A stretch of DNA of 64,000 bases from Oceanibacterium hippocampi (GTDB lineage: Bacteria > Pseudomonadota > Alphaproteobacteria > Sneathiellales > Sneathiellaceae). Every line of letters begins with the position of its first letter. Position 1 is the stretch's first letter. The position numbers and the translations under genes are program-made. Shown here one piece after another: positions 1 through 64,000 of the stretch. Under the pieces are notes generated by a model that saw only the letters and a program-made list of their open reading frames with translations, made no database searches and had not been told where the DNA came from. The stretch is from NCBI RefSeq assembly GCF_900172325.1, contig NZ_FWFR01000001.1:372001-436000 (forward strand), read 5' to 3'.

Positions 1-1
1 G

Positions 2-445
2 GTGAACGGCGAGTTCTACCTGCGCCGCCCCGGCAAGGCGCGCTTCGAATACCAGCCAGACGTACCGATTCTCGTGGTCGCGGACGGCCTGTGGCTGATC
101 TTCTACGACAAGGAGGTCGAGCAGGTGACCCGGCTGCCGCTCTTCTCGACTCCGATCAGCGTGCTGCTGCGCGACGAGGTGTCGCTCGGCGACAGCATCA
201 GGATCGAGGCGGTCGAGCGGGTCGGCGGGCTTGTTTCGGTCCGCGTCCGTGATTCGGGATCGCCCGAGGAGGGCGCCCTCACGCTGATCTTCAGCGAGGA
301 GCCGATGGCGCTCCGCAAGTGGATCGCGCTGGATCCGCAGGGCTACGAAACACAAGTGACGCTGGTCAATCCGGTCTATAATCTCGACTTGCCGGCCAAG
401 CTTTTCGTCTTCCAGGATCCGGCTCCTTCCGGCCCTGGTCGATAA
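2..445 (+). CDS. lolA: Outer-membrane lipoprotein carrier protein LolA, 3' part
   Basis: The 147 visible residues match the C-terminal two thirds of LolA, the periplasmic chaperone that ferries lipoproteins from the LolCDE transporter to the outer membrane. Family-typical segments are FYLRRPGKARFEYQP, a hydrophobic VADGLWLIFYDKE strand, and QVTRLPLFSTPISVLL. No signal peptide is visible because the gene begins upstream of the window; the GTG at position 2 is only the first in-frame start-like codon. The stop is at 443-445. In many alphaproteobacteria lolA lies between ftsK and xth; here xth is 13 kb away. Function is assigned from family resemblance. Confidence 0.8.
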   Translation: MNGEFYLRRPGKARFEYQPDVPILVVADGLWLIFYDKEVEQVTRLPLFSTPISVLLRDEVSLGDSIRIEAVERVGGLVSVRVRDSGSPEEGALTLIFSEEPMALRKWIALDPQGYETQVTLVNPVYNLDLPAKLFVFQDPAPSGPGR

Positions 446-499
446 CGCAGCCGTGCGCGGGTCACGCCGGCGATGCCGGCGAGCTGTGCGAGGTACGGG

Positions 500-1312
500 A
501 TGTCCGCTGAACGAGACCGACTGCTGATCGGGGTTACCGCCTGCGTCCGGGACCTGGACCGGCGCGACTTTCATGTCCTGAGTTCGTTCTACGTCGACGC
601 CGTCGCCCATGCCATGGAGGCGGTGCCGCTGGTCATCCCGGCGCTCGGCCCGGCGGTGGACTGGACGACCATGCTCGACCGTCTCGACGGCCTGCTGTTC
701 ACCGGCAGCCCGTCGAACATCGAGCCGCATCACTATGCCGGCCCACCCGCCCGCGACGGCGTCATGAAGGACGCCAGGCGGGACGCGACGACCCTGCCGC
801 TGATCCGCGAGACGATCCGGGCCGGCGTGCCGATGCTGGCGATCTGCCGGGGCTTGCAAGAACTCAACGTCGCCTATGGCGGCAGCCTGCACCAGCATGT
901 CGAGGAGGTCCCGGGACGGACGGACCATCGTTCCCGCGACAGCGACCCGATGGAGGTCCGCTACGCGCTCCGCCACGAAATCGCCTTCACGCCGGGCGGA
1001 CAGCTCGCGGCGATTGCAGGCACCGATCATGCCCGCGTGAACAGCCTGCACGGCCAGGGCATCGACCGTCTGGGCACCGGCCTGGAGGTCGAGGCGACGG
1101 CTCCCGACGGCACGATCGAGGCGGTTCGGGTCGCCGACGCGCAGGCCTTCGCGCTCGCCGTGCAGTGGCATCCGGAATGGAAAGCCACTGAAATCCCGCT
1201 CTCTCGTGCCATCTTCGCCGCCTTCGGCGATGCCTGCCGGCAGCACGCGGAGCGGCGCAACGACAGACCGGCACAAGCGGGCGGATATGGACGAAATCGA
1301 ATCGTGGCTTAA
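500..1312 (+). CDS. puuD: Gamma-glutamyl-gamma-aminobutyrate hydrolase-like class I amidotransferase (peptidase C26)
   Basis: A 270-residue class I glutamine-amidotransferase fold of the PuuD type, which releases GABA and glutamate from gamma-glutamyl-GABA in the glutamylated putrescine pathway. The nucleophile elbow AICRGLQ puts the catalytic Cys near residue 116, and QWHPEW supplies His 224 and Glu 226. The ATG at 500 is preferred to the in-frame ATG at 473 because GAGGTACGGG precedes it. The gene overlaps the next one by 26 bp, suggesting co-translation. A puuA-like synthetase, an aminotransferase and putrescine transport genes follow, which supports the polyamine role. Genes resembling puuB and puuC are not in the window. 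Confidence 0.82.
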   Translation: MSAERDRLLIGVTACVRDLDRRDFHVLSSFYVDAVAHAMEAVPLVIPALGPAVDWTTMLDRLDGLLFTGSPSNIEPHHYAGPPARDGVMKDARRDATTLPLIRETIRAGVPMLAICRGLQELNVAYGGSLHQHVEEVPGRTDHRSRDSDPMEVRYALRHEIAFTPGGQLAAIAGTDHARVNSLHGQGIDRLGTGLEVEATAPDGTIEAVRVADAQAFALAVQWHPEWKATEIPLSRAIFAAFGDACRQHAERRNDRPAQAGGYGRNRIVA

Positions 1313-2630
1313 AGAACGCGGCATTACCGAGGTCGAGTGCCTCGTCCCGGACATCACCGGTATCGCGCGCGGCAAGATCCTGCCGGCCCGGAAGTTCATC
1401 CAGAGCCAGTTGGACCAGAGCCTCCGCCTGCCTGAGAACATCTTTACCCAGACGGTGACTGGCGAATTCGTGACGACCGACGTCACGGACGAGATCGAAC
1501 CGGACGTGATTCTCCGGCCCGACCCGTCAACGCTCCGCCTCGTGCCCTGGTACTCGGAGCCGACGGCGCAGGTGATCTGCGACGCCCACTACCGAAGCGG
1601 CAAACCGGTGCCCTTCGCGCCACGACAGGTGCTGCGCCGGGTGCTCGACCATTTCAAGCGCCGGAACTGGCAGCCGATCGTGTCGCCGGAGCTCGAATTC
1701 TTCCTGGTCGCGCGCAATCTCGATCCGGACCTGCCGCTGCAGCCGCCGATCGGCCGTTCGGGCCGGCCGGAGGTCGGCCGCCAGTCCTTCGGCATCGACG
1801 CGGTCAACGAGTTCGACCCGATCTTCGAGGATGTCTACGACTATTGCGAGGCGCAGGAACTCGATGTCGACACCCTGATCCACGAGGCGGGCGCGGCCCA
1901 GGTCGAGATCAATTTCAACCACGGCGAGCCGATGTCGATGGCCGACCAGGCCTTCCTGTTCAAGCGCACCGTCCGCAACGTCGCGATCAGCCACGACGTC
2001 TATGCGACCTTCATGGCGAAGCCCTATCAGAACGAGCCGGGCAGCGCGATGCACATCCACCAGAGCCTGGTCGACGCCCGCACCGGCGAGAACCTTTTCT
2101 CCACCCGGGCCGGAAAGAACAGCCGGCTGTTCCTGTCCTACATCGCCGGCCTGCAGGAGTATTCGCCGGCGGCGATGCCCCTGCTCGCGCCGAACGTCAA
2201 TTCCTACCGCCGCATCACGCCGGACTGGTCGGCGCCGATCAACCTGCTCTGGGCCGACGAGAACCGCACCGTCGGCCTGCGAATACCGGCCTCGGGACGG
2301 GAGAACCGGCGGGTCGAGAACCGCGTCCCCGGGGCCGACGCCAATCCCTATCTGGTGATCGCGGCGACGCTCGCCTGCGGATATCTCGGCATGAGCCAGC
2401 GCCTGAAGCCGAGCGAGCCGACGATCGGCTCGGCGTACGGCAAGCCGGACTTCGCGCTGCCCCGCTACTTGCCGGACGCGCTCGAGCAACTCCGCCACTC
2501 CAGCGACCTGCAGCGGATCCTCGGGCGCGATTTTGCGCATCTTCTGGTCGCCGTGAAGCAGCAGGAAATGAATGCCTATCACGAGGTGATCAGCGCCTGG
2601 GAACGGGAGCATCTCCTGCTCAACGTCTGA
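1287..2630 (+). CDS. puuA: Glutamine synthetase family protein, probable gamma-glutamylputrescine synthetase
   Basis: A 447-residue glutamine-synthetase fold. The N-terminal beta-grasp (DITGIARGKILPA) is followed by a catalytic domain with SPELEFFLVA, HEAGAAQVEINF, the GSAMHIHQSL nucleotide/metal segment, and NRTVGLRIPASGRENRRVENR. Length and sequence resemble PuuA-type enzymes that ligate glutamate to putrescine rather than ammonia-fixing GlnA; no adenylylation-loop tyrosine motif was recognised. The ATG at 1287 follows GGGCGGAT and lies inside the 3' end of the puuD-like gene. The order puuD-puuA then aminotransferase then potFGHI supports polyamine specificity; that substrate assignment is inference. 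A hairpin terminator follows the stop. Confidence 0.82.
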   Translation: MDEIESWLKERGITEVECLVPDITGIARGKILPARKFIQSQLDQSLRLPENIFTQTVTGEFVTTDVTDEIEPDVILRPDPSTLRLVPWYSEPTAQVICDAHYRSGKPVPFAPRQVLRRVLDHFKRRNWQPIVSPELEFFLVARNLDPDLPLQPPIGRSGRPEVGRQSFGIDAVNEFDPIFEDVYDYCEAQELDVDTLIHEAGAAQVEINFNHGEPMSMADQAFLFKRTVRNVAISHDVYATFMAKPYQNEPGSAMHIHQSLVDARTGENLFSTRAGKNSRLFLSYIAGLQEYSPAAMPLLAPNVNSYRRITPDWSAPINLLWADENRTVGLRIPASGRENRRVENRVPGADANPYLVIAATLACGYLGMSQRLKPSEPTIGSAYGKPDFALPRYLPDALEQLRHSSDLQRILGRDFAHLLVAVKQQEMNAYHEVISAWEREHLLLNV

Positions 2631-2650
2631 CGCGGCCGTGCATGCGCGAC

Positions 2651-2672
2651 GCCCCGGCGCATATTCCGGGGC
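2651..2672 (+). terminator. Hairpin terminator after the puuA-like gene
   Basis: GCCCCGG and CCGGGGC form a perfect 7-bp stem around the 8-nt loop cgcatatt, followed by TTCGATTT. It lies 20 bp after the stop at 2630 and probably ends the puuDA transcript. The remaining stretch to 2854 holds no recognisable gene and is probably the promoter region of the aminotransferase. Confidence 0.55.
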
Positions 2673-2854
2673 TTCGATTTACGCCCCCGATTTGCTAGGA
2701 TCGCGGCCATGCGACGCGCCTGCCCACCGAACCGGACGGCCGGTCTCTGCCGGAAGCGGATTCTGCTGATCGACTGCGCGCGCATCGATTACAATCCCTG
2801 ATCGCGCGCGACGACCCAGCCGTCACCCTTCCAGCGCGACGATCAGAGGTTTCC

Positions 2855-4240
2855 ATGTCCATCAGCAACAAGCATCGCCCGACGACCGCCGAATTGCGCG
2901 CGCTCGACGCGGCCCACCACCTGCATCCGTTCACCGACCATGCCGCGCTCGGCGCCAAGGGCGTGCGCGTCATCGACCGCGCCGAAGGCGTCTATCTGTG
3001 GGATTCGGAAGGCAAGCGCCTGCTCGACGGCATGGCCGGCCTGTGGTGCGTCAATGTCGGCTACGGTCGCGAACGCCTTGCCCAGGTCGCCTTCGAGACG
3101 ATGCGCGACCTGCCGTATTACAACACGTTCTTCCAGACCACCCATGCGCCCGCCGTCGAGCTTGCCGCCAAGATCCGCGAAGTCACGCCGGAGGGCATGG
3201 AACTCGTCTTCTTCGCCTGCTCGGGCTCGGAAGCCAACGACAGCATGGTCAAGTTCGTCCGCTATTTCTGGAACCTGCAGGGCCGCCCCGAGAAGAAGAT
3301 CATGATCAGCCGCAATTCCGGCTATCACGGCGTGACGCTCGCGGCCGCCTCGCTGTCTGGCCTGACGCCGATGCATCCGCAGTTCGACCTGCCGCTGCCC
3401 GGCTTCGAGAAGGTCGACGCGCCCTACTGGTTCCGCGACGGCGGCGACCTCTCGCCGGAGGAATTCGGCCTCAAGGCGGCGGCCAGCCTGGAAACGAAGA
3501 TCCTCGAACTCGGCGCCGGCAATGTCGCCGCATTCGTCGCCGAGCCGATCCAGGGCGCCGGTGGCGTCATCATTCCGCCGGCGACCTACTGGCCCGAGAT
3601 CCAGCGGATCTGCGACAAGCATGATGTCCTTCTGGTCGCCGACGAAGTGATCTGCGGGTTCGGCCGGACCGGCAACTGGTTCGGCTGCGATACCTTCGGG
3701 ATCCGCCCCGACATCATGACGATGGCGAAGGGCATGTCGTCCGGCTACCAGCCGATTTCGGCGGTGGTGCTGGGCGGCCGCGTCGCCGCGGCGATCGGCG
3801 GCGCCGACGAGGAGCTTTCGCACGGCTTCACCTATTCCGGACATCCGGTGACCGCCGCCGTGGCGCTCGAGAATATCCGGATCATCGAGGAAGAAGATCT
3901 TGTCACCCGGGTGCGTGAGGATATCGGCCCCTACCTCCAGCAGGGTCTGCAGAGTCTCGCCGACCATCCGCTGATCGGGGAGGTTCGCGGCATCGGCCTG
4001 CTCGGCGCGCTCGAACTCGTCGCCGACAAGGCGACGCGGAGCCGTTTTCCGGCCGACCGGAGCGTCGGAATGATCTGCCGGGACCATTGCTTCGGCAACG
4101 GACTGGTGATGCGCGCGGTCGGCGATACCATGGTCGTCTCGCCGCCGCTGACGATCAGTCGCGAGGAAGTCGACGAGCTCGTCAGGCTGGCCCGGACTGC
4201 CTTCGACCTGACCGCGCGCGACCTCGGCGTGAGCGCCTGA
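2855..4240 (+). CDS. Class III PLP aminotransferase, putrescine/omega-amino acid:pyruvate type
   Basis: A 461-residue fold-type I class III aminotransferase. Typical segments are the N-terminal HHLHPFTDH region, VYLWDSEGKRLLDGMAG, the FACSGSEAND cofactor loop, LVADEVICGFGRTG (Asp contacting the PLP pyridine nitrogen), and MTMAKGMSSGYQPISA with the Schiff-base lysine at about residue 292. It most resembles SpuC/YgjG-like and omega-amino acid:pyruvate transaminases that accept putrescine, GABA or beta-alanine. It sits between the glutamylation genes and the potFGHI importer, so it probably removes an amino group from putrescine or a product of it. The exact substrate cannot be read from sequence. 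Confidence 0.8.
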   Translation: MSISNKHRPTTAELRALDAAHHLHPFTDHAALGAKGVRVIDRAEGVYLWDSEGKRLLDGMAGLWCVNVGYGRERLAQVAFETMRDLPYYNTFFQTTHAPAVELAAKIREVTPEGMELVFFACSGSEANDSMVKFVRYFWNLQGRPEKKIMISRNSGYHGVTLAAASLSGLTPMHPQFDLPLPGFEKVDAPYWFRDGGDLSPEEFGLKAAASLETKILELGAGNVAAFVAEPIQGAGGVIIPPATYWPEIQRICDKHDVLLVADEVICGFGRTGNWFGCDTFGIRPDIMTMAKGMSSGYQPISAVVLGGRVAAAIGGADEELSHGFTYSGHPVTAAVALENIRIIEEEDLVTRVREDIGPYLQQGLQSLADHPLIGEVRGIGLLGALELVADKATRSRFPADRSVGMICRDHCFGNGLVMRAVGDTMVVSPPLTISREEVDELVRLARTAFDLTARDLGVSA

Positions 4241-4345
4241 TCGCGCTCGATGGTGCGTTGCAAAAGGGGGAGTTGACAGCCGGCCCGGACTGACCGCAAT
4301 GATTGCAGCAGACGGCAATTTCCCCGGCAGGAATGGGAGAGAGAA

Positions 4346-5440
4346 ATGGCAAATCCGGCGGGATCGCTCGTTGCAGCGGTCGGCCTTCTGGCACTGACAA
4401 GTTCCATCGCTCTCGCCGAGGGCGTTGTCCATGTCTACAACTGGTCGGACTATATCGATGAAGAGATCCTCAGCGATTTCGAGCAGGAAACCGGCATCAA
4501 GGTCGTCTACGACGTCTTCGATTCAAACGACATCCTCGAAACCAAGCTGCTGACCGGCGGCACCGGCTACGACGTCGTCGTGCCGACCGGCACCTTCCTC
4601 AACCGGCAGATCCAGGCCGGCGTTTTTCAGCCGCTCGACAAGTCGAAGCTGCCGAACATCGCCAATATGGACCCGGCGATCATGAAGCGGGTCGCGATCC
4701 ATGATCCGGACAACAAGTATGCCGTCAACTACATGTGGGGCACGACCGGCATCGGCTACAATGTCGACAAGATCAAGGAGCGCATGCCCGATGCCCCGGT
4801 CGACAGCTGGCGCATGATCTTCGATCCCGAAGTGGTGTCGAAGTTCGCCGATTGCGGGATCCAGATCCTCGATGCCGCGGACGAACTGATCCCGGCGGCG
4901 CTCAACTATATCGGCGAGAATCCCGACAGCCACGATCCCGACGTGATCGCAAAGGCAGAGCCGGTACTGAAGGCGATCCGGCCCTATATCTCGAAGTTCC
5001 ACTCCTCCGAATATATCAGCGCGCTCGCCAACGGCGACATCTGCCTGGCGGTCGGCTGGTCCGGCGACGTGCTGCAGGCCCGCGACCGTGCCGCCGAGGC
5101 CGGCAACAATGTCTCTGTCGAATACACCATCCCGAAGGAAGGCACCCTGATGTGGTTCGACAATCTGGCCATCCCGGCCGATGCGCCGCATCCGGACAAT
5201 GCCCTTGCATTCATCAACTACCTGATGCGCCCGGAGGTCATCGCCAAGGCGACCAACTACGTCTACTACGCCAACGGCAACAAGGCGTCGAAGTCGCTGG
5301 TCGATCCGGAAGTCACCGGCGATCCGGCCATCTATCCCAGCGACGAGGTCGTCGACAGGCTCTACGTCACCACCCCCTATGACCGCAAATCGCAGCGCAT
5401 CGTGACGCGCCTCTGGACCAATCTGAAAGCCAACCAGTAG
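4346..5440 (+). CDS. potF: Periplasmic putrescine-binding protein (PotF/SpuD type)
   Basis: A 364-residue extracellular solute-binding protein of the polyamine family. The N-terminus carries a Sec signal peptide (VGLLALTSSIALA, cleavage about residue 24), followed by the family opening VVHVYNWSDYIDEEIL. YDVVVPTGTF, VNYMWGTTGIGYN and AVGWSGDVLQA are polyamine-pocket segments shared with PotF/SpuD. GGGAGAGAGAA precedes the ATG, and a -35-like TTGACA lies at 4273 upstream. The gene leads potFGHI and is separated from potG by a strong hairpin, a common way to express binding protein in excess of permease. Putrescine versus spermidine preference is inferred from neighbours. Confidence 0.87.
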   Translation: MANPAGSLVAAVGLLALTSSIALAEGVVHVYNWSDYIDEEILSDFEQETGIKVVYDVFDSNDILETKLLTGGTGYDVVVPTGTFLNRQIQAGVFQPLDKSKLPNIANMDPAIMKRVAIHDPDNKYAVNYMWGTTGIGYNVDKIKERMPDAPVDSWRMIFDPEVVSKFADCGIQILDAADELIPAALNYIGENPDSHDPDVIAKAEPVLKAIRPYISKFHSSEYISALANGDICLAVGWSGDVLQARDRAAEAGNNVSVEYTIPKEGTLMWFDNLAIPADAPHPDNALAFINYLMRPEVIAKATNYVYYANGNKASKSLVDPEVTGDPAIYPSDEVVDRLYVTTPYDRKSQRIVTRLWTNLKANQ

Positions 5441-5449
5441 GATCGAGAG

Positions 5450-5474
5450 GGCGCCCGGTCGGCGACCGGGCGCC
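5450..5474 (+). terminator. Strong hairpin between potF and potG
   Basis: GGCGCCCGGTC and GACCGGGCGCC form a perfect 11-bp stem with a 3-nt loop, 9 bp after the potF stop. No T-run follows, so it more likely protects the potF 3' end or attenuates than fully terminates. The same GCGCCCGGTC core appears in a second hairpin at 9247-9279. Confidence 0.6.
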
Positions 5475-5506
5475 GGATCTTCCGGCACGACTTGCGGAGG
5501 GGGCCC

Positions 5507-6661
5507 TTGACCGCGCGCGCGACCGAACCGACCAAGAAGAAGAAATGGGCGCCGTGGTCGGATCCGGAGGCCGAACCCTTCATCCGACTGGTCGACGTCA
5601 GCAAGCGCTTCGGCGATTTCCTCGCGGTCGACAATATCTCGCTCGATATCTACCGCAGCGAGTTCTTCGCCCTTCTCGGGCCATCGGGTTGCGGCAAGAC
5701 GACCCTGCTCCGGATGCTGGCGGGCTTCGAGAAGCCGACCTCCGGACGCATCGAGATCGATGGCGTCGACATGGCGGACGTTCCACCCTACGAGCGCCCG
5801 GTCAACATGATGTTCCAGTCCTATGCGCTATTTCCGCATATGACGGTTGAGCAGAATATCGCTTTCGGGCTGCGCCAGGACCGGGTCCCGCGGGACGAGA
5901 TCGCCCGCCGGGTCCGGGAGATGCTGGACCTCGTCCAGCTCGGGCCACTCGCCAAGCGCAAGCCGCACCAGCTCTCCGGCGGCCAGCGCCAGCGCGTCGC
6001 GCTCGCCCGCAGCCTGGTCAAGCGGCCGAAGATGCTGCTACTCGACGAACCGCTCGGCGCGCTCGACAAGAAGCTCCGCGAGAAGACCCAGTTCGAACTG
6101 GTCAACATCCAGGAGGAGACCGGGATCACCTTCGTCATCGTCACGCATGACCAGGAAGAGGCGATGACCGTCTCGTGCCGGATTGCGGTCATGAACCAGG
6201 GCCGTGTCGTACAGGCGGCAACGCCGACCGAAGTCTACGAGTTCCCCAATTCGCGCTACGTCGCGGAGTTCATCGGCGACGTCAATATCTTCGAGGGGCG
6301 GGTTACCGAATCGGGTGCCGACCATGCCGTGATCGGCGCGCCGGAAGCAGACTGCCGCTTCCGGATCGACCACGGCATATCGGCCAACGTCGAGGCCACC
6401 GTCTGGCTCGCGCTCCGACCCGAGAAGATGGTGATCGGCAAGACCCCGCCCGAGGATCCCACCGTCAACTGCATCAGCGGTGTGGTCTGGGACATCGGCT
6501 ATCTCGGCAACCTCTCGATTTTCCATGTCCGGCTCGATTCCGGCAAGACCGTGACCTCCATTCGCACCAATCGCAGCCGCGAGACCGAGCTCGACATCAC
6601 CTGGGAGGACCGGGTCTACCTGACCTGGGCACCCGGCGCGGTCGCGGTGCTGATGACATGA
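5507..6661 (+). CDS. potG: Polyamine ABC transporter ATP-binding protein
   Basis: A 384-residue ATPase of the PotA/PotG type. The N-terminal ABC domain has Walker A GPSGCGKTT (about 58-66), signature LSGGQ (156-160), Walker B LLLDEP (177-182) and the H-loop VTHDQEEAM. A C-terminal TOBE regulatory domain (LALRPEKM) follows from about residue 285. The TTG at 5507 is chosen as start because GGAGGGGG ends four bases upstream; an in-frame TTG at 5492 lies ahead of that ribosome-binding site. It energises uptake through PotH and PotI. The stop overlaps the potH start by 4 bp (ATGA), indicating translational coupling. Confidence 0.87.
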   Translation: MTARATEPTKKKKWAPWSDPEAEPFIRLVDVSKRFGDFLAVDNISLDIYRSEFFALLGPSGCGKTTLLRMLAGFEKPTSGRIEIDGVDMADVPPYERPVNMMFQSYALFPHMTVEQNIAFGLRQDRVPRDEIARRVREMLDLVQLGPLAKRKPHQLSGGQRQRVALARSLVKRPKMLLLDEPLGALDKKLREKTQFELVNIQEETGITFVIVTHDQEEAMTVSCRIAVMNQGRVVQAATPTEVYEFPNSRYVAEFIGDVNIFEGRVTESGADHAVIGAPEADCRFRIDHGISANVEATVWLALRPEKMVIGKTPPEDPTVNCISGVVWDIGYLGNLSIFHVRLDSGKTVTSIRTNRSRETELDITWEDRVYLTWAPGAVAVLMT

Positions 6662-7677
6662 ATACGGGTAAACGCCCGGTAGCCGCCTATGTCGACCGCC
6701 AGGCATCGACCCCGCCGGGCGGCCGGCTGGAATCGGTGCACCGGGCGATGATGGCCTACCGGGTCTATCGCTGGTTCGCCCTCATCGGCGACAAGTTCGG
6801 CATCAGCGGCCAGACGCTGGTCATCGCGATCCCGTTCATCTGGCTGCTGCTGTTCTTCCTGGCGCCGTTCCTGATCGTGCTGAAGATCAGTTTCGCCGAA
6901 CCGCTGACGGCGATCCCGCCCTACAGCCAGCTCTGGCAATGGGACGGCGAGACGCTGGCGATCCATCTCAACCTGTATAACTACATCTTCCTCGGCGAGG
7001 ATGACCTGTACTGGCGGGCCTACCTGTCGAGCATCCGGATCGCCGGGATTTCGGCGCTGTTGACGCTGCTTGTCGGCTATCCGCTTGCCTATGCGATGGC
7101 ACGCGCGCCGGCGTCCTGGCGGCCAACCCTCGTGATGCTGGTCATCCTGCCCTTCTGGACCTCGTTCCTGATCCGCGTCTATGCCTGGATCGGCATCCTG
7201 AAGCCGGAGGGACTGCTCAACCTGCTGCTCAGCTGGCTCGGCCTGATCGACCAGCCGCTGACGATCCTGAACACCAATACCGCGGTCTATATCGGCATCG
7301 TCTATTCCTACCTGCCCTTCATGGTCCTGCCGCTCTATGCCAACCTGGAGAAGATGGACCTGAGCCTGCTGGAAGCGGCGGCCGATCTCGGCTGCCGGCC
7401 GATCAAGGCATTCTGGCTGGTGACCGTGCCGCTCTCGGTGCCGGGCATCATCGGTGGCCTGCTGCTGGTCTTCATCCCGGCGGTCGGCGAGTTCGTCATT
7501 CCCGACCTGCTCGGCGGCTCGGAAACGCTGATGATCGGCAAGACGCTCTGGTCGGAATTCTTCAACAACCGCGACTGGCCGCTCTCGAGCGCGGTCACCG
7601 TCATCCTGCTCGGCATCCTGCTGGTTCCGATCGTCTACTTCCAGCGCCAGCAGGCGAAAGCGGCGGAGCGGGCCTAG
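6658..7677 (+). CDS. potH: Polyamine ABC transporter permease PotH
   Basis: A 339-residue inner-membrane permease with about six membrane helices after a cytoplasmic N-terminal extension (first helix about 55-80). The EAA-loop region MDLSLLEAAADLGCRPIKAF contacts the ATPase. The ATG lies in the ATGA overlap with potG. The open frame extends far upstream of 6658, but that part is out-of-phase shadow of potG. Together with PotI it forms the heterodimeric channel for putrescine delivered by PotF. Confidence 0.86.
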   Translation: MNTGKRPVAAYVDRQASTPPGGRLESVHRAMMAYRVYRWFALIGDKFGISGQTLVIAIPFIWLLLFFLAPFLIVLKISFAEPLTAIPPYSQLWQWDGETLAIHLNLYNYIFLGEDDLYWRAYLSSIRIAGISALLTLLVGYPLAYAMARAPASWRPTLVMLVILPFWTSFLIRVYAWIGILKPEGLLNLLLSWLGLIDQPLTILNTNTAVYIGIVYSYLPFMVLPLYANLEKMDLSLLEAAADLGCRPIKAFWLVTVPLSVPGIIGGLLLVFIPAVGEFVIPDLLGGSETLMIGKTLWSEFFNNRDWPLSSAVTVILLGILLVPIVYFQRQQAKAAERA

Positions 7678-8499
7678 ATGTTCAACCGGCTCACCCCGTT
7701 CAACGTCACCGCGCTCGCCTTCGGCTACGCCTTCCTCTACCTGCCGATCGTGATCCTGGTGATCTTCTCGTTCAACGAGTCACGGCTGGTGACGGTCTGG
7801 GCCGGCTTCTCGACCAAGTGGTACGTCTCGCTGTTCGATAACACCAAGATCATGGACGGCGCCTGGACGACGCTGCGGATCGCCTTCATATCGTCGACCC
7901 TGGCGCTGGTCTTCGGTACCCTTGCCGGCCTGGCGCTCGCGCGCTTCACGCAGTTCCGGGGCCGTACGCTGTTTTCCGGAATGGTCGCGGCGCCGCTGGT
8001 GATGCCCGAGGTGATCACCGGGCTCTCGATGCTGCTGCTGTTCGTCGCGCTCGACTGGACGCGCGGCATCGGCACGATCACCATCGCGCATACCACCTTC
8101 GCGATGGCCTATGTCGCGGTCGTCGTGCAATCCCGACTTGTCACCTTCGACCGCTCGATCGAGGAGGCGGCGCTCGACCTGGGGGCGACGCCGGCGAAGA
8201 CCTTCTTCGTCATCACCCTGCCGATCATCGCGCCGGCGCTCGTTGCCGGCTGGCTGCTTTCCTTCACGCTCTCGCTCGACGACCTGGTCATCGCCTCGTT
8301 CACCTCGGGCCCCGGCGCGACCACCCTGCCGATGGAGATCTACAGCATGGTGCGGCTCGGCGTGACGCCGGAAATCAACGCGGTCTCGACGATCCTGGTC
8401 GGCATAGTGACCGTCGGCGTGCTGATTGCCAGCGTGCTCCAGAAGCGCGCGGCCCTGCAGCGCATCGCCGACGAAAGGCTGGCCCAGGCGAGCGAGTGA
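7678..8499 (+). CDS. potI: Polyamine ABC transporter permease PotI
   Basis: A 273-residue permease with about six membrane helices and the EAA motif SIEEAALDLGATPAKTF. The ATG directly follows the potH stop codon TAG, so the two permeases are co-translated. Segments GFSTKWYVSLF and FTLSLDDLVIASFTSGPG are typical of PotI/PotC. This is the last gene of the polyamine unit; the next gene, a MarR regulator, converges on it 28 bp away. Confidence 0.86.
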   Translation: MFNRLTPFNVTALAFGYAFLYLPIVILVIFSFNESRLVTVWAGFSTKWYVSLFDNTKIMDGAWTTLRIAFISSTLALVFGTLAGLALARFTQFRGRTLFSGMVAAPLVMPEVITGLSMLLLFVALDWTRGIGTITIAHTTFAMAYVAVVVQSRLVTFDRSIEEAALDLGATPAKTFFVITLPIIAPALVAGWLLSFTLSLDDLVIASFTSGPGATTLPMEIYSMVRLGVTPEINAVSTILVGIVTVGVLIASVLQKRAALQRIADERLAQASE

Positions 8500-8527
8500 G
8501 CGGCCGGGCGCGGGCGACAGGCGACGT

Positions 8528-9055
8528 TCAGGAGGCGCCGTTGCCGTTCAACTTCTTCAGGAGCGCGATCAGTTCGGCACGCTCGCCCGCGTCGAGGGCC
8601 TCTGTCACGCCCTCGTCATGGGCCCGGACATCGCCGGCAAGCACATCGTAGAGCGTCTCGCCCTGCGGGCTCAGATGGAGCGCGTAGGACCGCCTGTCGT
8701 TCGGAGCGGGCCGGCGCTCGACGAGCCCGCGCTTTTCCAGCCGGCCGATCACGGCAACGACGGTCGAGCGATCGACCCCCATCGCCTGACCGAGGTCGCT
8801 CTGGTTGAGGCCGGCATTGCGATGGATGATCGTCAGCACGCCGAACTGGCCCGGCGTGATCCGGTGCCGCTCGATCCTGCGGGCGAAATCCTGGAACACG
8901 AGAACCTGGGCGCGCCGAATGTTGTAACCGACAAGTTCGGGCAGGATTCCGAGATCGAACCCCCGTTGCGCCCGCTGGTCCGCCGCCGATCCGGGGCGCG
9001 CCGGCTCCTCTTTCCCGCCGGGCGACGATCTGTCCTGGCCTGTCCGTTCCTGCAC
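8528..9055 (-). CDS. MarR-family transcriptional regulator
   Basis: A 175-residue winged-helix repressor. After a charged, low-complexity N-terminus, the helical core starts near residue 33 (FDLGILPELVGYNIRRAQ). The wHTH follows (ITPGQFGVLTIIHRNAGLNQSDLGQ, then RSTVVAVIGRLEKRGLVERRPAPNDRR), where the DRR beta-wing is diagnostic of MarR. The start is GTG at 9055, preceded by GGAGAG. It is transcribed away from the ferredoxin-reductase/gentisate block, and a MarR-like palindrome lies about 100 bp upstream, so it probably represses that block until an aromatic ligand binds. The ligand is unknown. Confidence 0.8.
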   Translation of the reverse strand: MQERTGQDRSSPGGKEEPARPGSAADQRAQRGFDLGILPELVGYNIRRAQVLVFQDFARRIERHRITPGQFGVLTIIHRNAGLNQSDLGQAMGVDRSTVVAVIGRLEKRGLVERRPAPNDRRSYALHLSPQGETLYDVLAGDVRAHDEGVTEALDAGERAELIALLKKLNGNGAS

Positions 9056-9154
9056 CCTGTTGCTCTCCGTTCTCGGCTTTCACCCGGCAATTCAATTCTC
9101 GACGACAGCTGATCGCATCGGCGCACTGGCTTTTTCGTGCTTTCTGTACTATAA

Positions 9155-9165
9155 CTATCGGATAG
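9155..9165. promoter_or_regulatory. MarR-like operator palindrome
   Basis: CTATC-G-GATAG is a perfect inverted repeat in an AT-rich island (TACTATAACTATCGGATAGG) that resembles both a -10 region and a MarR box. It is 100 bp upstream of the marR start and 250 bp upstream of the reductase gene. The whole 9056-9416 gap (361 bp) contains this site, the hairpin at 9247-9279, and no gene I can support. Confidence 0.4.
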
Positions 9166-9246
9166 GATTTTGGGTGACCAGACCGACCCCAATTTCCCTC
9201 AGGCGAACGAGTTTCCCCTCCCTTCGCCTGTACTCGGCAACGAGCG

Positions 9247-9279
9247 GAGCGCCCGGTCGATCCCCCTGACCGGGCGCTC
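9247..9279 (+). terminator. Orphan 12-bp hairpin in the marR/reductase gap
   Basis: GAGCGCCCGGTC and GACCGGGCGCTC pair perfectly around the loop gatccccct; CTAGCCTCATTTTC follows. A terminator-like hairpin between divergent genes has no obvious gene to terminate. It may end a short leader or small RNA started near the AT-rich site at 9150, or act as a structural element. Confidence 0.45.
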
Positions 9280-9416
9280 TAGCCTCATTTTCACCGCTAC
9301 CGACGGGAAGACAAGTGCCGGCTGTAGCGTTCGCAGATATTGTTGGCCTGCCAAACATTAGTTGACAGCCTCGGGCCGCCCGCGTTTTATCGTCACAGGC
9401 ACGGACGAGGCTATTG

Positions 9417-10448
9417 ATGTCGTACAGGGTCAGGATCCGACAGTCGGAGACGCCGCTCGAGGTGGCGATGGGACAGACGATCCTCGAGGCCGCGCTCGAG
9501 GCCGGGATCTCCTATCCCTGCGGCTGCCGGTCCGGGAACTGCGGTGCCTGCAAGTCCCGGCTCTTTGAGGGCGACGTCGAGATGTCGCCCCATTCCCCCT
9601 ATGCGCTGAGCAAGGAGGAACGGAAGGCCGGCTTCATCCTGGCCTGCCGTTCGGTCCCGTGGAGCGATTGCGATGTCGCCTGGAACGAGCCCGACGAGCT
9701 GCCCCAGCATCCGCTCCGGCGGCTGACCTGCCGGGTCTGCGGGCTGGACGCGCTTACCCATGATATCCGTCGCGTCCGACTGGAGATCGTCGAGGGCGGC
9801 CCCTTCGATTTTTCTGCCGGGCAATATGCCTCGCTCGCCTTCAACGGGCACCCGCCGCGGGACTACTCGATGGCCGGCGCGCCCGGCGACGAGGTCCTGG
9901 AATTTCATGTCCGCGCGGTCGAAGGCGGCGGGGTCAGCGCTTTCGTCGCCCGGGAACTGGCCCCCGGCGATCGCGTGATCGTCGAGGGTCCGCACGGCAT
10001 CGCGCAGCTCCGCGAGGGTCATCGCGGGCCGATCCTGGCACTTGCCGGCGGCTCGGGGCTGGCGCCGATCCGCTCCATTGTCCGCCGCGCCCTCGATCTC
10101 GGTTTTGCCCAGCCCATTCACTGCTATCTCGGCGTGCGCGACGAGCGCGACGTCTACGGCGAGGCGGAATTCCGCGCGCTCGCCGAGCAGCACGGGAATT
10201 TCAGCTTCACCGTGGTGCTGTCCGAGCCGAGCGCCCCGACCGAGCGGCGGACCGGATATCTCGCCGACATCGTCGCCAGCGACTTCGCCAACCTCGACGG
10301 GGCCAAGGCCTACCTCGCCGGACCGCCGGTGATGGTCGAGACCTGCGTTCGCAAGCTGGAGGCAGCAGGCCTCGCGCCTGAGGACTGCCACGCCGACGCC
10401 TTCTACACGGAAGCCGAGAAACAAGCGCTGGAGGCAGCCAATGGCTGA
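9417..10448 (+). CDS. 2Fe-2S/FAD/NAD(P)H oxidoreductase, probable oxygenase electron-transfer component
   Basis: A 343-residue reductase with an N-terminal plant-type ferredoxin domain (Cys 37, 42, 45 and 77 in PCGCRSGNCGAC...ACRS), an FNR-type FAD domain (GQYASLAF, RDYSMAG) and a C-terminal NAD(P) domain (LALAGGSGLAPIRSI, YLAGPPVMVE). This order matches BenC- and DmpP-like reductases that feed electrons to aromatic oxygenases; PaaE has the reverse order. The ATG at 9417 follows GACGAGG. It overlaps the SDR gene by 8 bp, and a di-iron oxygenase lies two genes on, so its likely partner is that protein. Confidence 0.8.
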   Translation: MSYRVRIRQSETPLEVAMGQTILEAALEAGISYPCGCRSGNCGACKSRLFEGDVEMSPHSPYALSKEERKAGFILACRSVPWSDCDVAWNEPDELPQHPLRRLTCRVCGLDALTHDIRRVRLEIVEGGPFDFSAGQYASLAFNGHPPRDYSMAGAPGDEVLEFHVRAVEGGGVSAFVARELAPGDRVIVEGPHGIAQLREGHRGPILALAGGSGLAPIRSIVRRALDLGFAQPIHCYLGVRDERDVYGEAEFRALAEQHGNFSFTVVLSEPSAPTERRTGYLADIVASDFANLDGAKAYLAGPPVMVETCVRKLEAAGLAPEDCHADAFYTEAEKQALEAANG

Positions 10449-11376
10449 CGGTCCCCTTCTCCTCGACGGCCGGGTCGCCATCGTGACCGGCGCCGCCCGC
10501 GGCATCGGCGCGGCCATCGCCCGCACGCTCCATGATCAGGGCGCGGCCGTGGTGATCGCCGACAGCGGCACCGGGATCGACGGCCAGGGCGCCGATCCGG
10601 CCCCGGCCAGGGCGCTTGCCGCCGAACTCGGCCCGCGCGCCGCGGCCTTCACCGAAAGCGTGGCCAGCCCGTCCGCAGCCGCCGCCCTGGTCGAGAAGGC
10701 GGTGGCGACCTTCGGTGCACTCGACATCGTCGTCAACAATGCCGCGATCCTGCGCGACGGCTTCATCTTCAAGCAGGATCCGGGCGACTTCGAGGCCGTG
10801 CTCCGCAACAACCTGTTCGGCGCCTGGTACCTGCTGAACGCGGCAACCCCGAGAATGCGCGACCAGGGCAAGGCCGGCCGGGCACCCGGCAGCCTGCTCA
10901 ACATCATCTCGACGGCCGGCCTCTACGGCAACTTCGGACAGGCCGCCTATGCCTCCGCCAAGGCCGGGCTGGTCGGTCTGACGCGGGTCGTCGCCCTTGA
11001 CCTGCAGCGTGCGGGCATCACCTGCAACGCGCTGGCGCCATTCGCGGCGACCCGCGTGACCGATACGATCCGGCCGGCGAACCCGGCGCAGGAAACCTAC
11101 AAGACACGGGCGATGAAACTCGATCCGCGCCACGTGGCGACGGTTGCCGGCTGGCTCGTGTCACCGCTCGCCGCGACCGTCAGCGGCCAGGTTTTCGCGG
11201 TGCGCGGCCGCGAGGTCTTCCTCTTCAACCAGTCCCGCCCGGAGCGGCGGCTGGCGAGCGCGCACGAGGACTGGCGGATCCAGAGCCTCGCCGACGCGGC
11301 CGACGCCGCCTTTGCCGACGGCTATACCGCCCTCGAAACCGATCTCGAGGCCTTCAGTTCAGAACCCCTCATTTAG
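10441..11376 (+). CDS. Short-chain dehydrogenase/reductase
   Basis: A 311-residue classical SDR. The Rossmann glycine motif TGAARGIG is at 16-23, the NNAAIL segment at 99-104, and the catalytic Ser 157, Tyr 170 and Lys 174 are present (YASAK). The C-terminal extension beyond residue 250 (VFLFNQSRPERRLAS...) resembles the hydroxyacyl-CoA dehydrogenase branch (MFE-2/HSD17B4-like) more than FabG, hinting at a CoA-thioester or ring-derived alcohol substrate. It overlaps the reductase gene by 8 bp and is 11 bp before the di-iron oxygenase gene. The substrate is unknown. Confidence 0.72.
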   Translation: MADGPLLLDGRVAIVTGAARGIGAAIARTLHDQGAAVVIADSGTGIDGQGADPAPARALAAELGPRAAAFTESVASPSAAAALVEKAVATFGALDIVVNNAAILRDGFIFKQDPGDFEAVLRNNLFGAWYLLNAATPRMRDQGKAGRAPGSLLNIISTAGLYGNFGQAAYASAKAGLVGLTRVVALDLQRAGITCNALAPFAATRVTDTIRPANPAQETYKTRAMKLDPRHVATVAGWLVSPLAATVSGQVFAVRGREVFLFNQSRPERRLASAHEDWRIQSLADAADAAFADGYTALETDLEAFSSEPLI

Positions 11377-11387
11377 GGAGAACCGGG

Positions 11388-12098
11388 ATGAGCAACGCCG
11401 ACCCGATCAAGACCTGCCACGACCTGGAAAGGGAACCGGAAGAGTTCCAGACGGCGGTCAGGAAGCTCGTCGTCAGCCACGCGGTGAACGAGCTCTACGG
11501 CGCCCAGGTGTTCGACGAACCGGCAATCGCGCTGGCCCCCACGCCCTATGCGAAGTGGTTGACCTGCCGCGTCGCGATGGAGGAATACGGCCATCACGTC
11601 CGTTTCCGCGAGCTCGGCGAGGAGCTCGGCGTCCCGGCCGCGGAGATGACGCCGGAACACAAGCAGCCGCTTTCGATCTTCGAATTCCCGCTCGAGACCT
11701 GGGCGCAGTTCTGCGTCATCAAGCTGCTGGCCGATCTCGCCGAGATCCTGCAGGTCGAGGACCTGGCCCATTGCCGCTTCCTGCCGCTCCGCAACCTCGC
11801 CCGCATGACGATGCCGGAGGAACGGTTCCACGCCCAGTTCGGCAAGGATTTCTGCACCGAGCTGTGCCAGACCGAGGAAGGCCGCCTCGAGGTCCAGGCG
11901 GCGATCGACCATTATTTCCCGATGCTGCCGCCCTTCTTCGGTCGCAGCCGGTCGAAGAACAACGAGATCTATCTGAAATACCAGATCAAGCAGCGTAGCA
12001 ACGACGAGATGCGAGCAGATTTCATGTCACGCGCGCGGACGGTCGTCGAGGACGAACTGGGCTTGAAACTTCCCGAGGTCGCGGCCACGGTGAACTGA
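11388..12098 (+). CDS. PaaA/PaaC-like ferritin-fold di-iron oxygenase
   Basis: A 236-residue helical protein with a full set of candidate di-iron ligands in the order E, ExxH, E, ExxH: Glu 35, Glu 66/His 69 (MEEYGHH), Glu 119 (DLAEIL) and Glu 145/His 148 (PEERFHAQFG). The last motif is the PaaA/PaaC family signature. PaaA normally works with PaaB, PaaC and PaaE on phenylacetyl-CoA. Here only one such subunit is present, with a reductase, an SDR and gentisate dioxygenase as neighbours. It may hydroxylate an aromatic acid or its CoA ester on the way to gentisate; that is inference. GGGAGAACCGGG precedes the ATG. Confidence 0.7.
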   Translation: MSNADPIKTCHDLEREPEEFQTAVRKLVVSHAVNELYGAQVFDEPAIALAPTPYAKWLTCRVAMEEYGHHVRFRELGEELGVPAAEMTPEHKQPLSIFEFPLETWAQFCVIKLLADLAEILQVEDLAHCRFLPLRNLARMTMPEERFHAQFGKDFCTELCQTEEGRLEVQAAIDHYFPMLPPFFGRSRSKNNEIYLKYQIKQRSNDEMRADFMSRARTVVEDELGLKLPEVAATVN

Positions 12099-12143
12099 CG
12101 GGGCGCGCAGGCTCCGGCAGGCACGAACAAGCGAGAGACGAAC

Positions 12144-13193
12144 ATGGCAACGGCGAAGCAGACATCGATCGAGGACGCGCGACAGGATTTCTACGACCGC
12201 ATGTCGCCGGGCAACATGACGCCGCTCTGGCAAGTCCTGCATTCGCTGGTGACGCCCGAGCCGAGTTCGACCTGCGAAAGCGCGATCTGGCATTATGACG
12301 AGGTCCGTCCCTTCATCGAGGAAGCGGGCAACATCATCACCGCCGAGGAGGCCGAGCGTCGGGTTCTCATTCTCGAAAACCCGGGCCTGCGCGGCCAGTC
12401 GCGCATCACCACCAGCCTCTATGCCGGCCTTCAGCTCATCCTGCCCGGCGAGATCGCGCCCTCGCACCGGCATACCCAGAGCGCGCTCCGCTTCGTGGTC
12501 GAGGGCGAAGGCGCATATACCGCCGTCGACGGCGAACGGACCATCATGCGCGAGGGCGATTTCGTCATCACGCCGACCTGGACCTGGCACGACCATGGCA
12601 ACGAGACCGACCGGCCGATGGTCTGGATGGACGGCCTCGACATCCCGATGATCCAGTTCTTCGACGCCAGCTTCGCGGAACGCTATCCGGAACCGGAACA
12701 TCCGATCAGCCGGCCGGTCGGCGATTCGGAGGCCCGCTACGGCGCCGGCCTGCTGCCCGACGGCTACAGGAATGCCGGCCCGTCGTCGCCGGTCTTCAAT
12801 TATCCCTATGCCCGTACCCGCGAGGCCCTGGAGCAGATGCGCCGGCGCGCGGAATGGGACCCCTGCCACGGTCTCCGCATGCGCTATGTGAACCCGGTCA
12901 ACGGCGACTACGCGATGCCGTCGATCGCGACTTTCATGCAGCTTCTGCCGGCGGCTTTCGAAACCGCCCCCTACCGGTCCTCGGACGGCATCGTCTTCTC
13001 GGTCGTCGAGGGGCACGGCGAAACCCGGATCGGCGACCGGGTCTATCAATGGGGACCGCGCGACATCTTTGTCATTCCCTCCTGGACCTCGTATGTTCAC
13101 GTCGCCAGCGAGGATGCAGTGCTGTTCTCCTTTTCCGACCGCGTCGTGCAGGAGAAGCTCGGATTCTGGCGCGAAGACCGTAGCCGGAACTGA
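12144..13193 (+). CDS. Gentisate 1,2-dioxygenase-like bicupin
   Basis: A 349-residue double-cupin ring-cleavage dioxygenase. The N-terminal cupin carries the metal site: His 108 and His 110 in APSHRHTQSALRFVVEGEG and His 149 in TWTWHDHGN. A second cupin (FSVVEGHGETRIGD, DIFVIPSWTSY) lacks these ligands, as usual for GtdA. The enzyme opens gentisate to maleylpyruvate with Fe(II). Genes for maleylpyruvate isomerase and fumarylpyruvate hydrolase are not in this window, so completion would need genes elsewhere. 1-hydroxy-2-naphthoate or salicylate dioxygenase activity is the main alternative, since these share the fold. Confidence 0.8.
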   Translation: MATAKQTSIEDARQDFYDRMSPGNMTPLWQVLHSLVTPEPSSTCESAIWHYDEVRPFIEEAGNIITAEEAERRVLILENPGLRGQSRITTSLYAGLQLILPGEIAPSHRHTQSALRFVVEGEGAYTAVDGERTIMREGDFVITPTWTWHDHGNETDRPMVWMDGLDIPMIQFFDASFAERYPEPEHPISRPVGDSEARYGAGLLPDGYRNAGPSSPVFNYPYARTREALEQMRRRAEWDPCHGLRMRYVNPVNGDYAMPSIATFMQLLPAAFETAPYRSSDGIVFSVVEGHGETRIGDRVYQWGPRDIFVIPSWTSYVHVASEDAVLFSFSDRVVQEKLGFWREDRSRN

Positions 13194-13209
13194 CGGAACC
13201 GATCCCCTG

Positions 13210-13806
13210 ATGCGCTTCGACGACGATTTTGACGAAGAGGAACTGCCCGACCCGGCCGAGTATCCGACGCTGGTCGCGGTCGCCCGCTTCACCCGCCTGA
13301 TCCCGGCGGTGCCGTGGTTCGCCGCGGTCGGCGAGACGATCGGTCTGCAGGACCGGCAGGAAGCGGAATCCTACTGCTCGGCACTGGGCTTTCCCGGCGC
13401 CGACGTGGCCCTCGTCCCGGACTGGCACGAGGCGGAAAACGTCGCCCGGAACCCGGACTGGAACGATTCCTGGTGGGAGCAGGAGGAACAGCTTCGCGTC
13501 GGGCTGATCGCCGATGCCTGCGAGTTCCTGCCCGAGCACGAGTTGATGACCGCGCTGACCCATGTCACCAGCGTCGCCTCGGACCATGTTCACGGCGCCG
13601 CCGCGATCGCCGCCCAGCATGGCGGGATCGGCGACGAGGCCCTGGTCCGCGCCGCCGCCGGCGCGGCCACCCAGGCGTGTTACCAGGCAGCGCTCGTGCT
13701 TGCCGCAGGGGCCGACGACGAGCATTGCTTCGCCATCAAGTACCGTCTGTTCGAGGCCGGGCGCTGGCCGCTCGGGATCATCGGCTCGACATTCAGTCTG
13801 TTCTGA
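13210..13806 (+). CDS. Conserved-looking protein of unknown function
   Basis: A 198-residue, acidic, mostly helical protein that I do not recognise. It starts with a run of acidic residues (DDDFDEEELPDP), has a tryptophan-rich centre (DWNDSWWEQEEQL) and ends in helices rich in Ala and His (HVTSVASDHVHGAAAIAAQHGG). No signal peptide or clear membrane helix is visible. It starts 16 bp after the gentisate dioxygenase and ends 38 bp before xth, so it could belong to either transcription unit. Codon use and lack of overlap support it as real; no function is proposed. Confidence 0.6.
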   Translation: MRFDDDFDEEELPDPAEYPTLVAVARFTRLIPAVPWFAAVGETIGLQDRQEAESYCSALGFPGADVALVPDWHEAENVARNPDWNDSWWEQEEQLRVGLIADACEFLPEHELMTALTHVTSVASDHVHGAAAIAAQHGGIGDEALVRAAAGAATQACYQAALVLAAGADDEHCFAIKYRLFEAGRWPLGIIGSTFSLF

Positions 13807-13844
13807 CGACTTTCTATCCGGGGTAAAGGGGAACGAGCGCCGTC

Positions 13845-14648
13845 ATGCGCATCGCCAGCTGGAATATCAATTCGGTCCGCGCGCGGATCGGCCATGTCGA
13901 GCGCTTCGTGAAGGAATTCGCGCCCGACATCCTGTGCCTGCAGGAAACCAAGGTCGCCGACGACGGCTTCCCGACCCGCGCCTTCGCCGACCTGGGCTAC
14001 AGCGCCCACGTGGTGGCCGGCCAGAAGAGCTACAACGGCGTGGCGATCTTCTCGCGCGTGCCGATCGAGGTGACCGGCGGTCGCGACTGGTGCGGCCGCT
14101 ATGACGCCCGGCATATCTCGGTGATCATTCCCGGCGACATCGAGCTGCACAATTTCTACGTCCCGGCCGGCGGCGACATTCCCGACCGGGCCGAGAACGA
14201 GAAATTCGGCCACAAGCTCGATTTCCTGACCGAGATGAGCGAATGGTTCGCCACCGCGCGCCGCGCCGGCGACCGCATGATCATGCTCGGCGACCTGAAT
14301 GTCGCGCCGCACGAAAGCGATGTCTGGTCGCACAAGGCGCTGCTCAAGGTGGTCAGTCACACGCCGATCGAGGTCGAGCATCTGGAAGCCGTGCAGCAGG
14401 CGGCCCGCTGGTGCGATGCCGCCCGCCATTTCCGCCCGGTGCCGGAGAAACTCTACAGCTGGTGGAGCTATCGCTCGCCCGACTGGGAAGGCTCGGACAA
14501 GGGCCGGCGGCTCGACCATATCTGGGTGACCGAGCCGCTCGTCGGCGCCATGACCGGTTTCGACATCCCGAAGGAACCGCGCCGCTGGGAGAAGCCGTCG
14601 GACCACACACCGGTCATCCTCGATCTCGATCCAGACCGCGCCGCATGA
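13845..14648 (+). CDS. xthA: Exodeoxyribonuclease III
   Basis: A 267-residue exonuclease-endonuclease-phosphatase enzyme for base-excision repair (AP endonuclease and 3'-5' exonuclease). The family path is complete: ASWNINSVRAR at the N-terminus, CLQETKV with the metal-binding Glu, a LGDLNVAPHESD segment, and the catalytic DHTPVILDLD at the C-terminus (SDH motif). Length is normal. Its stop overlaps the next gene by 4 bp (ATGA). In many alphaproteobacteria it follows lolA directly; here about 13 kb of catabolic genes intervene. Confidence 0.9.
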   Translation: MRIASWNINSVRARIGHVERFVKEFAPDILCLQETKVADDGFPTRAFADLGYSAHVVAGQKSYNGVAIFSRVPIEVTGGRDWCGRYDARHISVIIPGDIELHNFYVPAGGDIPDRAENEKFGHKLDFLTEMSEWFATARRAGDRMIMLGDLNVAPHESDVWSHKALLKVVSHTPIEVEHLEAVQQAARWCDAARHFRPVPEKLYSWWSYRSPDWEGSDKGRRLDHIWVTEPLVGAMTGFDIPKEPRRWEKPSDHTPVILDLDPDRAA

Positions 14649-16042
14649 CGGCCGACCTCGCACCCTTCTTCGAGCCCCGCTCGGTCGCCGTCGTCGGTGC
14701 CGGTGAGCGGGCGACCTCGTCGGGGGGCGCGGTCCTGCGCAACCTGCGGATCGGTGGCTATTCCGGCGAGATCATTCCGGTCAACCCGAAGGGCGGCACG
14801 ATTCTCGGCCTGCCTGTGAAGGCGAGCCTGCGCGACCTGGCGGAACCCGCCGATCTCGCCATCATCGTGATCCGTCCGGACCTGATCCCGGAAGCGGTCG
14901 AGGACGCGGCGGCAAGCGACCACCGCAACCTGCTGATCCTGCCCGGCGGCTTCACGGAATCCGGGCCCGAAGGCATCGCCCGCGACAAGCAGGTGCGCGC
15001 GATCGCCGCGCGGGCGGGCATCCGGATCGCCGGACCAAACTGCGCCGGCATCATCCATATCGGCCCGCGCATGAAATTCGGCGGGACTTTCCTGCGCGAT
15101 TTTCCACCCGGCGGCTCCATCGCCATGATCTCGCAGTCGGGCGCGCTTGCCGAGGAGGCAATCGCCTTCGCCAACGATCACGCGCTGAAGCTCGGCACTG
15201 TGGTTACCGTCGGCAACGCGATGCATCTCGGGATCACCGAGTATCTCGACTATCTGGGCGACCGGGACGAGGTCGGCGGCCTGCTGATCTACGCCGAGTC
15301 GGTCAGCGACCGGGACGCGTTCACCCGTGTCGCCCGCCGCGTCGCGGCGCGCAAGCCGATCGTCATGCTGGTCGGCGGCCGCGGCCCGGCCGGCATCGCC
15401 GCGGCGCGCGCCCATACCGGCGACGCGATTGGCGGCGAGGCGGCGATCGACGCCTTCTGCGAGGCCGCCTGCGCGATCCGCGCCCGGTCGCTGCGTCACC
15501 TGCTGCTCGCCGCCAAGGGTTTCGGCTTCTATCCCGACGGGATCGGCGGCCGGGTCCTGATCCTGTCCAATTCCGGCGGCCCCGGTGTCATCGCGACCGA
15601 CCGCGCCGAGGCCGAGACGCTGCAGTTGCCGGCCCTGCCGGCGGCGATGGCGGCGGCGCTTCGCGCCCGCCTGCCGGGCGAGGCGTCGGTCGCCAACCCG
15701 GTCGACCTGTTGGCCGATGCCCGCGAGGACCGCTTCGGCGAGGCCTTCGGGCTCGCTCAGGCGCATGGTCCCGGCACGTTCGACGCGGTGCTAGGCATCC
15801 ATGTCGTGCCCTTCATGGTCGACGCCGACCCGGTCGTCGCCCGCCTTGTCGCCCTCGCCGGACAGGCGAAGCTGCCCTTCTTCCACGCCATGATGGGCAC
15901 CCTGCCCAAGAAGGCCGAATGGTTCGCCGCCCTCGAGGCGGCTGGCGTACCGGCCTTCAACGACGTCGAGGCGATGGCTGAAGTGGCCGGGCTTCTAGCC
16001 CGCTACCCGGCGCTGAAAGCGCGCGCTCAGGCCGCCTCGTAA
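14645..16042 (+). CDS. Acyl-CoA synthetase (NDP-forming)-like protein lacking the ATP-grasp domain
   Basis: A 465-residue protein with a CoA-binding Rossmann domain (PRSVAVVGAG, then VNPKGGTILG), a succinyl-CoA-ligase-like flavodoxin domain (SQSGALAEEAIAF), and a third domain with RAHTG and LILSNSGGPGVIATD. The HTG histidine matches the phosphorylated residue of Acd-type synthetases. The ATP-grasp beta domain is absent and no beta subunit gene is adjacent, so the protein either uses a partner encoded elsewhere or has another role. Translation is coupled to xth (ATGA), and the 3' end overlaps the converging methyltransferase gene by 16 bp. Confidence 0.7.
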   Translation: MTADLAPFFEPRSVAVVGAGERATSSGGAVLRNLRIGGYSGEIIPVNPKGGTILGLPVKASLRDLAEPADLAIIVIRPDLIPEAVEDAAASDHRNLLILPGGFTESGPEGIARDKQVRAIAARAGIRIAGPNCAGIIHIGPRMKFGGTFLRDFPPGGSIAMISQSGALAEEAIAFANDHALKLGTVVTVGNAMHLGITEYLDYLGDRDEVGGLLIYAESVSDRDAFTRVARRVAARKPIVMLVGGRGPAGIAAARAHTGDAIGGEAAIDAFCEAACAIRARSLRHLLLAAKGFGFYPDGIGGRVLILSNSGGPGVIATDRAEAETLQLPALPAAMAAALRARLPGEASVANPVDLLADAREDRFGEAFGLAQAHGPGTFDAVLGIHVVPFMVDADPVVARLVALAGQAKLPFFHAMMGTLPKKAEWFAALEAAGVPAFNDVEAMAEVAGLLARYPALKARAQAAS

Positions 16043-16539
16043 CGCCACATGTGATAGCGCCCGGGCTCGACGCCATCGGGCAATGGTAGCGGCACAAGCG
16101 CCGCGACGGAAAGCGGCTGGTCGGTGACGACGATCGCGCCGGGCGCGAGGAAGGGCAGCATTGCCGGGCCTATCCAGCGCGCGAGCGCCGCCGTCGCCTG
16201 CCGGTCGCCGGAGCCGAAATCGCCATGCACGAGGGCCGCGCGGCCGGCGAGCCGAGCCTCGGCGCGCGGGAAACTTTCCCGGAAATCGCCCGTGAAGAGG
16301 TGATCGTCGTCCGGGATGCAGTCCGGGTGAGCCGCGACCCTGCGCTCGAAAACGAAGATCTCCCGCGGCCCGGCAACCTCGCGCAGATGATCATAGGTCC
16401 GGCCGTTGCCTAGCCCGAGTTCGAGGACGACGCCTTCGAGCCCGTCGGCGAGCGCGACCGCCCGGTTCAGGCAGTCGCGTTGCGCCGTCACCCGGCGGAT
16501 GAAGCTTTCCAGTCGGCTCATGCCCCGCATCCCGTCCAC
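16027..16539 (-). CDS. Class I SAM-dependent methyltransferase-like protein
   Basis: A 170-residue Rossmann-type protein. VLELGLGNGRTYDHL is the SAM-binding glycine loop, FVFERRV is the likely acidic position for the ribose, and ALVHGDFGSG and AIVVTDQPL follow as later strands. It is short for a methyltransferase, with no obvious substrate domain, so the target is unknown. Three in-frame ATGs (16539, 16530, 16521) are possible starts and none has a strong ribosome-binding site. It converges on the CoA-ligase-like gene. Confidence 0.65.
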   Translation of the reverse strand: MDGMRGMSRLESFIRRVTAQRDCLNRAVALADGLEGVVLELGLGNGRTYDHLREVAGPREIFVFERRVAAHPDCIPDDDHLFTGDFRESFPRAEARLAGRAALVHGDFGSGDRQATAALARWIGPAMLPFLAPGAIVVTDQPLSVAALVPLPLPDGVEPGRYHMWRYEAA

Positions 16540-16646
16540 ATGTTACGCGCGCCATCCAAAGACGACGATTTTTCGCCCGCCGCCGACAAGGTCGTGAGAT
16601 AGTCGGCAATGTCGCATATTCGCGCAATGCCGGGAGGGATCAAGCC

Positions 16647-17057
16647 ATGCCGACGGATCTTCTGCTGATCGACGAACTCCGCGTTCTCGCCTATGTCGCC
16701 CTGCTTTCGCTGCTGCTCTGGATTCCGTACATCGCCGGCGCCGCCGGCAAGCGCGGCCTCGCCGCCGGCATGGGATACCCGACCGGGCAGTATGAGGACA
16801 TGCCCGGATGGGTGCAGCGCGCCAACCGGGCGCATCTGAACATGGTCGAGAACCTGGCGCCTTTCGCGGCGCTCATCCTGGTCGCCACCCTGTCGGGCTC
16901 GACCAACGACACGACGGCGCTCGCGGCCTGGGTCTTTCTTGCCGCGCGGATCGGCCATGCGGTCATCATGATCGCCGGTATCCCGGTCGCCCGGACGCTG
17001 ATCTTCACTGTCGGCTGGCTCGCCAACCTGGTGATCTTCTGGCAGATCGTCGCCTGA
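16647..17057 (+). CDS. MAPEG family membrane protein
   Basis: A 136-residue inner-membrane protein with four predicted helices. It has the MAPEG pattern GWVQRANRAHLNMVENLAPFA, where the Asn-His-x-Glu segment belongs to the glutathione-binding face in eukaryotic members. Bacterial MAPEG proteins are mostly uncharacterised; some are glutathione transferases or peroxidases. GGGAGG precedes the ATG. It appears to be a single-gene unit. Confidence 0.78.
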   Translation: MPTDLLLIDELRVLAYVALLSLLLWIPYIAGAAGKRGLAAGMGYPTGQYEDMPGWVQRANRAHLNMVENLAPFAALILVATLSGSTNDTTALAAWVFLAARIGHAVIMIAGIPVARTLIFTVGWLANLVIFWQIVA

Positions 17058-17102
17058 GAGCGGCTGCCGGGGCGGCGCTTTCCGGCGCCACCCCGGCGGT
17101 CA

Positions 17103-18332
17103 TCAGCGTCGGGCGCCGGGCGCGAGCCTTGCCTTTCGTCCCTCGACGTCGGGAAGGAAGACGGCGAGGAAGCCCAGCATCGGCAGGAAGGCGCAGATCC
17201 GGTAGACGAATTCGAGGCTCGTCCAGTCCGCGATGACGCCGAGCAGCGCGGCGCCGAGCCCGGCCATGCCGAAGGCGAGCCCGAAGAACAGGCCCGAGAC
17301 CATGCCGACACGGCCTGGCATCAGTTCCTGGGCGTAGACGACGATCGCCGAGAAGGCCGAGGAGAGCACCAGCCCGATCACCACGCTGAGCGCCACGGTC
17401 GCGGTGAGGCCGACATGGGGCAGCACCAGGGTGAAGGGCAGCACGCCCGCGATCGAGCCCCAGATGACCGCCTTTCGGCCGATCCTGTCGCCGACCGGGC
17501 CGCCGATCAGGGTGCCGGCCGCGACCGCGCCGAGGAAGACGAAGAGATAGATCTGCGACTGCACCTCGGAGACGGCGAAGCGCTCCATCAGGTAGAAGAC
17601 GTAGTAGGACGTGAAGCTCGCCAGATAGAAATACTTCGAGAGTATCAGGCAGAAGAGCACGCCGAGCGCGCCGCCGAGCGCCCGGCGGCTGAGCGGGATG
17701 TCGTGGGCGGCCGCGGCACTGCGCACGACGCGCCGGGCGTGGCCGTTCCGCCGGTACCAGTTGCCGATCCCGGTCAGGATGACGATGCCGCCGAGCGCGG
17801 CAAGCGCGAACCAGGCGATGCTCTGCTGACCGCGCGGCAGGACAAAGAAGGCGACCAGCAGCGGGCCGAGTGCCGAGCCGACATTGCCGCCGACCTGGAA
17901 AATCGATTGCGCGAGACCGTGCGCGCCGCCGGACGCGAGCCGGGCGAGGCGCGAGGATTCCGGATGGAAGATCGACGAACCGATGCCGAGCAGCGCGCTG
18001 CCGGCGAGCAATTGCAGGTAGCTCGACGCGAAGGCGAGCGAGAGCAGGCCGAGCATCGTCGACGCCATGCCGACCGGCAGCGAATAGGGCTGCGGCCGGC
18101 GATCGGTGAAGGTCCCGACGAGGGGCTGCAGCAGCGAGGCGGTGACCTGGTAGGTCAGCGTCATCAGCCCGATCTGGGCGAAGCTGAGGTCGAACGCGCC
18201 CTTGAAGATCGGGTAGGCGGCGATCACCAGCGACTGCATCATGTCGTTCAGCATGTGGCAGAAGCTGGCCGCGCCGAGCACTGCATACGCGGTCCCGGCC
18301 GGTTTCGGCCGTTCCAGTGCGATGTCACTCAT
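17103..18332 (-). CDS. MFS transporter, fosmidomycin-resistance (Fsr)-like
   Basis: A 409-residue major-facilitator protein with 12 predicted helices. The first helix segment SFCHMLNDMMQSLVIAAYPIF, TDRRPQPYSLPVGM (loop 2-3) and GIGSSIFHPESSRLA match the Fsr branch, proton-driven drug exporters. The ATG at 18332 is chosen because upstream codons lack family similarity. The divergent AraC gene begins 112 bp away and probably controls it. The substrate cannot be inferred. Confidence 0.78.
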   Translation of the reverse strand: MSDIALERPKPAGTAYAVLGAASFCHMLNDMMQSLVIAAYPIFKGAFDLSFAQIGLMTLTYQVTASLLQPLVGTFTDRRPQPYSLPVGMASTMLGLLSLAFASSYLQLLAGSALLGIGSSIFHPESSRLARLASGGAHGLAQSIFQVGGNVGSALGPLLVAFFVLPRGQQSIAWFALAALGGIVILTGIGNWYRRNGHARRVVRSAAAAHDIPLSRRALGGALGVLFCLILSKYFYLASFTSYYVFYLMERFAVSEVQSQIYLFVFLGAVAAGTLIGGPVGDRIGRKAVIWGSIAGVLPFTLVLPHVGLTATVALSVVIGLVLSSAFSAIVVYAQELMPGRVGMVSGLFFGLAFGMAGLGAALLGVIADWTSLEFVYRICAFLPMLGFLAVFLPDVEGRKARLAPGARR

Positions 18333-18444
18333 TCCAGGAAACCCCGTTAAAGCCCGCTGCAAGACCAGCCCCGAACGCCTCCAGATTGCATCATCGACTG
18401 CGGCCCGCCACCGGGATAGGGTCATTCTCTTACGAGAGTGGGCC

Positions 18445-19236
18445 ATGACGAGAGAAATCGGCGAAATACGCCATCAGCCGACCTTCCGGGATGACGTGCC
18501 GCGTCCGGTCGTCGCCCTCGGCAGCGACTATCCTGACGGCTATCTCATCGCACCGCATTCGCACCGTCGCGGGCAGTTGCTCTACGCCTCGACCGGTGTC
18601 GTCGTGGTGACAACCCCGGATGGCGCCTGGATGATGCCGCCGCAGCGCGGCATATGGATCCCGCCCGGTACGGTCCACGAGGTGCGGATGCTCGGCCCGG
18701 TCAGGATGCGGAGTCTCTATCTTGACGCCGAGGCGGCGCGCGGCATGCCCGACCATTGCCAGGCGCTCGGCGTCCCGCCGCTGATGCGCACGCTGCTCGC
18801 CGAGGCCGTCACCCTGCCGAGGGAATACGCGCCCGCCGGCCGCGCCGACGCGATCATGACCCTTATCCAGCACGAGATGCGCCGCCTGCCACCCCTGCCG
18901 CTGTCGCTGCCCCTGCCCGCCAATGCCGCGCTCGCCCGGCGCTGCCGCGCCTTCGTCCGGCAGCCGAGGCTGCACGAGACCATCGACGACTGGAGCGGCG
19001 ATCTCGGCCTCTCGCGCCGCAGCTTCACCCGGCTGTTCCGTCGCGAGACCGGGTTGAGCTTCGTCGCCTGGCGGCAGCAGGCCTGCATCATGGCGGCCCT
19101 GCCGCGACTGGCCGCCGGTGAGCCGGTGACCGCGGTGGCCATCGATCTCGGCTACAACAACCCGGCCGCCTTCACGACGATGTTCAGGCGCGCGCTCGGA
19201 TCGTCGCCGGGCACCTATCTGGAAGCGAAGGGCTGA
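18445..19236 (+). CDS. AraC-family regulator with N-terminal cupin
   Basis: A 263-residue regulator. The N-terminal cupin (residues 20-100: SHRRGQLLYAS, PPQRGIWIPPGTVHEV) is the usual ligand domain of the RhaR/YdeC-like group. The C-terminal double HTH follows (DLGLSRRSFTRLFRRETGLSF, then VAIDLGYNNPAAFTTMFRRALGSSPGTYL). It is divergent from the Fsr-like exporter with a 112-bp shared control region, a typical local-regulator arrangement. GAGAGTGGGCC precedes the ATG. Confidence 0.8.
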   Translation: MTREIGEIRHQPTFRDDVPRPVVALGSDYPDGYLIAPHSHRRGQLLYASTGVVVVTTPDGAWMMPPQRGIWIPPGTVHEVRMLGPVRMRSLYLDAEAARGMPDHCQALGVPPLMRTLLAEAVTLPREYAPAGRADAIMTLIQHEMRRLPPLPLSLPLPANAALARRCRAFVRQPRLHETIDDWSGDLGLSRRSFTRLFRRETGLSFVAWRQQACIMAALPRLAAGEPVTAVAIDLGYNNPAAFTTMFRRALGSSPGTYLEAKG

Positions 19237-19239
19237 GGC

Positions 19240-20763
19240 TCACCGCCCGGCGGCGATGCGGCGGTAGGAGAGCGCCTCGGCGATATGGATCCGGCTGACG
19301 TCCTCGGCCCCCTCCAGGTCGGCGAGGGTGCGGGCGACACGAAGCACCCGGTGGTAGCCGCGCGCCGAGAGCCGCATGTGACCGACCGCCTGCGTGAGCA
19401 GCGCGCGGCCGGCCTCGTCCGGCGCGACCAGCCGCTCCAGCGCCTCGCCGTCCAGTTCCGCGTTCGAGCGGCAGCCCACGATACCCGCCGCCGCGAAGCG
19501 GGCATGCTGGCGCGCCCGGGCGGCAGCGACCCGGGCGGCGACCTCGGCCGTGCCCTCGGCCGGTGGCGGGAGCGTCAAGTCGGCGGCCGAGAGCGCCGGC
19601 ACCTCGATATGCAGGTCGATGCGGTCGAACACCGGGCCGGAGATCCGCGACTGGTAGTCGAGCGCGCAGCGCGGCGCCCGGGCGCAGGCCAGCGCCGGAT
19701 CGTCGAGGTGACCGCAGCGGCAGGGATTCATCGCCGCGACGAGCTGGACCCGGGCTGGATAGGCGACATGCGCGTTGGCGCGGGCGATCAGCACCTCGCC
19801 GCTTTCCATCGGCTGGCGCAAGGCCTCGAGCACCGGGCGGGCGAACTCCGGCAGTTCGTCGAGAAACAGCACGCCCATATGCGAAAGCGACATCTCGCCC
19901 GGCCGGACCCGGCTGCCGCCGCCGACCATGGCGGCGACCGAGATCGAATGATGCGGCCCGCGAAACGGCCGGCGGCGGCTGATCCGGCCGTCCTTGAGCT
20001 CCCCGGCGAGGCTGTGGATCATCGAGACCGAGAGCGCCTCCTCCGGCGTCAGGTCAGGGAGCAACCCGGGCAGCCGGGCCGCCAGCATCGACTTGCCGGA
20101 ACCCGGCGGGCCGATCATCAGCATGTTGTGGCCGCCGGCCGCCGCCACTTCCAGCGCCCGCTTCGCGGTCTCCTGGCCCTTGATGTCCTTCAGGTCGAGC
20201 AGCCGGCCGACCCCGTCGTCGTCGGCGAGCTTTGGCTCGGGCGGGCCCATCACCTGGCTGCCCTTGAAGTGATTGACGAGTTGCAGGATCGAGGCCGGCG
20301 CCAGGATCTCCAGTTCGCCGGCCCAGGCCGCCTCGCCGCCACAGGCGCGGGGGCAGATCATGCCGAGGCCGCGCGCGACCGCGTCGATCGCCGCCGGCAG
20401 CACGCCGGACACCGCGCTCACCGCGCCATCTAGGGCAAGCTCGCCCAGGATCGTGAAGGCCTCCAGCTCGTCGGCCGGCAGCACCCCCATCACCGCAAGC
20501 AGCCCGGCGGCGATCGGCAGGTCGTAATGACTGCCTTCCTTGGGCAGGTCGGCCGGAGCGAGATTGACGGTGATCCGCTTCGGCGGCAGCGCCAGTCCGA
20601 TCGCGGAAAGCGCGGCGCGGACCCGTTCACGGCTCTCGCCGACCGCCTTGTCCGGCAGCCCGACGATGGTGAAGGCCGGCAGCCCGGCGGCTATCTGCAC
20701 CTGGACGTCGACCGGCATCACCTGGATGCCCTGAAAGGCGACCGTATTGACGCGCGCGACCAT
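19240..20763 (-). CDS. comM: YifB/ComM family Mg-chelatase-like AAA+ ATPase
   Basis: A 507-residue protein with an N-terminal Lon-protease-like fold (FTIVGLPDKAVGESRERVRAAL), a Mg-chelatase AAA+ core (Walker A GPPGSGKS, Walker B GVLFLDELPEF, MNPCRCGH insert with a cysteine cluster) and a C-terminal helical domain. ComM homologues are hexameric helicases that promote branch migration during integration of imported DNA. Full length. Start at 20763 (MVARVNTVAFQG), the conserved family N-terminus. Confidence 0.85.
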   Translation of the reverse strand: MVARVNTVAFQGIQVMPVDVQVQIAAGLPAFTIVGLPDKAVGESRERVRAALSAIGLALPPKRITVNLAPADLPKEGSHYDLPIAAGLLAVMGVLPADELEAFTILGELALDGAVSAVSGVLPAAIDAVARGLGMICPRACGGEAAWAGELEILAPASILQLVNHFKGSQVMGPPEPKLADDDGVGRLLDLKDIKGQETAKRALEVAAAGGHNMLMIGPPGSGKSMLAARLPGLLPDLTPEEALSVSMIHSLAGELKDGRISRRRPFRGPHHSISVAAMVGGGSRVRPGEMSLSHMGVLFLDELPEFARPVLEALRQPMESGEVLIARANAHVAYPARVQLVAAMNPCRCGHLDDPALACARAPRCALDYQSRISGPVFDRIDLHIEVPALSAADLTLPPPAEGTAEVAARVAAARARQHARFAAAGIVGCRSNAELDGEALERLVAPDEAGRALLTQAVGHMRLSARGYHRVLRVARTLADLEGAEDVSRIHIAEALSYRRIAAGR

Positions 20764-20847
20764 GCTGCCCCTCCCCCAAGGGCAATTGTAGGCATAACCG
20801 CAAGATCGCGCCAAGCGTGCGAATGCCCCCGGGGGAAACGCGGGGGG

Positions 20848-21810
20848 TCAGGCCGCGCCGGGCCGCCGGCCGTTGAGCCGACCCTCGATCGCGTCCCAGA
20901 TCTGCGCTTCCAGGCAGACCCCGTCGAAGCGGTTGATCTCCTGCAGGCCGGTCGGCGAGGTGACGTTGATTTCCGTCAGATAGTCGCCGATCACGTCGAT
21001 GCCGACGAACAGCAGGCCCTGTTCGCGGAGCGCCGGGCCGATCATCTCGCAGATTTCCTGCTCGCGCCGGGTCAGCGCGGCCTGTTCGGGTCGCCCGCCG
21101 GCATGCATGTTGGAACGCGCCTCGCCGGCCGACGGTACCCGGTTGATGGCGCCGGCCGGTTTCCCGTCGATCAGGATGATCCGCTTGTCGCCCTTGCGGA
21201 CCTCGGGCAGGTAGCGCTGCACGATGACCGGCTCGCGATAGAACTGGGTGAACATCTCCATCAGCGAGCCGAGATTCTCGTCGCCCGGCTGCAGGTGAAA
21301 GACGCCGGCGCCGCCGTTGCCGTAGAGCGGCTTGACGATGATGTCCTTGTGTTCGTCCCGGAAGGCGTCGATGGCGATGCGGTCACTGGTGATCAGGGTC
21401 GGCGGCAGCAGCCCCTCGAAATGGGTGACGAAAAGCTTCTCCGGCGCGTTCCGCACATTGACCGGGTCGTTCACCACCAGCGTTTCGGGGTGGACATGCT
21501 GCAGCAGGTGGGTCGCGGTGATGTAGGACATGTCGAAGGGTGGATCCTGGCGCATCAGCACCACGTCCATGGTCCGCAGATCGATCACCTCGGGCGCGCC
21601 GAGCGTCGCGTGGTTGCCCTTCTCGCGCCGGACCTCCAGCGGCCGCGCCCGGGCCATGACGCGGCCGTCGCGCAGCGACAGGTCGCGCGGCAGGTAATGA
21701 TAGAGGCCGTAACCGCGTTTCTGCGCCTCGAGCGCCAGCACGAAGGTGGAATCGGCGTTGATGTCGATGGTCTGGATCGGATCCATCTGGATGGCGACGG
21801 CGAGGCTCAT
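20848..21810 (-). CDS. gshB: Glutathione synthetase
   Basis: A 320-residue ATP-grasp enzyme joining gamma-glutamylcysteine and glycine. Family landmarks are [18 protein letters not shown] at the N-terminus, [18 protein letters not shown], the ATP-grasp loop [11 protein letters not shown], and the C-terminal [25 protein letters not shown]. Length is standard (about 315). It is downstream of the yraN and dolP-like genes on the same strand, an order often seen in alphaproteobacteria. Confidence 0.92.
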
Positions 21811-21940
21811 GCGGTCTCCGGAAATGCGGCGGGACGGATCGTCCCCTCAGGTTCGGGCGCTCACCATAGCCGGGCGCCGGGCCAGGCTCAATTCGACTGT
21901 TGCCGGCTCTCGCCGAGCCGCGCGAGCCGTCCGCCGCCGG

Positions 21941-22543
21941 TCACGAGTTCCGGCGCGGATCGTCGCGCAGCCGGACATGGCTGATGACCTTGCGGACGCC
22001 GCGGATATTGCGGGCCCGGCTGGTGACGCGGCGCAACTCGCCATCGTCGCGGGCGATACCGATCAGGTAGATGATCCCGTTCACCGTCTCGACCGTGTAG
22101 TTGATGTCGCGGATCTCGAGGTCGGCGATCATCTCGGTGCGAAGCTGGGTCGTGATCCAGACATCCTTGGCGATGTCCATCACCGTGCTCCGGTCATCGA
22201 CCTGAAGCTCGTTAAGAACTTCCCTGACACCCTCGGCCTGCCAGGCAAGGCGGGCCGCCTCGACGCGATGCTCGGGCAGGGCGACGTCGCCGGTCAGCAG
22301 CACCCGGCCCTCGACCACGTCGACCGAGACATTGGTGAACAGCACCTGGTCCTTCTGCAGCAGAAGGTGATTGATCTCGAGCTTGATGCCGATATCGTCG
22401 ACCGCGTTGCCGATCGATCGTTCCTGCGCGGCGGTGACGCCGACCGCGGCGCCGCCACCGATGACGGCACTGGCGCAGCCGCCGAGGGCCAGCAACCCGG
22501 TCGCCAGAAACAGCCAGCGGCCCATGTCCCGGTGAAGCATCAT
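21941..22543 (-). CDS. dolP: Double-BON-domain lipoprotein, DolP/YraP-like
   Basis: A 200-residue outer-membrane lipoprotein candidate. The N-terminal signal ends in the lipobox LGGC (Cys near residue 22), followed by a Gly/Ala-rich linker and two BON domains. KLEINHLLLQKDQVLFTNVSVDVVEGRV and VWITTQLRTEMIADLE are close to E. coli DolP (the WITT segment is characteristic). DolP supports outer-membrane integrity and BAM function in enterics. Start ATG 22543 follows AAGGGATGAG; a second in-frame ATG is the next codon. It is just downstream of yraN, mirroring the lpoA-yraN-diaA-yraP neighbourhood of E. coli without diaA. Confidence 0.8.
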   Translation of the reverse strand: MMLHRDMGRWLFLATGLLALGGCASAVIGGGAAVGVTAAQERSIGNAVDDIGIKLEINHLLLQKDQVLFTNVSVDVVEGRVLLTGDVALPEHRVEAARLAWQAEGVREVLNELQVDDRSTVMDIAKDVWITTQLRTEMIADLEIRDINYTVETVNGIIYLIGIARDDGELRRVTSRARNIRGVRKVISHVRLRDDPRRNS

Positions 22544-22596
22544 CTCATCCCTTCGTCGCGCATCCGGTAGGCGAATAATTGTCCTGCATATGGGGC

Positions 22597-22968
22597 CTAA
22601 AGCCGCCACGCGTCCAAAATATGGCAAGGTCGCCGGAATCCGGCAACCAGGATGACGTCGAACCGCACATCGAGGCCGGCCAGCGCCGGCCGGACGGCAA
22701 GGAATCCCTCGAGCCCGCGGGCGATCCGGCGCCGCTGGCGCGGCGTGATCGCGTCGAGCGCGGTGGCGATGTCGGCCCGGCGCTTGACCTCGACCGCGAC
22801 CAGATGGCGACCGCGACGGGCGACGATATCGACCTCGCCGGCCGGATGGCGATAGCGCCGGGCAAGGATGCGGTAACCCTTGAGACGCAGCCAAATGACC
22901 GCGACATCCTCGGCCAGCCGTCCGGCGCGATAGGCGCGACGCCGCTCCTCCCGATCCCGTCCGGCCAT
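22597..22968 (-). CDS. yraN: YraN family (UPF0102) nuclease-like protein
   Basis: A 123-residue member of the UPF0102 group with a restriction-endonuclease-like core. GEVDIVARRGRHLVAVEVKRR contains the E-x-D...E-V-K pattern, with RRAYRAGRLAEDVAVIWLRLKGYRILARRYR before it. The cellular function is unsettled. An excellent ribosome-binding site (GGGGAGGAGGG) precedes the ATG at 22968. It is divergent from the LpoA-like gene, with 111 bp between start codons. The usual rsmI neighbour is not present here. Confidence 0.83.
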   Translation of the reverse strand: MAGRDREERRRAYRAGRLAEDVAVIWLRLKGYRILARRYRHPAGEVDIVARRGRHLVAVEVKRRADIATALDAITPRQRRRIARGLEGFLAVRPALAGLDVRFDVILVAGFRRPCHILDAWRL

Positions 22969-23079
22969 CCCTCCTCCCCGCCCGATTCCCGTAATTCTGC
23001 CGCATTGGCGGCGCAGTTTACAGCATCGGGAGGGAGGGCTACTTTCGGCGGAGGCGTGCCGGCAAGAAGAAATGGGACC

Positions 23080-24492
23080 ATGCGCAAGGAAGTGAACCAT
23101 CCGTCGACCCGGCGGCCCGCGGGACCGCGGTTACGCGCGCTTGGCGCCGCCGCGGCGCTGTTGTTCGCGCTGGCTGCCTGTTCGTCCTCGCCACCGCCGG
23201 AACCCGCGCCGCCGCCGCCCGCCGCCGAGACCCAGCCGTCCGCCCCGGTGCTGCCGCCGCAGCCGACGATCACCCAGCCTGCCGGGCCGAGCGCGCCGAT
23301 CGTCTCCGAGACCCGGCTGATCCCGCCGCGCCCCGGCGCGCCGACGCCGATCAAGATCGGCCTGTTGCTGCCGTTGTCAGGGCCGAATGCCGAGATCGGC
23401 CAGGCCCTGCTCAATGCCGCCCAGATCGCGCTTTTCGATGCCCGCGATCCGCGCCTGATGCTGTTGCCGGGCGACACCGGCGCCACGCCCGAAGGCGCGG
23501 TCGCCGCTGCCAACCAGGTGCTCAGCGAGGGCGCCCAGCTGCTGCTCGGGCCGCTCTTCGCGACCGCCGCGCCGGCCGTCGGCGAGGTCGCACGGGCGCG
23601 CGGCGTCAACGTTGTCACCTTTTCCAACGACCGCCGGGTCGCGGGCAACGGCGTCTTCGTGCTCGGCCTGACCCCGGAACAGCAGATCATGCGGGTCATC
23701 GCCGGGGCGCGCCGGGACGGCCTGTCGCGCTTCGCCCTCCTAGCGCCGGATTCGCCTTACGGTCGGTCGGTCGCGGATGCACTCCGGGTGGCCCTGCTGC
23801 GCTACGGCGGCAGCCTCGTGCGCGAGGAGATCTATCCGGCGACGCTCGATCCCGGCGGCGACGAGATGCACGCGACGATCCGCCGTCTTGCCGATTACGA
23901 GGCCCGCCGTCGCGCCCTGCAGGAGCAGAGGCGCGCGCTGACCGCCCGCCAGGACGCGGTCGCCAAGCGGGCCCTCCGGCGGCTCGAAACCCTCGATACG
24001 TTCGGCGACCTGGACTACGACGCCGTGGTGCTGCCGGAGGGAGGCGGCCGGCTGCGCGCCATCGCGCCGCTCCTGCCCTTCTACGATATCGATACGAGCA
24101 AGCAGCGCCTGATCGGCACCGGACTGTGGGCCGAACCCGGCCTCGGCAAGGAACCGGCGATGGTCGGCGGCTGGTTCGCCGCGCCCGAACCGGGCAATGC
24201 CGAGGTCTTCAGCGATCGCTACAAGGCGGCCTATGGCACCGTCCCGCCGCGCATCGCGAGCCTTGCCTACGACGCGCTGGCGCTCGCCGCCGCCCTCGCC
24301 AACGAGGCTGACGGCGCCGATTTCAGCGTCACCGCGCTGGAGAGCCCGGGCGGTTTCCTCGGTTATGATGGGATCTTCCGCTTCGGTCCGGACGGCGTTG
24401 CCGAGCGCGGCCTGGCGATCCTCGAGATCACCGCCGAGGGGACCCGGGTCCGCTCGCCGGCGCCCATTCGTTTCGAGGATATCGGCAGCTAG
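23080..24492 (+). CDS. LpoA-like penicillin-binding-protein activator lipoprotein
   Basis: A 470-residue lipoprotein with signal and lipobox LAAC (about residue 33), a Pro-rich linker of roughly 60 residues, and a periplasmic-binding-fold domain (KIGLLLPLSGPNAEIGQALLN, LLGPLFATAAPAV, ALLAPDSPYGRSVADALR, LAYDALALAAAL) typical of LpoA C-domains. In E. coli LpoA activates PBP1a transpeptidation. The TPR-like N-domain of gammaproteobacterial LpoA is missing, as is common in alphaproteobacteria. A coiled-coil-like insert at about 270-310 is rich in Arg, Ala and Gln. Location next to yraN and the dolP-like gene supports the assignment. Confidence 0.78.
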   Translation: MRKEVNHPSTRRPAGPRLRALGAAAALLFALAACSSSPPPEPAPPPPAAETQPSAPVLPPQPTITQPAGPSAPIVSETRLIPPRPGAPTPIKIGLLLPLSGPNAEIGQALLNAAQIALFDARDPRLMLLPGDTGATPEGAVAAANQVLSEGAQLLLGPLFATAAPAVGEVARARGVNVVTFSNDRRVAGNGVFVLGLTPEQQIMRVIAGARRDGLSRFALLAPDSPYGRSVADALRVALLRYGGSLVREEIYPATLDPGGDEMHATIRRLADYEARRRALQEQRRALTARQDAVAKRALRRLETLDTFGDLDYDAVVLPEGGGRLRAIAPLLPFYDIDTSKQRLIGTGLWAEPGLGKEPAMVGGWFAAPEPGNAEVFSDRYKAAYGTVPPRIASLAYDALALAAALANEADGADFSVTALESPGGFLGYDGIFRFGPDGVAERGLAILEITAEGTRVRSPAPIRFEDIGS

Positions 24493-24502
24493 CGGGCGTC
24501 TC

Positions 24503-25345
24503 TCAGTCGAGCCTTTCCGGCGGCCGGGCGAGATAGCCGGTCGGCGTGTCGCCCGCCATGAGCGCGAATTCACGCACCAAGTGCGACTGGTCGGAATAGC
24601 CGGCCTCGGCGGCGATGTCGGCCCAGTCGGGCCGTGCCGGTGATCGCTCAGCCAGCCGGCGCGCCAGATCGAAACGCAATACCCGGGCGACGAGCTTCGG
24701 ACCGCCGCCGATCTCGGCCGCGAAGCAGTGCGCCAGATGCTTGCGGCTCCAGCCGATTTCCCGAGCCAGATCGCCGATCGCCATCCGCCCGTCGCTGTCG
24801 CGGAGCCGTTGCCAGGCGTACACGACCGCGGGCGAGGGAGGTCGCGTGCGGGCAACCCGTTGCCGGACCCAGCGGTCGGCGAGATCGAGGCGCTCGGGCC
24901 AGCCCGCCGCCTCGGCGAGACGGTCGCGGATTTGCACGAGCTCGGCATCGAACAGATCGTCGAGCGCGACGCATTGGCCGGCGATCTCGGTCATCGGCAT
25001 CCCCAGCAGGCGTGAGGCACCAAGCGGCGTGAGGTCGACCTGCACGCATCGGGCGCGTCCGTCCGAGGCGACATCGACGCAGCCGGGCAGAAGCCCGGCG
25101 ACGAAACTTCCGTGACGTTCCCCTTGGACCGGATCGCCACCCATCCCCCGGATCGAGAAGGCCGATCCGAAGGAGATGATCAGCGGCACCGTGAGCGTCG
25201 CCACCTCGCGCCGCCAGATCCGGAGGTCGGTAGCTTCCGCATAGCCAGCATAGCCGACGACGAGCTGGCCGAGTTCGGCCGAGGGCTGCGCACGGGCCAT
25301 TTCCCAGCGCCCTTCGGGGCATCGTTCGACGGTCGCCTGAAGCAT
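24503..25345 (-). CDS. AraC-family transcriptional regulator
   Basis: A 280-residue regulator. The N-terminal half (SAELGQLVVGYAGYAEATDL...) resembles AraC proteins with a DUF6597-like effector domain; ARCVQVDLTPLGASRLLGMPM is a typical segment there. The C-terminal double HTH spans about 180-275 (IGDLAREIGWSRKHLAHCFAAEIG, then DIAAEAGYSDQSHLVREF). The ATG at 25345 is preferred over upstream starts because GGAG lies 7 bp before it. The target is unknown; it is not divergent from any obvious structural gene. Confidence 0.75.
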   Translation of the reverse strand: MLQATVERCPEGRWEMARAQPSAELGQLVVGYAGYAEATDLRIWRREVATLTVPLIISFGSAFSIRGMGGDPVQGERHGSFVAGLLPGCVDVASDGRARCVQVDLTPLGASRLLGMPMTEIAGQCVALDDLFDAELVQIRDRLAEAAGWPERLDLADRWVRQRVARTRPPSPAVVYAWQRLRDSDGRMAIGDLAREIGWSRKHLAHCFAAEIGGGPKLVARVLRFDLARRLAERSPARPDWADIAAEAGYSDQSHLVREFALMAGDTPTGYLARPPERLD

Positions 25346-25400
25346 CCCTTGGCTCCGTTGCTGCGCGGTCCAGTCTAGCCGGATCGGACGCGCCGGGCCA

Positions 25401-26609
25401 TCAGTCGGCGCAGAGTTCGGCAACGACGCTGTTGAGAACCGCATGGCCAGCCTCGGTCGCGTAGAGGCGGTCCGCCGTCTCGCCAAGCAGGCCGTGCTCG
25501 ACCAGCCGGGCGAGGCGCGAAGCAGCGGTCATCGCCGCGATGGGGCGGCCAACGACAGCCTCGAAATTCGCCTTCCAGACCCCCTCGCGAAGGCGAAGTC
25601 CCATTAGAAGCACTTCTTCGGCCAGTTCCTGGGGCTCGGTTAGCGGGGTTTCGACTTCGACGCCGTGACCGGCGCGTCCGACCGCGTCGAGCCACCGTTC
25701 CGGCTTCCGGTGCGCGGCGGTCGCACGGCGGATACCGTCGATCGCGATCCGGCCATGAGCGCCCGGGCCGAGCCCGAGATAATCGCCGCTCCGCCAGTAG
25801 ATCAGGTTGTGTCGGCTCTCCTCGCCCGGCCGGGCGTGGTTCGAGGTCTCGTAGGCCGGCAGCCCGGCCGCCGCCGTCATCTCGCGCGTCATGCGGAACA
25901 GCGCTTCGGTGGTTTCGTCGGGTGGCAGCACCAGCCGGCCCTGGCGGGCGGCGCTGTGAAAGGCAGTCCCGGGCTCCAGCGTCAGCTGATAGAGCGACAG
26001 GTGGCCGAGGCTCCGTTCCAGGGCGGCGGCAAGCTCGCGTTCCCAGGCCGCCGGCGTCTGTCCGGGATGGGCGTAGATCAGGTCGAATGAGCCGCGCGGA
26101 AAGACCGCCTGCGCCAGATCGAGCGCCGCGAGCGCCTCGGACGCCGAATGCTCGCGGCCGAGAAAACCGAGCGTCGCGCCGTCGAGCGACTGCACGCCGA
26201 GCGACAGGCGGTTGACGCCCGCCGCCCGGAAGCCCTCGAACTTCGCCGCCTCGACCGAGGTCGGGTTGGCCTCCAGCGTGATCTCGACGTCGTCCGCGAG
26301 GCCGAAAGTGGTGGCAATGCCCTCGATCACTGCGGCGACCAGATCCACCGGCATCAGCGACGGCGTTCCGCCGCCGAAGAAGATGCTGTCGACCGGGCGG
26401 CGCGGCAGGCGTCCGGCCCAGTAGCGGATCTCGGCCGCGTAGCCTTCCGCGAAGCGCTCCGGGTCGTGGGCGGCGCGGACATGGCTGTTGAAGTCGCAAT
26501 AGGGGCACTTCTTCAGGCAGAAGGGCCAATGCACATAGATGCCGAAACCGCGATCCGGGGCGACCGCCGGGTGATCCGTTCCCGTCGTGCGGTCAGGCGA
26601 AACAGGCAT
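25401..26609 (-). CDS. hemW: Radical SAM heme chaperone HemW
   Basis: A 402-residue radical-SAM protein of the HemN-like group. The cluster motif [10 protein letters not shown] (CxxxCxxC) sits near residue 31, followed by [14 protein letters not shown] and [12 protein letters not shown]. The C-terminal HemN_C domain ([23 protein letters not shown]) is present. The extra N-terminal Cys of true HemN is not evident and the length matches HemW, which delivers heme to membrane proteins. It overlaps rdgB by 17 bp within the conserved alphaproteobacterial order rph-rdgB-hemW. Confidence 0.88.
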
Positions 26610-27210
26610 CGATCAGCAGGCGGAAGGCCCGCGCCCGATGGCTGATCCGGTGCTTTTCTTCCGGCGCCATCTCGCCGAAGGTCTCGTCCACCCCCTCGGG
26701 CAGGAACATCGGGTCGTAGCCGAAACCGGCATTGCCGCGCGGCGGCCAGACCAGCGTGCCGGCGATCCGCCCCTCGAAGCATTCGACATGATCGTCCGGC
26801 CAGGCGAGCGCGAGTGCCGAGACGAAAGCGGCACCGCGCGCCTCGGGCCGATTCGCGCCCTTCGCGGCAAGTGCCTTCTCGACACGCTCCATCGCATAGC
26901 CGAAGTCCCGGTCCGGCCCGGCCCAGCGGGCGGAATAGATGCCGGGATCGCCGCCGAGGGCATCGACCGCCAGTCCCGAATCGTCGGCCAGCGCCGGCAG
27001 ACCGCTGCCCTGCGCGGCGGCGAGCGCCTTCAGGATTGCGTTCTCGGCAAAGGTGACGCCGGTCTCCTCCGGCTCCGGCAGGCCGAGGCTCGCGGCCGAG
27101 ATCGCCTCGAGCCGGTAGGGCGACAGCAGATCGTTGATCTCGCGCACCTTGCCCGCATTGTGGCTCGCGACGACGAGCCTGCTGTCGGCGAAGCGGCGAT
27201 GCCCGCTCAT
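26593..27210 (-). CDS. rdgB: Non-canonical purine NTP pyrophosphatase RdgB/HAM1
   Basis: A 205-residue house-cleaning enzyme that hydrolyses dITP and XTP to monophosphates. [10 protein letters not shown] is the substrate loop, [15 protein letters not shown] the metal-binding segment, [14 protein letters not shown] the catalytic Asp region, and [12 protein letters not shown] plus [10 protein letters not shown] the C-terminal signature. Its ATG overlaps the rph stop by 4 bp, so the two are translationally coupled. Confidence 0.92.
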
Positions 27211-27920
27211 GCAAGTGCCTCGCGCTGCAGCCCGACGAGTTCGCCGATCCCGCCCTTGGCGAGCGTGAAGAGTTCGCCGAAGGCCGCCTCGGAGAACGGC
27301 TCGGCCTCGGCCGTACCCTGGATCTCGATGATCCCGCCGGCACCGGTCATGACGAAATTGGCGTCCGCCTCGGCGTTCGAATCCTCGTCATAGTCGAGAT
27401 CCAGCACCGAAACGCCCTTGTAGATACCGCAGGACACGGCCGCGACCTCGCCGATCAGCGGAATGCTCTTCAGCAGGTCGCGGGCGACCAGGCTCGCCAT
27501 CGCCCGGTGCAGGGCCACGTAAGCGCCGGTGATCGAGGCGGTGCGCGTGCCGCCATCGGCTAGCAGGACGTCGCAGTCGATCTTGATCTGCCGTTCGCCG
27601 AGCGCCGCCAGATCGGTGACGGCGCGAAGCGAACGCCCAATCAGGCGCTGGATCTCGACCGTCCGGCCCTGCTGCTTGCCGCGCGCCGCCTCGCGATCCA
27701 TGCGCGATCCGGTCGAACGCGGCAGCATGCCGTATTCCGCCGTTACCCAGCCGCGGCCGGTGTTGCGGAGGAACGGTGGCACCCGCTCGTCGATGCTGGC
27801 GGTGCAGATCACCGTGGTCTCGCCGAAGCGCACGAGGCAGGAGCCTTCGGCGTATTTGTTGCAATCCGGCTCGAGCGAGACGGTGCGCAATTGATTGGGC
27901 TGACGTCCCGACGGTCGCAT
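27207..27920 (-). CDS. rph: Ribonuclease PH
   Basis: A 237-residue phosphorolytic 3'-5' exoribonuclease that trims tRNA 3' ends. Landmarks are [14 protein letters not shown] at the N-terminus, [27 protein letters not shown] (phosphate site), and the C-terminal [19 protein letters not shown]. The ATG at 27920 gives the canonical length; codons upstream of it are not family-like. It is divergent from hrcA across a promoter region. Confidence 0.93.
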
Positions 27921-27978
27921 GCGGAGCCTCGTTCTGTGAAGGATGTGGAAACGCGCGCCTTGTAGACCCTGGCACGCG

Positions 27979-28007
27979 TTGACGCAAGCCGCGGGCGTCA
28001 CTAAATA
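27979..28007 (+). promoter_or_regulatory. Predicted sigma70-type promoter of hrcA-grpE
   Basis: TTGACG (27979-27984) and TAAATA (28002-28007) are separated by exactly 17 bp, directed toward hrcA. It does not fit the alphaproteobacterial RpoH pattern. No CIRCE element (TTAGCACTC-N9-GAGTGCTAA) is visible nearby. Confidence 0.6.
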
Positions 28008-28017
28008 CTGGCGTTGC

Positions 28018-28035
28018 CGGTACCTTGGGGTACCG
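28018..28035. repeat. Inverted repeat in the hrcA leader
   Basis: CGGTACC-TTGG-GGTACCG is a perfect 7-bp inverted repeat just downstream of the predicted transcription start and about 30 bp before the hrcA start codon. It could be an operator or a leader hairpin that hinders translation. Confidence 0.5.
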
Positions 28036-28066
28036 TATGAGGCCTTGTCAGGGTTGTTTGTCGAAC

Positions 28067-29092
28067 ATGATCGTCGAACTCAACGAGCGCTCTCGCGAAG
28101 TTTTTCGAAATATCGTCGAATCCTACGTCGAGACCGGCGCCCCCGTTTCATCGCGCACGATTGCGCGACGCTCGGCGTTGAACCTGTCGCCGGCCTCGAT
28201 TCGGAACGTCATGTCGGACCTTGAGGAAGCGGGCCTGCTTTACGCCCCGCATACCTCGGCCGGACGGTTGCCGACGCAACAGGGCATGCGCTTCTTCGTC
28301 GACGGCCTGCTGCGCCTCGGCGCGCTAAGCGAGGAAGAGCGCCTCGATATCGAGCGCCGCTGCGCGTCCGACGGGCGGAGCGTGCAGGAAATGCTGAGCC
28401 AGGCCGGCGAGGCACTGTCCGGACTGTCGAGCTGCGCCAGCCTGGTGCTGGCGCCGAAGATCGACAGCGCCGTGAAGCATATCGAGTTCGTGCCGCTCAA
28501 CGAGGGCCGGGCACTGGTGGTGCTGGTCACCGAGGACGGACTGGTCGAGAACCGGATCGTCAACCTGCCGCTCGGCCTGCCGCAGAGCGCGTTGATCGAG
28601 GCGAGCAACTTCCTCGCCAACCGGATGCGGAACCGGACGCTCGCGGAAGCGCGCGAGGAAATCCTGATCGAGCTCGAGACGAAGCAGGCCCAGCTCGACC
28701 AGCTTGCAACCCGTGTGGTGGAAGCGGGTATCGCGACCTGGGCGGGTCAGGAGACCCTGATCGTTCGCGGTCACGCCAATCTGCTCGACGACGTCCAGGC
28801 GCTGCAGGACCTGGAGCGGATCCGCCGCCTCTACGACGAGCTGGAAAGCAAGCGCGAGGCCGAGCGGCTGCTCGACCTCGTTGCCGGCGCCGACGGCGTG
28901 CAGATATTCATCGGCACCGAAAACAAGCTCTTCTCGGAAGGCGATTCCTCGTTCATTGTCTCGCCCTTCATGAACAGCCGGGAACGCGTGGTCGGCATCA
29001 TCGGCGTCGTCGGGCCGACCCGGATCAACTATTCCCGCATTGTCCCGCTGGTCGACTATACCGCGAAGATGATCGGCCGCCTTCTCGGCTGA
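28067..29092 (+). CDS. hrcA: Heat-inducible transcription repressor HrcA
   Basis: A 341-residue repressor with an N-terminal winged helix ([28 protein letters not shown] read as consecutive helices, then [19 protein letters not shown] and [18 protein letters not shown]). A GAF-like dimerisation domain ends in [21 protein letters not shown]. HrcA normally binds CIRCE operators. The ATG at 28067 is chosen; TTG 28058 and ATG 28037 are possible and none has a strong ribosome-binding site. It is divergent from rph and 49 bp upstream of grpE. Confidence 0.9.
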
Positions 29093-29141
29093 TCCCGCCC
29101 CGCCCAGCATTTCGTCCCATTGCCAGTTCAGGATCGCCGTC

Positions 29142-29768
29142 ATGGAAGATACGGAAAAGAAAGCCGCCGACATGGAAACCGAACAGAACGCCGCCGGCAC
29201 CGAGGACCGTGCGGAAGACGTCGTCGAAGCGGAAAGCGATTCGGAAGCGGCCGTCGAGATGGATGACGGCGACCCGCGCGACCGCGAGATCGCCGATCTC
29301 AAGGACCGCCTGCTGCGGGCCATGGCGGATGCCGAGAATACCCGCCGGCGCGCTGAGCGCGACCGGGAAGAGGCGCGCAAGTTCGCGATGGCGAATTTCG
29401 CCCGCGACATCCTCACCCTCGGCGACAACATGTCGCGCGCGATCGAGAACATGGCCAAGACCGATACCGGCGACAGCGACGTGCTGAACAAGCTGATCGA
29501 GGGCGTGAAGATGATCGACGCCGACCTGGTATCGACCCTCGAACGGCACAATATCCGCCGCCTCGACCCGCTCGGCGAGAAGTTCGATCCGAACTTCCAC
29601 CAGGCCATGTTCGAGGTTCCCGACCCCAACGCGGAACCGGGCACCGTCGTCCAGGTGCTGCAGGCCGGCTACGTGATCTCCGACCGGCTGCTCCGGCCGG
29701 CCATGGTCGGCGTTGCCAAGGCCGCCGGGGGCGAACCGAATCCGAACAAGGTCGACACCAGCGCCTGA
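29142..29768 (+). CDS. grpE: Nucleotide exchange factor GrpE
   Basis: A 208-residue DnaK co-chaperone. An acidic, disordered N-terminus (about 1-45) is followed by a long coiled coil (REIADLKDRLLRAMADAENTR...) and a C-terminal beta domain with the family signature GEKFDPNFHQAMFEV and GTVVQVLQAGYVISDRLLRPAMVGVAK. It forms an hrcA-grpE pair; dnaKJ lies 2 kb away beyond two genes of opposite orientation. Confidence 0.92.
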   Translation: MEDTEKKAADMETEQNAAGTEDRAEDVVEAESDSEAAVEMDDGDPRDREIADLKDRLLRAMADAENTRRRAERDREEARKFAMANFARDILTLGDNMSRAIENMAKTDTGDSDVLNKLIEGVKMIDADLVSTLERHNIRRLDPLGEKFDPNFHQAMFEVPDPNAEPGTVVQVLQAGYVISDRLLRPAMVGVAKAAGGEPNPNKVDTSA

Positions 29769-29771
29769 CCC

Positions 29772-30674
29772 TCAGCCCGTCGTGGCCGGCCGCGTTGGCG
29801 GCACGAGACAGGACGACGCCGGGTCATGGCGGGCCCGGCGCTTCCTGACCGCGTCCTTCGAGGTCACCGCGTAGCAATAGACGCAGCCGTGCGGGCAGCT
29901 GTCATAGGCGCCGATATCCCGCGATTCGGCGCACAGACAACCCGGACGGTTGCCCTTGCGGCGAACCGCGATCGCGCGTCCGGCAAGGTCGGAGAGCCGT
30001 TCGCCGTCGATGCAGGCGGCGCCGGCGAACGGCGGCGTCAGCAATTCCGGCTGGCTGCAGAGCGTCGGCGTCAGGCCCTCGTTCCTTGCGATCTGCCCCA
30101 GTTCGGCCAGCAGCGCCCGTTTCTCGTCGGCCGGCGGATCCTGCCAGCCGAAGTCGTGCCGGGCCGCCGCCCGGTCCAGATTGCGCCGGGTCTTGGTGTA
30201 GATCTGCGCGAATGACAGCACGACCTCGTCGATGATCCCGTTAAGCGCCCTTGCCAGTTCGGCAAAACGCTGCCGGTGGACCGCCGCCGGGGTCAGCGAG
30301 GTCAGCAGCACCGGATCGTAGCGCCAGACCAAGGCGCGCCGCCCGAAGCGGTCGGACAGCCGGCGGATCGCCTCGATTGCTGCCGCGGAGGCCGGAACCG
30401 AGCTTTCCAGCGGACGCGGATAGCCGGTCAGGCTGTATTGCAGATAGAAGGGAATCCCTGCCGCCGAAACGTCCTCCAGCGCGCCGGCGAACGGCGCCGC
30501 GTTCCGCGTCCAGAAGACGTAGCCAGTGACCCCGTCGCCGCGCAGCGGCAGGTGCTGCACCCGCCCGCCATAGGGATTGAGGACATCGACGGAGCCGGCG
30601 GCGAAGCGGCGGCGGAACCAGTCGGCATAGAAAGCCGGAATGTCGGTCCGGTAACTCGCCGAGAGGATCGTCAC
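29772..30674 (-). CDS. DUF1848 family protein with CxxCYA cysteine motif
   Basis: A 300-residue protein matching DUF1848. ILSASYRTDIPAFYADWFRRR opens the family, VFWTRNAAPF, LQYSLTGYPRPLE and LVWRYDPVLLT are conserved inner segments, and the C-terminus carries CLCAESRDIGAYDSC followed by PHGCVYCYA. These cysteines look like an Fe-S or radical-SAM-related site, though the biochemical role is unknown. The GTG start at 30674 overlaps the rarD stop by 4 bp (GTGA). The open frame extends far upstream in rarD but that part is shadow. Confidence 0.78.
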   Translation of the reverse strand: MTILSASYRTDIPAFYADWFRRRFAAGSVDVLNPYGGRVQHLPLRGDGVTGYVFWTRNAAPFAGALEDVSAAGIPFYLQYSLTGYPRPLESSVPASAAAIEAIRRLSDRFGRRALVWRYDPVLLTSLTPAAVHRQRFAELARALNGIIDEVVLSFAQIYTKTRRNLDRAAARHDFGWQDPPADEKRALLAELGQIARNEGLTPTLCSQPELLTPPFAGAACIDGERLSDLAGRAIAVRRKGNRPGCLCAESRDIGAYDSCPHGCVYCYAVTSKDAVRKRRARHDPASSCLVPPTRPATTG

Positions 30675-31636
30675 TGGCCAGTCGCAGCCGGCGCCGGCAG
30701 GCGCCGCCGGCGTCGGCGCAGCCCGTCGCCGGAATAGAGCGCCAGCGCCGTCCAGATGAGCGCGAAGGCGATGCCGTCGACGTGCGTGAACGGTTCGTTC
30801 CAGAGAAAGATCGCGATGACCGCCTGGAGCGTCGGCGAGACATACTGGATCAGGCCGACCGTGATCAACGGCAGGCGCCGTGCGCCGATGGTGAAGAACA
30901 GGAGCGGCGCCGCCGTGATCAGGCCGAGGCCGATCAGCAGCAGGTCGGTTCCGAGGTCGATGGCGCGGAACGAGCCCTCGCCGGCAAGGCCGATCCAGAT
31001 CAGGTAGCCGAGCGCGACCGGCAGGATCAGCAATGTCTCGACGCCGAGGCCGACGGTCGATTCGACCCGCACAGTCTTCCGGACGAGGCCGTAGAATCCG
31101 AAGGACACCGCCAGCACGAGCGCGATCCAGGGCACCCCGTCGCCTTCCCATGCGAGGATCAGGACGGCCGCGGCCGCAAGTCCGACGGCCAGCATCTGGA
31201 CGCGGTTCAGGCGCTCGCCGAGGAAAAGCACGCCGAGGATCACGCTGACCAGCGGATTGATGTAGTAGCCGAGGCTCGATTGCAGCAGCTGGTCGTGGGC
31301 GATCGCCCAGACGTAGGTCAGCCAGTTGACGGTGATCAGGACCGTCGAGGCGAGCAGCGCGGCCAGCACCTGCCGGTCGCGAAACGCGGCACGGAATTCC
31401 GCCCAGCCACGGGTCACGGTCAACAGTCCGGCGATGAAGATCAGGACCCAGACAACGCGGTGGGCGACGATCTCGATCGGGCTCACCGCGTCGAGCAGGC
31501 GGAAATAGATGGGGGACATCCCCCAGATGACGAAGGCCCCGAGTATGGACACGACCCCGGTCACGCCGGGATCGCGCAGCCCGCGTGGCACGGTACCGCC
31601 GTTGGTTGTATCCACGCTCGTTTTCCCGGTTGTCAT
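30671..31636 (-). CDS. rarD: EamA family transporter RarD
   Basis: A 321-residue inner-membrane protein with ten predicted helices in two EamA halves. GAFVIWGMSPIYFRLLDAVSPIEIVAHRVVW is the RarD opening (read as two adjacent segments), with WAIAHDQLLQSSLGYYINPLVSV and FLGERLNRVQ following. RarD proteins are putative metabolite exporters, originally linked with chloramphenicol resistance; the substrate is unclear. It is translationally coupled to the DUF1848 gene and divergent from dnaK. Confidence 0.82.
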   Translation of the reverse strand: MTTGKTSVDTTNGGTVPRGLRDPGVTGVVSILGAFVIWGMSPIYFRLLDAVSPIEIVAHRVVWVLIFIAGLLTVTRGWAEFRAAFRDRQVLAALLASTVLITVNWLTYVWAIAHDQLLQSSLGYYINPLVSVILGVLFLGERLNRVQMLAVGLAAAAVLILAWEGDGVPWIALVLAVSFGFYGLVRKTVRVESTVGLGVETLLILPVALGYLIWIGLAGEGSFRAIDLGTDLLLIGLGLITAAPLLFFTIGARRLPLITVGLIQYVSPTLQAVIAIFLWNEPFTHVDGIAFALIWTALALYSGDGLRRRRRRLPAPAATGQ

Positions 31637-31738
31637 GGCGCCAGATAGCGCGCGCCATGCCTGCGGGTCAAATGAAGAACATGCAATGCCGTCGTGCACG
31701 GACGGGACACCCCGGCCGCCGCCCGGTGCTTTCAGGCT

Positions 31739-31770
31739 ATTGCGACGAAACTATGTCGGTCCTATATAAC
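31739..31770 (+). promoter_or_regulatory. RpoH-type heat-shock promoter of dnaK
   Basis: ATTG (31739-31742), an 18-bp spacer and CCTATATAAC (31761-31770) match the alphaproteobacterial heat-shock consensus CTTG-N17/18-CYTATNTNNG with one mismatch in each box. The same region also reads as a sigma70 promoter (TTGCGA, 17 bp, TATATA). It lies about 90 bp before the dnaK ATG. Confidence 0.65.
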
Positions 31771-31860
31771 CGGCAGTCTCAAAAACACCTGCCGAACCTT
31801 GGGGTTTTTCGCAGTGCATGGTTGGCTGCGGATGACCGCCGCTAAGAGGACGAGGACAAC

Positions 31861-33783
<1,923 letters not shown>

Positions 33784-33793
33784 CCGACGTTGG

Positions 33794-33850
33794 CGGGCAT
33801 GCCCGACGACCGTAACGACGACGCCCCGGCGGATTCCATCCGCCGGGGCG
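33794..33850 (+). terminator. Palindrome and strong hairpin between dnaK and dnaJ
   Basis: CGGGCATGCCCG (33794-33805) is a perfect palindrome. It is followed by a 12-bp stem of CGCCCCGGCGGA (33822-33833) and TCCGCCGGGGCG (33839-33850) around loop TTCCA, without a T-run. It may attenuate read-through into dnaJ or stabilise the dnaK message, giving more DnaK than DnaJ. Confidence 0.6.
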
Positions 33851-33878
33851 CTCCCGTGACGTGTGCGAGTGACAAAGC

Positions 33879-34997
33879 ATGAGCAAGGCCGATTACTACG
33901 ATCTTCTCGGTGTCGAACGCGGCGTCGATGACGCGGCACTGAAATCCGCCTATCGGAAGCTGGCCAAGCAGTATCATCCCGATCGGAATCCCGGCGACGC
34001 GACGGCCGAGGCCAAGTTCAAGGAAGTCAGCGAAGCCTACGACGTCCTGAAGGACCCGCAGCGCCGCGCCGCCTACGACCGCTTCGGCCATGCCGCCTTC
34101 GAGGGCGGCGGACCTGGCGCCCGTCACGGTGGCGGGCAGGGCGGCTTCGATTTCGCCGATGTCTTCGACGACCTGTTCGGCGAATTCATGGGCCAGCGTC
34201 GTGGCGGCCGCGGCGGCGCCGCGCGCGGCAGCGATCTCCGCTACAACATGGAAATCTCGCTCGAGGACGCCTATCACGGCACGACCAGCGAGATCCGTAT
34301 CCCCTCGACCGCCTCCTGCGAGGAATGTGACGGCAGCGGCGCAGCCGCCGGTTCGCAGCCGACCACCTGCTCGACCTGCCAGGGCATCGGCAAGGTCCGC
34401 GCCCAGCAGGGTTTCTTCACGATCGAACGGACCTGCCCGACCTGCGGCGGCCGCGGCCGGGTGATCGAGAAGCCCTGTCGTGCCTGCGGTGGCCAGGGCC
34501 GCGTCCAGCGCGAGAAGACGCTTTCCGTCAAGATTCCCGCCGGCGTCGACGAGGGCAACCGGATCCGCCTGACCGGCGAGGGCGAGGCAGGGCTGCTCGG
34601 CGGCCCGCCCGGCGACCTCTATATCTTCATCTCGATCGCGCGCCATCCCTTCTTCAAGCGCGACGAGGACAATCTCTACTGCAAGGTGCCGATCGAGATG
34701 ACCGCCGCCGCCCTCGGCGGGACCATCGAGGTACCGACCATCGACGGCGGCCGGGCCAGCGTCACGATTCCGGAGGGCACCCAGAACGGGCGCCAGTTCC
34801 GGCTGCGCGGCAAGGGCATGCCGGCGGTTCGCGGCGGCGGCATCGGCGATTTGATCCTGCAGGTGAACGTCGAGGTGCCGGTGAAACTGACCCGACGCCA
34901 GAAGGAACTCCTGCGCGAGTTCGGTGAAGCGGGACAGGGCAGCCACAGCCCCGAATCCGAAGGCTTCTTCAGTCGCGTGAAGGATCTCTTCAACTAG
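33879..34997 (+). CDS. dnaJ: Chaperone DnaJ (Hsp40)
   Basis: A 372-residue co-chaperone. The J domain with the HPD motif ([11 protein letters not shown]) is followed by a Gly/Phe-rich linker ([16 protein letters not shown]) and four CxxCxGxG zinc motifs ([36 protein letters not shown]). The C-terminal substrate domains and a short tail complete it. Preceded by a hairpin 29 bp upstream. Class A DnaJ, full length. Confidence 0.95.
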
Positions 34998-35986
34998 CCC
35001 CGGCCTGTCGCGCGCCCGGCTTCCGCGTCGTCATATTCGCGGACCAGCCGCTCGACCAGCCGGGCGACCGCTGGCACGTCGCCAACCCCCTCCGCCGAAT
35101 GACCGGCCGACCAGATGTCCCGCCAGCGCCGCTTGCCGCGCGCCTCGGGATTGATGTCCTTCGCGATATCGATGGCGCCGCGTTCCGGCAGCGCCAGCGG
35201 ATCGAGCCCCGCCGCGACGATCGAGCCGGTCAGCATGCTGGTCGGCAGCCCGGTGAAGGCCCGGGTCAGCGTGATGTCGTCAAGCCGGGCCTCGACCACC
35301 ATCCGCTTGTAGGCTTCCGACGCCATGCTCTCGCGGGTCGCGATGAAGCGCGTCCCCATATAGGCGAGGTCGGCGCCGAGCGTCTCTGCCGCCCGCAGCG
35401 CGACCCCGTCGGCAATCCCGCCGGCCAGCACGATCGGCCCGTCGAAGGCGGCCCGCGCCGCCCGGACGAAGGCGAACGGATTGGCCCAGCCGGTCTGGCC
35501 GCCGGCACCGGCGGTCAGCAGGATCAGGCCGTCGGCGCCGGCCGCCGCCGCCTTTTCCACATGCCGCATGCTCGCCACGTCGGCAAGAACGAGTCCGCCG
35601 TAGTCGTGCACCGGGCCGACGACATGTTCCGGGCTGCCGACGCTGGCGATCACCAGCCCGATCCGGTAGCGGGCCAGCAGCGCAAGATCCTCGGCGACAC
35701 GCGGGTTCGAGCGATGGACGATGAGATTGGCGGCGACCGGGGCGACCGGCAGGCCCGGGTTCGCCTCGCGGAAGGTCGCGACCTCGGCGGTCATGCGGGT
35801 GAGCCAGTCGTCGAGTTCATCGGTCGTCCGGCAATTGGCGGTCGGAAAGCTGCCGATCACACCGGCCCGGCAGCAGGCGATTACCAATTCCGGACCCGAA
35901 ACGAGAAACATCGGCGCGGCGATCAGCGGCAGCCGCAGCCGCCCGTCCAGCATCGCCGGCAGCCGGCCCGTCCTGTGTGGAGCCAT
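34994..35986 (-). CDS. Nitronate monooxygenase (NPD-like flavoenzyme)
   Basis: A 330-residue FMN-dependent TIM barrel. [25 protein letters not shown] is the opening (in two adjacent segments), [17 protein letters not shown] and [30 protein letters not shown] (in segments) form the flavin-phosphate sites. Members oxidise alkyl nitronates or act as related enoyl reductases. Its ATG shares a base with the ligase stop (TGATG), so it is co-translated with an acyl-CoA synthetase; the true substrate may therefore be a CoA ester or acid. Convergent with dnaJ with 4 bp overlap. Confidence 0.78.
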
Positions 35987-37548
35987 CAGCCGACCTGCCT
36001 GTCGCGGCCGGCCCAGTAGGTCGCGCGGAGCGCCTTCTTGTCGGGCTTGCCGATCGGGGTCAACGGAATCGCCTCGGCGATATCGATCGTTTTCGGGGTG
36101 TAGATCCCGCCCTTCCGGCGGCGCACCAGTTCCTGCAGCGCCTTGGGGTCCGGCCTGGCACCGGCGCGCGGCACGATCACCGCCTTGACCGCCTCGCCCC
36201 ACTTGTCGTCCGGGACACCGATCACCGCCGCCATCGCGACCGAGGGATCGCTCGACAGCACGTCCTCGATCTCGCGCGGGAACAGGTTGAAGCCGCCGGA
36301 GACGATCATGTCCTTCTTGCGGTCGACGATATAGAGATAGCCCTGCTCGTCCGCGGTCGCCATGTCGCCGGTATGGAGCCAACCGCCGGCCAGCGTTTCG
36401 GCGCTCTGCTCGGGACGCTTCAGATACTCCTCCATCACCTGCGCGGCGCGGACCGAGATTTCCCCGACCTCGCCCGGCGCGACCGGCCGGTTCTCGTCGT
36501 CGAGCAGCGCCACCTCGGTCGCCGCGCAAGGATGACCGCAGGAGGCAAAGAGCCGGGGCCGGGCCGGGTCGTGATCCTCGCGGCGCAGCACCGAGATCGG
36601 GTAACCCTCGGTCTGGCCATAGAGCTGCGAGAAGACCGGGCCCAGGCGCTCGAGACCCTCGAGCAGCCGTGTCGGCGACATCGGCGAGGCGCCGTAGAGC
36701 AGCAGTTCGAGGCTCGAAAGGTCGGTCCGGTCGAGGGCCGGGCAGTCGAGCAGGAGATAGATCATCGTCGGCACGAGGACGGTCGCGGTGATGCACTCCG
36801 CGGCGATGGTCGCCAGCACCCGCTCCGGATCGAAGCCCTGCATCAGGTGGATGCAGCCGCCGCGATGCAGCGTCGGCACGATCTTGGTGCCGGCGACATG
36901 ACTGATCGGCGCCACGGCTAGGTAGTCGAGGCGGGCCGGCCATTCGAAATCCGCGATCACCGCGTTCGACATGGCGATACCCGACGGGTGACGGCGCAGC
37001 ACGCCCTTGGATTTCCCGGTCGTGCCGCCGGTATAGTTGATCGTCGAGACGTCGCCCGGCTCGGCAAGATCGACCGGGCTTACCGCGCCGGCAGCCTCGG
37101 CCGCCGCGTTGATGTCGATGCCGTAGTCGGCCGGGCCGAGCGTGAAGACCCCGTGCAGCCGTTCGACGCCACCGGCCAGGGCGGCGCCGCGTTCCGGAAA
37201 GGCATCGCTGTCGACCAGCAGGAAATCGATCTCGGCGTCGTCAAGGATGAACTGGTGGTCGTCGAGCGCGCCCAGAGGATGCAGCGGTGTCGTCGCCAGG
37301 CCGAGCCCGCTTGCCGCAACCCCGGCGAGCCAGGCATCCGCCCGGTTCGGGCTGAGACTGGCAAAGCGCTGACCGCGGCGGGCACCGGCGGCCTGCATCG
37401 CCGCCTGGTAGCGACCGATCAGATCATATGCCTGCTCGTATCGGATCTTGCCGCCCGCGCCCGAGAAGGCGGTACGGCCGCGCCAGCGGGCCAGCGAGCG
37501 CAGTACCATGGAGGCGCCGGTCAGGCCCTCTTGCCACGGCAGAACCAT
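35986..37548 (-). CDS. AMP-dependent acyl-CoA synthetase/ligase
   Basis: A 520-residue ANL-superfamily enzyme. The phosphate loop YTGGTTGKSKG, the adenine motif LYGQTEGYPIS, GWLHTGDMATADEQGYLYIVDRKKDMI (in segments, carrying the ATP Asp and hinge) and the C-terminal lysine segment PIGKPDKKALR are all present. Typical of fatty-acid- or aromatic-acid-activating ligases. The ATG at 37548 follows an ideal GGAGGACGAAAG site. The gene is coupled to the nitronate-monooxygenase-like gene and divergent from dapB. Confidence 0.83.
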   Translation of the reverse strand: MVLPWQEGLTGASMVLRSLARWRGRTAFSGAGGKIRYEQAYDLIGRYQAAMQAAGARRGQRFASLSPNRADAWLAGVAASGLGLATTPLHPLGALDDHQFILDDAEIDFLLVDSDAFPERGAALAGGVERLHGVFTLGPADYGIDINAAAEAAGAVSPVDLAEPGDVSTINYTGGTTGKSKGVLRRHPSGIAMSNAVIADFEWPARLDYLAVAPISHVAGTKIVPTLHRGGCIHLMQGFDPERVLATIAAECITATVLVPTMIYLLLDCPALDRTDLSSLELLLYGASPMSPTRLLEGLERLGPVFSQLYGQTEGYPISVLRREDHDPARPRLFASCGHPCAATEVALLDDENRPVAPGEVGEISVRAAQVMEEYLKRPEQSAETLAGGWLHTGDMATADEQGYLYIVDRKKDMIVSGGFNLFPREIEDVLSSDPSVAMAAVIGVPDDKWGEAVKAVIVPRAGARPDPKALQELVRRRKGGIYTPKTIDIAEAIPLTPIGKPDKKALRATYWAGRDRQVG

Positions 37549-37743
37549 CTTTCGTCCTCCCCTGTGACGCCCCCTGCCGCCCGGGTCAGCGGGACGGCGG
37601 CGGCTGCCTTTTCCCGACGATACGATGGCATCGGCCCGAGTTGCAAAGAGCGTGATTGCGTTCGCCCGGTCATCTCGCCAACCGGGCGGCGCTGTGCTAA
37701 ACCCGCCGGCACCATATTGCGCCGGGTATCGGGGGACGGAAGC

Positions 37744-38553
37744 ATGACCGCAGTCAGGATCGGGATCGTCGGCGCAGCCGGCCGCATGGGGCGCACGCTG
37801 CTGCGGCTCGTCGACGAGAGTGATGGCACCTTGATCGCCGGCGCGACGGAGAGTCCCGGTCACCCGGACCTCGGCCGCGACATCGGACTTCTGTTCGGAG
37901 CCGAAACGACGGGCATGACGCTGGCCGACGACCCGGAGGCGCTGTTCCGAAATGCCGACGTGGTCATCGACTTCACCCGCCCGGCGGCGAGCGTCGCCCA
38001 TGCCGCCCTCGCCGCCCGTCTCGGCACCGGCCTGGTCATCGGCACCACCGGCATGGCCGCCGACGACGAGGAGGCGGTCGCCAAGGCGGCCGGCCGCGCG
38101 CCGATCGTCATGGCCGGCAACATGAGCCTCGGCGTCAATCTGCTGACCGTGCTCACCGAGCTGGTCGCCCGCGCCCTTGACGATGCCTTCGATATCGAGA
38201 TCGTCGAGATGCATCACCGGCACAAGGTCGACGCGCCGTCCGGCACCGCCCTGATGCTCGGCCGGGCCGCCGCGCATGGCCGGGGGATCAATCACGACGC
38301 GGCGGTCGATCGCGGCCGCGACGGTATCACTGGGGCCCGCGAGCGCGGCCATATCGGCTATGCCGCGCTCCGCGGCGGCAACGTGGTCGGCGAGCACAGC
38401 GTCATATTCGCCGCCGACGACGAGCGGATCGAGCTCACCCACAAGGCCGGCGACCGCCAGCTGTTCGCCCGCGGCGCCGTCAAGGCGGCGGTTTGGGTCT
38501 CGGGGCGGACGCCCGGGCTTTATTCCATGCGCGACGTCCTCGGCCTCGGCTGA
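37744..38553 (+). CDS. dapB: 4-hydroxy-tetrahydrodipicolinate reductase
   Basis: A 269-residue NAD(P)H-dependent reductase of the lysine/diaminopimelate pathway. RIGIVGAAGRMGRTLL is the dinucleotide loop, VVIDFTRPAASVAH and GTTGMAADDEEAV follow, and the DapB signature EIVEMHHRHKVDAPSGTALMLG holds the substrate-binding His and Lys. Normal length. It appears monocistronic here, with a DMT transporter converging from the other side. Confidence 0.94.
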   Translation: MTAVRIGIVGAAGRMGRTLLRLVDESDGTLIAGATESPGHPDLGRDIGLLFGAETTGMTLADDPEALFRNADVVIDFTRPAASVAHAALAARLGTGLVIGTTGMAADDEEAVAKAAGRAPIVMAGNMSLGVNLLTVLTELVARALDDAFDIEIVEMHHRHKVDAPSGTALMLGRAAAHGRGINHDAAVDRGRDGITGARERGHIGYAALRGGNVVGEHSVIFAADDERIELTHKAGDRQLFARGAVKAAVWVSGRTPGLYSMRDVLGLG

Positions 38554-38572
38554 GGCCGAGCCGACCGGCCGG

Positions 38573-39484
38573 TCAGTCGCCGCCCGGCAGCGGACGCCGC
38601 GACCGGAGGAGGCGGAACACGCGGCCATCGACCGTCGCGATCCCGCCGATCACCAGCACCATGCCGAGATAGCTCTCCGGACCCGGCCGCTCGCCGATCA
38701 GGATGGCGGCGATGATCAGCGCGCTGACCGGTATCAGCAGGGTGACGAGCAGCGCGTTGGTCGCCCCCGTCCGGCCCAGAAGATGGAAATAGATCAGGTA
38801 GCCGACGCTGGTCGAGACCAGCGCCAGCACCAGCATGGCGCCGATCACGTCGGGCCCCGGGGCAAGCCGCCACGGCGCCTCGAAGGCGAGTGCCAGGGGC
38901 AGCGCGAGCAAGGCCGTCATGCCGAGTTGGCCGCCGGCCACGACCACCGGCTTGATGCCGCGAAAGCGGCGCGCGTAGATCGCCGCGAAGGCATAGGTGA
39001 GGGCTCCGCCGAGCACGGCGAACTCGCCGATCAGCTTCGGGCCGAGCTCGAAGCTCGGGCCGCCGCCGACCAGCACCGCGACGCCACAGATCCCGAGCGA
39101 GACGCCGGCGATCCGGTTCGCCGTCAGTCGTTCGCCGGTCGCGAACAGCGGCGCCAGGAAGACGCTGAAAAGCGGCGCCATCCCGTTCAGGATAGCCGCC
39201 GTTCCGGCCTCGATGCTCTGCTGGCCGAAGACGATCAGGGTATGCGGCAGAAGTCCGTTCAGGAAGCCCATGACGAGGAAGGCCGGCCAGTGGGCGCGCA
39301 GCGCTGCCCGCCCGTCCCGCCCGAGCATGAGCAACAGCGGCAACACGGCAATGCCCGAGCGCAGCATCACGGTGGTGAAGACCGGCAACTCGGTGACGAC
39401 GATGCCGGTGAACACGAAAGCCCCGCCCCAGAGGACGGAAAGCGTGACGAGCAACACCCAGTCGCGGGGTGACGGCGGTTCCAT
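38573..39484 (-). CDS. DMT-superfamily (EamA) exporter
   Basis: A 303-residue membrane protein with ten predicted helices in two EamA repeats (LSVLWGGAFVFTGIVV, LGRDGRAALRAHWPAFLVMGFLN in part, SVFLAPLFATGERLT, GATNALLVTLLIPVSA). Such proteins usually export metabolites or amino acids; the specific role is unknown. Convergent with dapB. Confidence 0.75.
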   Translation of the reverse strand: MEPPSPRDWVLLVTLSVLWGGAFVFTGIVVTELPVFTTVMLRSGIAVLPLLLMLGRDGRAALRAHWPAFLVMGFLNGLLPHTLIVFGQQSIEAGTAAILNGMAPLFSVFLAPLFATGERLTANRIAGVSLGICGVAVLVGGGPSFELGPKLIGEFAVLGGALTYAFAAIYARRFRGIKPVVVAGGQLGMTALLALPLALAFEAPWRLAPGPDVIGAMLVLALVSTSVGYLIYFHLLGRTGATNALLVTLLIPVSALIIAAILIGERPGPESYLGMVLVIGGIATVDGRVFRLLRSRRPLPGGD

Positions 39485-39583
39485 GATGACCCTTCTCGCG
39501 TGGCGGGAATGGCCACGTTAGGCGGCAGGCGGAAGGCCCGCTATCCGAAATCCGGCGGCAAACCGGACGTCCGAGACGCGACG

Positions 39584-40090
39584 TCAGACCGCCGGCGCCC
39601 GAAGCCTGTCGAGAGCACCGCGAAGGGCCGCCGTCAGTTCCTGCCGCTCGTCCCGCGTCAGGAAGCGGCCGACCGAGACCGATCGCCCGTGGCTCGTCAG
39701 AACCAACATGCCGGGTCCGGTCTCCGGCTCCTCGAGGTCAAGCCGCAGCCAGTTCGGCTGGAAGCGGCATTCCTCGAACCGGCCATGCCGGTCGACGCGG
39801 CGGACGATCAGCGCATCATCCTGCAGCCGGATCGCCTCGAAGGCCCGTGCGTCGCGATAGCTGAACCGGAAGGCCAGGTAGATCAGCAGCACGTCGAGAC
39901 CGAAGAAACCGAAGATCGGCCAGGCCCCGATGAGAAAGAAGAACAGCCCCGCCGCGAAGCTGATGCCGGCAATGGCGATCATCAGGATGGCGAAGCCGTG
40001 CGGCCCGAGCGAACGATGCGGCCGCAGCACCGCATCGAAATGCAGGGCCGGCTCCCGACCGTTCGACGTCGTCTCCGGTGCGTCTGTCAT
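39584..40090 (-). CDS. DUF2244 family membrane protein
   Basis: A 168-residue protein of the alphaproteobacterial DUF2244 family. It has two membrane segments at about 35-80 (GPHGFAILMIAIAGISFAAG, GAWPIFGFFGLDVLLIYLAF) and a cytoplasmic C-terminal domain (FRFSYRDARAFEAIRLQDDALIVRRVDRHGR in segments). Family function is unknown. The ATG at 40090 is chosen over an upstream ATG that would overlap the nth control region. Divergent from nth, as commonly seen. Confidence 0.75.
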   Translation of the reverse strand: MTDAPETTSNGREPALHFDAVLRPHRSLGPHGFAILMIAIAGISFAAGLFFFLIGAWPIFGFFGLDVLLIYLAFRFSYRDARAFEAIRLQDDALIVRRVDRHGRFEECRFQPNWLRLDLEEPETGPGMLVLTSHGRSVSVGRFLTRDERQELTAALRGALDRLRAPAV

Positions 40091-40173
40091 GAACCAGAGA
40101 ATAGGACGGGCCCCGTGCATCGGCAAATTTTTGCGTGGCCCGCCCGACCGGCCGCGCCTATAAAATCCGGCTC

Positions 40174-40809
40174 ATGAAAAAGGCCGAGATCGAAGAATTC
40201 TTCACCCGACTGGAGGCGCGAGATCCGTCGCCGAAGGGCGAGCTCAACTATACCAACCCGTTCACCCTGCTCGTCGCCGTCGTGCTCTCGGCGCAGGCCA
40301 CCGATATCGGCGTCAACAAGGCCACCGGGGCGCTCTTCCGCGAGGTCTCGACGCCGGCTGAGATGCTGGCGCTCGGCGAGGCCGGACTGAAGCAGCATAT
40401 CCGCACCATCGGGCTGTTCAATTCGAAGGCGAAGAACGTCATCGCGCTCTCCGAACTGCTGATCGCCGAGCATGGCGGCGAGGTTCCCACCGATCGCGAC
40501 GCCCTGGTGAAACTGCCGGGCGTTGGGCGGAAGACAGCGAATGTCGTGATGAACATTGCTTTCGGCGCCCCGACGATCGCCGTCGATACCCACCTGTTCC
40601 GGGTCTCGAACCGAACCGGAATGGCGCCGGGAAAAACCCCGATCGAGGTCGAGCGCAAGCTCGAGAAGCGGATTCCGAAGAAGTTCCTCCTGCACGCCCA
40701 TCACTGGCTGATCCTGCACGGGCGCTATGTCTGCAAGGCGCGGAAACCCGATTGTCCGGCCTGCGTGGTCAGCGACCTCTGCCGTTACAAGGCCAAGACC
40801 ACCGTCTGA
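40174..40809 (+). CDS. nth: Endonuclease III
   Basis: A 211-residue base-excision glycosylase/AP lyase for oxidised pyrimidines. The helix-hairpin-helix LPGVGRKTANVV includes the catalytic Lys, VDTHLFRVSNR the catalytic Asp, and the C-terminal CKARKPDCPACVVSDLC the [4Fe-4S] cluster (C-x6-C-x2-C-x5-C). Full length. A TATAAAAT stretch ends 10 bp before the ATG. Confidence 0.94.
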   Translation: MKKAEIEEFFTRLEARDPSPKGELNYTNPFTLLVAVVLSAQATDIGVNKATGALFREVSTPAEMLALGEAGLKQHIRTIGLFNSKAKNVIALSELLIAEHGGEVPTDRDALVKLPGVGRKTANVVMNIAFGAPTIAVDTHLFRVSNRTGMAPGKTPIEVERKLEKRIPKKFLLHAHHWLILHGRYVCKARKPDCPACVVSDLCRYKAKTTV

Positions 40810-40825
40810 TCGGAGACCTTCCGGC

Positions 40826-41359
40826 TTAGCTGTCGGCCGGGCGCGTCCGGCCATCGGCCAGGGCCTGCAGGCAGCTGTCGAAATCGGGTGAGGGGGCGCC
40901 CTCGCGCGGCGAGGCGGTTTCCGCGCGGACGATGCGCTTCTGCCCCGCTTCCCCGTTCACGAACAGGAACAGGACGCAGCCGGAAAGCCGGTATTGCCAC
41001 AGCTCGGCGGCCTCTTCGACGCGGCGGAACGACGGTGCGCCGAGCCAGTCCTCGACGGCGCCCGGTCCCATGGCGACTAGATCCGCCGGCGTATAGGGTT
41101 CGTGATGGACGGGCGCCGGCTTCTCCGGATCGGGCCGGGCCGGTGCCTCGGGGCGGGACGCCACTTCCGGCGCCGCCCTGTCGGTTTCGGCCGTGACCGG
41201 CGCCGCCTCGACGACCGGTTCGGGCGCCGGGTCGCTCGTCGCCGGTCGATCGACCGGCGCCGGCGACTGGCAGCCGACGAGGAGCGAGGTCGCGATAACC
41301 GCCGCGATCGGACCGCCCGTCTGGCGGCGCGCGGCCGGTCGCCTCGCCCCTGTCGCCAT
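40826..41359 (-). CDS. Putative lipoprotein of unknown function
   Basis: A 177-residue protein with a lipobox LVGC (Cys near residue 30) after a basic N-terminus, a Pro/Ala/Glu-rich linker of about 50 residues, and a compact C-terminal domain (PYTPADLVAMGPGAVEDWLGAP, WQYRLSGCVLFLFVNG). The last part recalls the BamE/SmpA fold, suggesting an envelope role, but I cannot assign it to a characterised family. It is 2 bp from the bactofilin gene on the same strand, probably in its operon. Confidence 0.6.
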   Translation of the reverse strand: MATGARRPAARRQTGGPIAAVIATSLLVGCQSPAPVDRPATSDPAPEPVVEAAPVTAETDRAAPEVASRPEAPARPDPEKPAPVHHEPYTPADLVAMGPGAVEDWLGAPSFRRVEEAAELWQYRLSGCVLFLFVNGEAGQKRIVRAETASPREGAPSPDFDSCLQALADGRTRPADS

Positions 41360-41361
41360 CC

Positions 41362-42000
41362 CTACTCGGCCGCGGCGAGGCTCGATGCCTCACCCTTCCC
41401 GACGGAATCCCCCGCCGAGCCGGCGGCAACGGTTTCGGTATTCGGTTCCATCGTGCCGGCGACCTGGCCACCGGCCTGGATCTCGAGCTCGCCATAACGG
41501 ATCGTCCCGCTCACCCGACCCTTGGCACGGATGGTGAGCTTGCCGCCGACCGAGAGATCGCCTTCGAACTTGCCGTCGATCTCCGCCATATCCACGACCG
41601 CCGAGCCGGTGAACAGGCCACCGTCGCGGATCTCGAGCTGGCGGGCGCCCTTGATGTTGGCCTCGATCCGGCCTTCGACGACCAGCCGTTCGCAGGCATG
41701 GATCTCGCCGTTCAGCTGGATGTCGCGGCCGACCACGAGGGTCTTCGGCTCGGCCGGTCCTTCGTTCCCCGCCTTGCCGGCGACGCCCGGCGCGAGCGGC
41801 TTCTTGAAGCCCGGGATGTCGGGGTGAACGTTGCTCTTGAGCGGGCTCGTCATGAGGCCCGTCGGCATCGCCGGAATGTCGTCATCGCTTGCCTTCAGGA
41901 GCCTGGCCGAGCGGTCTGCGACATTGCCGTCCCGGTTGCCCAGGATGGTCGCGCCGTTCGGCAGTTTGTCAGTCTCGAATTCGCGTTTGCGCCCAAACAT
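41362..42000 (-). CDS. Bactofilin (polymer-forming cytoskeletal protein)
   Basis: A 212-residue protein. The central bactofilin domain is a right-handed beta-helix with regular hydrophobic repeats: TLVVGRDIQLNGEIHACERLVVEG, ANIKGARQLEIRDGGLFTGSAVVDMAEIDG (in segments), FEGDLSVGGKLTIRAKGRVSG and so on. Long disordered N-terminal and Ala/Ser-rich C-terminal tails flank it. Bactofilins self-assemble at the membrane to organise cell-wall enzymes. Start ATG 42000 has GGGGAC upstream; an in-frame ATG at 42030 is less likely. Confidence 0.85.
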   Translation of the reverse strand: MFGRKREFETDKLPNGATILGNRDGNVADRSARLLKASDDDIPAMPTGLMTSPLKSNVHPDIPGFKKPLAPGVAGKAGNEGPAEPKTLVVGRDIQLNGEIHACERLVVEGRIEANIKGARQLEIRDGGLFTGSAVVDMAEIDGKFEGDLSVGGKLTIRAKGRVSGTIRYGELEIQAGGQVAGTMEPNTETVAAGSAGDSVGKGEASSLAAAE

Positions 42001-42052
42001 GGTTGCTGTCCCCAGTTGTTGCTGTGTCACCAGAGACGACCGCTATTCCGTG

Positions 42053-42745
42053 TCAGAGCGGTCGGACCGCCGTCCCGGCGCGTTCACGCATCGTCATGAA
42101 CAGATGCACCATCGTTGCCGTGGCAATGATGGGCGCCAGGAGGTTGACCAGCGGCACCGTCAGCAGAAAGGCGATCGCCATCCCGGTCAGGAATACCGAA
42201 GTTTGGTTAGCCTTTCGTAAATGACGCACATCTTCGGCCGCCATGTGCCGCCAGCCGACAAGCTCGAAGTATTCGCGGCCAATCAGATAGCCGTTCAGGA
42301 CGTAGAACAGGATGATGTTGATGCCGGGCAGCAGATAGAGCGGCAACGCCAGGATATTCGCCAGGATCACCAGTCCGGTGAACTTGAGGCCGAGGATCAG
42401 CGCCGGCCCGAAATCGAGCGGCTTGCCGGGCGGCGCGGACGGATAATGCTTGCGCTCCACCGCCTCGGCGATGTCGTCGAGGAAGAGCGAGATCGCCAGG
42501 CTCGCGATCGCCGGGAAGAGGAAGATCGTCGCGATCACGAAGCCGAGCGCGCTCACCGCCTCGACGATCCAGTTGAGCCAGCCGGTCTCGAATTCCGGCA
42601 GCGCGGCAATCCCCCAGGCCGAGCCGACAGCAAGCAGGATCAGGACCAGGAGGGTCAGGCCGAGCGATTTCAGCAACACCGACCGGAAGGCGGGATCGCT
42701 GATCTGGGCGATGGCGCGGGAGAAGGCGGAGAACAAGCGGAACAC
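42053..42745 (-). CDS. EI24/CysZ-like integral membrane protein
   Basis: A 230-residue protein of the EI24 domain family with four to six hydrophobic helices (LLKSLGLTLLVLILLAVGSAW, IATIFLFPAIASLAISLFLDD and others, given in part). YLIGREYFELVGWRHM is the usual signature. CysZ transports sulfate in enterics, but alphaproteobacterial members have no proven substrate and there are no sulfate genes nearby. The start codon is GTG with a weak ribosome-binding site. Confidence 0.72.
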   Translation of the reverse strand: MFRLFSAFSRAIAQISDPAFRSVLLKSLGLTLLVLILLAVGSAWGIAALPEFETGWLNWIVEAVSALGFVIATIFLFPAIASLAISLFLDDIAEAVERKHYPSAPPGKPLDFGPALILGLKFTGLVILANILALPLYLLPGINIILFYVLNGYLIGREYFELVGWRHMAAEDVRHLRKANQTSVFLTGMAIAFLLTVPLVNLLAPIIATATMVHLFMTMRERAGTAVRPL

Positions 42746-42843
42746 CTTTCAGAACGGTCGGCCGCGGCGCCGGATGCGGCCGCGTCGGAGCCGGCCGTTC
42801 CGATCGGCATCGTCGCCGCCGATCGGAACGGACCCGGCCAGAT

Positions 42844-44268
42844 TTAGGGTGTCCCGGCGCGCGGATCAATCGGAAGGGCGTCCGCGAGCCCGCATTCGGC
42901 CTCGAAAAGCGCGGCCGCCGACAGCAGCGCCGCCTCGCCGCGCAACGGCGCCAGGATCTGCAGGCCGACCGGACGACCGTCCCGGGTCATGCCACAGGGA
43001 ACCGAGATGCAGGGACAGGCGGTGACGGTGAGCGCGAAGGTCATGATCAGCCAACCCGCGTAATTGTCGAAGCGATGGCCTTCGATCTCGTCGAGGTACC
43101 GGATCCGGTGATCGAAGGGCGGGGTGGCGACGGTCGGGCAGAGCAGCAGGTCGTAATCGCGGAAGAAGGCGGCCGTTCGGGCATAGATCGCACCGCGCAG
43201 GGCCTCGGCCCGGCCGATGTCGGCGGCGCCGAGCGCGAGACCCGCCTCGATGTTCCAGATCACCTCGGGCTTCATCTTGTCGCGATGTTCGGCGAGCAAC
43301 GGCCCTTTCGACGCGGCGAAGCTCACCGCCCGGAGAATGTCGAAGCATTCGACGACATTCGACAGGTCCGGCCCGGCCTCCTCGACGGCAATCCCGAGAC
43401 CGGCGAAACGGCGGGCCGCGGCGGCGCAGATTTCGGCGACCTCCGGGTCGATCGGGCTGATGCCCAGATCGGGGCTGTAGGCGACCCGCCTCGGTGCGAC
43501 CGGCCGCTCGACCGCCTCGATGAAGGGGCGCTCGGGCGCCGGCAGCGAGATCGGATCCTCGGGATGCCAGCCGACCATCGCATCGAACATGAGCGCCACG
43601 TCGCCGACGTTCCGCGCCATCGGCCCGTCGACCGCCAGGGTGCCGAAACAGAACGGCGTCGGCCCGCTCGCCACCCGGCCGGGTGACGGCCTGAGCCCGA
43701 CCGTGCCGGTGAAACTTGCCGGGATCCGGAGACTGCCGCCCATGTCGCTGCCGCTCGCCAGCCAGACCTGGCCGGCGGCGAGCGCGCTGGCCGCCCCGCC
43801 CGACGACCCGCCGGGCGTGAGCGCCGTGTTCCACGGATTGGTGGTAGTGCCGAAAACCTCGTTGAAGGTCTGGGCGCCGGCGCCGAATTCCGGCGTGTTG
43901 GACTTGGCGACGACGACAGCGCCGTTCGCCTCGAGCTGCTCGACGAGAATGTCCGATCGTTCCGGCACCAGATCGGCGTAAATCGGCGAGCCCATCGTCA
44001 TGCGGACGCCGGCGACCGGGTTGAGATCCTTGATCGCCACCGGCAGGCCATGCAGGAACCCCGGCGGACGCTCGGACGGAGGCGTCTTCATCAGCGCCTT
44101 CGCCTTGTCCCGCGCGCGGTCGAAACAGCGCGTCGGCAACGCGTTCAGCGCCGCGTCGGTTTCCGCGATCCGTCGCTCGGCGACGTCGATGAGCTCGAGC
44201 GGGCTGACCTCACCCCGCCCGAGGCGCGCGACGGCCTCACGCGCCGTCCATTTCACTCTCTCGTCCAT
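42844..44268 (-). CDS. Amidase signature family protein
   Basis: A 474-residue amidase. The catalytic triad is visible: Lys in LPVAIKDLNPVAG, the cis-Ser in TPGGSSGGAASALAAG, and the nucleophile Ser in GSDMGGSLRIPASFTGTVGL. Members hydrolyse diverse amides (acetamide, indoleacetamide, carbamates); the substrate is not deducible. The C-terminal part (ACPCISVPCGMTRDGRPVGLQI) is normal for the family. Divergent from the PfkB kinase gene, 139 bp between start codons. Confidence 0.83.
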   Translation of the reverse strand: MDERVKWTAREAVARLGRGEVSPLELIDVAERRIAETDAALNALPTRCFDRARDKAKALMKTPPSERPPGFLHGLPVAIKDLNPVAGVRMTMGSPIYADLVPERSDILVEQLEANGAVVVAKSNTPEFGAGAQTFNEVFGTTTNPWNTALTPGGSSGGAASALAAGQVWLASGSDMGGSLRIPASFTGTVGLRPSPGRVASGPTPFCFGTLAVDGPMARNVGDVALMFDAMVGWHPEDPISLPAPERPFIEAVERPVAPRRVAYSPDLGISPIDPEVAEICAAAARRFAGLGIAVEEAGPDLSNVVECFDILRAVSFAASKGPLLAEHRDKMKPEVIWNIEAGLALGAADIGRAEALRGAIYARTAAFFRDYDLLLCPTVATPPFDHRIRYLDEIEGHRFDNYAGWLIMTFALTVTACPCISVPCGMTRDGRPVGLQILAPLRGEAALLSAAALFEAECGLADALPIDPRAGTP

Positions 44269-44407
44269 GGGGGCGGAGTTTGGCGCAGCGCCGCGACTTT
44301 GTGAAGCTGGATCGGACGCGCTCTTGCCGCCTTGGAACGCGCTTCTATACTGCGCCGCGAGGCCGCCGGTGGCGGCCGTACGCCAGTGGAGGTTTGACGG
44401 GTAACCG

Positions 44408-45406
44408 ATGGGTAAAGCAGAACTCGATGTCGTGGGCATCGGCAACGCCATCGTCGATGTGATCGGCCAGGTGGACGACGCGTTCCTGGCGGAGCACGAC
44501 CTCCCCAAGGGCGCCATGATCCTGATCGACGAGCCGCGCGCCAACGCGCTCTACAGCCTGATGGGCCCGGCGGTCGAGATATCCGGCGGATCGGCCGGCA
44601 ACACCATTGCCGGGCTGGCCTCCCTCGGCGCCCGGGCAGCCTATATCGGCAAGGTCAAGAAGGACCAGCTCGGCCAGATATTCGCCCATGACATCCGCGC
44701 CGTCGGTGTGCGTTTCGAAACCGAAATGGCGACCGAGGGTCCGGCCACCGCGCGCTCCCTGATCCTCGTCACGCCGGACGCGCACCGGACCATGAACACC
44801 TTCCTCGGCGCCTGCGTCGATCTCGGGCCGGAGGATGTCGATCCGGCGCTGATCGCCAATGCCGCCGTGACCTATCTGGAGGGCTACCTGTTCGACCCGC
44901 CGCGCGCCAAGGCCGCCTTCCGCAAGGCGGTCGAGATCGCCCACGGGGCCGGGCGCCGGGTCTCGCTGTCGCTGTCCGATTCCTTCTGTGTCGAGCGTTA
45001 CCGGGACGAGTTCCGCGATTTCGTCGCAAACGGGGTCGACATCCTGTTCGCCAACGAGGCGGAGATCACCGCGCTCTACGAAACGACGAGCTTCGACGAG
45101 GCACTGCAGACGGTTCGTGACAAGTGCGAGATCGCCTGCCTGACGCGGTCGGAGCACGGCTCGGTCATCGTTGCCGGCGACGAGGTCCATGTGGTCGATC
45201 CCGAGCCGCTGGATACCGCCCTGGTCGATACCACCGGCGCCGGCGACCTCTATGCCGCCGGCTTCCTGCACGGCTTCACCGCCGGCCGCGACTTGCCGAC
45301 GGCGGGCCGAATCGCCAGCATCGCCGCCGCCGAGGTGATCGGCCATTACGGCGCGCGGCCGCGGGTTCCGCTTGTCGATCTCGTGGCCGACCGCCTCGGG
45401 GACTGA
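44408..45406 (+). CDS. PfkB-family carbohydrate kinase, adenosine kinase-like
   Basis: A 332-residue ribokinase-fold kinase. The N-terminal PfkB signature is GGSAGNTIAGLASLGARAAYIG, and the C-terminal DTTGAGDLYAAGFLHGFTAG holds the catalytic Asp and anion hole. It aligns with the alphaproteobacterial adenosine-kinase-like group (VVGIGNAIVDVIGQVDD). It may recycle nucleosides or phosphorylate a sugar. A hairpin follows, then an adenylate cyclase; the pairing may be fortuitous. Confidence 0.82.
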   Translation: MGKAELDVVGIGNAIVDVIGQVDDAFLAEHDLPKGAMILIDEPRANALYSLMGPAVEISGGSAGNTIAGLASLGARAAYIGKVKKDQLGQIFAHDIRAVGVRFETEMATEGPATARSLILVTPDAHRTMNTFLGACVDLGPEDVDPALIANAAVTYLEGYLFDPPRAKAAFRKAVEIAHGAGRRVSLSLSDSFCVERYRDEFRDFVANGVDILFANEAEITALYETTSFDEALQTVRDKCEIACLTRSEHGSVIVAGDEVHVVDPEPLDTALVDTTGAGDLYAAGFLHGFTAGRDLPTAGRIASIAAAEVIGHYGARPRVPLVDLVADRLGD

Positions 45407-45421
45407 AAGGCGGGCAGCCGG

Positions 45422-45453
45422 TCCGGGGGCCCCTCGGTTGCGGGGACCCCGGA
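45422..45453 (+). terminator. Hairpin after the PfkB kinase gene
   Basis: TCCGGGG (45422-45428) pairs with CCCCGGA (45447-45453), with an inner CCCC/GGGG stem separated by one mismatch. ATTGTGG follows. It probably terminates the kinase transcript before the cyclase gene. Confidence 0.5.
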
Positions 45454-45502
45454 ATTGTGGCTTGATGCCCGTCACCTGCGATCAGGCACGGCCGGAGAAC
45501 CG

Positions 45503-47266
45503 ATGGCCCTAATCGAGAAACTCAACGCATCGGTGCGCAGAATGCGTGCCGGCCGCGTAAGGCTCGTCAGCGGGCTCGTGCTGATGGTCTTCCTGGCCGG
45601 ACACCTGATCAACCATTCGCTGGGCCTGATCTCCTACCAGAGCATGGAAATCGGCCGCGAGGTCTTTCTCGCCGTCTGGCGGAACGGTCTCGGCACCACG
45701 GTGCTCATCCTGGCGCTGGTCCTGCATGGCGGGCTCGCCATCGCTGCCCAGCTTCGCCGCCATTCCTTCCGCCGCATCGCCCCCGGCGAAATGATCCAGA
45801 TCGTCCTCGGCATGGCGATCCTGCCGCTCGCGGCGCTGCATGTCGTGGGCACCCGCGGCTTGCACGAAGTCTTCGGCGTGAACGACACCTACGCCTATGT
45901 CCTGCTGTCGATCTGGCGCTTCTCGCCCTGGGACGGGCTGCAGCAGGCCATCCTGGTGATCGTCGCCTGGCTGCATGGCTGTCTCGGCATGCATTACTGG
46001 CTGCGCCTGAAGCCGGGCTACGGCGACTGGCTGCCCTATCTCTATGCCACAGCGCTGCTGCTGCCTGTGCTCGCCCTGCTCGGCTTCGTCTCGGGCGCAC
46101 GCGAGGTCAATGCCCTGTTCGAGGACCAGGCCTGGCGGGACGCGGCCTTCGCAACGTTCAATCTGTCCGAGGGCGCGGCGCCCTGGGCCTATGCCCTGGT
46201 CGGCAAGATCTATGTCGGCCTTGCCGTCGCGTTGGTCGTCATCGGCGGCGGCCGGGCCGCCTGGCTGCTGCTGCATGGCCGGCAGCAGCGTGTCACCATC
46301 ACCTATCCGGACGGCCAGCGTACGGTCGTCTCGCCCGGGACCTCGATCCTGGAAGCGAGCCGGAACGCCGGCATACCGCATGCCTCGGTCTGCGGCGGAC
46401 GCGGGCGCTGTTCGACCTGCCGCGTCCGGGTCATGGCCGGGCTCGACGATCTCGACCCGCCGAGCGAGGCCGAGCAGCTCGTGCTGGCACGTGTCGGCAT
46501 GCCGGAAGGGGTCCGGCTCGCCTGCCAGACGCGGCCGCTCAAGAACATCTCGGTGCTGCCGATGCTGCCGGCCCGGGTTCAGCCGCGCGAGGGTTACAAG
46601 CGGCCGGCGTACCTGCAGGGCACGGAACGGGAAATCGCCATTCTCTTCGCCGATCTCCGTTCCTTCACCAAGTTCTCGCAAAGCAAGCTGCCCTATGACG
46701 TGGTTTTCGTCGTCAACCAGTATTTCCGCTACATGGGGCAGGCGATCGAGGAATCCGGCGGACATCTTGACAAGTTCATCGGCGACGGCGTGATGGCCCT
46801 GTTCGGCCTCACGACGACGAGCCGCCGGGGCGCCCAGGATGCGTTGCGCGCCGCGCAGGCGATGGCGAAGGCGCTGACCGAGATGAACGAAACCCTGGCG
46901 CACGATCTGGACGAACCGTTCCGCATCGGTATCGGCATACACATCGGCCCGGCAGTGATCGGCGAGATGGGCTATGCCAAGGCGGTTTCGGTGACGGCGA
47001 TCGGCGATGCGGTCAATACCGCGAGCCGGCTGGAAACGCTCAACAAGGAATATGGCAGCCAGCTGGTCTTCTCCGAGGAAGTCGCGCAGGCCGCCGGCCT
47101 GCCGACTGCCGGTCTGCGAACCGAGCAGGTGACGGTGCGCGGACGGGACGAGGCGCTGACCATCTATGTCGTCGAGGACGCGACGACGATGCCCGAGATC
47201 GTCGAACGGAAGAAGATGAAGAAGAAAATCCTGATCAAACCGGCCTCGACGCCGTCGCCGACCTGA
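45503..47266 (+). CDS. Membrane redox-type adenylate cyclase: b-heme-like anchor, 2Fe-2S domain, class III cyclase
   Basis: A 587-residue three-part receptor. Residues 20-260 form about six membrane helices resembling the succinate-dehydrogenase cytochrome b anchor, with His 34/38, 75, 113 and 158/164 as possible heme ligands. Residues 262-350 are a plant-type ferredoxin with Cys 297, 303, 306 and 341. Residues 375-560 are a class III cyclase: metal Asp 384 (FADLRSFT) and Asp 428, adenine-recognising Lys 424 and Thr 498, Asn 505 and Arg 509. Sinorhizobium CyaC, with a diheme anchor, is a known parallel. It probably reports quinone-pool or redox state by cAMP. The Lys/Thr pair indicates ATP. 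Confidence 0.83.
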   Translation: MALIEKLNASVRRMRAGRVRLVSGLVLMVFLAGHLINHSLGLISYQSMEIGREVFLAVWRNGLGTTVLILALVLHGGLAIAAQLRRHSFRRIAPGEMIQIVLGMAILPLAALHVVGTRGLHEVFGVNDTYAYVLLSIWRFSPWDGLQQAILVIVAWLHGCLGMHYWLRLKPGYGDWLPYLYATALLLPVLALLGFVSGAREVNALFEDQAWRDAAFATFNLSEGAAPWAYALVGKIYVGLAVALVVIGGGRAAWLLLHGRQQRVTITYPDGQRTVVSPGTSILEASRNAGIPHASVCGGRGRCSTCRVRVMAGLDDLDPPSEAEQLVLARVGMPEGVRLACQTRPLKNISVLPMLPARVQPREGYKRPAYLQGTEREIAILFADLRSFTKFSQSKLPYDVVFVVNQYFRYMGQAIEESGGHLDKFIGDGVMALFGLTTTSRRGAQDALRAAQAMAKALTEMNETLAHDLDEPFRIGIGIHIGPAVIGEMGYAKAVSVTAIGDAVNTASRLETLNKEYGSQLVFSEEVAQAAGLPTAGLRTEQVTVRGRDEALTIYVVEDATTMPEIVERKKMKKKILIKPASTPSPT

Positions 47267-47282
47267 GGAAACCGCCGATCGT

Positions 47283-47660
47283 TCAGTCGGTCTTCAGGCC
47301 GCGGGCCATCCGGCCCTCCGCCATCTTCCGGCCGCCGAAAATGTGAACGTGGTAATGCGGCACGATCTGCCCGGCGAAGGCGCCGTTGTTGGTCACCAGG
47401 CGAAAGCCCTGCTCGACCACGCCAAGCTGGCGCGCGACCGTGCCGATGGCACGGGTGAAGCCGAGCTGCTCCTCGGCGCTCGCATTGTGGGCGAAATCGT
47501 CAAAATCCACGTAGGCGCCCTTCGGCACCACAAGGACATGCACCGGCGCCTGCGGATTGATGTCGTGGAAGGCGAGCGCGTGATCGTCCTCGTACACCTT
47601 GTTGCAGGGCAGTTCGCCGCGCAGGATCCGGGCGAAGATGTTGTTCTCGTCGTATGCCAT
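47283..47660 (-). CDS. HIT family hydrolase (HinT-like)
   Basis: A 125-residue protein with the histidine triad PHYHVHIFGG near the C-terminus and the family opening NNIFARILRGELPCNKVYEDD. HinT proteins hydrolyse phosphoramidates and acyl-adenylates. It lies 8 bp after the hisE stop on the same strand and is probably co-transcribed with the his genes, as often in alphaproteobacteria. Confidence 0.88.
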   Translation of the reverse strand: MAYDENNIFARILRGELPCNKVYEDDHALAFHDINPQAPVHVLVVPKGAYVDFDDFAHNASAEEQLGFTRAIGTVARQLGVVEQGFRLVTNNGAFAGQIVPHYHVHIFGGRKMAEGRMARGLKTD

Positions 47661-47668
47661 GAGGCGCC

Positions 47669-47995
47669 TTATTCCTCCGTCTTTCGCGCGGCCTTCTCGG
47701 CAACCCCGGAGACCCCTTCGCGCCGTTCCAGTTCGTTCCAGACATCTTCCGGGCGAATGCCGAGTGCCGCCCAGAGAACCATCAGGTGATAGAGGAGATC
47801 GGCGCTTTCGCGAACCGTTGCCTCCGGACCTTCGCGGAGCGCCGCGATGACCGTTTCGACCGCCTCCTCGCCGAGCTTCTGGGCGATCTTGCCCTCCCCG
47901 CGAGCGAACAGCTTGGCCGTATAGGAGGTTTCGGCCGCGGCGGCTTTCCGGCTTTCGATCACCGCGTAAAGGCGATCGAGAACCGCCGCCGTCAT
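47669..47995 (-). CDS. hisE: Phosphoribosyl-ATP pyrophosphatase
   Basis: A 108-residue MazG-like enzyme for the second step of histidine synthesis. SYTAKLFARGEGKIAQKLGEEAVETVIAA (in segments) carries the E-x2-E metal motif, with ESADLLYHLMVLWAALGI after it. An in-frame GTG at 48010, overlapping the hisF stop (GTGA) and preceded by GGGGGGA, is a credible alternative start giving 113 residues; the ATG at 47995 gives the usual length. Confidence 0.92.
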   Translation of the reverse strand: MTAAVLDRLYAVIESRKAAAAETSYTAKLFARGEGKIAQKLGEEAVETVIAALREGPEATVRESADLLYHLMVLWAALGIRPEDVWNELERREGVSGVAEKAARKTEE

Positions 47996-48006
47996 GTCGT
48001 CGCCGC

Positions 48007-48783
<777 letters not shown>

Positions 48784-48790
48784 GGTCCGG

Positions 48791-49513
48791 TCAGGCCGCC
48801 AAGGCCAGAGCCGCGGCGGCGTCGACGCGGCCGTCATAGAGCGCGCGGCCGATGATCGCGCCGGCGATCCGCCCCGAGGCGGCGGCCTTCAGCCGCTCCA
48901 GGTCGGCGATCTCCGAGACCCCGCCCGAGGCGATGACCGGCAGGCTGAGGGCTTCGGCGAGCGCCGCCGTGGCCTCGACATTCGGCCCTTCCAGCGTGCC
49001 GTCCCGGTCGATGTCGGTATAGATGATGGCGGCGACCCCCGCATCCTCGAAGCGCCGCGCCAGATCGAGCGCGGAAATCGCCGTCGCCTCCGCCCAGCCC
49101 GAGACCGCGACCATGCCGGCGCGGGCGTCGATGCCGACCGCGATCCGGCCCGGATAACGGGCGCAGGCCTCGCGGACCAGGGCCGGGTCGCGCACCGCCA
49201 GCGTGCCGAGAATGACCCGCGCCAGGCCCTTGTCGAGCCAGTAGTCGATGGTCGCCAGATCACGGATCCCGCCGCCAAGCTGGGCCGGCAGATCGGTCGC
49301 GGCGAGGATCGCCTCGACCGCCTCGCCGTTGACCGGCTTGCCGGCGAAGGCGCCGTCGAGATCGACCAGGTGCAGATGACGGAAACCGGCCGCCGCGAAG
49401 GCGCCGGCCTGGGCGGCCGGACTGTCGTTGAAGACCGTCGCCTGTGACATCTCGCCCTTGTAGAGGCGCACGCACTGGCCGCCCTTCAGATCGATGGCGG
49501 GGTAAAGCTCCAT
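48791..49513 (-). CDS. hisA: HisA isomerase
   Basis: A 240-residue TIM-barrel isomerase converting ProFAR to [22 protein letters not shown] contains the catalytic Asp and [14 protein letters not shown] the second one, with the SGGV phosphate loop near the C-terminus. Part of the his cluster, 4 bp downstream of the GNAT gene. Confidence 0.95.
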
Positions 49514-49517
49514 GCCG

Positions 49518-50054
49518 TCAGCTCGCTTCCAGATCCTTGCTGTAGAAATAGCCTTCGACATACTCGCCGTTGACCCGTGCATACTTCGCCTTGGTCGCCC
49601 AGCGCTGGAACCCGCGGCCTTCATAGAGCGCGATCGCCGCGTGCTGGCTGGCGCGCACGTCGAGATCCAGCACCCGGTAGCCGTGCGCCCGGGCGGACAG
49701 CTCGATCTCGTGCAGGAGACCCCGCGCAAGGCCGTGGCCGCGCGCATAGGGCGCGACGAAGAAGGTCGTCACCTGGGCGATATGGGCCCCGGCCTCGTTG
49801 TTCGGATAGGGCTTCACCAGCTGGCCGGTACCGACGATGCGGCCGTCGAGCCGGGCGACATAGAGTTCCCGGACCGGCACCAGGAGGACGCCCTTCCAGT
49901 ATTTCTCCAGCGATTCGCGTGGCGGCGGTTTCAGCCAGCCGAATCCGTTGCCGTCGATGATGGCCTGTTCGGTGGCTTCGCAGATGTCGAAGAGATCCGC
50001 CTTGCTGAACTTCGTCAGGCGTTCGATCGACGCCTGAACGGCGCTGTGCTCCAT
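49518..50054 (-). CDS. GNAT family N-acetyltransferase
   Basis: A 178-residue protein. The C-terminal GNAT core is visible: [23 protein letters not shown] (the R/Q-x-x-G-x-G/A acetyl-CoA loop as ARGHGLA), [21 protein letters not shown], plus an N-terminal helix-rich part. It lies inside the his operon between hisH and hisA, 31 bp after hisH. Its acceptor is unknown and may be unrelated to histidine synthesis. Confidence 0.8.
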
Positions 50055-50085
50055 CGCTTCCTCTTGTTTCCCGATCGCTCCGGAC

Positions 50086-50727
50086 TCAGGGCTGCCACGC
50101 CAGGAAATTGGCGATCAGCCGGAGTCCGACGGTCTGGCTTTTCTCGGGATGGAATTGTGTTCCTACCATATTGTCGCGGCCGATCATCGCGACAACGGGC
50201 CCGCCGTATTCTACCTCGGCTATGCCGTCGGCGGGATTGTCGAGCGCGAAACGATAGCTGTGCACGAAATAGGCGTGATCGCCGTCCGCGATCCCGTCGA
50301 GAAGCGGATGATCGCGACGCCGGGCAAGCTCGTTCCAGCCCATGTGCGGCACCTTCAGGTCCGGGTCGCTCGGTGCGATCGGCACGACCGCGCCCGGAAT
50401 CCAGCCGAGCCCGGCGACGGTGCGATGCTCGCGCCCCTCGCCGGCCATCAGCTGCATGCCGACGCAGATCCCGAAGAACGGCCGTCCGCGCACGCGGACA
50501 GCCTCCTCGAGCGCCTCGACCATTCCGTCGAGCGCCATCAGGCCGGCACGGCAGTCGGCGAAGGCACCGACACCCGGCAGCACGATGCGGTCGGCCGCGG
50601 CGACATCCTCGGCCCGCGCGCTGACCACAACCGGCATTGTCAGGCCCTGCTCGCGGGCCGCGCGTTCGAACGCCTTCGCCGCCGAGCGCAGGTTGCCCGA
50701 GCCGTAATCGACGATCACGACGCTCAT
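50086..50727 (-). CDS. hisH: Imidazole glycerol phosphate synthase glutaminase subunit HisH
   Basis: A 213-residue class I glutaminase. The nucleophile Cys is in [12 protein letters not shown], the His-Glu pair in [30 protein letters not shown] is the family start. It supplies ammonia to HisF. Its ATG overlaps the stop of the DUF2628 gene by 4 bp. Confidence 0.95.
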
Positions 50728-51122
50728 GACGCCCCCCGTGCCCAGACCCGGAGCGGCGTCGACAGGTCGATCAGCCGCTGTTCGGCCGCGCCGATATCGC
50801 GGCCGCCGACGACGCCGAGTTCCCGGTAGCCGCGACGGCCGAGCGTCCAGCGCCGGAGGTCGTTGGCGCTCATCGCGAACAGCAGGTTGAGTCCGAGCAT
50901 TGCCAGCGAGGCGCCGTTGGTGTCGAGATGCAGGAGTGGCACAGCGAGCGAGAGCGCCGACGACAGGATGACGAACAGCAACGCCACCAGCCAGAGCCGG
51001 TGATAGAGCGCCCAGAGCGGCGGCACGAGGAGTGCCCACCAGGCAAATCCCTCGCGCACGAGGACGAGGCCATCGCCGTCCAACGGGCGGCCCGGCCGAT
51101 AATGTGCCGTGTAGATCCGCAT
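50724..51122 (-). CDS. DUF2628 family small membrane protein
   Basis: A 132-residue protein with a hydrophobic core of two to three helices ([39 protein letters not shown]) and the DUF2628-type start [10 protein letters not shown]. Function unknown. It lies between hisB and hisH, a placement conserved in several alphaproteobacteria, and is translationally coupled to hisH. Confidence 0.78.
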
Positions 51123-51148
51123 CTTCAATCCGTCCGTGCGGCGCCGCC

Positions 51149-51748
51149 TCAGAGGCTGCCGCCGAGCACGCCCTTGGTCGAGGGTACCGCGTCGGCGCGG
51201 CGCGGGTCGATCTCGAGACCGGCGCGAAGCGCCCGCGCCAGTGCCTTGTAGCAGCTCTCGATGATATGGTGATTGTTGGTTCCGTAGAGGGTCTCGACAT
51301 GGAGCGTGATCCCGGCCGCCTGCGCGAAGGCCTGGAACCACTCCTTGAACAGTTCCGTGTCCATCTGGCCGAGCTTGTCGCGGCTGAAGTCGACGCGCCA
51401 GATCAGATAGGGGCGGTTCGAGATGTCGAGGGCGACCCGCGTCAGCGTCTCGTCCATCGGGATCAGCGCGTCGCCGTAGCGACGGATGCCGGTTCGATCG
51501 CCAAGCGCCTTGGCCACCGCTTCGCCGATGGCGATGCCGCTGTCCTCGGTCGTGTGGTGATAGTCGATATGGAGATCGCCCTTGGCCCGCAGGGTGATGT
51601 CGATCAGGCTGTGCCGCGAAAGCTGCTCCAGCATGTGATCGAGGAACCCGATTCCGGTTTCCACATCATAGACACCGTTGCCGTCGAGATTGATCTCGAC
51701 AGTGATGTCGGTTTCCTTGGTCTTGCGTTCGATGCGCGCCTTGCGCAT
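51149..51748 (-). CDS. hisB: Imidazoleglycerol-phosphate dehydratase
   Basis: A 199-residue manganese enzyme of histidine synthesis. Metal motifs [30 protein letters not shown] and [17 protein letters not shown] are intact. It is the monofunctional form with no phosphatase domain. First certain gene of the his unit in this window. Confidence 0.95.
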
Positions 51749-51838
51749 GGGCCGTCTCCGGACAGGTACCAGTCAAGCAGCGCCCATATAGCAGGAAGTC
51801 CGGAGAAGTGCACGCCGGCAAAGAGGGCGGGGTGACCG

Positions 51839-52066
51839 TCAGGAACGGCCCTTGTCCCCGCCCTCCGCCTTGCGGACCGCTTCATCGGCGGCGGCAACCG
51901 CGAAATCGATACGGTCCGCAAGCTCTCTGAAGTCCGCCGCCCGGGCGTCGATCCGGACGTAAAGGAGAAGTTCGCGAATGGCGCGCGCGGTCCGCTGGTG
52001 TCCTTCCCCGGCCGTTTCCCGGCCTGGCCCGGCCCCGAACCCGTTCACCGCCTGTCCTCCGGACAT
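51839..52066 (-). CDS. Small hypothetical protein
   Basis: A 75-residue reading frame of unknown function, helix-prone in its C-terminal half (RAIRELLLYVRIDARAADFR, ELADRIDFAVAAADEAVR). AAAGGACGGGACC precedes the ATG at 52066. It is 90 bp upstream of hisB on the same strand and divergent from hslV. A real small gene is plausible but coding is not proved. Confidence 0.4.
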   Translation of the reverse strand: MSGGQAVNGFGAGPGRETAGEGHQRTARAIRELLLYVRIDARAADFRELADRIDFAVAAADEAVRKAEGGDKGRS

Positions 52067-52193
52067 GGTCCCGTCCTTTCCCGCCATCCGCCGCCGCATA
52101 CCCATCCGCTGCAGATAGGACGCTCCCGCGCAGCCGTTGTGACGGGGACCGCGCCCTTGATCGGGCGCGCGGGCCGCCTAAATCTGCGTGGTG

Positions 52194-52224
52194 GTTGTTT
52201 CGCCGCCCGCGCACCCTTTATAAG
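52194..52224 (+). promoter_or_regulatory. RpoH-type heat-shock promoter of hslVU
   Basis: GTTG (52194-52197), a 17-bp spacer and CCTTTATAAG (52215-52224) match CTTG-N17/18-CYTATNTNNG with one mismatch in each box. It sits 38 bp before the hslV start. hslVU is a classic heat-shock operon, so this fits its expected control. Confidence 0.65.
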
Positions 52225-52262
52225 AATCACTCCTCCCGACAATCGAGACCGAGGTACCACCG

Positions 52263-52802
52263 TTGAGTGAGCAAAGCTGGCATGGCACGACGATCCTCTG
52301 CGTTCGTAAGGACGGCCGGGTCGTCGTCGCGGGCGACGGGCAGGTCAGTCTCGGCCAGACGGTGATCAAGTCGAACGCGCGCAAGGTAAGGCGCATCGGC
52401 AAGGGTCAGGTGATCGTCGGTTTCGCCGGCGCGACCGCCGACGCCTTCACGCTGTTCGAACGCCTCGAGGCCAAGCTCGAGAAGCATCCCGCGAATCTGA
52501 TGCGTGCGGCCGTCGAACTCGCCAAGGACTGGCGCACCGATCGTTACCTGCGCCGGCTGGAAGCGATGATGGCCGTCGCCGACACCGAGACCAGCCTCGT
52601 GCTGACCGGCAACGGCGACGTGCTGGAGCCCTCGGACGGCCTGATCGGGATCGGCTCCGGCGGCAACTACGCGCTCGCCGCGGCCCGCGCGCTTATGCCG
52701 ATCGACGGCCTGTCGGCCGAGGACGTGGCGCGCCGCGCGATGGCGATCGCCGGCGAGATATGCGTCTATACGAACGACCAAATCACCCTTGAAAGCCTCT
52801 GA
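52263..52802 (+). CDS. hslV: ATP-dependent protease subunit HslV
   Basis: A 179-residue N-terminal nucleophile protease. After processing, Thr in [12 protein letters not shown] becomes the catalytic N-terminus. [36 protein letters not shown] and [14 protein letters not shown] are family blocks. The start codon is TTG, preceded by GAGGTACCACC. Paired with hslU 6 bp downstream. Confidence 0.94.
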
Positions 52803-52808
52803 GTCCCG

Positions 52809-54116
52809 ATGTCCGAATTCACACCGCGCGAAATCGTCCACGAGCTGGACCGCTATATCATCGGCCAGAAGGACGCCAAGAGGGCGGTCGCGATCGCGCT
52901 CCGCAACCGCTGGCGGCGCCAGCAGCTGCCGGACGACCTGCGCGAGGAAGTACTGCCGAAGAACATCCTGATGATCGGCCCGACGGGCGTCGGCAAGACC
53001 GAGATCTCCCGGCGGCTCGCCCGTCTCGCCCAGGCCCCGTTCCTGAAGATCGAGGCGACCAAGTTCACCGAGGTCGGTTATGTCGGCCGCGATGTCGAGC
53101 AGATCATCCGCGATCTCGTGGAGATCTCGATCGGCATGACGCGCGAACTGAAGCGCAAGGAGGTTCGCGCCCGGGCCGAACTCGCAGCGGAGGAACGCGT
53201 GCTGGACGCGCTGGTCGGCGAACGCGCCTCGCCGGACACGCGGCAGAAGTTCCGCGCCCGGTTGCGCCAGGGTGAACTCGACGACAAGGAAATCGAGATC
53301 AGCGTCCAGGATCAGGGCGGCGGCCTGCCCACCTTCGAGATTCCCGGCATGCCCGGGGCCCAGATGGGGATGCTCAATCTCAACGACATTTTCGGCAAGG
53401 CGATGGGCGGCCGCTCGAAGCCGAAGCGGCTCAAGGTCGGCGAGAGCTACAGCGTCCTGATCGACGAGGAGAGCGACAAGCTGCTGGACCAGGAGGCGCT
53501 CGTCCGGGACGCGATCGAGGCGGTCGAGAACAACGGGATCGTCTTCCTCGACGAGATCGACAAGATCACGGCGCGCTCGGAGCGGACCGGAGCCGATGTC
53601 AGCCGCGAAGGCGTGCAGCGCGATCTGCTGCCGCTGATCGAGGGCACGACGGTTGCCACAAAGCATGGCCCGGTCAAGACCGACCACGTGCTTTTCATCG
53701 CCTCGGGCGCCTTCCAGCTCGCCAAGCCGTCCGACCTGCTGCCCGAGTTGCAGGGCCGGCTGCCGATCCGGGTCGAACTCGACGCGCTCACCAAGGACGA
53801 CTTCCGTCGCATTCTCTGCGAGCCGGAAGCGAGCCTGATCAAGCAGTATGTGGCACTGCTCGCGACCGAGAGCGTGACGCTCGACTTCACCGACGATGCG
53901 ATCGACGAGATCGCCCGCATCGCCGCCGAGGTCAATGCGACGGTCGAGAATATCGGCGCCCGGCGGCTGCATACGGTGCTCGAGCGCGTGCTCGACGAGA
54001 TCAGCTTCTCCGCCACCGACCGCGGCGGCGAGCAGGTCCGCGTCGATGCCGCCTACGTGCGCGAGCACCTCGGCGACATCGTCGGCGACACCGACCTGAG
54101 CAAGTTCATCCTCTGA
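52809..54116 (+). CDS. hslU: ATP-dependent protease ATPase subunit HslU
   Basis: A 435-residue Clp/AAA+ unfoldase. Walker [16 protein letters not shown], Walker [11 protein letters not shown], the I-domain insertion (about 110-230) and the conserved C-terminal hydrophobic tail (LSKFIL) that inserts into HslV are present. [23 protein letters not shown] is the N-terminal signature (in segments). Full length. Confidence 0.95.
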
Positions 54117-54150
54117 CCGCCATGCGATCGCCGGGTTGCCCGGACGGGTG

Positions 54151-54489
54151 TTACTCGACCGGATCGTCCAGCATGTGACGGCCTTCCGCGTCGTCGAGCT
54201 CGAGAACCCAGAGATCGGGATCGCGACCGACCTGCCGGTCGATATAGGCATCCGCCTCGGGCTCGGCGACCGGCTCCGGCCCGGTCGCCCGATGCCAGAC
54301 TCGGTTGCCGTCAAGGTCGCGTGCCTGGCTCAAGACGGCAACCCCCGCCCCCTGAAAGTTGAGCTTGATCAGCACCGTCCCGGCATGGTCGTCGCCATGA
54401 CGGACGACCACGGCCATCATGCCGGCCGCGAACCAGCGCCGGATCTGCGCCTTCACCCAGATCTCCGTGCGTAGGCGGACCTCGCTCAC
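54151..54489 (-). CDS. DUF1491 family protein
   Basis: A 112-residue protein matching the alphaproteobacterial DUF1491 family: EVRLRTEIWVKAQIRRW, GTVLIKLNF, GPEPVAEPEADAYIDRQVGRDPDLWVLELDD (in segments). Function unknown. The GTG start overlaps the stop of the upstream cyclase gene by 4 bp (GTGA). Convergent with hslU. Confidence 0.75.
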   Translation of the reverse strand: MSEVRLRTEIWVKAQIRRWFAAGMMAVVVRHGDDHAGTVLIKLNFQGAGVAVLSQARDLDGNRVWHRATGPEPVAEPEADAYIDRQVGRDPDLWVLELDDAEGRHMLDDPVE

Positions 54490-55718
54490 TCGACTTTCTC
54501 CCCGACCGGCGCGAAGACCGCCTGCGGCCTGGCGATACCCTTCAGGGAGAATTCGCCAAGTGCCTCGTAGCGGCCGCCGGAGCAGGCGGCGAAATCGGCT
54601 GAGACCAGCAGCGGGCGACCGAGCGCCAGGGAGAGCCCCTCGATCCGGCTGACCAGATTGACGGCCGCGCCGATCACGGTGAAATCGAGCCGCGCGGGCG
54701 CGCCGATGTTGCCGTAGTGGACATCGCCGATGTGGAGCGCGAGCCCGTGGCCGATGGCCGGCTGGCCGATATCGCCACGGCGCCGGTTGAGCGCCGCCAT
54801 GTCGCCCGTCGCCTCGACGGCGGCGGCAAGCACCCGGGCGCAAGTCTCCGCCTCGGTCTCGCCATCCCGTGGCGGAAAGATCGCCAGCATCGCGTCGCCA
54901 ATGAATTTCAGGACTTCACCGCCGGCCTCGGCGACGGCGCCCGCCATGACCTCGAAATAGTCGTTCAGGGCGGCAATCACGCGGTCCGCCGGCTGGCGCT
55001 CGGAAAGCCCGGTGAAGTCCCGCATGTCGCAATACCAGATGGCGGCGTGGATCGACCGGCCCGAGCCGCGGACAATCTCGCCGGAGAGCACCTGGCGGCC
55101 GGTCTCGTGCCCCAGATAGGTATCGAGAAGCACCCGGGACAGCGTTTTCAGCCACTGCAGCTCAAGGAGCGGGACAAGCGTCGCCACTGCATCGCGGATC
55201 TCGTCCAGTTCGCTGTCGTCGAAGCCGCCGGGCCGTCGCGTGGCGAAGGTGAACGCGTTCGTCTTGCCGTCGCCGAACGGCACGGGCAGCACGATGTAGT
55301 CGGTGATCCCCTCTTCCAGGAGATCGGTCAGGATCGGGAAATCCAGCAGCGGCGCATCGCCTTCGAGACTCCGGCGCACCTCGCCGTGACCTTCGAAGAT
55401 CAGGCGGATAGGGCTGTTCATGTAGACCGGATTGCGCTGCGCGCCATGCGGCCGCCGGATCTCGCGCAGGCCTGGCTCCTCCGGGCGCCAGAAATAGAGC
55501 GCGACGGTATCCTGCGGATGGAGCGTCTGCACCACGTAGGACGCCCGGACGAGCGGCAGGCCGCTGTCGAGCAGGCGGCGGCAGAAGGCCTCGAGCAACG
55601 CCTCGGTGCCGTCGAGGTAGCGGCCTTCGGCGATCAACCAGTCGGCCACCCGTCCGAACGCCCGGTGGTCTTCCGGCCGGTCGCCGGCGTCGTTCGGGGT
55701 TACGCGGGAATCCGTCAT
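54486..55718 (-). CDS. Soluble class III adenylate/guanylate cyclase
   Basis: A 410-residue protein. Residues 20-200 form a GAF-like or family-specific sensor region (LPLVRASYVVQTLHPQDT, PIRLIFEGHGEVRRSLEGD) and 220-400 the cyclase. Metal Asp 231 (CDMRDFT) and Asp 275 (KFIGDAML), Lys 271, and FTVIGAAVNLVSRIE with Thr before the glycine loop are present. The Lys/Thr pattern points to ATP. No membrane segments. It is coupled to the DUF1491 gene. Confidence 0.8.
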   Translation of the reverse strand: MTDSRVTPNDAGDRPEDHRAFGRVADWLIAEGRYLDGTEALLEAFCRRLLDSGLPLVRASYVVQTLHPQDTVALYFWRPEEPGLREIRRPHGAQRNPVYMNSPIRLIFEGHGEVRRSLEGDAPLLDFPILTDLLEEGITDYIVLPVPFGDGKTNAFTFATRRPGGFDDSELDEIRDAVATLVPLLELQWLKTLSRVLLDTYLGHETGRQVLSGEIVRGSGRSIHAAIWYCDMRDFTGLSERQPADRVIAALNDYFEVMAGAVAEAGGEVLKFIGDAMLAIFPPRDGETEAETCARVLAAAVEATGDMAALNRRRGDIGQPAIGHGLALHIGDVHYGNIGAPARLDFTVIGAAVNLVSRIEGLSLALGRPLLVSADFAACSGGRYEALGEFSLKGIARPQAVFAPVGEKVE

Positions 55719-55867
55719 GCCGCGCACGATGCCAGCGCCGTGGGTCCGGGGCAAGGCGCCCGATCCCGGCCGGGCGAAAAGCCGGCTCGCAACCGGGACT
55801 TGCTGAATCCGGAATGCTTCGGCGCTACACTGGCCTGCACCTGCACCAGCCGGAGTCCCGGGACGCC

Positions 55868-56002
55868 ATGCGCCGTAAGATCCTGAACATGCTGTTGACG
55901 CTTGCCTTCGCCGCCATCGTCCTGCTCGGCTATGCCGCCGGACGGGGCTGGATCGAGGGCGAGCCGGTCGATGAATCGGTCCATCAGAATGTGCACCGGT
56001 AG
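55868..56002 (+). CDS. Small single-pass membrane protein candidate
   Basis: A 44-residue frame with one hydrophobic segment (NMLLTLAFAAIVLLGYAAG) and a polar tail. Immediately followed by another small frame. Likely a small inner-membrane protein if expressed; no homologue recognised. Confidence 0.4.
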   Translation: MRRKILNMLLTLAFAAIVLLGYAAGRGWIEGEPVDESVHQNVHR

Positions 56003-56044
56003 ATGGCCGGGGAAAACCGGGCGACGTTGCCCGGCGAGAAAGCC

Positions 56045-56284
56045 ATGACATCGGACAGGACGGCGACGCGACGGGATATCGAAGAGCTGGCCGGCGGGAT
56101 CGAAGCAGTCCAGAAAGCAGAGATCATGGCGCTTGGCACCACGCTTTCCGAACTCGGGCAGGCGCTCGCCTGGGCAGCCGGGGAAGGCGACGCGACGGAC
56201 AGGGACCGCCTTCCGCTGGCTGGCCGCGCGGCGCAAGTCCACAGGATCCTGACCCTGCCGTTCGCTTTCGACGAAGAGGAATAG
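56045..56284 (+). CDS. Small hypothetical protein
   Basis: A 79-residue, acidic, helix-prone protein (RRDIEELAGGIEAVQKAEIM, ALGTTLSELGQALAWAAGEG). The start at 56045 follows GAGAAAG; an in-frame ATG at 56003 abuts the preceding stop. It converges with the response-regulator gene (5 bp gap). Function unknown. Confidence 0.45.
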   Translation: MTSDRTATRRDIEELAGGIEAVQKAEIMALGTTLSELGQALAWAAGEGDATDRDRLPLAGRAAQVHRILTLPFAFDEEE

Positions 56285-56289
56285 GCCGG

Positions 56290-56661
56290 TCAGGCCTCGG
56301 CGCTCTTCAGCGCGCTCTTCAGGTCGGCGACATGCATCGGCTTGCTGAGCGTGGAGACCTCGAAGATGCCGCGCGATTTTCCGAGCAGTTCCGCGGAGCG
56401 CGCATAGGCGGGATTGTATCCGGTGACGATCAGAACCCGGGCCTGGTTGCGCCGCTTGATGAGCCAGTCGATGATCTCGATGCCGTCCCGCTCCGGCATG
56501 ACGATATCGAGGACGATCATGTCCGGCTCGAACTCGAGATAGGTTTCCTCGAACTTCCGCGGATCGCTGATCACCAGGACCGAGAAATCGAGACTCTCCG
56601 CGACCCGCCTCACGAAATCGCCGAAATCCGGCTCGTCGTCCATCACCAGTAGCCGCGGCAT
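56290..56661 (-). CDS. Single-domain response regulator
   Basis: A 123-residue CheY-like receiver. Acid pocket Asp 8/9 (VMDDEPDFG), phospho-acceptor Asp in IVLDIVMPERDG, the Thr in VLIVTGYNP and the Lys in STLSKPMHV are all present. There is no output domain. It lies downstream of the PAS histidine kinase on the same strand with its own promoter, so it may be that kinase's partner. Confidence 0.85.
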   Translation of the reverse strand: MPRLLVMDDEPDFGDFVRRVAESLDFSVLVISDPRKFEETYLEFEPDMIVLDIVMPERDGIEIIDWLIKRRNQARVLIVTGYNPAYARSAELLGKSRGIFEVSTLSKPMHVADLKSALKSAEA

Positions 56662-56688
56662 TCCGTCACCGAATCAGTGTCTTGTCGA

Positions 56689-56718
56689 ATTATCGGGTGC
56701 TAGCAAGCATATTGACAA
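56689..56718 (-). promoter_or_regulatory. Predicted promoter of the response-regulator gene
   Basis: Reading leftward, TTGTCA (56713-56718) and GATAAT (56689-56694) are 18 bp apart, about 30 bp before the ATG at 56661. A good sigma70-type promoter in an otherwise GC-rich region. Confidence 0.5.
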
Positions 56719-56793
56719 GCAGATTACAAGACCGGCGACCGGGTCCAGGGTCGCGGGTGCCGGCAAGCGGCATGCGGGCGGTCCGAGCGCGCC

Positions 56794-58710
56794 TTATTTC
56801 CGGCGCGCGACGACCCGGCTGGCGGGAACGGTCATCCGGATCGTGGTCCCCACATGGATCTCGCTTTCGATGGTCAGGCTGCCGCCATGACGCTCCATCA
56901 GGGTGCGGGCAAGCGGCAGCCCGAGACCGGAACCCTGGTGACGCCGTGACATCGAGCTGTCGACCTGCCCGAAGGGCGTGAGCGCGACATCGATATCGCC
57001 CGCCGACATGCCGATCCCGTTGTCGCTGACCGCGACCGACCAGCCGCCATCGTCGCACGGTGCGACGGTGATCGCGACCACGCCGCCGGCCGGCGTGAAT
57101 TTCACCGCATTCGAGAGCAGGTTGAGCAGAACCTGCTTGAGGTGCCGATGGTCGGCGCGCAGCAGCGGCGCATCGCCGGGCAGATCGAGGCAGATCGACA
57201 GGTCCGCCTCGCGTGCGCGCTCTCGGATCAGGCGGACGCAGGCATCGACGGTCTCGCTCAGCGGCTGCACCGCCTCGTGCAGCTGGAACTTGCCGGCCTC
57301 GAGCTTCGAGAGGTCGAGGATGTCGTTGATGATGTCGAGCAGATGCTTGCCGCTCGTATAGATGTCGCCGGCGTACTCCAGGTAGCGCGGCTCTCCGATC
57401 GGGCCGAAGAGCTGGTCGCGCAGGACCTCCGAAAAGCCGATGATGGCATTGAGCGGGGTTCGCAGCTCATGGCTCATGTTGGCCAGGAACTCGCCCTTTG
57501 CCCGATTAGCCAGTTCCGCCGCTGCCTTGCTCTCCCGGAGCTGGCGTTCGTAGAGTTTCCGTTCGGTGATGTCGCGGGCAACGATGAGCAGCAGGTCCTC
57601 GCCGCCGAAGTCGAGCGTTTCGACGCTGTAGGCGATTTCCAGACGGCTGTCGTCGGCGCGCCGGATCGTCGCTTCGCGATCGACCACCCGGCCCTTGGCG
57701 AGGATATCGGCGAGGATCGCGTCCCTTTCGCCCTGATCGACCCAGATGCCGAGTTCCTGCGAGGTATGCCCGATGACCTCCTCGCGGCGATAGCGAAGGG
57801 TCTCGAGGAAGGTCCGGTTGATCGAGATGAAACGGCCGTCCGATCGCCGGGTCAGCGTGATGATCTCCGGACTGCTGTCGAAGACCTTCGCGAGGAGCTG
57901 CTCGGAATTCCGCCGTTCCTCCTCGGCCGCCTTGCGGGTTGTGATATCGAACAGATTGACCAGCAGCGCATCGTTGCCGCGCCAGTTGATGACCGCCGCC
58001 CGGCAATCGACCCAGATAACCACGCCGTCGGCGCGGATCAGCCGCATCTCATACTGAACCGGCGCCCGCAGGCCGGCCATTCGCGCCTTGTAACGCTCGT
58101 CGATCATGGCGCGGTCGTCGGGATGGATGAAGTCCAGGACGGAGTCCATTTGCATCACCGCCTGCCGGTCGGCCATCCCGAGCAGGGCCGCGGTCGCCCG
58201 GTTGGCATAGAGCGGCTGGCCGTTCCGGTGGACGACCGTCGCATGCACAGATTCCTCGACGATCCGTTCGAACTCGTGCTCGCTGCGGCGCTCGTCCGAG
58301 AGATCGCGAAGGACGATGCAGAATCCGTCCCGGGCGCCCCGGGAATCGAAGCGCGGCGTCGCCCGGCATTCGAAGCAATGCCAGGTCACGCCATCGAACG
58401 ACAGGATGCTCTGCCACACGCTCGGCGCCATGCCGGCGCGCAGCGCCTTCACGATATCGGCGACGAACGCGGCGTCCTCGCGATGCACGAGGTCGCTGAA
58501 GGCGCGGCCGACCAGGCCTGGCGCCGGGGCAGCGCCGAACGGCGAGCCGACGATCTCGCCCCGGCCGTCGACGACCAGGCAGAGTTCGCGGCTCAGACCC
58601 GCCAGCAGTGCGGCGTCTTCGCCTGCTACGTCGCCAGGCCGGCATGCCACCGGCGATCGAGTGGGACTTTTCGTCATGTCGCGCGACGACACCTCGTGAC
58701 CCCTGAACAT
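56794..58710 (-). CDS. Multi-PAS sensor histidine kinase
   Basis: A 638-residue cytoplasmic kinase. Three PAS-type domains occupy about 35-150, 155-270 and 280-395 (HATVVHRNGQPLYANRATAALLG; SSPEIITLTRRSDGRFISINRTF, in segments). HisKA follows with FLANMSHELRTPLNAI, and HATPase_c with LLNLLSNAVKFTP, VSDNGIGM and GSGLGLPLAR. No membrane helix is visible. The start may be 58710 or ATG 58677; neither has a clear ribosome-binding site. A GTGACA/TGTCAC inverted repeat at 58769-58787 lies upstream. Confidence 0.84.
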   Translation of the reverse strand: MFRGHEVSSRDMTKSPTRSPVACRPGDVAGEDAALLAGLSRELCLVVDGRGEIVGSPFGAAPAPGLVGRAFSDLVHREDAAFVADIVKALRAGMAPSVWQSILSFDGVTWHCFECRATPRFDSRGARDGFCIVLRDLSDERRSEHEFERIVEESVHATVVHRNGQPLYANRATAALLGMADRQAVMQMDSVLDFIHPDDRAMIDERYKARMAGLRAPVQYEMRLIRADGVVIWVDCRAAVINWRGNDALLVNLFDITTRKAAEEERRNSEQLLAKVFDSSPEIITLTRRSDGRFISINRTFLETLRYRREEVIGHTSQELGIWVDQGERDAILADILAKGRVVDREATIRRADDSRLEIAYSVETLDFGGEDLLLIVARDITERKLYERQLRESKAAAELANRAKGEFLANMSHELRTPLNAIIGFSEVLRDQLFGPIGEPRYLEYAGDIYTSGKHLLDIINDILDLSKLEAGKFQLHEAVQPLSETVDACVRLIRERAREADLSICLDLPGDAPLLRADHRHLKQVLLNLLSNAVKFTPAGGVVAITVAPCDDGGWSVAVSDNGIGMSAGDIDVALTPFGQVDSSMSRRHQGSGLGLPLARTLMERHGGSLTIESEIHVGTTIRMTVPASRVVARRK

Positions 58711-58924
58711 CGACCGAGACTAGCCCGAATTCGTTAAGGAAGTCGTCCTGTCATGAACGGTCCGGACGGTGACACCGGTACTGTCACGCCGTCACGACCA
58801 GTTCGGCGGCCGCGCACCGCAGGATAGCACTTGAGAACAAGACAATATATGCACAGTTGCAGGAACCGCGCGTCAACGCCCGGCCCACGGAATGTCGAAT
58901 GTCGTAAATCGGGATTTCGGTGAT

Positions 58925-58961
58925 GCGAGCCGGTCAGCTCGCCAGGCCATCGGGAAATGGC
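58925..58961. repeat. Tandem small inverted repeats beside the left att copy
   Basis: GCGAGC-cggtca-GCTCGC (58925-58942) is followed by GCCAT-cgggaa-ATGGC (58946-58961). The right border has matching hairpins (62609-62626, GCGAGC-cggtca-GTTCGC; 62630-62647, GCCAT-tgaaaaga-ATGGC) with changed loops. The stems are conserved while loops vary. Confidence 0.55.
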
Positions 58962-59005
58962 GCACCCGGCACGATTCGAACGTGCGACCTCTGCCTTCGG
59001 AGGGC
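58956..59005. repeat. attachment-site repeat, left copy (truncated tRNA-Arg 3' half)
   Basis: A 50-bp sequence identical to 62642-62691. It is the 3' half of tRNA-Arg with encoded CCA (as TGG at 58958), ending inside the anticodon stem. The 5' half is missing, so it is the displaced end of the original tRNA gene, marking the distal border of the integrated element. Apart from this site and the flanking repeats, 58711-59145 holds no gene. Confidence 0.9.
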
Positions 59006-59099
59006 GAAGGTCTATGGAATAGCGACTTTCCGGTACGGCTCTTAACCCATACAACACAACGGTTTAATCCGTTAGACATTCTGCATGTTGCGCCTTGTT

Positions 59100-59135
59100 T
59101 GATTGCTGGCGATTGCTATATGATTGCTGGCAATC
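59100..59135. repeat. Left arm-type repeats upstream of the integrase
   Basis: Three GATTGCT units (59101, 59111, 59122) in the same orientation, the last forming a palindrome GATTGC-TG-GCAATC (59122-59135). A 22-bp block at 59109-59130 recurs with one mismatch at 62576-62597. Likely integrase arm-binding sites overlapping the int leader, which would also allow autoregulation. Confidence 0.65.
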
Positions 59136-59145
59136 GGAGGGTGAG

Positions 59146-60402
59146 ATGCAGGCTAGGATCACGAAGCGGAGCGTCGACGGAGCCAAGCCGGGCGAGCGGG
59201 ATCAGTTTCTGTGGGACTCAGACGTTCGGGGCTTCGGCGTGAAGGTGACGCCAGCAGGGCGCCGCGTGTTCGTTCTCCAGTATCGCCAGCATGGCCGGGT
59301 TCGGCGCTATACCATCGGCACCTATGGAAGCCCGTGGACGCCTGAGCAGGCGCGTGCGGAAGCGGTTCGCCTCCTCGGTCGAGTCGGCGACGGGCGCGAC
59401 CCCGGCACAGAGAAGCAGGCAGAGAAAACCGCCGAGACGGTGGCCGAACTCTGCGACCTCTACCTTTCGTCCGACGGATGCGAAAAGAAGAAGGCCAGCA
59501 CCCTCGCCACTGACCGGGGCCGGATCGAGCGCCACATCATTCCCTTGCTCGGCCGAAAGCGCGTGAAGGACGTAACGACCGGCGACGTGAATCGCTTCAT
59601 GACGGATGTCGCCAAGGGCAAGACCGCCGCGACCATCAAGACCGGACCACGCGGACTTGCGCGGGTGACGGGCGGCGAAGGCACAGCTCGGCGGACGGTC
59701 GGCCTGCTCGGAGGCATCTTCACCTATGCCGTCGAGAAAGGCATGCGGCCGGACAACCCCGTCCGGGCTGTGAAAAGGTCGCGCGACGGCGAGTCGGATC
59801 GTTCCCTGTCGACCGAGGAACTTGCGCGGCTCGGCGATGCACTCAAGACCGCCGAGTCTGAAGACGCGAACCCCTACGCCATCGCCGCGATCCGCCTGCT
59901 GGTGCTGACCGGCTGCCGCAAGTCTGAGATCCTCACCGCGCGATGGACCGATGTCGATTTCGAGGCCGGACAACTCCGCCTTGCGGATAGCAAGACCGGC
60001 CCGAAAAAAGTTCCGCTCGGTGCCCCGGCGCTGGAACTGCTGGCCGCGCTGCCGCGTATCGCGGGCAATGAGTATGTCTTGCCGGGCGGAAAAGACGGTC
60101 ACCATCTGGTCGGCCTGCCGAAGGTCTGGCGCAGGGTTCGCGACAGCGCCGGGCTGAATGACGTTCGCCTTCACGATCTCCGCCATTCCTTCGCCAGCGT
60201 CGGCGCCGCGGCAGGGATGAGCCTGCCGCTGGTCGGCAAGCTGCTGGGCCACCGCGACCCGAAAACGACGGCGCGATACGCGCATATCGGAGCGGACCCG
60301 GCGCGGGCCGCCGCCAATCGGATTGCCGGAGAGATCGCCCTTTCGCTGGCCGGGGTGCCGTTTGGGCACAAAAAAAAATCGGCGAGTTACCGGGTCGACT
60401 AG
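59146..60402 (+). CDS. int: Tyrosine recombinase (integrase)
   Basis: A 418-residue integrase. An N-terminal arm-binding DUF4102-like domain (KRSVDGAKPGERDQFLWDSD, GFGVKVTPAGRR) spans about 1-90, a SAM-like core-binding domain 95-200, and the catalytic domain 215-395 has all six residues: Arg 258 (TGCRKSE), Lys 283, His 343 and Arg 346 (HDLRHSF), His 369 (LGHRDPKTT) and Tyr 378. Start ATG 59146 follows GGAGGGTGAG. A run of nine A near 60370 encodes HKKK at the C-terminus. It presumably recombines the tRNA-Arg site. Confidence 0.93.
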   Translation: MQARITKRSVDGAKPGERDQFLWDSDVRGFGVKVTPAGRRVFVLQYRQHGRVRRYTIGTYGSPWTPEQARAEAVRLLGRVGDGRDPGTEKQAEKTAETVAELCDLYLSSDGCEKKKASTLATDRGRIERHIIPLLGRKRVKDVTTGDVNRFMTDVAKGKTAATIKTGPRGLARVTGGEGTARRTVGLLGGIFTYAVEKGMRPDNPVRAVKRSRDGESDRSLSTEELARLGDALKTAESEDANPYAIAAIRLLVLTGCRKSEILTARWTDVDFEAGQLRLADSKTGPKKVPLGAPALELLAALPRIAGNEYVLPGGKDGHHLVGLPKVWRRVRDSAGLNDVRLHDLRHSFASVGAAAGMSLPLVGKLLGHRDPKTTARYAHIGADPARAAANRIAGEIALSLAGVPFGHKKKSASYRVD

Positions 60403-60483
60403 CAAAACTCTCGGTTTTCAGACTTTTCGAATGTCATTTAGTTATGGTTCCGGAAGTCTCCTAATCATACAATTGCGGGTGAA

Positions 60484-60504
60484 GGGGTTGCATAACGCAA
60501 CCCC
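60484..60504. promoter_or_regulatory. Inverted repeat in the excisionase leader
   Basis: GGGGTTGC-ATAAC-GCAACCCC is a perfect 8-bp inverted repeat in the AT-richer int/alpA gap, 22 bp before the alpA start. It may be an operator for a repressor or the excisionase itself. Confidence 0.5.
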
Positions 60505-60526
60505 AGAACGGATGGAGTAACCGCAG

Positions 60527-60721
60527 TTGTCGAAACGCTATTTACCTACCCACTTGGCGGCCGATTATTGTAGCTCGACCAAATCTACCTTCGAGAAGTA
60601 CCGCCTCACCGGCGAGGGCGCGCCCTACATCAAGCTGGGCCGCCGCGTCGTCTATGATGTCGCCGATCTCGATGCCTGGCTGCATAGCCGACGTCGGAAC
60701 TCGACATCGGAGGCGGCCTGA
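60527..60721 (+). CDS. AlpA-like excisionase (MerR-type HTH)
   Basis: A 64-residue DNA-binding protein of the HTH_17/AlpA group: LPTHLAADYCSSTKSTFEKYR is the helix-turn-helix (in segments), PYIKLGRRVVYDVADLDAWL the typical wing and tail. The start is TTG, with GGAG about 9 bp upstream. Such proteins direct excision and often repress the integrase. Confidence 0.8.
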   Translation: MSKRYLPTHLAADYCSSTKSTFEKYRLTGEGAPYIKLGRRVVYDVADLDAWLHSRRRNSTSEAA

Positions 60722-60738
60722 GCGACCGCAATGCACCC

Positions 60739-60793
60739 TTCAGAAAAGCGACAACCCCGGCTTGCTTGCAGGCTCGGCCGGGGCTGTCTTTTC
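60739..60793 (+). terminator. Rho-independent terminator after the excisionase gene
   Basis: CCCCGGC (60755-60761) pairs with GCCGGGG (60777-60783), extended by GAAAAG/TTTTC and GACA/TGTC on the outer flanks. The TCTTTTCC tail supports termination in the forward direction, and the A-rich left flank suggests a bidirectional hairpin. Confidence 0.65.
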
Positions 60794-60821
60794 CGATGTC
60801 CCCTCGCAAGGAATCAGAAAC

Positions 60822-60995
60822 ATGAAAGTAGACTATCCGCGAAACATTGCCAACCTGCCCTTATTCCTCTGGGCCGATCTTCGGGACGCTTTCCCTGCAT
60901 CGCCGGCCGAACGGTCTATTGGCCGCCGATATCGGGTCAATCCGCATCGGGCGCGACTCATCGCCGAACTCGCCGGCATCGGAGGCTCCCGATGA
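60822..60995 (+). CDS. Small protein of the integrative element
   Basis: A 57-residue protein of unknown function with Arg-rich C-terminal half (RRYRVNPHRARLIAELAGIG). AAGGAATC precedes the ATG. Its stop overlaps the next start by 4 bp (ATGA). Confidence 0.55.
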   Translation: MKVDYPRNIANLPLFLWADLRDAFPASPAERSIGRRYRVNPHRARLIAELAGIGGSR

Positions 60996-61297
60996 GTGGC
61001 CGTCTCACCGTCACGGCTGCCGTCACCGACCACGCCGGCAGCCGGGAAATCGCGGTGCGCGGCCAGACGGCCAAGGCGCTCCTGGCGCTGGTCGAGAGCG
61101 GCCGCAAAGGCGCGACGGCGGCCGATGTCGCTGGTTGGGCCTATCGGTTCGCGGCCTACTGCCACGACCTGAAACGCAATCACGGCCTCGTCATCCGCAC
61201 CGACAGGGAACCGCACCCCGGCGGCTGGCACGGGCGGCACGTCCTTGAAAGCCGGGTCGCGATCCTGTCCGTCGACGGGATCGACGGAGACGCCTGA
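60992..61297 (+). CDS. Winged-helix-like protein of the integrative element
   Basis: A 101-residue protein. The middle part (GQTAKALLALVESGRKGATA, then WAYRFAAYCHDLKRNHGLVI) has the layout of a small winged helix with an H-D-L-K-R recognition stretch, seen in phage-encoded regulators. GGAGG precedes the ATG. Stop and next start share a base (TGATG), so three genes are coupled. Function unknown. Confidence 0.6.
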   Translation: MSGRLTVTAAVTDHAGSREIAVRGQTAKALLALVESGRKGATAADVAGWAYRFAAYCHDLKRNHGLVIRTDREPHPGGWHGRHVLESRVAILSVDGIDGDA

Positions 61298-61767
61298 TGG
61301 GCCGTCGAAGAAGAGGCGGCCGTGTCGATGCAACGGGCCGGACTGCCGGCGAGCAATTCTTTGCCGTCCCGTACCGCATGGCGAAGAGCATCGCCTGGCG
61401 GAGTTTGTCAGGCCCGGCGCTGAAGGTCTGGGTCGAGCTTCGCACGCGGTATAACGGCAAGAACAATGGCGACCTCTCCTTGAGCTTCGAGGACGCGGCA
61501 CGGCTGCTCAGCCTGTCGAAATCGACCGTCGGCCGGGCCTACGCGGAACTCGAACAGAAAGGCTTCATCCAGAAGACGAAGCAAGGTCAATGGTACGGCC
61601 GCATGGCGACAACGTGGACGGTCACAGACCGCGCGCACCAAGGGCATCAAGCGACGAACGACTGGCGTTACTGGCGACCGCCCGACGAAAAGGCGAAATC
61701 CCGTAGTCGGTACCCCTGCGGGACGGTGAGGGGCGGCGACGGCCCCGTCAGCGTACCGAGTAACTGA
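61297..61767 (+). CDS. Helix-turn-helix protein, possible replication initiator or regulator
   Basis: A 156-residue protein. Residues 28-115 resemble the winged-helix part of plasmid and element replication proteins (AWRSLSGPALKVWVELRTRY, LSFEDAARLLSLSKSTVGRA, YAELEQKGFIQKTKQG). The C-terminus is basic and disordered. One iteron-like repeat lies within its 3' end and two more just downstream. It could be an initiator for the excised circle or a repressor; sequence alone does not decide. Confidence 0.6.
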   Translation: MGRRRRGGRVDATGRTAGEQFFAVPYRMAKSIAWRSLSGPALKVWVELRTRYNGKNNGDLSLSFEDAARLLSLSKSTVGRAYAELEQKGFIQKTKQGQWYGRMATTWTVTDRAHQGHQATNDWRYWRPPDEKAKSRSRYPCGTVRGGDGPVSVPSN

Positions 61768-61833
61768 ACTATGTCCCGCTTTGGTACTCGTCAGCCGGCA
61801 TGAAGCGTCGGTGATGGGTACCGACGCGGGACA
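61709..61833. repeat. Iteron-like repeats and long inverted repeat
   Basis: GGTACC-N3-GCGGGAC occurs at 61709-61724 and 61817-61832, with an inverted copy (less one base) at 61773-61787. The last two also form a 16-nt stem-loop, 61772-61787 against 61818-61833, 13 of 16 positions paired, 30-nt loop. Candidate origin, operator or oriT-like structure. Confidence 0.6.
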
Positions 61834-61911
61834 CCTTTATCTACCAGAGGGGGCGGGTATTACCCCCGGTTTCGCAGTTGATTTCGGCAGAATGCTGGAC
61901 AGGGTGAGATA

Positions 61912-62541
61912 GTGGGCGGCCTGGGATCAGGAAACCGGATGCAGATCGGCCGGTCGACCGTCGAGCAATCGCTGGTCCTCCGGATCGACACGCTGCGGCG
62001 CGACCGCCTGCTGCGGCCGGGGCTGGCATGGCAGGGCACGCTGGTCTGGCGCCGCGTCCCGAGTGGCGAGGAGACGGCCAGCGTCGCATACCGGGCGTAC
62101 ATGCTCGATGGCGAGGCGAAACGGCTTGAACTGCGTTACGCCGTCAACGGCGAGTCGCGGTTCCAGTCGATCCCGCTTGAATGGACGCGGCCGGGTTTCG
62201 GGGGACGGCGCTGGTGGTTCATCTGCCCGGTATCGGGGCGGCGGGTCTCGACGCTGATGCTGCCGCCCGGCGGCGACCTCTTCGCCGCTCGGCAGGCATG
62301 GGGCCTCGCCTACCAGAGCCAGCGCGAAAACGCCTATGACCGCGCCATTAGCCGGGCGCAGAAGATCCGAATGCAACTTGGCGGCGACCCCTCGCTGGCG
62401 GCGCCCTTTCCGCTACGGCCGAAGGGAATGCACCGACGCACATACAGGCGGCTGATGTCTATGGCGCTTGCCGCTGAAGAGTGGGGCATGACCGGGATGA
62501 TGAACTGGTGTCAGCGCCGCATGGGTGGCCACCCGCTCTGA
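61912..62541 (+). CDS. GSG-motif hypothetical protein with degenerate zinc-ribbon region
   Basis: A 209-residue protein starting with GTG. Its N-terminus GGLGSGNR recalls a family of hypothetical proteins common on bacterial mobile elements (GGxGSGR). The middle [19 protein letters not shown] and later [15 protein letters not shown] match that family's layout, where a CxxC zinc ribbon is expected. Here only one of the usual cysteines is left (ICPVSG) and FAARQAWG replaces the second pair. Function unknown. It is the last gene before the right att site. Confidence 0.65.
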
Positions 62542-62575
62542 CGCTGCGGCGACCCGGCACCGATTTCACATCCGC

Positions 62576-62597
62576 GCGATTGCTATTTGATTGCTGG
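62576..62597. repeat. Right arm-type repeat
   Basis: A 22-bp sequence that matches 59109-59130 in 21 positions, in the same orientation, about 45 bp inside the right att copy. Together with the left copy it resembles the arm-type binding sites of integrases. Confidence 0.6.
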
Positions 62598-62641
62598 GTG
62601 GAAAGTGAGCGAGCCGGTCAGTTCGCTAAGCCATTGAAAAG

Positions 62642-62720
<79 letters not shown>

Positions 62721-62900
62721 TGAATCGCGCCCTGTTTAACGCATGGCCGGGCCCATGGCAATCGCCGGCGTATCGATCTTTCACGATCCGCTTTCGGGCA
62801 ACTCCGTGACCGGGCGGCAGCGGTCGCGCGCGTTCGCCATGCAATTTAGCAATTGACGATATCTTAACGAATTCGCGCGACCCTGCAGGCGAGGAGGACC

Positions 62901-63089
62901 GTGTCGGCCATGAAACGGCTGTTTGTCCTTTACGCGACGATCGCGCTCTGCACCTTCCTGGTCCAGGGCATCACGGATCGTTTTGTCGCCCGCTGCGACT
63001 TCGACATGGCAGCCTGCGCGCTTCGCCTGCCCGGCTATTCGGCGAACGCCCTGCTCTGGCCCTATTACTGGCTCAATCACCTCGCATGA
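62901..63089 (+). CDS. Small membrane protein candidate
   Basis: A 62-residue frame with an N-terminal hydrophobic segment (LFVLYATIALCTFLVQGI) and cysteines at two later places. GAGGAGGACC precedes a GTG at 62901; an ATG at 62910 is an alternative start. No homologue recognised. Bases 62721-62900 contain no feature I can support. Confidence 0.5.
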   Translation: MSAMKRLFVLYATIALCTFLVQGITDRFVARCDFDMAACALRLPGYSANALLWPYYWLNHLA

Positions 63090-63158
63090 ACGGGCATCGT
63101 CCCGAGCCGCCCTCCTTAACGAATCGTCAATCGCCGGTCACCTAACCTCGGACGTGCC

Positions 63159-64000
63159 ATGACAAGCTTTTTCCGTCGCCGCGGCGCGATACCGACTGGG
63201 CCATCGAGATAGCGATCGACGAGACATACCGGCGGGAGCCCGTACTTCGGAAGCCGGTCCTTTCCCGCGCCGACACGAAGACCGCTCCGCCTAGGCGGGG
63301 CGGCGAGGAGACGTCCTATCGCTCCTTCTTCGACGATGCGGATGTCGGCATGTATCGCTCGTCGCCCGACGGGCGCATGCTGATGGCGAACCGGGCGCTG
63401 GTTCAACTCAACGGCTACGATACCGAGCAGGAACTGCTCGACGCGGTCGGCGACATCTCGCGGGAATGGTATGTCGATCCGACCCGGCGGGATGATTTCA
63501 AGCGCCTGCTTGAAACCGAGGGACGGGTTCGCGGCTTCGTTTCCGAGGTCTATCGTCACAAGACACGCGAACGGATCTGGATCACCGAAACCGCCCATTG
63601 CCAGTATGACGCGGACGGGAACACGATTCTCTACCAGGGCACGGTTCAGGACGTGACCGCCCAGGTGACGGCCGAGATCAAGCTGCGCGAGAGCGAGGAG
63701 CGCCTGCGCGACCTGGCGACCACGACGCCGGTGCCACTGTTCGTTACCCGTCTGTCGGACGGTGAGCTTCTCTATGCCAACGACCAGGTCGGGCCGGCCT
63801 TCGGACTGGCGCCCGACGAGATGGTCGGTCGGCGGATCAGCGACTTCTATGTCGATCATGCCGACCGCAAGGCCATGCTGGAGCGCCTGAACGAGGAAGA
63901 GCATCTGACCGGCGTCGAGATCCGCTTCCGGCGCGCCGACGGCAGCGAGATCATCGCGATCAACTCCATGACCCGGACGCACTATTACGGCGTACCCGCG
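63159..64000 (+). CDS. PAS-domain sensor protein, 5' part, with apparent frameshift
   Basis: From about 63176 to the window end, one frame encodes two PAS domains (SYRSFFDDADVGMYRSSPDG; ISREWYVDPTRRDDFKRLLE; YQGTVQDVTAQ; then ATTTPVPLFVTRLSDGELLY). This frame has no ATG, GTG or TTG before 63350, inside the first PAS. An ATG at 63159 opens a different frame (MTSFFRRRGA) that stops at 63210-63212. One extra T in the TTTTT run at 63168-63172 would join them. The output domain lies beyond the window; kinase or diguanylate cyclase are both possible. Confidence 0.65.

Follow-up and report, generated by a model that had tools for sequence, protein, structure and literature searches.

Described routes to gentisate include those that rely on the flavin enzyme 3-hydroxybenzoate 6-hydroxylase or the Rieske enzyme salicylate 5-hydroxylase, as well as flavin-dependent routes through 4-hydroxybenzoyl-CoA and salicylyl-CoA. 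To our knowledge, the hydroxylases that form gentisate are flavin or Rieske enzymes. The upper pathways feed gentisate 1,2-dioxygenase (GDO), and their CoA-dependent variants consist of a ligase, a hydroxylase, and a thioesterase. The flavoprotein or Rieske character of the known gentisate hydroxylases (general knowledge; PMC3572157) contrasts with the predicted di-iron, PaaA-type protein of the locus described here.

PaaA belongs to the PaaABCE phenylacetyl-CoA epoxidase. Its iron ligands are E42, E72, H75, D126, E155, and H158, and its lysine bridge is formed by K68 with E49 (PMC4498308). BoxB, the benzoyl-CoA epoxidase, is a di-iron aryl-CoA oxygenase that works without a structural subunit (PMC4498308), a precedent that makes partner-free di-iron catalysis plausible and not new.

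The window analyzed here, a 64,000-nucleotide stretch of the Oceanibacterium hippocampi genome, encodes a PaaA/BoxB-type oxygenase (OXY) that is, as predicted and pending biochemistry, coupled to a gentisate pathway. The operon probably represents the upper part of a gentisate pathway that is CoA-dependent and employs a di-iron aryl-CoA oxygenase. The chances appear slightly better than even that the PaaA-fold oxygenase, a short-chain dehydrogenase (SDR) of the MFE-2 type, and the conserved protein c6 turn an aryl-CoA into gentisyl-CoA with no flavin or Rieske hydroxylase involved, in a widespread and previously undescribed route. No paper linking PaaA-like proteins to gentisate formation was found among the open-access papers searched.

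Gene content and regulatory region

The original prediction singled out five genes at 8528–13193, and comparisons with Pfam, NCBIfam, and PDB bore out their positions and families (Table 1). The conserved unit exceeds these five genes, with c6 and an acyl-CoA synthetase gene downstream and a candidate operator upstream. No flavin or Rieske gene is found within the core reductase-SDR-OXY-GDO unit.

Table 1. Features of the locus in window coordinates.
Feature	Position	Strand	Remarks
MarR-family regulator	8528–9055	-	Divergent from operon; PF01047, 66 bits
Candidate MarR operator, TTGTTGGCCTGCCAAACAT	9340–9358		19-bp palindrome; consensus TTGTTTG-N5-CAAACAA
NADH:[2Fe-2S]/FAD reductase, BenC/MmoC architecture	9417–10448	+	Pfam Fer2, FAD_binding_6, NAD_binding_1
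SDR dehydrogenase, MFE-2/hydroxyacyl-CoA dehydrogenase type	10441–11376	+	Best PDB relative 2et6
OXY, predicted PaaA-like di-iron oxygenase, 236 aa	11388–12098	+	PF05138
GDO, gentisate 1,2-dioxygenase, bicupin	12144–13193	+	TIGR02272
c6, conserved helical protein, no Pfam family	13210–13806	+	Profile homologues downstream of OXY
ADP-forming acyl-CoA synthetase alpha subunit, candidate CoA-activating enzyme	14645–16042	+	TIGR02717

The reductase open reading frame spans 9414–10448, its first codon being followed by an ATG at 9417; the protein has its [2Fe-2S] domain at the N-terminus, then FAD and NAD domains. Among named models, BenC and MmoC fit the reductase best, both scoring under the equivalog cut-off (for BenC, 183 bits against 430), and its cluster cysteines are invariant in 72–73 loci. 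The PDB entry nearest to the SDR (2et6, E 1e-58) comes from the peroxisomal multifunctional enzyme MFE-2, specifically its dehydrogenase part, which is of the (3R)-hydroxyacyl-CoA dehydrogenase type. Residues S157, Y170, K174, and D41 of the SDR are all invariant across loci, and D41 lies at the end of strand β2, a position at which Asp usually means NAD+. The S-Y-K residues together with D41 would fit the oxidation of a ring-hydroxylated CoA-thioester intermediate.

GDO scored 570.2 bits against TIGR02272, above the curated cut-off of 442.1. In the PDB it matches 2d40 best, a putative gentisate 1,2-dioxygenase, and its HxH + H motif is invariant in 52 loci. The same genome encodes a second cupin dioxygenase (L170:9457–10617; 288 bits against TIGR02272, below the cut-off), which adjoins an FAA hydrolase and a DctP-like gene. 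The acyl-CoA synthetase alpha subunit matched TIGR02717 at 350 bits, below the cut-off of 567, and no beta subunit gene adjoins the alpha gene in the window. An exonuclease III-like gene (13845–14648), which recurs in L041 and L049, lies between c6 and the synthetase gene. Upstream of the MarR gene, a class III aminotransferase and a putrescine-type ABC transporter (PotF-like) are encoded at 2855–8499; these genes look like polyamine-use genes unrelated to the operon.

A palindrome with at most two mismatches lies upstream of the reductase gene in 39 of 63 loci, against 0.15 expected from mononucleotide shuffles. The copy in the window is the sole site in the 4.8-Mb genome at no more than one mismatch to the degenerate pattern; the whole-genome scan revealed no other operator sites and no wider regulon. 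This single operator-like site suggests that the divergent MarR protein is tied to this operon alone, presumably by binding there. MarR would repress the operon from this one operator and would probably be released by an aryl-CoA. A perfect 12-bp G+C-rich inverted repeat (9247–9279) occupies the middle of the MarR-reductase intergenic region, and a scan for sigma-70 promoters and terminators gave nothing above chance.

The PaaA-like oxygenase and its partners

OXY scored 99.1 bits against the PaaA_PaaC superfamily PF05138 (gathering threshold 28.5) and 80.3 bits against the PaaA equivalog TIGR02156, far below its cut-off of 280; the BoxB model TIGR03225 was not among its NCBIfam matches at E 0.001. 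The AlphaFold model of OXY (pLDDT 95) matched PaaA best (Z 27.8, rmsd 1.9 Å over 232 residues), followed by the Sulfolobus SSO1313 protein, PaaC, and BoxB (Z 22). Alignment with PaaA gave E35, E66, H69, D116, E145, and H148 as predicted iron ligands, which are invariant in 81 loci, as is E119. All six positions of the E/ExxH/E/ExxH set first read from the sequence are present, with the correction that Asp116, and not a Glu, takes the fourth position.

The fold, the six ligand positions, and, by prediction for OXY, reductase dependence are common to PaaA and OXY. The two proteins are only 26% identical, however, and OXY has no PaaB or PaaC and a shorter C-terminus. PaaA E49 corresponds to an invariant D43 in OXY, while the position of PaaA K68 corresponds to OXY position 62, which is Val or Ile in 81 loci, so that the lysine bridge is not kept. 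Unlike PaaA, OXY has the SDR, c6, and GDO as its partners. BoxB resembles OXY in its di-iron, PF05138-like fold and, as predicted for OXY, in needing no structural subunits, but it is about twice as long, uses the BoxA reductase, and is carried by OXY genomes in addition to OXY. The OXY clade has support of 93/90 in a tree whose deeper branches are long and unreliable. A second lone PF05138 family, OXY2 (L055–L058), is about 32–37% identical to OXY and has its own adjoining BenC-type reductase; in contrast to OXY, it has neither SDR nor c6 and forms a separate clade. In L055, a benzoate-CoA ligase above the cut-off is encoded near OXY2, and all four OXY2 genomes are GDO-positive.

The genome containing the window (4.8 Mb, 99.4% complete) has one gene above the PF05138 cut-off, OXY itself, and two weak matches, one of them inside BoxB. 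A whole-genome search found no second PaaA/PaaC-type gene above the cut-off and no PaaB. In a class sample of 385 genomes, 23 carried OXY at 66–100% identity, with the next best matches falling to 36%; PaaB is absent from 21 of these 23 and present in two. The possibility that the missing Paa partners are encoded elsewhere, raised with the original prediction, was pursued genome-wide, and because neither PaaB nor another PaaA/PaaC-type gene was found in the genome, it does not hold here. The description of OXY as a lone oxygenase stands with respect to PaaB and PaaC but has to be qualified by c6, which follows OXY at a distance of no more than 2.3 kb in 59 of 68 loci.

Profile searches identified c6 homologues in 67 of 80 loci, or 68 with the window included; their start codons were assigned by rule. 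The c6 gene is an overlooked component of the conserved unit. No convincing Pfam family match was found in 55 c6 members. The predicted c6 model (pLDDT 95) has the RhsI2 immunity protein as its best fold match (Z 11.9, the next being Z 4), and PaaB, PaaC, and ferritins were not among the fold matches listed. A hidden PaaC- or PaaB-like subunit was considered and rejected, given that RhsI2 is the only stand-out fold match and that c6 has no Pfam family. c6 may still act as a partner of OXY, and analogy with the assembly and effector proteins of multicomponent monooxygenases suggests that c6 may be an accessory protein.

Distribution and co-occurrence with gentisate dioxygenase

A scan of GTDB genomes yielded 221 confirmed OXY relatives, the best 80 of which were kept. 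The gene block named in the original prediction was recovered as a conserved unit in these 80 further loci, so the gene grouping is not due to chance. The loci span the Alphaproteobacteria (Reyranella, Vineibacter, Desertibaculum, Iodidimonas, and marine and soil MAGs) and also occur in MAGs labelled Betaproteobacteria, Polyangiaceae, and other groups. Among loci with enough flank, window included, the SDR gene is directly upstream of OXY in 78 of 79, the reductase gene is directly upstream of the SDR gene in 70 of 73, and GDO is directly downstream of OXY in 45 of 76. Within the best 80 of the 221, a MarR homologue is nearby in 52 loci, an ADP-forming CoA synthetase is present in 36 (directly after c6 in several marine loci), an FAA hydrolase in 28, TRAP transporter parts in about 20, and 4HBT-type thioesterases in about a third. 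CoA-activating genes accompany 32, and thioesterases 24, of the 47 fully flanked loci. Reyranella-type loci have an alpha/beta hydrolase in place of GDO. PaaA-like plasmid genes of Alteromonas and Variovorax were examined and set aside, as their neighborhoods differ and are without GDO. Another PF05138 arrangement occurs at L062:8020–12002, where two PaaA-like genes of different lengths are accompanied by ORFs that cluster with hydratase-like and PaaK-like neighbors.

GDO above the curated cut-off was found in all 23 OXY genomes of the class sample and in 38 of the 362 others (Fisher p 6e-21; this and the following co-occurrence counts are uncorrected for phylogeny); OXY presence predicts GDO presence. 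In two sampled Reyranella-type genomes, GDO lies elsewhere on the chromosome. BoxB is present in 22 of the 23 OXY genomes. Among BoxB-positive genomes, GDO occurs in 22/22 with OXY as opposed to 30/59 without it (p 1e-5), and among GDO-positive genomes the association of OXY with BoxB is not significant (p 0.13). In the family to which the window belongs, four genomes have BoxB and lack both OXY and GDO.

Substrate, proposed pathway, and alternatives

In MarineAlpha9 (1.6-Mb genome; L134, with the near relative L132), seven genes form one contiguous run encoding the reductase, SDR, OXY, GDO, c6, an AMP-forming ligase, and a 4HBT thioesterase. The nearest PDB relatives of this ligase are anthranilate- and benzoate-CoA ligases, and its nearest models are HbdA and benzoate-CoA ligase, below the cut-offs of both. 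The L045 thioesterase is closest to 4-hydroxybenzoyl-CoA thioesterase. The window genome encodes a benzoate-CoA ligase (740 bits) near BoxB, and MarineAlpha9 has, apart from its operon ligase, a benzoate-CoA ligase near BoxB that is 46% identical to that enzyme. The separate ligase near BoxB suggests that the acid served by the operon is probably not benzoate, and benzoate is likewise an unlikely OXY substrate because a box pathway of its own exists in nearly all of these genomes (22 of 23).

Of the substrates originally proposed, free acids appear unlikely and CoA esters most likely, because CoA thioesters are what PF05138 and BoxB oxygenases act on where the activity is known, and because genes for CoA ligases and 4HBT thioesterases occur in related operons. 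A hydroxybenzoyl-CoA is favored in view of the benzoate-CoA ligases near BoxB, with benzoyl-CoA as the main rival. Several observations count against the CoA-dependent pathway: the window has no adjoining thioesterase, and of a CoA synthetase it encodes just the alpha subunit, GDO is non-adjacent in about 40% of loci (Reyranella type), and simple hydroxylation of hydroxybenzoyl-CoA needs no SDR.

In the proposed pathway, an aromatic acid (not benzoate, but in all likelihood a hydroxybenzoate) would be activated to its CoA thioester, and OXY would oxygenate the ring with electrons from the BenC-type reductase. The SDR probably re-aromatizes a hydroxylated, de-aromatized CoA-thioester intermediate by oxidation, yielding gentisyl-CoA, from which a thioesterase would release gentisate for cleavage by GDO. 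The accessory protein c6 would perhaps act as an assembly or effector factor. The claim of a new route is narrowed by BoxB, which is already known as a partnerless aryl-CoA oxygenase, so that only the gentisate-forming use would be new. If the pathway is correct, OXY would add a third chemical type to the enzymes that form gentisate. Many uncultured Alphaproteobacteria of soils and the sea would carry it concealed by a "PaaA-like" annotation, and their aromatic-acid degradation would have been misread. OXY would also be a single-subunit descendant of the Paa/Box type that hydroxylates with the ring kept aromatic, as opposed to epoxide-based ring opening, and the conserved c6 family, which Pfam does not cover, would gain a testable role.

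Alternatively, OXY may act on benzoyl-CoA, with epoxidation and water addition leading to a 2,5-dihydrodiol that the SDR oxidizes to gentisyl-CoA, as an alternative to box. This scheme provides a clear job for the SDR, requires a single oxygenation, and agrees with the benzoate-CoA ligase type of the L050/L134 ligase, although the latter falls below the family cut-off. It is nonetheless unlikely, as BoxB is already present in 22 of 23 OXY genomes and both genomes examined have a dedicated benzoate-CoA ligase in the box region, which gives benzoyl-CoA an outlet already. There is a similarly small chance that OXY, SDR, and c6 serve another aromatic or alicyclic CoA-thioester pathway and that GDO is merely a frequent neighbor. 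The lower adjacency of GDO than of the SDR (45/76 vs. 78/79) and the alpha/beta hydrolase of Reyranella-type loci are consistent with such a pathway, but GDO above the curated cut-off in all OXY genomes, Reyranella-type included, argues against it.

Salvage of box by-products, namely phenolic rearrangement products of 2,3-epoxybenzoyl-CoA such as hydroxybenzoyl-CoAs, would account for the frequency of BoxB in OXY genomes; it is quite improbable in view of the nonsignificant OXY-BoxB association among GDO-positive genomes and of the loci having their own transporters and ligases. Least probable is direct hydroxylation of a free aromatic acid, which would suit the free-acid substrate of GDO and the window's lack of a complete adjoining CoA ligase or thioesterase but conflicts with the CoA-thioester substrates of PaaA and BoxB, the functional relatives of solved structure that the fold search returned, and with the CoA-activating and thioesterase genes of the fully flanked loci.

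A haloarchaeal gentisate cluster (Halosolutus, L147) was considered as a precedent for the CoA-dependent gentisate pathway proposed here and rejected: its oxygenase is an FAD monooxygenase, and it has no PaaA-like gene. What it shares is a GDO gene beside an ADP-forming CoA synthetase and an FAA hydrolase, and its synthetase is 27% identical to that of the window.
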